Origin: a virus
IMG/VR virus record: IMGVR_UViG_3300031957_003032
Coordinates: 1-21,113 of that record
Direction: 5' to 3' (one strand)
DNA: 21,113 nt
The notes beneath the pieces are model-generated. The model did not search any database. It was not told the DNA's origin and saw only the letters and a program-made list of their open reading frames with translations. The translations under genes were made by a program, and so were the position numbers. Shown here in pieces: positions 1 through 21,113 of the stretch (positions are counted from its first letter, which is position 1; each line of letters opens with the position of its first letter).

Positions 1-2
1 GC

Positions 3-296
3 GCGCCTCAATCCGATCGGCTGTCGGCGGGGACGCCGCCGGCTGCGAACGGTGACGCCGTCACGCCGCCGGTCGAGGGCGAAGCCTCGACCCCGGCCGA
101 TGAGGAAGCCAAGGGCGCGGAATCGCCGCCGGCCGAAGACGGCGACCAGGATGAGGTCGAGGATGTGCCGGCCGCACCGGCCGCCGCGCTCGGCCGGGGC
201 CTCTATCGCAACACCGAGACCGGCGAAGAGCGCCGCATCTCGGTGCGCAAGGCGCTGGCCATGATCGCCGCCGGCGCGCCGATCGAGCGGGTCTGA
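3..296 (+). CDS. C-terminal part of an unidentified head-region phage protein
   Basis: The reading frame is open from the left edge of the window to a TGA at 294-296, so the gene starts outside and only its last 97 residues are visible. The first two thirds are an acidic, Pro/Ala/Glu-rich low-complexity stretch that looks like a disordered linker. The last 30 or so residues (ending in ALAMIAAGAPIERV) look folded and basic. The stop lies 4 nt before the next gene, a probable head-tail joining protein, so by position this should be a head, head-decoration or connector protein. I do not recognise a family. Strand and frame are well supported by position, spacing and codon use; the function is open. 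Confidence 0.6.
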   Translation, partial: APQSDRLSAGTPPAANGDAVTPPVEGEASTPADEEAKGAESPPAEDGDQDEVEDVPAAPAAALGRGLYRNTETGEERRISVRKALAMIAAGAPIERV

Positions 297-300
297 TCCC

Positions 301-654
301 GTGCCCCTGTCCCCCTTCGACCAGGAATTCCGCGACAGCGCGCTGCCGGAGATCTATGCCGCCTTTGGCGAGGTCATGTCCTACACGCCGCCGGTCGGGT
401 CTGTGGTCGAAGGGGTTCTGGTCGTCCCTGATGAGCGGCATGCGGAAAACGATACGGGCGACAGCTTTGGCCGGATCCGTTCGGTGGAACGCATCTGGTG
501 GGTCCAGAAGGCCGACGCCAAACTGGTCGCGGCCGGTGTGACGCCCGCCAATGGCGGTCGGTTCACCCGGTCGGATGGGGAAGTCCTGCGCGTGGATGGC
601 GAGCCTTTGAAAATGGACGGTGAGTGGAAGCTCGACCTGGTTGAGGCTTACTGA
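301..654 (+). CDS. Probable head-tail joining protein (lambda gpFII-like)
   Basis: A 117-residue protein with a GTG start at 301, 4 nt after the preceding stop. No strong ribosome binding site is visible, so coupling to the upstream gene is likely. The N-terminus (FDQEFRDSALPEIYAAFGEV) followed by a small beta-rich protein with a WWVQKAD strand resembles the short gpFII-type (Phage_attach) joining proteins, which bind the completed head and provide the surface for tail docking. Its place between a head-region gene and a DUF6441/terminator pair fits that role. The family assignment is from memory of the pattern, and a general head-closure protein is an alternative. Confidence 0.55.
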   Translation: MPLSPFDQEFRDSALPEIYAAFGEVMSYTPPVGSVVEGVLVVPDERHAENDTGDSFGRIRSVERIWWVQKADAKLVAAGVTPANGGRFTRSDGEVLRVDGEPLKMDGEWKLDLVEAY

Positions 655-660
655 CCGGCC

Positions 661-1386
661 ATGGCGCTCTCTGCCTTGTCATCGGGCGGCGCGGATTTCG
701 CCCTCGATGTCGATATCGTTGAAAGCCTGTCGGCGGATATCGATGCCACGCTGGAAGAATTGGCCGAGGTGGCCATGTCGGCCGCCGATGCGGTCGAGGC
801 TTGGGGCAAGGGCGAATTGCGCGCCGATACGCGCGGCGCTCTGGGCAACAAGGTCGCCAATGCCTGGCGCTCGCGGGTTTGGCCCAATCGGGGTGGACAC
901 GCATCCGTCGCGCCGTCGATCGGATGGTGGTCGAACGCCCCACACATCATCCGGGCCTTTTCCGATGGCCTTACCATCCGGGCCGGGGAGGGGAAATATC
1001 TCCTAATTCCGACGGAGAATGCCCCGCAATTCGGCTATGGGTTCGGCCAATCCGGTCGGATGCGCAAAGCCCGGGCCTATGCCCTGACGATGGCTGAGCG
1101 CCGCTTCGGCCGACTGCGATATGTGAAGGCCAAGGGCCGGGATCTGATCCTGGTTCTGGCGGACAAGGTCCAGCGCAACAAGCGCGGTTATGGGCGCGCC
1201 AGCGCGTCCACCTTGCGGCGTAAGAAACACGAAAACGGTGTGGTCATGTTCATCATGGTTCCCGCCGCCACCATGCCCAAAACGATCGACCCGGATGCCA
1301 TTGCCGACGCAATCGGTCGGGAAGGCCTGGAACGCTTCGCGCGGGCCTTCCGAGATGTCGCCACCCGCCATTACGGCACGGAGTAA
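661..1386 (+). CDS. DUF6441 family phage neck/tail protein
   Basis: A 241-residue protein starting at ATG 661, 6 nt after the previous stop. The central region matches the pattern I know for DUF6441: an alpha-helical N-terminus, then NAWRSRVWP, a W-(S/x)-AP-HIIRAF segment, a KYLLIPTENAP strand, a basic middle part (about residues 135-195), and a hydrophobic VVMFIMVPA strand with a helical tail. These proteins are common in alphaproteobacterial prophages and sit between head-closure and tail-terminator genes, where a neck or tail-completion role is presumed but not proven. Nothing looks truncated. The family call is fairly secure; the exact role is inferred from position. Confidence 0.7.
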   Translation: MALSALSSGGADFALDVDIVESLSADIDATLEELAEVAMSAADAVEAWGKGELRADTRGALGNKVANAWRSRVWPNRGGHASVAPSIGWWSNAPHIIRAFSDGLTIRAGEGKYLLIPTENAPQFGYGFGQSGRMRKARAYALTMAERRFGRLRYVKAKGRDLILVLADKVQRNKRGYGRASASTLRRKKHENGVVMFIMVPAATMPKTIDPDAIADAIGREGLERFARAFRDVATRHYGTE

Positions 1387-1397
1387 GGACGTATTTC

Positions 1398-1868
1398 ATG
1401 ACCACGCCCATCGATCATGACGAGGCCCGCGAGGCTGTGGAGACCGTGATCAATGCGGCGCTGGCATTGCTGGATGATCCGCTGGAATTGGTGGTGCGGG
1501 ATCCGCGCTATCTCGATGCGGCCCAGACTGAAGACAAGGTGCGAGCGCGCGCCGTCCTGGCGGATGGAAAAGTGCGCGAAACAGCATTCTTGCAGGGTAT
1601 TCCTCCGACCTGGGATCTGGAGGCGCTCTTCATTTTCGGTGTCGAAGGCCTGGGCGGGGCGGATGCCGATCGCTGGGCCCGCGTGTCAGAGCTTCGCAAG
1701 GCCGCATCAGCGGCCATTGCGGCGGATCCGCGCCTGGGCGGTGTGGTGACCTATGCCTCGGTGCGTGATTTCGAGCCGGAAGACCTCAAAACCCCGGGCG
1801 TGGATATCTCCACGCTCAATTCACTCACCATCGCCGTTGAATTTGTCAGCCTCACACAGACCGGCTGA
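1398..1868 (+). CDS. Probable tail terminator / tail completion protein
   Basis: A 156-residue protein starting at ATG 1398, with an AAGGA ribosome binding site about 9 nt upstream. It opens with a helix (HDEAREAVETVINAALALL), continues as an alternating alpha/beta protein and ends with a strand (SLTIAVEFVSLTQTG). This is the size and secondary-structure rhythm of lambda gpU / HK97 gp10-type terminators, which cap the tail tube and join it to the neck. No signature motif is visible. The call rests on size, the final beta strand of the type IAVEFVSL, and position two genes before the tail tube protein. Confidence 0.5.
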   Translation: MTTPIDHDEAREAVETVINAALALLDDPLELVVRDPRYLDAAQTEDKVRARAVLADGKVRETAFLQGIPPTWDLEALFIFGVEGLGGADADRWARVSELRKAASAAIAADPRLGGVVTYASVRDFEPEDLKTPGVDISTLNSLTIAVEFVSLTQTG

Positions 1869-1891
1869 TTTCATCCACATAGGAGGCCGTC

Positions 1892-2104
1892 ATGGCAGCG
1901 AAAAACAAGGCCGAAGATGCGGCCAAATCCGCCCCGAAACCCTTCCAGGCGGTCTTGCTGGCGGATTTGGACGGAATCGGCACGGCCGGGTCCGTGATTT
2001 CTCTCGATCCGGCGGTGGTGAAGTCCAAATCGCTGGAGGTGGGCAAGCATTATCGCAAGGCCTCCAAGCGTGATTTGAAAATCGCCGGGCTCGCGGCCGG
2101 CTGA
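1892..2104 (+). CDS. Small basic protein of unknown function, before the tail tube gene
   Basis: A 70-residue protein starting at ATG 1892 with a perfect AGGAGG ribosome binding site 5 nt upstream, so it should be well translated. It has a lysine/alanine-rich N-terminus (MAAKNKAEDAAKSAPK), a short beta-rich middle (FQAVLLADLDGIGTAGSVISL) and a basic end. Such small proteins often sit between the terminator and major tail genes in alphaproteobacterial phages, but I know no function for this one. It is followed by a 66-nt gap holding a palindrome. The gene itself is likely real given its strong ribosome binding site and codon use. Confidence 0.6.
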   Translation: MAAKNKAEDAAKSAPKPFQAVLLADLDGIGTAGSVISLDPAVVKSKSLEVGKHYRKASKRDLKIAGLAAG

Positions 2105-2120
2105 TCCGTCATTTCTGCCC

Positions 2121-2137
2121 GCCGAACGCCGTTCGGC
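2121..2137. repeat. Palindrome GCCGAACGCCGTTCGGC, copy 1
   Basis: This 17-base inverted repeat (8-bp arms around one base) lies 17 bases after the stop of the small protein gene and 34 bases before the tail tube gene. The same sequence with G as the central base occurs at 17743-17759, a degenerate copy at 20811-20827, and an incomplete copy inside the tape measure gene near 6202-6214. As RNA it could fold, but no U-tract follows directly (CCGGTCCTTTCTCG), so a plain intrinsic terminator is unlikely. An mRNA-stabilising hairpin or a protein-binding site are both possible. Confidence 0.6.
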
Positions 2138-2170
2138 CGGTCCTTTCTCGTCTAAATCAGGAGCAGTCCC

Positions 2171-3139
2171 ATGCCTCATCTCATCGGGCGCGATGTCCAG
2201 CTGTATACGTTGGGCCAGTCGGCGGCGGGCACGGCCGCCAGCGGCAATTTCAACCCGGTTTCCCATTACGGCTTCACGCCGCGCCGGACAGACCCTCTCG
2301 TCGAAGATCCGCTGATCGGCGTCAGCCTGGCCAATGTCATGGATCCGCAGCCGCCGGCCGAAGGGCTGGTCGAGGCCGGCTTCGACATCGATCTTCCGCT
2401 CTGCTTCAATCAGCTCGGCTGGTATCTGCCGCAATTGTTTGCGGTGACGGCGCCCGATGGTTCCGATCCCTACACCCATGTCTTCGACAGCTCGGCCCGC
2501 GCCCATGCCGGCCAGAGCCTGGCCTGGCAGGATGGCGAGGATTGGCGCCTGGCCAATACGGTCACCTGGTCGCGCATGGAGATTAGCTTCACGCCGGAAG
2601 CCGGCCGCCGGCGCATCAGCCTGCAGGGCAAGGCGTCCAATATCACCACGCCGGTGTCCGACCCGACCGGCACCCCGGCATCCCAGCTGGCCCTTAACAC
2701 CTTTGCCGGCGGTATCGGTGCTTCGGTCCTCTACAATGGCGTGGCGGTGGCCAATCTGATGGGTGGATCCCTGCGCTTTGAGCGCCAGCTGATCGATGAC
2801 CGCCCGATCCCGCGCCCCGATCGCACGGCGAAAGAATTCATCCCCGATGTCAATCCGACAATCGGCGGCACGCTGGACCTTCGCCCGGTGGATAATACCT
2901 GGTTCGACATCGCGGCGGCCAAGGATGTGGACGATCTCAAGATCGCCTTTGCGACGGACGCCAATAACAGCCTGACGATTGATCTGCCGGCCGTGCGGTT
3001 TGAGCCGAAACAGCGCGCCGCCTCCGGCCAGGGCGTCCGCACGGAAAGCTATGAGATGCGTGCCGAGCAAACGGCCGTGGCGCACGCGCTGACCGCAACC
3101 CTGATCAATTCGATCGCTTCCTATCCGGGTGAGGCATGA
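2171..3139 (+). CDS. Phage tail tube protein (major tail protein)
   Basis: A 322-residue protein starting at ATG 2171 with AGGAG about 9 nt upstream. The sequence fits the Phage_tube_2 type of tail tube protein: an N-terminal strand with GRDVQLYTLGQS, repeated beta-rich segments, a WSRMEISF strand, a GGSLRFERQL segment and a beta-rich end (NSLTIDLPAVRFEPKQ). It would polymerise as stacked hexameric rings forming the non-contractile tube around the tape measure protein. No sheath gene is present, which agrees with a siphovirus. The stop overlaps the next gene's start (ATGA at 3136-3139), so translation of the chaperone is probably coupled to that of this abundant protein. Confidence 0.8.
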   Translation: MPHLIGRDVQLYTLGQSAAGTAASGNFNPVSHYGFTPRRTDPLVEDPLIGVSLANVMDPQPPAEGLVEAGFDIDLPLCFNQLGWYLPQLFAVTAPDGSDPYTHVFDSSARAHAGQSLAWQDGEDWRLANTVTWSRMEISFTPEAGRRRISLQGKASNITTPVSDPTGTPASQLALNTFAGGIGASVLYNGVAVANLMGGSLRFERQLIDDRPIPRPDRTAKEFIPDVNPTIGGTLDLRPVDNTWFDIAAAKDVDDLKIAFATDANNSLTIDLPAVRFEPKQRAASGQGVRTESYEMRAEQTAVAHALTATLINSIASYPGEA

Positions 3140-3627
3140 TCCACATTTCCACGGGCCCGGCTGATCCGGGCGAGATTCTCATCAAATTTCCGGAATACGC
3201 CCAAACCATCAATCGCGAGCGGTGTGTTCCGGAGATCCGTCTTTCCCGGCCGACCACGCCCTCGCGCAAGGCGGCCGAAATGGAAGCCTGGCGCATGGTT
3301 CCCGTGCCGAACCAGGACGAAAGCGATGAGGATTTTGCGGGCCGTGCGCAGCCCGTCCTGGCCGCGCTGGGTTTTGACAAAGTGGTCGAGAGCGCCGGAC
3401 TGGAAAGCGGCCTGCAGGCCGCCGCCCAGACGCTGGACCTGGTGAAGCTGGTTCAACTGCACATCCTGGACTGGAAGCATTTCGGCGATGCCCAATCCAA
3501 AAAGGCGGTCGAACCGACACCCATGGCCGTCCAGGCCCTGATTGTCGGGCATCCGGCGGTCGCCAAGAAAATCGAGCGCGAGATCAATCGAGCGCTTGGC
3601 CAGGTGGTGCGTGAGGGAAACGGATAG
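3136..3627 (+). CDS. Tail assembly chaperone, short form (lambda gpG-like)
   Basis: A 163-residue protein that starts at ATG 3136 inside the tail tube stop (ATGA). It is alpha/beta at the start and mainly helical later (about residues 75-160), like other gpG-type chaperones. It sits exactly between the tube and tape measure genes, the universal place for the G/GT pair that keeps the tape measure protein soluble and recruits tube subunits. The family diverges too far for motif proof, but the last codons contain a GGGAAAC slippery site in the correct register (codons GGA AAC at 3616-3621), followed by a stem. Most ribosomes would stop at TAG 3625 and make this form. Confidence 0.75.
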   Translation: MIHISTGPADPGEILIKFPEYAQTINRERCVPEIRLSRPTTPSRKAAEMEAWRMVPVPNQDESDEDFAGRAQPVLAALGFDKVVESAGLESGLQAAAQTLDLVKLVQLHILDWKHFGDAQSKKAVEPTPMAVQALIVGHPAVAKKIEREINRALGQVVREGNG

Positions 3628-3661
3628 GCGCCACTCTCTCCTGGGTGCATGAGGGTGGCGC
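3615..3661 (+). promoter_or_regulatory. Programmed -1 ribosomal frameshift signal
   Basis: The slippery heptamer G GGA AAC occupies 3615-3621, in register with the zero frame (GAG GGA AAC GGA TAG). A 6-nt spacer (3622-3627) contains the zero-frame stop TAG. A stem then follows: 3628-3638 pairs with 3651-3661 over 11 bp with one G-U pair, closing a 12-nt loop. The -1 frame is open from here to the stop at 4008-4010. Lambda uses GGGAAAG for the same purpose at the same locus. The expected product is a 291-residue G-T fusion (162 residues plus 129). Confidence 0.85.
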
Positions 3662-4010
3662 GAAGAATTGCCTGGACTGTGTGCGCTCTGGTGATGCCTG
3701 CGCCAAGGGTGGGCTTGTCCGCGATATCCGCACCGAGGGGCGGGAAGTTCCGCCTTCGCATCTCTGCCCGTTCACAGAGCATCAGCCGCGCACCGTGGAA
3801 GGCGCGCTGGTCCTGACGCTGCTGCGCAATGGGTCCTGCCTGAAACGGGGCGGGTGGGGGTTTGAAGGGATCGACATCGATCTCGCCCTGCGCCGTCTGG
3901 CCACCATGACACCGCGCATGCCCGAATGGCTGGCGCTGGAATTATTGGACCATGCCGAGGCGGGCATTTTTGCCGGCCTTGCCCTGGCCCGCGAAGCAAA
4001 AGGGGAGTGA
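3621..4010 (+). CDS. T extension of the tail assembly chaperone (made by -1 frameshift)
   Basis: This 129-codon -1 frame has no convincing start of its own: the GTG at 3645 lacks a ribosome binding site and lies inside the frameshift stem-loop. It is best read as the C-terminal part of the long chaperone (gpGT-like) translated from 3136. In lambda the T domain binds tube subunits while G binds the tape measure. The extension opens with a Cys-rich part (C-X2-C-X6-C-X21-C, from NCLDCVRSGDAC to SHLCPF) and ends in helices (MPEWLALELLDHAEAGIFAG). The Cys spacing suggests, but does not prove, a metal site. Its stop lies 2 nt before the tape measure start. Confidence 0.75.
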   Translation, partial: RIGATLSWVHEGGAKNCLDCVRSGDACAKGGLVRDIRTEGREVPPSHLCPFTEHQPRTVEGALVLTLLRNGSCLKRGGWGFEGIDIDLALRRLATMTPRMPEWLALELLDHAEAGIFAGLALAREAKGE

Positions 4011-4012
4011 GC

Positions 4013-6340
4013 ATGGCGCAGCGCAAAAATGCCGGCAGTGTCGTCATCAAGCTCGATCTGCGCGGACAGGAAGAGCTGAAACGCCGTCTGGAAGAATTGG
4101 GGCCGACTGGCGAGCGGGTTTGGCGCGATCTCAAGCGTGGTGCGAAACCGGCCGAACAGGGCTTCAAGGCGGTCGACGCCGCACGCCAGCAGCTGCAGGG
4201 CGGGGTGGATGAGCTGGCGTCACGCGCCGGGCCTCTGGGCCAGTTCCTCACCTCGATCGGGCCGTGGGGACTTGCGGCGGCCGCCGGTCTCGGCGTGCTG
4301 GCCCTGGCCCTGCGCGAAGTCTTCGTCTTGATGGAGCGCAGCCGCGAGACGGCCTTCTGGGCGGAGGAGCTGGAGAATGCTGCTGCTGCGGCCGGCATGA
4401 TGGAAGACCGCGTTTTGTCTCTGGGCTCGGCCGTCCAGCTTGCTGGCGGTGACTTCAATGCGGCCCTGGCAGGCCTGGAGGAGTTTTCCAAACGCATCGG
4501 CGAGTATCGGGCGACAGGCCAGGGGGAAGGGCGGGATGCCTTTGACGCGCTGGGCCTGCGTGATTTGGTCGATAGCGGAGCAGATGCCACCACTGTTCTC
4601 GATGCCGTTCTGGAACGCATGCGCGAGATTCAGGATCCCGCGCGGCGGCTGGCGATAGCGGACAAGCTGGGCCTACGCGAAGCCGCGCCGCTACTGCAGC
4701 GCAGTGCGGACGATATGGAGCGGATCCTTGGGGCGGCTGAGAACATTAATGCTGCATTCTCCGAGCAGGTCTTGCAGGATTTTGCCAATGCTGGAGAAGC
4801 CATTCGCGAGGCGCAGCTCAGGCAGGATCGCGCGAGGCAACTCCAGTCTCTGGCTACAGTCGATTTGGAGGTGTCACGTCAGCAGGCCTTGGCGCGTATG
4901 GAGGAAGCTAGAACGGCCGTCGGGTGGAACCGGGTGGCGCTGGAGGAACGTTCCACTGAAATACTTGAGATGCAGCGCGATGTAATGCTTCGAACGATCG
5001 AGCGCGTTTCCAGTGCGCCTGCGCAGTACGCCGAGCTGGGTATCCATGTTGCCGACCTACGGCTTGAGTTGGAGCAGTTGAACGTCGCGCTCGAGGAGCA
5101 GGCGCGAATCCTGAGAACGACCCAATTTGACGTTCCGACCACCTTCGGCAACGGTTCCCGCGAAATATTGGAGGCGATGCAGGCGCGCTGGTCGGCTGAT
5201 GCCAGTCGGAATGAAATCGACCTCGAGCGCCGGCGTGAGCTGGAAGCTCTGTTCGAGCAAGCCTATCGCGCCACGCTGACGCCAGTGCAGGAGCTGGCCC
5301 AGTATGAGGCCGATCTCAACGCTATTCGCGAGGCGGGCATCACGATCGGTGAAGACAATATCGAAATGACCGAAGGGATGGTCCGGCAATTGGTCGCCCT
5401 GCGTGCCGAGGCCCTCGGTTTGCATCCCAAGCTGGAGCAGCTCTCAGAGGATGAGCGCAAGCTGGCCGGTGCGATTGCCTCGACTTTCGACCCGCTGGAA
5501 GCGCAAAAACAGCTGCTTGAAGAATTGACCACCCCGGCCAGTGAGGCCGCCGATCGGCTGATGCGCCTGTTCGCCCTGTGGCGCGAGGCGCCGGAGCATG
5601 CCGATGTCATCATTGCGGAGATCCGGGCCGTCAAAGAGGCGCTGCACGGGCCGGAGGATGACAATGAAATCCGCATGGAGAGCCGGTTCGAGGGTCTCCG
5701 CAAAATGGCCGAGGAATACGAGAATGTGATCGATGTGCTCGATCGCGCCGGGACCGACACGCTGGGCGGCATCCATGATGGGCTTGTTGATATTGCCACC
5801 ACAAGCGGCGATGTCGGCGATGCCTTTGAGGACATGGGGCGTCGCATAATGCGGACGCTCGCGGATATCGCGATCCAGCGCTACATCACCGGCCCGCTCT
5901 CCGGCGTTCTGGAAACCGTGTTTGATTCCTGGACTGACACCGCGTCGGGAAAAACAGGAACCCTGCCCAATAACGACACCGGCGCCAGTTATCGCTTCAA
6001 GGGAAATCCCGGTCTCGACAATAATGTTCTGTCGTTGAATGGCGAGCCCTTCGCAAACGTGTCCCGCAATGAGGATCTGCACATCATCCCGGCGCTCAAC
6101 ACGATGGGTGGCCGGGCTGGTGGATCCATGGCGCTTGAATTGCCGCCCCTGGATATCGTCCTCAAGGATGAACGATCCGGCGGGGGCAAGGCCCGGGCCA
6201 GCGAACGGCGTTCGGCGGATGGCGGCCGGCAATTGCAGATCCTGCTCGAAGAAAATGTCGGCGGCTTGCTGGGATCGGGCGGGTTTGATGCGGAAATGGA
6301 AGCTCGCTATGGCCTCGTGCCCAAGCCGGGGAGGCGTTGA
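4013..6340 (+). CDS. Tail tape measure protein (lambda gpH-like C-terminus)
   Basis: A 775-residue protein starting at ATG 4013 with an AGGGGAG ribosome binding site just upstream; an in-frame earlier start at 3926 is rejected because it lies within the chaperone extension. Residues 1-75 are helical and charged; about 83-107 form a hydrophobic Gly/Ala-rich segment (GPWGLAAAAGLGVLALALRE) typical of tape measures that later enter or cross membranes. About 250-400 is predicted coiled coil. Residues about 582-640 (GLVDIATTSGDVGDAFEDM, IMRTLADIAIQRYITGPL) match the lambda-type C-terminal tape measure domain. At about 0.15 nm per residue the tail would be near 115 nm (inference). Codons in about 4640-5160 include several rare here (AGA, ATA, CTA), hinting at mosaic exchange. 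Confidence 0.85.
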   Translation: MAQRKNAGSVVIKLDLRGQEELKRRLEELGPTGERVWRDLKRGAKPAEQGFKAVDAARQQLQGGVDELASRAGPLGQFLTSIGPWGLAAAAGLGVLALALREVFVLMERSRETAFWAEELENAAAAAGMMEDRVLSLGSAVQLAGGDFNAALAGLEEFSKRIGEYRATGQGEGRDAFDALGLRDLVDSGADATTVLDAVLERMREIQDPARRLAIADKLGLREAAPLLQRSADDMERILGAAENINAAFSEQVLQDFANAGEAIREAQLRQDRARQLQSLATVDLEVSRQQALARMEEARTAVGWNRVALEERSTEILEMQRDVMLRTIERVSSAPAQYAELGIHVADLRLELEQLNVALEEQARILRTTQFDVPTTFGNGSREILEAMQARWSADASRNEIDLERRRELEALFEQAYRATLTPVQELAQYEADLNAIREAGITIGEDNIEMTEGMVRQLVALRAEALGLHPKLEQLSEDERKLAGAIASTFDPLEAQKQLLEELTTPASEAADRLMRLFALWREAPEHADVIIAEIRAVKEALHGPEDDNEIRMESRFEGLRKMAEEYENVIDVLDRAGTDTLGGIHDGLVDIATTSGDVGDAFEDMGRRIMRTLADIAIQRYITGPLSGVLETVFDSWTDTASGKTGTLPNNDTGASYRFKGNPGLDNNVLSLNGEPFANVSRNEDLHIIPALNTMGGRAGGSMALELPPLDIVLKDERSGGGKARASERRSADGGRQLQILLEENVGGLLGSGGFDAEMEARYGLVPKPGRR

Positions 6341-6705
6341 TGGCTGAAACCTGGCCTGCCAGCCTGCCGGCGGATCCGCGCCGGGAAGGCTATAAGCCGC
6401 CGCGTGCGGGCAAGAATGTCCTCTCTTCGCAAACCGATGGCGGACGGCCAAAGCGCCGGCGCCTGTTCACCGCCGTGCCGGCCTTTGTCGAAATCTCCTG
6501 GCGCTGGTCTGTCAGCGATTGGGAAACCTACTGGCTGCCGTTCCTTCACACCACGCTGGCCGATGGGGCCCTGGCTTTCACCTGGACCGAACCGCTGACC
6601 GGCGAAGAGTATGAGGCACATATCGTGGACGGTGCCCAGGGCGTCGATACCGCGATGGGTCCGGGCCACAATGTCATCGTCTCGGTGCGTCTTGAGGTAA
6701 TCTGA
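6340..6705 (+). CDS. Minor tail protein (lambda gpM-like / distal tail)
   Basis: A 121-residue protein. ATG 6340 overlaps the tape measure stop (TGATG); an in-frame TTG at 6337 is less likely. The core VEISWRWSVSDWETYWLPFL, then GALAFTWTEPLTGEEYEAHI, resembles the small gpM-type minor tail proteins (a helix with a conserved W/F, then a G-A-x-x-F strand), which bind the tail end of the tape measure and begin the tip complex. The gene order tape measure, this gene, DUF1833, NlpC/P60, TipJ copies lambda H-M-L-K-J, which supports the call. The stop overlaps the next start (ATGA). Confidence 0.6.
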   Translation: MAETWPASLPADPRREGYKPPRAGKNVLSSQTDGGRPKRRRLFTAVPAFVEISWRWSVSDWETYWLPFLHTTLADGALAFTWTEPLTGEEYEAHIVDGAQGVDTAMGPGHNVIVSVRLEVI

Positions 6706-7208
6706 TGCCCTCTCAAACCTATCTGGAAGCCGCCGTCGCGCAGGAAACGGACGAGGTCTATCTCGCTCTGGTCACCATATCGCACGAGGATCTGGCGGCT
6801 CTGGGTGTGGACTATCCCGATCTGGGTGTGTCGGGAGGTGCGCTGCGCTTTGTCAATAATACTCAGGACATCACCAGCCGGGGCGATGTGTTCAAGGCTT
6901 ATGGGTTTGATTTGTCCTTGCCGGGACAGGGGGAAGGCGAGCGTCAGGTTGCCACGCTGACGATCGACAATGTCGATCAGCGCATCGGCCTGACCTTGCG
7001 GTCGCTGCAATCGCGAGCGGATGTCCTGGTGGAGATCGTGCTGGCTTCGGATGTGGACACGGTCGAGCAGACCTTGCCGGAATTCCAGCTGGTCGGCAGT
7101 GATATCGACCGGCTGCAGGTGTCCGGTCAGCTGGCGGTGGATATTGATGAGGAGGAGCCTGTCACCTCCTATGATTTCACGCCGCGCACGGCGCCGGCCT
7201 TGTTTTGA
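6705..7208 (+). CDS. DUF1833 family minor tail protein (lambda gpL position)
   Basis: A 167-residue beta-rich protein starting at ATG 6705 inside the preceding stop. Features matching DUF1833 are the N-terminal TDEVYLALVTISH strand, ALRFVNNTQDITSRG, a FDLSLPGQGEGERQVATLTI segment, and the ending SYDFTPRTAPALF. DUF1833 proteins occupy the gpL slot of the tail-tip gene order in many siphoviruses. Lambda gpL carries an iron-sulfur cluster, but this protein has no cysteines, so it should not. Its stop shares bases with the TTG start of the peptidase gene (TTGA). Good confidence in the family; the role is from position. Confidence 0.7.
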   Translation: MPSQTYLEAAVAQETDEVYLALVTISHEDLAALGVDYPDLGVSGGALRFVNNTQDITSRGDVFKAYGFDLSLPGQGEGERQVATLTIDNVDQRIGLTLRSLQSRADVLVEIVLASDVDTVEQTLPEFQLVGSDIDRLQVSGQLAVDIDEEEPVTSYDFTPRTAPALF

Positions 7209-7648
7209 TATCAGCCTCTGCAGGGTGGTGGCGGCCTTATCTGCCAACGCCCTATGTCTGGCATGGCCGGGATCCGAGCGGCTGGGATTGTTGGGGCGTG
7301 GTGGCCTGGTGCCGCCCGCGCTATTTCGGTCGCCCGGCAGAGGATCACGGCGATCTTTATTCTGCCGAGCGGCCACCTTCTCAGTCGGCGCGGTTCGCCC
7401 TCCAGGCGGATTTGATCGAGTCCCATGTGGCCGCCTGGCATCGTGCTGATCGCGTGCCGGGCAGTGTCGTCCTGTTCAATATCAAAGGCCGCCCCGTACA
7501 TGTCGGCCTTTACATCGGCCAGGGCAGTTTTCTTCACGCCCATGCGCCGGCGCGATACCGGCCGGGCGAACCCGCCACCCATCTTGAGCGCCTGGACGAT
7601 CCTGTCTGGGCTTCCCGCATCGAAGGTTTCTATGACCGCACCGCGTGA
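7205..7648 (+). CDS. NlpC/P60-type tail-tip peptidase (lambda gpK-like)
   Basis: A 147-residue protein. The only reasonable start is TTG 7205, overlapping the DUF1833 stop, with no ribosome binding site, so it probably depends on translational coupling. The catalytic motif is clear: TPYVWHGRDPSGWDCWGVV with Cys29, then His99 in GRPVHVGLYIG and His111 in FLHAH as likely partners. This is the NlpC/P60 papain-like fold that cleaves peptidoglycan stem peptides; in tail tips it helps the tube cross the wall during DNA entry. The domain fills the whole protein, so the JAB domain present in lambda gpK is missing. The end overlaps the tip gene by 17 nt. Confidence 0.8.
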   Translation: MISASAGWWRPYLPTPYVWHGRDPSGWDCWGVVAWCRPRYFGRPAEDHGDLYSAERPPSQSARFALQADLIESHVAAWHRADRVPGSVVLFNIKGRPVHVGLYIGQGSFLHAHAPARYRPGEPATHLERLDDPVWASRIEGFYDRTA

Positions 7649-10600
7649 CGACATCCCGGCGGGCCTTCCCGCGCGCGCCAATCGGCGCGTGACTGTCGCT
7701 CTTCATCCCTTCAATCCTGACTCGGCCAAGACCGGGCTCGCACCCAGCGGCGCGACCATTGCGTCGATCGTGGATCGGGAGGTGGTGGATCCGATCTTGC
7801 GCGCCCATCTTGTTGCCAGCCTCAACGGGGTTGAGATTGATCGGGCAGGGTGGGGTTCTGTCCTGGTCAATGAGGGCGACTACCTACTGCTGCGAGTGCG
7901 TCCTTCGGGCGATAGCGGAGAGAAAGTTCTTCGTACAGTCCTGCAGCTTGCGGTCATCGCTGTAGCCTCATGGGTCGGCGCTGGTGCCGGCGGAATGATT
8001 GCCTCTAGCTTCTGGGCAGCGGCCGCCGCAGCGACCGTCATGGTGGTCGGCAATCTGGCGATCAATGCGCTTGTGCCCCCGCCTCAGCCGGACTTCGGCC
8101 AGTCCGAATTGCCCTCGCCGACCTATTCGGTAGATGGCGCGCGGAACCAGGCCTTGCCCTATCGGCCCATGCCGGTCCTTTTTGGTGAGCATCGCGTTTA
8201 TCCGCCGTTGCAGGGTGCGCCCGTTCAGGAGATCGTCGGCGACGACATCTATCTGCGCTATTTGCTCAATCTTGGGCCCATGCCGCTGGAATATGACGCG
8301 GCCGACATCAAGATCGGCGAGACGGCCATCACTGAATATGAGGGCGTCGAATACGAGATCCGTGCCAAGGATACGGATCCGCCGATCACCCTGTATCGCG
8401 ATGACCCGTATACGGAATCGGTCGGAACCTTGCTCGATGGGGCGGGGTGGGTTTCGCGCACCAGCCAGACCGACACGACCGAGTTGCTGTGTGTTTATTC
8501 CTTCCCGCAAGGCCTGGGTCAGGTCGATGATCAGGGCCGCAACAAGGCGTTGTCTGCCCAGCTCGAAATGCGCTACCGGCCCGCCGGATCCAGCGATGCG
8601 TGGGTCTATGCACGACCTACCGCGCCACAGGGTAATACGGCCGCCACAGCCGGTGGCCGTGATCGTCTGAATTGGTTTGTCGCTGAACCGGATCTGGAAA
8701 ACTGGACTTCCAATCTTCCCGGTGGCACGCAAAGCGGAACGCATACCGAGACCCGGTCGGAACCGGGCAAGCCTTTCCGCGTGGTGCTGCGCGCGGCGGT
8801 GCCGAAGGGGCAATATGATGTCGAGGTGCGCCGCGTGGATAGCGCGGCGGGGGATGGCAAGCAGAAGTTTGACCGTGTGGAATGGGCGGCTCTGCGCTCG
8901 ATCTCGGCGCGCGATCCGATGCCGCTGGACGGCTATGCCTACATGGCCGTCTATGTGAAGGCCTCCGACCAGCTGTCCGGCGTGGTCGATGTCATCAATC
9001 TGGTCCCCAAACGCGTCGCACCGCGCCTGTCATCGGCCATCGCCGATGCGGCGGATCCCGATCTGTCCCTGGTCACGGCCAGTGATTGGACCAGTGAGAC
9101 CGCGACACGGAATGTCGCCGACAATGTGCTGTGTCTCTATCGCGGCGGACACACGCAAAGGCCGCTGGCCGACAGCCGGATTGATTGGCCCGCCTGGGCG
9201 GCGTTCTGGATTTGGTGCCGGGACAATGGCTTCAACGTCGATTACGTGATCGACACGCCCATGACCCGCGCCAAGGCGGCGCAAATGATGTGCGCCACCG
9301 CGCGCGCCCGTCCGATCTGGGTGAATGGCAAGCTGTCGGTCGTCATCGATGGTCTGCGCACGGATGGCGAGCGCCAGCTGTTCACGCCGCGATCGACGCG
9401 CGGTTTCCGGATCCGCAAATCGTTTCCAGGCGAAGTGCATGCCCTGCGCATCACCTTCACCAATCGCGATGAAGGCTATCGCGAAGACGAAATGCTTGTT
9501 TTCGCCGATGGCTATTCCGCAGATGGATCCGAGCCCGGCACCGCGGCCGCGACCTATTACGAGGCCTTTCGCGTCCCGGGTGTGACAGATCCGGACACGG
9601 TCTGGAAAAATGGTCGATTCTGGCTTTACACGGCGATTCTGCAAACCGAGACGGTCGAGTTCGAGGTGGATGTCGAATCCGTTGCCTCGCGCGGCGGCGA
9701 TCTGGTGGCCGTGGCGCACGATGTCATGCTGGTCGGGCTGGGCTCTGGCCGGGTCAAATCTCTCACCATGGATGGGGCTGGCGATGTCACCGCCATCACC
9801 CTCGATGAGGTCGGCGATACATCCAATGGCCAGCTCGTCATGGAAACGGGCAAGACGTATGGCATTCGCTGGCGGCATGTCGAGGAGACCCGCACCGGTT
9901 CGGGCAGCTATCAGGTGTCGGTCGCGGATTCCCTGGCCGTATCTACCGTTCCGGGGGCCGTGACATCGCTGACCCTTCCGTCGCCGGTCGATCCGGCCGA
10001 TGCGCCCAAGGTCGGTGATCTGGTGGCCTTTGGCGAGACCGGCAAGGAAACCGCCCCCATTCTCATAAAGCGGATCCGGCCGGGTCGAAATTTCGACGCG
10101 CGGATCGAGGGTGTCGCTTATGCGCCAGGCCGGCACACGGCCGATAGTGGCACGGTTCCCGCCTTCGACACGCGCATCACCCTGCCGCGTGCGCCCAAAC
10201 CGCCACAGCCGCAGCTGGCGGAGAGCTTCGTCACGGATGACGGGATCTTCGTGCGCTTTGATGTGCCCGAAGCCTTTGCGGAAAACCTGACCGGTTTTCA
10301 GGTGCGCTGGCGCCAGACGCCGGAATCTGGATCCACGGCCCGTTTTGAGCGCTTGCCGGATCTTCGCAGCGATGAACGTGTGGCGCAGCTGCCGCCGGGC
10401 GTTCCCGGGCGGAGCTTTGATATCGAGATCCGCACGATCGGGCCGGACGGTCGCGCGTCGGATCCGTTGCTGGTCACGGAGTTGTCGGCCGCCAATGCGG
10501 TGTCCCAGCCGGCTGGTGTCACCGTCTCGCCGGCGACGTTCACGGGACCGGGCGGCGCCAAGATCCCGGGGCTGTCGGTCGTCTGGACCGCTGTTCCGGA

Positions 10601-13600
10601 TCCACGCATCCCGGAATTGCTGGTCTATGCCAAGGCCCAGGGCGCAGCCGCTTCGGAATATGTGGTCGCAGCCGTCAAGCCGGCGGCCACGGGCTCGGCC
10701 GAGATCCGCGACCTGGTGCCGGGCAAGGCCTATGATATCGGCCTCGCCCTGCGCGATGAGCGCCAGGCCGTCAGCGCACCGCTGGTGGAGAGCCTCAATG
10801 TCACGGTGCCGGATGATCTGGTTTCTTCCGATGCGGTGATTCCGTCTGCCTCGCTCGATGCCACGCGCAACGCCATCAACACTGCGCAAGGCCGCGCCGA
10901 CGCCACGATTGAAGAGGCGGCCGGTGCCCTGGCGGAATCGGCTTCGACCTCGCTGCAGGACTCTCTGCTGAACTGGATCGAGGACCCGACCGGATCGGAT
11001 GGCTGGTTGGCCGATGATGGCGGGTTCATCGTGGGCAAGACGACCGGCTTCAGGGCTTTCTGGCCGACTCTGGACAGTGGCGAGCAGACGACGAAAGTAT
11101 TGTGGTTCCCGAACCGGAAGAATGTGCAGCCGGGCGTGCTGGTGCAGGCGGGCGTGGAGGTCACTGTCGAGGATGCGACCACGAGCCTGGCCCTGGAAGC
11201 GGTCTGGTATGACAGCGCGGGCGACGTGCTTTCGACGGATGAGCTGGATAGCGCGGCCTCTGGCCGACTGTCCGGTATCGAGGCGGCCCCGGCCTCGGCG
11301 GCGGCGGTGCAGTTCCGCCTGGTGCCAACCGCTTCGAGCGCGGCCAAGGGCGGTCTCACGGTCTCCGAACCTCTGGCCGCCTTCGCTCGGCCTGATCAGG
11401 TGGCAGCGGACGCCTATCAGGACCCGCAGTCGGAAGTCATCTCGCGCATCCTGAATATCGAGCGCTCGCTCGGCGCCATGGCGGGCAGCGTCCGGCAACA
11501 GCTGACCGAGAACCGCCGGGCCCGGGCCGTCATCACGACGACGTATGCGACGCAGCTGGGACAGGACGACGCCATCGCGGCGGCGAAGACGGAAGTCCTG
11601 ACTACGGTTTCGGACACCTATGTCACCTCGGCTTATGCGAATTCGACCTTTCAGACCGCGTCGCAGGTCAACTCCTCCATCGCCTCCTATGAATTCGCTG
11701 TCGGCGCGACCACGGATACGATCTCCGGACACGTCAACACGACTGCCGGAGCTGTCGCGGATCTGGAGACGGGCGCCGCCTATTGGGAAACGGTGGTCGA
11801 GGCCTCGGGCAGCAATCCGGCCCTGATCGGAATCTATGCCGGCAAGGACGGCTCGCTGGTCAATCTGGCTGGAGATGCGCTGTATTTCTTCACCACGGTT
11901 GGCGGCACCTCCATCAAGGCCATGGAAGTCGTCTCCGGTGATGTGCGCATCTCTAATGACCTCTACGTCGACAATGAACTGATCATGGATGCCGCCGGCG
12001 CGATGCGCGGCGGTGCGTCCGATTATCTGACCGGAACGGGCTTCTTCCTGGGCTATTCCGGTGGGGCCTATAAACTCGGCGTCGGCGATCCGTCCGGCCA
12101 TCACATGGGCTGGGACGGATCGGCCCTCACGATGACCGGGGACATCGCCATCGCGTTCGGTGCGTCCGGGGCCATCAACATCGGCGATCTGGGCGGCGGG
12201 CGTTCCGGCTTTGAAATCCTGAACGCCTCGGGCGTCGAAGCCTTCTATGCGGACGATACCGGCGCACTTCGTCTGAACGGTGACGCCCTGCCGACGACCC
12301 GTTCGCCGACTGAACCGGTCTCCCCGGCGCCGGGCGAATGGTGGTTCGATACCGGCAATGACATCAACTATCGCTGGAACGGGGTGACCTGGGATAATTG
12401 GGGCACCATCGGCGGGACGTGGGGCGACAATATCGGCGGCATCCCGGCGAACCTGTCCTCGCTGACGGGTTCCGAGGGCATCGAGAACGGTCTGATATCC
12501 ATCGGCGCGGATGGCGCGCTGGCGGGCGCTGGCGGCGGGTCCGTGACTATCTCCGGCCTGGGCTTTGTCGGGGACCTGAACGCCAACTACATCACGAACA
12601 CGAACGAGCTGACCGACGGCGCTGGCCTGGGCAGTTCAGCGGTATGGGGATCGGTTTCGTCCCGACCGGCAAATCTCGCGGCGCTGGGTGGCAGCGAAGG
12701 CATCCTGAATAGCGCCATCTCGGTTTCGGACGCGAACACGTCGAACCTGTTGCGCTATAGCGGCGGCGCAGAGTTCACCGGTGCCACAAACGCCAACTAC
12801 ATCACGAACACCAATGAACTGACCGATGGGGCGGGGCTCGGGAACACGGCGGCATGGGGTAGTGTGTCCGGTCGGCCGACCGAACTGACGGATGGCCGGA
12901 TCGGAACGGGCCTGGATGCATCGGGCATCCTTCAGACGTCCGTCCCGAACGCCTCTCAGATCCCGACCCTGCTGCTGTCCAAGATTTCCGATGCCGGCGC
13001 CCTGGCCGCGAAAAGCACAGTCGGCGATGGCGAGCTGGCTGCCGGCAAGGCGCTCGTCGATACCAATGCGGGCACGCCGACCCCGACCAGTGTGCGCCTG
13101 GTGGTCGATACGACGAACAAGGTCGCCATGCTGGACGATGGCACCAATCTTCTACGGATGTCGCCGGTGGCCACGGAAGATACGGGCGGCGCGCAGACAA
13201 TCGGGCCGCTCGCCGCAAACTTCTATGAAGTGGTCGCGGTGGTGCAGGTAGACGACTGCGACGGAAACACGCTGATCGGCATTGCCGGGTCACAGATCAA
13301 TTACGCCTCTCCGAACAGCGCTAGCGCAGCGACGGTGGACGGCCAATGGGCCGTGATCGTGTCGTCCGTTCTGACTACCGAGGGGAACACCATCAACGGT
13401 ACGCCGGGCGTCAACCAGGTGCTCTTTGCCGGTGCAACCGATGGCCTGCAATACGCCAGTGATGGCGGAAACATTCTGCAAAGCTCGACCGATTTCGATG
13501 CCAACCAATCGCCGAAATATGCTGACCCCGCCGAAGTGACTGCCGGGTCTGGAACCGTTTACGTGCACCTCGGCCTGCGCGTGAACGGAAGCGGTTCCAT

Positions 13601-13643
13601 CTATGCCAGCGGCTGCAAGCTGCGCGTCCCCCGCAACTCGTAA
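7632..13643 (+). CDS. TipJ/gpJ-like tail tip host-specificity protein fused to a tail fibre
   Basis: A 2003-residue protein. ATG 7632 is chosen because GAAGG lies 5 nt upstream and the family N-terminus begins there; in-frame upstream codons fall inside the peptidase gene. Residues about 20-95 look like the beta-grasp (gpI-like) domain often fused to TipJ; about 100-148 are hydrophobic with Gly/Ala, as in other TipJ proteins. About 165-850 is the gpJ-type hub core (PYRPMPVLFGEHRVYPPL onward). Two fibronectin III-like modules follow (about 850-953 and 957-1063), a beta-sandwich (about 1112-1250), a DUF1983-like helical/beta region, then Gly-rich fibre sequence with repeats around residues 1600-1760. 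The C-terminus (about 1815-2003) probably binds the receptor. Lambda gpJ is 1132 residues, so this one is greatly extended. Confidence 0.85.
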   Translation: MTAPRDDIPAGLPARANRRVTVALHPFNPDSAKTGLAPSGATIASIVDREVVDPILRAHLVASLNGVEIDRAGWGSVLVNEGDYLLLRVRPSGDSGEKVLRTVLQLAVIAVASWVGAGAGGMIASSFWAAAAAATVMVVGNLAINALVPPPQPDFGQSELPSPTYSVDGARNQALPYRPMPVLFGEHRVYPPLQGAPVQEIVGDDIYLRYLLNLGPMPLEYDAADIKIGETAITEYEGVEYEIRAKDTDPPITLYRDDPYTESVGTLLDGAGWVSRTSQTDTTELLCVYSFPQGLGQVDDQGRNKALSAQLEMRYRPAGSSDAWVYARPTAPQGNTAATAGGRDRLNWFVAEPDLENWTSNLPGGTQSGTHTETRSEPGKPFRVVLRAAVPKGQYDVEVRRVDSAAGDGKQKFDRVEWAALRSISARDPMPLDGYAYMAVYVKASDQLSGVVDVINLVPKRVAPRLSSAIADAADPDLSLVTASDWTSETATRNVADNVLCLYRGGHTQRPLADSRIDWPAWAAFWIWCRDNGFNVDYVIDTPMTRAKAAQMMCATARARPIWVNGKLSVVIDGLRTDGERQLFTPRSTRGFRIRKSFPGEVHALRITFTNRDEGYREDEMLVFADGYSADGSEPGTAAATYYEAFRVPGVTDPDTVWKNGRFWLYTAILQTETVEFEVDVESVASRGGDLVAVAHDVMLVGLGSGRVKSLTMDGAGDVTAITLDEVGDTSNGQLVMETGKTYGIRWRHVEETRTGSGSYQVSVADSLAVSTVPGAVTSLTLPSPVDPADAPKVGDLVAFGETGKETAPILIKRIRPGRNFDARIEGVAYAPGRHTADSGTVPAFDTRITLPRAPKPPQPQLAESFVTDDGIFVRFDVPEAFAENLTGFQVRWRQTPESGSTARFERLPDLRSDERVAQLPPGVPGRSFDIEIRTIGPDGRASDPLLVTELSAANAVSQPAGVTVSPATFTGPGGAKIPGLSVVWTAVPDPRIPELLVYAKAQGAAASEYVVAAVKPAATGSAEIRDLVPGKAYDIGLALRDERQAVSAPLVESLNVTVPDDLVSSDAVIPSASLDATRNAINTAQGRADATIEEAAGALAESASTSLQDSLLNWIEDPTGSDGWLADDGGFIVGKTTGFRAFWPTLDSGEQTTKVLWFPNRKNVQPGVLVQAGVEVTVEDATTSLALEAVWYDSAGDVLSTDELDSAASGRLSGIEAAPASAAAVQFRLVPTASSAAKGGLTVSEPLAAFARPDQVAADAYQDPQSEVISRILNIERSLGAMAGSVRQQLTENRRARAVITTTYATQLGQDDAIAAAKTEVLTTVSDTYVTSAYANSTFQTASQVNSSIASYEFAVGATTDTISGHVNTTAGAVADLETGAAYWETVVEASGSNPALIGIYAGKDGSLVNLAGDALYFFTTVGGTSIKAMEVVSGDVRISNDLYVDNELIMDAAGAMRGGASDYLTGTGFFLGYSGGAYKLGVGDPSGHHMGWDGSALTMTGDIAIAFGASGAINIGDLGGGRSGFEILNASGVEAFYADDTGALRLNGDALPTTRSPTEPVSPAPGEWWFDTGNDINYRWNGVTWDNWGTIGGTWGDNIGGIPANLSSLTGSEGIENGLISIGADGALAGAGGGSVTISGLGFVGDLNANYITNTNELTDGAGLGSSAVWGSVSSRPANLAALGGSEGILNSAISVSDANTSNLLRYSGGAEFTGATNANYITNTNELTDGAGLGNTAAWGSVSGRPTELTDGRIGTGLDASGILQTSVPNASQIPTLLLSKISDAGALAAKSTVGDGELAAGKALVDTNAGTPTPTSVRLVVDTTNKVAMLDDGTNLLRMSPVATEDTGGAQTIGPLAANFYEVVAVVQVDDCDGNTLIGIAGSQINYASPNSASAATVDGQWAVIVSSVLTTEGNTINGTPGVNQVLFAGATDGLQYASDGGNILQSSTDFDANQSPKYADPAEVTAGSGTVYVHLGLRVNGSGSIYASGCKLRVPRNS
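12581..12880 (+). repeat. Tandem about 70-residue repeat in the fibre part of the tip protein
   Basis: The string NANYITNTNELTDGAGLG occurs twice, beginning at 12581 and 12791, exactly 210 bases (70 codons) apart, each followed by a W-G-S-V-S-(S/G)-R-P segment. The DNA of the two copies differs mostly at third positions, so the protein repeat is older than the last exchange. A looser upstream unit (IPANLSSLTGSEGIENGLI, 74 residues before PANLAALGGSEGILNSAI) suggests a third copy. Such repeats usually form elongated beta-structured fibre shafts. Confidence 0.75.
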
Positions 13644-13658
13644 CAAGGAGCGCCTCTG

Positions 13659-14861
13659 ATGGCGGACGACATCTTTCTCTTCGTGCCCAAGGGCTCCCCG
13701 GCCATTGATACGGGGGTCAGCCCTTCCGTCACCTATGACGACGGGCAGATTCATGCGTTCGACAGCGCGGACAGCGATGAGCTGGCCGCCGCGTCCCGTC
13801 TTCAAACCGGTGGTCAGGCCTTCGATGTCTCGACGCTTCTGGCAGCTGCGACCGGGTTGAGCCTGGGCGGACAGACCAAGTTCGCGGCTGGCAGTGCGGC
13901 GGCACCCTCGATCACGACTACGGGAGACCTCAATACGGGGATCTACTTCCCGGCCTCTGATCAGCTGGCCGCCGCTGTTGGCGGCTCGCTGGGCTGGTTT
14001 CTCGATTCAACCGGTCTCGCGATCGGTCATTCCTCACCGTCCGCTTTGGTGCACGCCTCGAAAGCAGGAGCTTCTCTGCCTGGCATTTTTGAGTCCAACG
14101 CCTCGACCGTTCGCCTGGTTGTCGGCACCACGGCGGCGACGGCGGGGAAGCGCTATTACGGGTTCGGCGCGGCCAGCAGCAATGCGCTGACGATTCAGGC
14201 GCTTTCGGATGCCTACGCATTTGCGCGCAACCTGTTCGGTCTCGAACATGACGGCGGGGCGTCCTTCTACAAGGCCAACTCGACGGTTGGCGCGGTTTGG
14301 GATGCTGCGAACGCGCGGATCGGCATCAACACGACCAGCCCGGATGAGGCCTTGCATGTTCAGGGCAACGGCAAGTTTGGCGACTATGACGGCGCCGCGC
14401 TCTCGGGCTCCGAAACGGGGATGTTCTTTACGGCCGGCGGCTTGTTGTCTGTCAGCCGCTCGGGCAATCCCCCGCTGGGACTACGCCGCCTCGACTCTGA
14501 CGGGTCCATTGCGAGCTTCATTCGCCAGAACACCCAAGTCGGGACCATCTCGGTAACGGGTTCGTTGACCACCTACAACACTACGTCAGACGTGCGCGCG
14601 AAGACGAACATTTCCGCCGCTGGCGATGCTCTTTCCGTGATCCGCTCCATGCCCGTTCGGCAATTCGAGATGCGGGCCGATGGCGCTTTCTTTCCCTTTG
14701 GCTATATCGCGCAGGAGGCCGACTCCTTCGTTCCGCAGATGGTGACGAAGGGTGCCACGGAAGATGATCTGTGGGGCGTTGATCATTCGAAAATCGTTCC
14801 GGCTCTGCACCGGAGCATCCAACAATTGGCCGAGCGCGTGGAAGCGCTCGAAGCCGCATAG
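13659..14861 (+). CDS. Tail fibre with C-terminal Peptidase_S74 self-cleaving chaperone
   Basis: A 400-residue protein starting at ATG 13659, with AAGGAG 8 nt upstream and only 15 nt after the tip gene. The middle holds short fibre motifs seen in many phage fibres: GDLNTGIYFPASDQLAAAVG, GLAIGHSSPSALVHASKAG and ARIGINTTSPDEALHVQGNG. From residue 310 (SDVRAKTNISAAGDAL, then FGYIAQEADSFVPQMV and VDHSKIVPALHRSIQQLAERVEALE) it matches the Peptidase_S74 intramolecular chaperone, which helps the fibre trimerise and then cuts itself off just before the conserved Ser. The mature fibre would be about 309 residues and the released chaperone 91. It is a second receptor-binding candidate. Confidence 0.85.
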   Translation: MADDIFLFVPKGSPAIDTGVSPSVTYDDGQIHAFDSADSDELAAASRLQTGGQAFDVSTLLAAATGLSLGGQTKFAAGSAAAPSITTTGDLNTGIYFPASDQLAAAVGGSLGWFLDSTGLAIGHSSPSALVHASKAGASLPGIFESNASTVRLVVGTTAATAGKRYYGFGAASSNALTIQALSDAYAFARNLFGLEHDGGASFYKANSTVGAVWDAANARIGINTTSPDEALHVQGNGKFGDYDGAALSGSETGMFFTAGGLLSVSRSGNPPLGLRRLDSDGSIASFIRQNTQVGTISVTGSLTTYNTTSDVRAKTNISAAGDALSVIRSMPVRQFEMRADGAFFPFGYIAQEADSFVPQMVTKGATEDDLWGVDHSKIVPALHRSIQQLAERVEALEAA

Positions 14862-14871
14862 GAGAAACCCT

Positions 14872-15210
14872 ATGACCATCACCACCACGATCAATTTCTC
14901 GCCGGTTGATTTCCATACCGTCGGCGGGCTGGCCGGCACGGTTCACACCGTCCACTGGCAATGCATCGCGACCAGCGGCGAAGGCGAGGCAGCCGTCTCC
15001 GAGCGCATCATCGGCACCGAACGCCTGGGTGATCCGAACCCGGACAATTTCGAGGTGGCCATCAGTAATGATGATGACGAGCCCGGCGCTCAGGCGCAGC
15101 GCGCCGGATGGGTTGGCGCTGATCGGGTCGCTGAAATCAAGGCGCAAGCCGAAGCGGCCCTGACCGCGAAACTGGCGCAGATCGAAGCCGCGGCCGGCAC
15201 GATGGCCTGA
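14872..15210 (+). CDS. Small fibre-associated phage protein, unknown function
   Basis: A 112-residue protein starting at ATG 14872, with AGGAGA 6 nt upstream. An upstream in-frame ATG at 14752 is rejected because it lies within the S74 fibre gene and lacks a ribosome binding site. It has a beta-rich N-terminal half (TTTINFSPVDFHTVGG, VHTVHWQCIAT) and ends with an alanine-rich helix (KAQAEAALTAKLAQIEAA). The first part reminds me of small proteins near tail fibre genes in marine phages (DUF7936-like), but the match is weak. Its place 10 nt after the fibre gene suggests a fibre assembly or accessory role, by inference only. Confidence 0.6.
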   Translation: MTITTTINFSPVDFHTVGGLAGTVHTVHWQCIATSGEGEAAVSERIIGTERLGDPNPDNFEVAISNDDDEPGAQAQRAGWVGADRVAEIKAQAEAALTAKLAQIEAAAGTMA

Positions 15211-15225
15211 CCCTTTTTACCTGTT

Positions 15226-15291
15226 CCGGCGCGTTTCGCCGGTTGCCCGCCCTGGCCGTCTGCGGAGACCGGTCGGGGCGGGTGTCTCCGC
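15226..15291 (+). promoter_or_regulatory. Structured 5' leader of the gene at 15324
   Basis: The 113-nt gap between two genes contains several inverted repeats. CCGGCG (15226-15231) pairs with CGCCGG (15237-15242) around a 5-nt loop. GCGGAGAC (15262-15269) pairs perfectly with GTCTCCGC (15284-15291). CCCGCC (15246-15251) could instead pair with GGCGGG (15277-15282), which would interlock with the second stem. No U-tract follows either stem, so this is not a standard terminator. It may set mRNA stability or translation of the next gene; no promoter is obvious. Confidence 0.4.
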
Positions 15292-15323
15292 TCTCCGCAA
15301 CAATCTCCGAAGAGGAACACCTC

Positions 15324-15671
15324 ATGAAGTTCGATTTTGATCAGGTCATCACGGACCTGGACGGCACCCCGATCCGCATTCCCTCCAGCATGGAGCCGGA
15401 CAAGACGACCGGCGAATTGCCCATGGACACCATGACGCTGAAGCGTGTGTGCACCACCGCGCTCACCCAGGCCCTGGAAGGTGACGACAAGGAAACCACG
15501 GCGGACGGGATGCTCGAACGCGACATTCTGGCCCGCCGCATCCATGCCGGCGGCGAGCAGGATCTGACCCCGAATGAACAGGTTCTGCTGCAGGCCCGGG
15601 TTTTCAAGCGCTGGAAGGTCGTCCCGCTGCTCGCCTCCGGCGCCCTGGCCATCCTGAACGCCTCCCAATAA
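15324..15671 (+). CDS. Conserved phage protein of unknown function
   Basis: A 115-residue protein starting at ATG 15324, with AGAGGAA about 7 nt upstream. The opening FDFDQVITDLDGTPI, then MTLKRVCTTALTQALEG and a C-terminal LTPNEQVLLQARVFKRWKVV, resembles small proteins that recur in phages and prophages of several groups, with the plan: short N-terminal strand with (D/E)G-x-P-I, a helix, then a second helical unit. I know of no demonstrated function. It follows a structured leader and precedes another small helical gene, within a block of small unknown genes between the fibre and adhesin genes. Confidence 0.6.
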   Translation: MKFDFDQVITDLDGTPIRIPSSMEPDKTTGELPMDTMTLKRVCTTALTQALEGDDKETTADGMLERDILARRIHAGGEQDLTPNEQVLLQARVFKRWKVVPLLASGALAILNASQ

Positions 15672-15714
15672 GGGCGACCCCCTTTCATCAACTCACGCCA
15701 GGAAAGGAAAACTC

Positions 15715-15954
15715 ATGGCGAATGATCTCGCGGCCAATCAGGCCAAATACGCGAAAGCCGCAGACGAACAGAACCGGGCGGTCGCCGCCAAGGTCGATGA
15801 CCTTCTGACGCAGCTGTCCGAAGCCGTCGGCCTGTTCATGTCGGCCAGCCCGGAACAGACGCAGGGCTGCGTCGCTGCGACGAATATGGCGACGAATGCG
15901 CGCCATCAATTCGATCAGCAAATCAGACCGAAGCTGGCCCCGAAGGCCGACTAG
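15715..15954 (+). CDS. Small helical protein of unknown function
   Basis: A 79-residue protein starting at ATG 15715 with AGGAAAGG upstream. It is almost entirely helical and Ala/Gln/Lys-rich (NQAKYAKAADEQNRAVAAKV), with no membrane segment or signal peptide and a single Cys. It has no family I recognise. It is the last gene before an intrinsic terminator at 15982, so it closes a transcription block that began upstream. Codon use and the ribosome binding site support it as real. Confidence 0.55.
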   Translation: MANDLAANQAKYAKAADEQNRAVAAKVDDLLTQLSEAVGLFMSASPEQTQGCVAATNMATNARHQFDQQIRPKLAPKAD

Positions 15955-15981
15955 GCCCGTCTCGACCGTTGAACTGAAAAG

Positions 15982-16004
15982 GCCCCGCTTCGGCGGGGCT
16001 TTTT
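15982..16004 (+). terminator. Intrinsic terminator with a TTCG loop
   Basis: GCCCCGC (15982-15988), loop TTCG, GCGGGGC (15993-15999), then TTTTT (16000-16004). The 7-bp stem extends further through flanking A-T pairs with the upstream AAAA. It ends the block that includes 15715-15954. The next gene starts only 22 nt after the U-tract, so either readthrough or antitermination must supply its transcript, as no promoter is visible in between. Confidence 0.85.
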
Positions 16005-16025
16005 CATGCCCGAAAGGATGATCCC

Positions 16026-16367
16026 ATGAAAGTCGATGTTTCCTTCTGCACCTTCTCCGATCGGGCATCGCTCGATGGCAATTGGCGCCCGGCGCGGATG
16101 CTGGTGGCCGAACATGCCAATGGCGCGTTCGCGGATGTGTCCGGCACGGCCTGGGCCGGCGGATCCCGTGTCACGGTTCCGGCCGGCAAAACGCACGCCC
16201 TGATCGCGGTGCCCTATGGCGCCGTCCGCGTCGCGGTGGGTTCTGATCCGACCGCCACGGAAGACGGGTCCAGCAATGGTGGCCGTCTGATCATCGGGCC
16301 GATCGTCGAGCCGGTCGCGGTGGAGGAGGGCCAGCTCATCTCCATCATCGAAGTGGATATGGATTAG
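16026..16367 (+). CDS. Phage protein of unknown function, probably beta-structured
   Basis: A 113-residue protein starting at ATG 16026, with GAAAGGA upstream, right after a terminator. The sequence alternates beta strands and glycine turns (GNWRPARMLVAEHANGAF, GGSRVTVPAGKTHALIAVP, GGRLIIGPIVEPVAVEEGQL), which suggests a small beta-sandwich or barrel. No membrane segment is seen. It lies 2 nt before the adhesin-like gene, so the two are probably co-translated and might work together, for example as a base or decoration for that fibre. I do not recognise a family. Confidence 0.55.
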   Translation: MKVDVSFCTFSDRASLDGNWRPARMLVAEHANGAFADVSGTAWAGGSRVTVPAGKTHALIAVPYGAVRVAVGSDPTATEDGSSNGGRLIIGPIVEPVAVEEGQLISIIEVDMD

Positions 16368-16369
16368 CC

Positions 16370-17269
16370 ATGATGGGCTATGGCGCCGCGCGGCGGCGGC
16401 CGGGCATTTCCCGCCTGGCTGCCCAGCGCGCCACACTCGACGGCGCGATGCCGCGTGTGGCGATCGACTTCAAACGCCGTGAGGCCGCCATTGGCGGCGG
16501 GTCGCGGCCGGTGGCGGGCCTGCCCGGGCTTTCCTTCACCGAGGCGGGCACACGCTATGTCGCCAATGCGGCCGGGCTTCTGGTGCCGTTCGGGCCGGAT
16601 GTCCTGCCCATGGCAGCGGGTGTCGGGCTGAAACTGACAGACGCGATCACGAATCTGCATCCGCGCTCCGAGGATATCGGCGGCGCTGGCTGGACCACAT
16701 TGGGGGCGTCCGTCGCGTCTGATGCCATGGCTGATCCGGTCGGCGGGACCGGGATGGACCTGATCACGGATAGCGGCTCCGGTGGCGGCTATACCCGCTA
16801 TGGACCGCTGACGGTGGAGGCCGAAACCGAATATACATTCAGCTTCTGGGCTCATGTCACGGCCGGCACGGTAGCCTGGCGCGCCTATGACATCTCCAAT
16901 GGTGCCCAGATCGTGCAGGCGGTCTATACGGCGCCAAGCCTGGCGCGAAAGGACTTCCAGTTTACCACGCCGGCCGGGTGCACGTCCGTCTATGTCTACC
17001 CGGTCTACAATCTGTCGGCCTCCGGGGCGGCGGGGTGTTGGGGTGCCCAGGTCAATGAGGGCGGATCCGCGCTGGATTATGTGCCGACCGCCGGCGCTTC
17101 GGCCGGTACGGGCGCATCATCCTTCACGCTCGACATGGCGGCGCTGGGCCTCTCGGCCACGCAGACCTTCAACTATGAGCGCGATGGCGGATCAACCGGC
17201 ACGGTGGACGCGGTCGCCGGCACGCTCACCCTCGACAAAGACTTCATCTGGGAGGCCTTGTGGGCCTGA
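16370..17269 (+). CDS. Fibre/adhesin-like protein with a carbohydrate-binding-like module
   Basis: A 299-residue protein. ATG 16370 and ATG 16373 are both possible starts. Residues about 30-100 follow a plan common in phage fibre and head-spike proteins: an (I/L)DF strand, a GLSFTEAGTRYVANAAGLLV segment, then GLKLTDAITNLHPRSEDIGG. From about 100 to 245 (GWTTLGASVASDAM, TEYTFSFWAHVTAG, FQFTTPAGCTSVYVYPVYN, GCWGAQVNEG) it looks like a carbohydrate-binding jelly roll. The last part (about 250-299) is a short beta domain. This makes it a third candidate surface-binding protein in the window, separated from the S74 fibre by four small genes. Confidence 0.65.
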   Translation: MMGYGAARRRPGISRLAAQRATLDGAMPRVAIDFKRREAAIGGGSRPVAGLPGLSFTEAGTRYVANAAGLLVPFGPDVLPMAAGVGLKLTDAITNLHPRSEDIGGAGWTTLGASVASDAMADPVGGTGMDLITDSGSGGGYTRYGPLTVEAETEYTFSFWAHVTAGTVAWRAYDISNGAQIVQAVYTAPSLARKDFQFTTPAGCTSVYVYPVYNLSASGAAGCWGAQVNEGGSALDYVPTAGASAGTGASSFTLDMAALGLSATQTFNYERDGGSTGTVDAVAGTLTLDKDFIWEALWA

Positions 17270-17292
17270 TGCGCGCATAGGGGAGGAAAGGC

Positions 17293-17739
17293 ATGGGCGA
17301 GCAAAGCGTGGTGCCGCCGGCGGATCTGGCACGCCGGGTTGAACAGGCCGAGCGCCGGCAGGACCGTCTGGAGGGCGAGGTTTCCAGCCTGGTTAAATCG
17401 GTGGACGGGCTGACCGACAAGCTGTCGGGCTTCCTGCGGGAATATAATCAGCGCAGCCGGACGGACTGGAAAACCATCATCGCCCTGATCGGGGCGCTGG
17501 GCACAATCGGCACGGCCGCCATTGGTGGGGCCATCTGGATCATCATGACGATCGAAGGTGGCCGCGAAGAGCGGCTCTTGGCGGTTCTGGCTTCGTTGCG
17601 GGACAGTCAAGCCGCCGCCTCCTCGCGCCAGGCCGATGTGGATGGCCGCATTATTGAGGATTATCGCCGCGAGGCGGATGCCCTGTCCGGCCGTCTATCG
17701 CGGCTGGAGGCCGCGCATATGCGCGGCCCCGATCGCTGA
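17293..17739 (+). CDS. Membrane protein with two coiled coils (XhlA-like, lysis region)
   Basis: A 148-residue protein starting at ATG 17293, with GGAGGAAAG just upstream. Residues 12-50 form a charged coiled coil (RRVEQAERRQDRLEGEVSSL), 61-87 a single hydrophobic span (TIIALIGALGTIGTAAIGGA then IWIIM), and 92-140 a second coiled coil. A coiled coil followed by a membrane segment recalls XhlA, a small lysis-associated membrane protein that works with holin and endolysin; this one is longer. It stands directly upstream of the transglycosylase, so a holin or holin-partner role is likely but unproven. The gene ends in a cluster of hairpins and a terminator. Confidence 0.6.
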   Translation: MGEQSVVPPADLARRVEQAERRQDRLEGEVSSLVKSVDGLTDKLSGFLREYNQRSRTDWKTIIALIGALGTIGTAAIGGAIWIIMTIEGGREERLLAVLASLRDSQAAASSRQADVDGRIIEDYRREADALSGRLSRLEAAHMRGPDR

Positions 17740-17759
17740 CCCGCCGAACGGCGTTCGGC
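17709..17759. repeat. Two adjacent palindromes at the end of the XhlA-like gene
   Basis: GGCCGCGCATATGCGCGGCC (17709-17728) is a perfect 20-base palindrome inside the last codons of the gene. Fifteen bases later, four bases after the stop codon, lies GCCGAACGGCGTTCGGC (17743-17759), the second copy of the recurring palindrome first seen at 2121. Together with the terminator at 17770 they make three inverted repeats in under 90 bases. They could act as nested RNA hairpins or as binding sites. Confidence 0.65.
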
Positions 17760-17769
17760 CGACATCTTC

Positions 17770-17795
17770 GCCGCTCCATTCGGGGCGGCCTTTTT
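17770..17795 (+). terminator. Intrinsic terminator before the endolysin gene
   Basis: An 8-bp stem (17770-17777 with 17782-17789, including one G-U pair), a 4-nt loop ATTC, then C and TTTTT (17791-17795). It lies 30 nt after the stop of the XhlA-like gene and 26 nt before the transglycosylase start. It is followed by the same CTTTTTCATG string as the terminator at 15982. Confidence 0.75.
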
Positions 17796-17821
17796 CATGT
17801 CTTCAATCCATGGAGGTTTTC

Positions 17822-18775
17822 ATGCTGGACTGGATCCGGAACACTTTCTCCGGCTCGATCACCTGGACGGTCGCGGCCGTCCTGGTCGCGCTGGCCCTTC
17901 TGTTTGCGCCGGTGGCCTGGGGCGAGCCGCTGGCCGGCGGCATTCTCTGGAAGGGCCTGACGGCGCTGGCGGGCTTCGTCCTCTGGATGTTCGGTCTGCG
18001 GCTGTTCTTCTGGATCCGCTCCATCTCGGTCTTCCAGCCGGAAACCTTGGAAGCGATCCGCAAGGAGCCCTTTGCCTCGGCGATCTGGCTGGGCATGGTG
18101 GCGATCTCTCTGGCCATGATCACCGGCGCCGCAATGGGCCAGCCGCCGACGCCGGCCGCCTGGCCGGGCGGCGTGGCGCATTCGCCCGCCCTCATCGCCG
18201 CTGACGCGCGCGATGAGCCTGACGAGACACTCGCGGGCATGGAGGCCTGGCCCGCGCGTTTCGCGGCCTGTGAGCCCTACAGGGCCGATATCGAGCGGGC
18301 CGTGGCCGCCTATTGGGGCGCGTTCCAGCATCCCGATGCCTGGGCCGCGCAGATCTACCAGGAGAGCCTGTGCCGATCGGCGGCGATATCGCCGGTGGGT
18401 GCGGCCGGTCTGGCGCAATTCATGCCGGCGACTTGGGCCGAAGCGCAGGCGCATTTCGGCATCCGCGCCAGCCCGCATGATGACATCGCGATCGAGGCGG
18501 GCGCCTGGTACATGATGCGCCAGATGGCCGTCTGGCGCTCGCCCCGGCCGGAGGTGGAGCGCTGGCGTCTGGCGCTGGCGAGTTACAATGCCGGCGCGGG
18601 CAATATCATCCGCGCCCAGCGCCTGTGCGACGGCGAGCGCGACTGGCGCGAGATCCGCGCCTGCCTGCCGGCCGTCACCGGCCATCATGCCAATGAGACC
18701 CGCACCTATGTCGATCGCGTCCAGCGCTGGTGGGGCGAGCTGGATCCGCGCGGGGCCGGGGAGGCGGGGCTGTGA
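17822..18775 (+). CDS. Membrane-anchored lytic transglycosylase (SLT domain), probable endolysin
   Basis: A 317-residue protein. ATG 17822 has GGAGG 6 nt upstream; the longer in-frame ORF from 17558 is rejected because it crosses the terminator and previous gene. Three hydrophobic spans (about residues 13-33, 41-66, 86-105) precede a linker and an SLT domain (about 145-310). SLT motifs are clear: IYQESLCRSAA with catalytic Glu181, GAAGLAQFMPATW, and ALASYNAGAGNI. It would cut the glycan strand of peptidoglycan. Usual phage SLT endolysins lack three membrane spans, so the N-terminus may anchor, export or even act as a holin-like part. The stop overlaps the next start (GTGA). Confidence 0.85.
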   Translation: MLDWIRNTFSGSITWTVAAVLVALALLFAPVAWGEPLAGGILWKGLTALAGFVLWMFGLRLFFWIRSISVFQPETLEAIRKEPFASAIWLGMVAISLAMITGAAMGQPPTPAAWPGGVAHSPALIAADARDEPDETLAGMEAWPARFAACEPYRADIERAVAAYWGAFQHPDAWAAQIYQESLCRSAAISPVGAAGLAQFMPATWAEAQAHFGIRASPHDDIAIEAGAWYMMRQMAVWRSPRPEVERWRLALASYNAGAGNIIRAQRLCDGERDWREIRACLPAVTGHHANETRTYVDRVQRWWGELDPRGAGEAGL

Positions 18776-19101
18776 GCCTCATCGAATTGCTTCTCGCCTT
18801 GGTCGCGGCGCACGCGCTCTGCGACTATCCCCTGCAGGGCGACTTCCTGTCCCGTGCCAAGAATCGGATGCAGCCTCTTCCGGGTGTGCCCTGGTATCAG
18901 GCGCTCGGCGCTCATGCCTCGATCCATGGCGCAGCTGTGGCGCTGCTTACGGGCGTCTGGTGGCTTGGCATGGCGGAGGCGGTGTCTCACTTCCTCATCG
19001 ATGACATGAAGTGCCGGGGGCGCATTTCATTCAATGCCGATCAAGCACTGCACCTAGCCTGCAAACTGGTCTGGGTGGGCATTGTTTGGGTGTCGGCATG
19101 A
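18772..19101 (+). CDS. DUF3307 family membrane protein
   Basis: A 109-residue protein. The GTG start at 18772 overlaps the transglycosylase stop. The opening LLLALVAAHALCDYPLQGDFLSRAKN is the DUF3307 signature (L-x-A-H-x-L-x-D-(F/Y)-x-L-Q followed by K), then HASIHGAAVALL and a GMAEAVSHFLIDDMKCRG segment with conserved His and Asp. Two or three hydrophobic stretches suggest an inner-membrane protein. DUF3307 proteins occur in bacteria and in phages; their biochemical function is not established as far as I know. In this spot, between an endolysin and spanins, a lysis role such as holin is possible but only inferred. Confidence 0.7.
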   Translation: MSLIELLLALVAAHALCDYPLQGDFLSRAKNRMQPLPGVPWYQALGAHASIHGAAVALLTGVWWLGMAEAVSHFLIDDMKCRGRISFNADQALHLACKLVWVGIVWVSA

Positions 19102-19430
19102 TTCAGGCCTCCACCGCGTCCTGCTCTGCCGTCTTCATTCCCTATGAGGAATGGGAAGACGGTGCCGACCACCCGCCCGGCGCCTTCACCATTGAAGTGT
19201 TCAAGGATGGCTCTCGCGAGATGCTGTTCAAGTGCCCGTCCGGAGACGGGGCAGAGTGCGGCATCAAGCTGCGTCCCTGCGCCGAGCAGCCGAGCTGGGA
19301 ATTCAATGACGATCTGGACAGCCCGACCCTGCACCCTTCCGTGCACCGGCAATACAGGCGAACGGACACGGGCGGCATGGGGACGATCTGGCACGGCTGG
19401 CTGAAAAATGGAGAGTGGAAGTCATGCTAG
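19098..19430 (+). CDS. DUF6527 family protein
   Basis: A 110-residue protein. ATG 19098 overlaps the DUF3307 stop (ATGA). The pattern fits DUF6527: FKCPSGDGAECGIKLRPC, then PSWEFNDDLDSPTLHPSVHR and a final WHGWLKNGEWKSC. The paired Cys residues and the W-H-G-W-L-x-N-G-E end are the family's hallmark; a small metal-binding fold is plausible. It is frequent in prophages near lysis genes but has no known role. It overlaps the i-spanin start by a few bases, so it is embedded in the lysis operon. Confidence 0.65.
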   Translation: MIQASTASCSAVFIPYEEWEDGADHPPGAFTIEVFKDGSREMLFKCPSGDGAECGIKLRPCAEQPSWEFNDDLDSPTLHPSVHRQYRRTDTGGMGTIWHGWLKNGEWKSC

Positions 19431-19846
19431 GCAAACTGTCCGCCGGCGTGCGCGGCGCCCTGTTCGGTGTGGCCGTGGCCGGCGCTTTCGGTCTGGGCTC
19501 GACGGTCTTTTCCTATCAGCTCGGCAAGGCGCATGAGCGCGCCGCTTCGGCGCTGGTCAATCTCGATGCGGTGGTCGAGCGCGTCGAGGAAGAGGCTGGC
19601 CGCCTGGCCGGCGTGGCCGAGACGGCCGAGGTGCGGCTGGCCGCCGATCGCGCCTGGCGCACGGAGCAGAGCGCGCAATTCCTGGAAGAGATGCGGAGCC
19701 TGACGGCGTCCGCACAAGACCTGCGGAGACAATTCGATGCGAATCCTGATGGGGCCTGTCCTGGCCTGCCTGATGATGTGCGGATGTACAACGCCGCGTT
19801 CGGTCTCACCCCCGCCGAGCCTGGAGCCGCAGATCCGGGAGATTGA
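19424..19846 (+). CDS. i-spanin (Rz-like inner membrane spanin subunit)
   Basis: A 140-residue protein starting at ATG 19424; an in-frame GTG at 19415 is the alternative. Residues about 9-34 form one membrane anchor (RGALFGVAVAGAFGLGSTVF), and about 35-105 form a long charged helix (VVERVEEEAGRLAGVAETAE), the usual plan of Rz. Spanins fuse the inner and outer membranes as the last step of lysis in Gram-negative hosts. The strongest support is the next gene, a lipoprotein that starts within this gene's 3' end in another frame, as Rz1 does in Rz. Sequence identity is not expected to be high in this family. Confidence 0.8.
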   Translation: MLGKLSAGVRGALFGVAVAGAFGLGSTVFSYQLGKAHERAASALVNLDAVVERVEEEAGRLAGVAETAEVRLAADRAWRTEQSAQFLEEMRSLTASAQDLRRQFDANPDGACPGLPDDVRMYNAAFGLTPAEPGAADPGD

Positions 19847-20066
19847 GCGGATCGTCCAGGAGCAGATCGAAACGCCGCCGGCCGAATGCCTGGCCCTGCC
19901 GCCGCCGATCGGGGCGATGCCGGACTGGCAGGACTGGCGCCAGCGCGCCGCCGACATGACCGAAGCCGCGCAGATCCGCGACAGGGTTATTGCGGCGTGT
20001 CAGGGCTGGTGGGGGCGGGTGGAGGCGGAGAGGGTTAGATCGGCCAGAGGGCCAATAATGCACTGA
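19737..20066 (+). CDS. o-spanin (Rz1-like outer membrane lipoprotein)
   Basis: A 109-residue protein starting at ATG 19737, with GGAGA about 7 nt upstream, beginning 110 nt before the end of the i-spanin gene in a different frame. The N-terminus is a lipoprotein signal (MRILMGPVLACLMMCGCTTP), with lipidation likely at Cys17 (MCGC). A Pro-rich linker (PPPSLEP) follows, then helices with Trp/Asp-rich segments (MPDWQDWRQRAADMTEAAQI). It is longer than lambda Rz1 (60 residues). The partly nested pair strongly indicates a two-component spanin. Its end overlaps the convergent minus-strand gene by 32 nt. Confidence 0.8.
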   Translation: MRILMGPVLACLMMCGCTTPRSVSPPPSLEPQIREIERIVQEQIETPPAECLALPPPIGAMPDWQDWRQRAADMTEAAQIRDRVIAACQGWWGRVEAERVRSARGPIMH

Positions 20067-20412
20067 CCGATCCGGCGACAAAGCAGGCGCCTGCTGTCGT
20101 GGCCATAAACCCTAGCGCCATTGTGTCCGGCTTCTCATCCCGATCATCATCAAGGTACTCCAGATACTGAGCTACTTCGCGACCGCGTAGGAAGATGGTG
20201 AAAAAGCAGGCAATGACCCCACCCAAAAAGATCCAGGCGGGGTAGGATGGCGGTGGCGAGGTGGATACCGATGAGATCGCCGCTGCGACATTGATTGTGG
20301 TCAGCAAGCCAGCGCCATTGCCAGCTATCAACAGGGTTGCCAGAAGCTTGGCGGTGTCCTGCCGCCAATCATGTGCGCGACGTTTATGCTCTTCGAGATC
20401 GCTTGTAGGCAT
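20035..20412 (-). CDS. Three-helix membrane protein, candidate prophage moron
   Basis: A 125-residue protein on the minus strand, starting at ATG (20412-20410), with AGGGA about 6 nt upstream. A charged N-terminal helix (residues 1-20) is followed by three hydrophobic spans (about 22-46, 58-76, 98-123); the first contains an N-G-A-G-L-L motif common in small prophage membrane proteins. It opposes the late operon, has a good sigma70-type promoter of its own, and overlaps the o-spanin end by 32 nt. This arrangement is typical of morons expressed in the lysogen, for example superinfection-exclusion or lysogenic conversion proteins. The exact function is unknown. Confidence 0.7.
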   Translation of the reverse strand: MPTSDLEEHKRRAHDWRQDTAKLLATLLIAGNGAGLLTTINVAAAISSVSTSPPPSYPAWIFLGGVIACFFTIFLRGREVAQYLEYLDDDRDEKPDTMALGFMATTAGACFVAGSVSALLALWPI

Positions 20413-20438
20413 GGCAGTCCCTGCTCCATTTCTCTGCC

Positions 20439-20467
20439 ATTCAAGATCGAGATGGATAGCGTGTCAA
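20439..20467 (-). promoter_or_regulatory. Sigma70-type promoter for the minus-strand membrane protein gene
   Basis: On the minus strand TTGACA (20467-20462) is a perfect -35 element. After exactly 17 bp comes TTGAAT (20444-20439), a 4 of 6 match to the -10 consensus. Transcription would begin near 20432, giving a leader of about 20 nt before the ATG at 20412. The perfect -35 and ideal spacing in GC-rich DNA are unlikely by chance at this place. Confidence 0.65.
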
Positions 20468-20480
20468 AGCCGCCATTGAA

Positions 20481-20506
20481 CCGGCCGGGCTTGACCGCCC
20501 GGCCGG
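20481..20506. promoter_or_regulatory. Perfect 10-bp inverted repeat next to the moron promoter
   Basis: CCGGCCGGGC (20481-20490) and GCCCGGCCGG (20497-20506) are perfect complements around the loop TTGACC. It lies 14 bp upstream of the minus-strand -35 element and 54 bp before the small + strand gene, so it occupies the divergent intergenic region. It may be an operator, or a hairpin in a transcript from either side. The loop TTGACC could serve as a weak + strand -35, but no good -10 follows. Confidence 0.5.
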
Positions 20507-20559
20507 CCGCCGCCACATTCGCGCCTGGCGGCATTAGGGGCATCGATGGAGGATCCAGC

Positions 20560-20808
20560 ATGGATCAGGATGCACCCGAACCCATTTCCCCAAACACTCA
20601 AAGAGATCCGGACGTCGCCTTTGACGACCTGGTCTTCGATATCGCCTTCGCCATGCGGCACAAGCTGCCGGCATCGCGGCGTGACGTGAAGTCGGCCGAC
20701 AATGCCGAATACATCGCGCGGCGGGTGGCAGAGATGCTGCAGCAGCGTTTCAGGCTGGAGCGGAAGGAGCCGCCGCCGCTTCACTCCACGCCGGACATGC
20801 GGGGCTAG
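20560..20808 (+). CDS. Small phage or accessory protein of unknown function
   Basis: An 82-residue protein starting at ATG 20560 with GGAGG 7 nt upstream; the longer in-frame reading from 20371 is rejected because it overlaps the divergent promoter and gene. The N-terminus is acidic and disordered (MDQDAPEPISPNTQRDPD), then a helical body (FDDLVFDIAFAMRHKLPASR, AEYIARRVAEMLQQRFRLE). No membrane span. It is the last + strand gene before attR, divergent from the moron gene, so it may also belong to the accessory end of the prophage. I do not recognise a family. Confidence 0.55.
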   Translation: MDQDAPEPISPNTQRDPDVAFDDLVFDIAFAMRHKLPASRRDVKSADNAEYIARRVAEMLQQRFRLERKEPPPLHSTPDMRG

Positions 20809-21022
20809 GCGCCGAATGGCGTCCGGTCAGCGATAGGGGATGGGGTTTTCGACCGGTCCGAAGGGCCAGGCCCAAATCAGGAAAGCGGCGAGTGCGGCGC
20901 AGGAAATCGCCCACAAAATCAGCGCCCATCCATTCCGACGCACCCAGTAAGTGATTGATAGTGCAGCCCGTGAACAGACGCGGAACCGTCGGAATAACGC
21001 TGATTTTATTGCTGAATGTCGC
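20809..21022. other. Gap between the last gene and attR
   Basis: This stretch of 214 bases has no convincing gene. At 20811-20827, three bases after the preceding stop, is GCCGAATGGCGTCCGGT, a degenerate copy (three changes) of the recurring palindrome. On the minus strand, 20943-20827 could encode a 38-residue peptide from GTG with a strong hydrophobic span (WALILWAISCAALAAFLIW), but no ribosome binding site is seen. The remainder is more AT-rich near the attachment site, as expected at a phage end. Confidence 0.5.
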
Positions 21023-21069
21023 GATTGTGGATCTAGAGGTCCCCCGTTCGAACCGGGGAGGCGGTACCA
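21023..21069 (+). other. attR: 3' fragment of a tRNA-His gene (prophage right end)
   Basis: The sequence is the 3' part of a tRNA. The anticodon loop TTGTGGA (21025-21031) has anticodon GTG (21027-21029). A 3' anticodon stem TCTAG, a variable loop AGGTC, a T-arm CCCCG-TTCGAAC-CGGGG (21042-21058), an acceptor strand AGGCGGT (21059-21065), A73 and an encoded CCA (21067-21069) follow. The 5' side of the anticodon stem mismatches (CGCGA where CTAGA would pair), and nothing before it folds as a D-arm or acceptor strand, so the 5' half is absent. This is the duplicated tRNA end left by integration. The fragment's orientation places the intact tRNA at the other prophage end, left of this window. The exact core limits are inferred. 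Confidence 0.8.
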
Positions 21070-21113
21070 TTTTCCTTTAAAATTCAACATATTACTGATT
21101 TTGGTCGATTGGT
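21070..21113. other. Host DNA downstream of the tRNA-His attachment site
   Basis: These 44 bases are clearly AT-richer than the prophage and contain no gene. TTTTCCTTT directly after the CCA end resembles the U-rich tail of the original tRNA transcript. If attR is placed correctly, this is chromosomal sequence and should adjoin the intact tRNA-His in strains without the prophage. Confidence 0.5.

What the first reader, a model, noticed from the sequence alone, without database searches (positions are those of the whole stretch)
20035..20467. Lone minus-strand membrane gene with its own promoter in the late region
All other convincing genes run in the opposite direction. This gene has TTGACA, a 17-bp spacer and TTGAAT, a short leader, three membrane helices, and a 3' end overlapping the o-spanin gene by 32 nt. 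These are the marks of a moron expressed in the lysogen. It is the best candidate in the window for an undescribed superinfection-exclusion or host-modification function. During lytic growth, convergent transcription would also produce antisense RNA against the spanin mRNA end.
Basis: partly seen in the sequence, partly recalled or inferred. Interest (0 to 1): 0.6.

Follow-up and report, generated by a model that had tools for sequence, protein, structure and literature searches.

The report
Orphan membrane gene beside prophage attachment site
A temperate phage of a Maricaulis-like marine bacterium appears to carry one small three-helix membrane protein gene running against its late genes near the prophage end, anatomically like known genes that let a resident phage block competitors, but its function is unproven and its relatives are almost unknown.

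Summary
An open frame of 125 codons lies on the minus strand (20035-20412), with three hydrophobic segments, a 32-nt tail-to-tail overlap with the o-spanin gene and a perfect TTGACA 17 bp from TTGAAT. The frame is very likely a real gene: none of 77 other non-genic frames has even two such segments; its G+C is about 10 points below its neighbours; and two weak chromosomal relatives in the same bacterial order resemble each other and share its GNGAxLLxx(F/I)N motif. The promoter is weaker than stated: TTGAAT lacks the A normally essential in a -10 box. The gene lies about 610 bp from a displaced 3' part of a tRNA-His gene, so it sits at the prophage edge, the usual place for lysogenic-conversion cargo. 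The host is Maricaulis-like. P22 sieA has the same anatomy (lone counter-strand gene tail-to-tail with a late gene, own promoter, three membrane helices), but no sequence similarity. No homologue was found in other phages. Best reading: a moron-like inner-membrane protein made in the lysogen, with superinfection exclusion the single most likely function, untested. New member of a known kind; modest interest.

The parts
20035..20412 (-). Gene for a 125-aa protein (P0001): charged N-terminus, membrane helix 1 with GNGAGLLTTIN motif, short uncharged loop, helix 2, acidic loop of about 22 residues, helix 3
   Evidence: distant relatives
20439..20467 (-). Promoter-like site TTGACA - 17 nt - TTGAAT (the -10 lacks A at position 2); leader of about 20 nt to ATG 20412
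   Evidence: not listed by the strict scan
20413..20428 (-). Possible ribosome-binding sequence GGAG/AGGGA upstream of ATG 20412
   Evidence: sequence
20481..20506 (.). Perfect 10-bp G+C-rich inverted repeat with 6-nt loop upstream of the promoter, no T-run on either side; role unknown (operator, insulator or atypical terminator)
   Evidence: RNA fold z = -2.2
19737..20066 (+). o-spanin-like ORF, partly nested out of frame in the i-spanin gene; 3' end overlaps the membrane gene by 32 nt
   Evidence: only a weak PHROG match (E 0.84)
19424..19846 (+). i-spanin (Rz-like) gene
   Evidence: PHROG 1403 E 2.1e-5
20560..20808 (+). 82-aa ORF divergent from the membrane gene, no known family
21023..21070 (+). 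3' part of a tRNA-His gene (from just before the anticodon loop to CCA) without its 5' half: phage attachment site
   Evidence: 94% identical over 48 nt to the intact tRNA-His gene of M. maris; no intact tRNA in the window

Best explanation
The gene is a moron: late-acquired cargo at the right edge of a temperate siphovirus-like phage of a Maricaulis-like bacterium, transcribed against the late operon so that it can be read from its own promoter while the late genes are silent. Its product is inferred to be an inner-membrane protein with cytoplasmic N-terminus, three helices and periplasmic C-terminus. The most likely action is superinfection exclusion of the P22 SieA type: sitting in the inner membrane and interfering with passage of DNA from related incoming phages. 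Shown: the open frame, its hydrophobic pattern, composition, position, overlap and the lack of detectable phage homologues. Inferred: that it is coding, its membrane topology and its expression in the lysogen. Not shown: any exclusion activity.
For: Frame and overlap. Membrane pattern not found in 77 other frames. G+C about 0.56 against 0.64-0.70 in the lysis genes and third-position G+C 0.61 against 0.72-0.87. Attachment site in a tRNA-His gene 610 bp away. Perfect -35. P22 sieA has the same layout: minus strand, 22 bp tail-to-tail from late gene 16, own promoter, 162-164 aa with three predicted membrane domains, in the inner membrane, blocks DNA injection (PMC10883804). Two distant relatives on bacterial contigs suggest a mobile or host-derived family.
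Against: No similarity to P22 SieA, to PADLOC models, to Pfam or NCBIfam above cut-off or to solved structures by sequence or fold (best E 0.04). The -10 box is poor. No terminator-like site was found after the gene. The two relatives are not in a phage or defence context as far as seen. No homologue in any phage, so no sign of selection for a phage function.
Confidence: 0.33

Rival explanations
1. Lysogen-expressed membrane protein with another conversion role: it alters host envelope physiology, transport or stress behaviour and not phage entry.
For: Same anatomy as the best explanation; the only relatives found (L039 after a thymidylate synthase gene, L043 beside an IS3-type transposase) lie on bacterial contigs without phage genes in view.
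Against: No family name or neighbouring gene points to any particular host pathway.
Confidence: 0.32
2. A regulator of lysis timing (antiholin or spanin modulator) placed beside the lysis genes, possibly helped by antisense overlap with the o-spanin message.
For: Adjacent to the lysis genes, 32-nt convergent overlap, small multi-helix membrane protein.
Against: Opposite strand, so not made with the late genes; no match to holin families; no equivalent in 36 other phage or prophage loci compared.
Confidence: 0.1
3. A decaying or very young orphan gene with no selected function, carried at the prophage edge after an imprecise excision or recombination.
For: Almost no relatives, low codon adaptation, imperfect promoter, edge position next to the attachment site.
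Against: The frame is intact with a start codon, a ribosome-binding-like sequence and a clear membrane pattern; relatives keep the GNGAxLLxx(F/I)N motif.
Confidence: 0.18
4. Not a gene: a chance open frame in G+C-rich DNA.
For: Length alone is unremarkable: 21% of shuffles give a frame of 120 or more residues in the same 493-base gap.
Against: Hydrophobic pattern absent from 77 other frames, best codon score of six frames, relatives scoring beyond hydropathy-preserving shuffles (0 of 2000 reach it).
Confidence: 0.07

Closest known systems
SieA of Salmonella phage P22
   Same: Lone counter-strand gene tail-to-tail with a late gene, own promoter, three membrane helices, small (P22 record; PMC10883804)
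   Different: No sequence similarity; 125 against 164 aa; no exclusion shown; P22 is a podovirus whose ejection proteins are the target, whereas this window has siphovirus-type tail genes with a tape measure protein
HK97 gp15 and other moron-encoded membrane exclusion proteins
   Same: Small membrane protein in a moron setting (from my own knowledge; the gp15 paper is cited in PMC10883804 but was not read)
   Different: Sequence comparison with gp15 was not made; its place among the tail genes differs, by my recollection
Uncharacterised chromosomal membrane proteins L039:1435-2025 and L043:1423-1854
   Same: Charged N-terminus, first membrane helix with G(N/H)GAxLLxx(F/I)N motif, second helix; about 30% identity to P0001 and 42% to each other over the shared region
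   Different: 196 and 143 aa; one has a long insert before the last helix; bacterial contigs without phage genes seen; similarity to P0001 weak (E 5.8e-4 and 0.006 per genome)

Membership tests
Moron / lysogenic-conversion gene (descriptive class) | Extra gene absent from related phages | tested here: inconclusive
   No homologue in viral or genome collections and none in 36 loci compared; but the two phages with the same tail genes are cut off before this region, so an empty site could not be shown
Moron / lysogenic-conversion gene (descriptive class) | Own promoter | tested here: inconclusive
   Perfect -35 with 17-nt spacer, but -10 TTGAAT lacks A at position 2; not in the strict scan
Moron / lysogenic-conversion gene (descriptive class) | Own terminator | tested here: not met
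   No terminator-like site on the minus strand after the gene; the strong hairpin at 20481-20506 lies upstream and has no T-run. Not all genes called morons have one, so the class is used here only descriptively
Moron / lysogenic-conversion gene (descriptive class) | Base composition unlike the neighbours | tested here: met
   G+C 0.56 against 0.64-0.70; GC3 0.61 against 0.72-0.87
Moron / lysogenic-conversion gene (descriptive class) | Expressed in the lysogen | not testable with these tools
   Needs RNA-seq of a lysogen
SieA family | Sequence similarity to one of the three SieA types | tested here: not met
   BLASTP with P22 SieA (type A) E 45; alignment score equals shuffles. Types B and C not tested
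SieA family | Three membrane helices | tested here: met
   Hydropathy and model m0c3528bf76f9
SieA family | Blocks DNA injection by related phages | not testable with these tools
   Needs plating and injection assays
Holin families (Pfam, PHROGs) | Match to a holin profile | tested here: not met
   No holin family in Pfam or PHROGs scans of P0001
Known anti-phage defence proteins (PADLOC) | Match to a model | tested here: not met
   0 families at E <= 10

The most novel reading that the evidence does not exclude
P0001 is the first seen phage member of an undescribed family of small membrane proteins (motif GNGAxLLxx(F/I)N in the first helix) that act as inner-membrane exclusion proteins in marine alphaproteobacteria, convergent with P22 SieA in gene layout and topology but unrelated in sequence.
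Probability: 0.2. Interest if true: 0.5.

Novelty: new member of a known kind. Interest (0 to 1): 0.3.

Why it matters
If it excludes other phages, it would be a SieA-type exclusion gene in a Maricaulis-like bacterium, where I know of none described, and would suggest that this gene layout (lone membrane gene tail-to-tail with the last late genes at the prophage edge) can be used to look for exclusion genes without sequence similarity. If it does not, it is one of many uncharacterised prophage cargo genes.

Tried and rejected
Close relatives of P0001 in viral contigs, genome contigs, phages and plasmids: none (phage hits at E 7 are tail fibre or RNase H noise). Weak profile hits (Pfam TMEM128 E 4e-4, DUF1761, CNNM, all below cut-off) rejected as membrane-helix noise. 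L038 had the best E (4.5e-5) but aligns within a long frame of another kind and lacks the motif; rejected. L046/L068 is a 419-aa frame, set aside as another family (it looks DUF445-like to me; not scanned). Motif pattern hits L047 and L048 lie opposite a large structural-type frame; chance. 0 of 398 genomes hold the strict motif pattern. The DUF3307 neighbour gene brought 30 viral loci, but only that gene is shared, so no help with synteny. The tail protein found one genome (M. maris), whose contig ends before the right end of the prophage. L039 used as query found no viral or plasmid relatives. Fold searches gave no match better than E 0.04. Rfam: only sub-threshold hits. Further weak matches (L072, L074, L077, L078) score near chance level and were not pursued.

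Full report
What is there. The window is an IMG/VR virus record of 21,113 bases. Tail genes at 301-7648 are 55-79% identical in protein to a prophage of Maricaulis maris DSM 4734 and include tape measure and other siphovirus-type tail genes. At the right end come a lytic transglycosylase gene, a DUF3307 membrane protein, a DUF6527 protein and an i-spanin/o-spanin pair, all on the plus strand. The minus-strand frame 20035-20412 follows, its 3' end overlapping the o-spanin-like frame by 32 nt.

Is it a gene. Length alone does not show it: 21% of shuffles of the 493-base gap hold a frame of 120 or more residues. Its content does: three hydrophobic segments at a cut-off of 1.4, where none of 77 other non-genic frames of 80 aa or more has even two; the best codon score of the six frames, though low in absolute terms; and distant relatives (below). 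G+C is 0.56 against 0.64-0.70 in the preceding lysis genes, and third-position G+C 0.61 against 0.72-0.87. The charge pattern (positive N-terminus, uncharged first loop, charged second loop) suggests N-terminus in, C-terminus out; this is my reading of the sequence. A single-sequence AlphaFold2 model gives three long helices at modest confidence (pLDDT 69.6, pTM 0.45).

The promoter. TTGACA at 20467-20462, a 17-nt spacer and TTGAAT at 20444-20439 are present. The -35 is perfect, but the -10 has T where nearly all sigma-70 promoters have A, so the strict scan passes it over. A lenient count finds one such site in the window against 0.25 expected. The promoter is therefore possible, not established. 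A perfect 10-bp G+C-rich inverted repeat lies just upstream at 20481-20506; it has no T-run and its role is unknown.

Position. Bases 21023-21070 match the 3' part of the M. maris tRNA-His gene at 94% over 48 nt, while the 5' half is absent. I read this as the displaced 3' end left by integration (or the attP of a free genome), so the gene lies about 610 bp inside the prophage edge, between the lysis genes and the attachment site, a usual place for conversion genes.

Relatives. No close relative was found in viral contigs, genome contigs, phages or plasmids. In 299 genomes of the order, two weak matches stand out, L039 (E 5.8e-4 per genome) and L043 (E 0.006). Neither is significant alone after 299 genomes. 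But they resemble each other (42% identity over 57 residues, E 1e-9 in one direction of the pair comparison, 4-5e-8 by phmmer among 4187 frames) and align to P0001 over the same stretch, with the motif GNGAxLLxx(F/I)N in the first helix, GH in place of GN in L043. The P0001 alignments score above all of 2000 shuffles that keep the hydropathy profile; as both were picked as best hits from many genomes, this overstates the case somewhat. They are bacterial genes, one after thymidylate synthase, one beside an IS3-type transposase (gene names by my reading of the translations). The family seems rare; P0001 has no match above cut-off in Pfam, NCBIfam or PADLOC and none significant in PHROGs, and L039 and L043 none in Pfam or PHROGs. 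In 36 phage or prophage loci compared by a crude gene call, no lone opposite-strand gene with two or more helices was found; the two hits (L003, L027) are the DUF3307 gene itself, by position. The phages that share the tail genes are cut off before this region, so an empty site could not be shown.

How it most likely works. The layout is that of P22 sieA: minus strand, 22 bp tail-to-tail from late gene 16, own annotated promoter, product of 162-164 aa with three predicted membrane domains, in the inner membrane, blocking DNA injection by P22-like phages (PMC10883804). P0001 has no sequence similarity to P22 SieA, so it is not filed in that family; it may work like it. I put the gene being real at about 0.93, moron-like expression in the lysogen at about 0.6, and superinfection exclusion at about a third.

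Verdict. It is a new member of a known kind, with an undescribed protein family as the only unusual element.

Noticed in passing
window 20827-20943 (-): 38-codon minus-strand frame from a GTG with one strongly hydrophobic stretch (VRRNGWALILWAISCAALAAFLIWAWPFGPVENPIPYR); may be a second small membrane cargo gene. No clear start signal, no family.
   Followed up: partly
window 20481-20506: Perfect 10-bp inverted repeat CCGGCCGGGC-TTGACC-GCCCGGCCGG between the two divergent frames, no T-run on either side.
   Followed up: partly
window 21023-21070: 3' part of a tRNA-His gene without its 5' half: attachment site, 94% identical to M. maris tRNA-His.
   Followed up: yes
window 18775-19101: DUF3307 membrane protein gene in the lysis region, shared at up to 75% identity with 30 viral contigs in which no other window gene tested was found around it: seemingly a mobile late gene.
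   Followed up: partly
window 19101-19430: DUF6527 family gene (Pfam E 6.7e-14, PHROG 15183 of unknown function) between the DUF3307 gene and the spanins.
   Followed up: no
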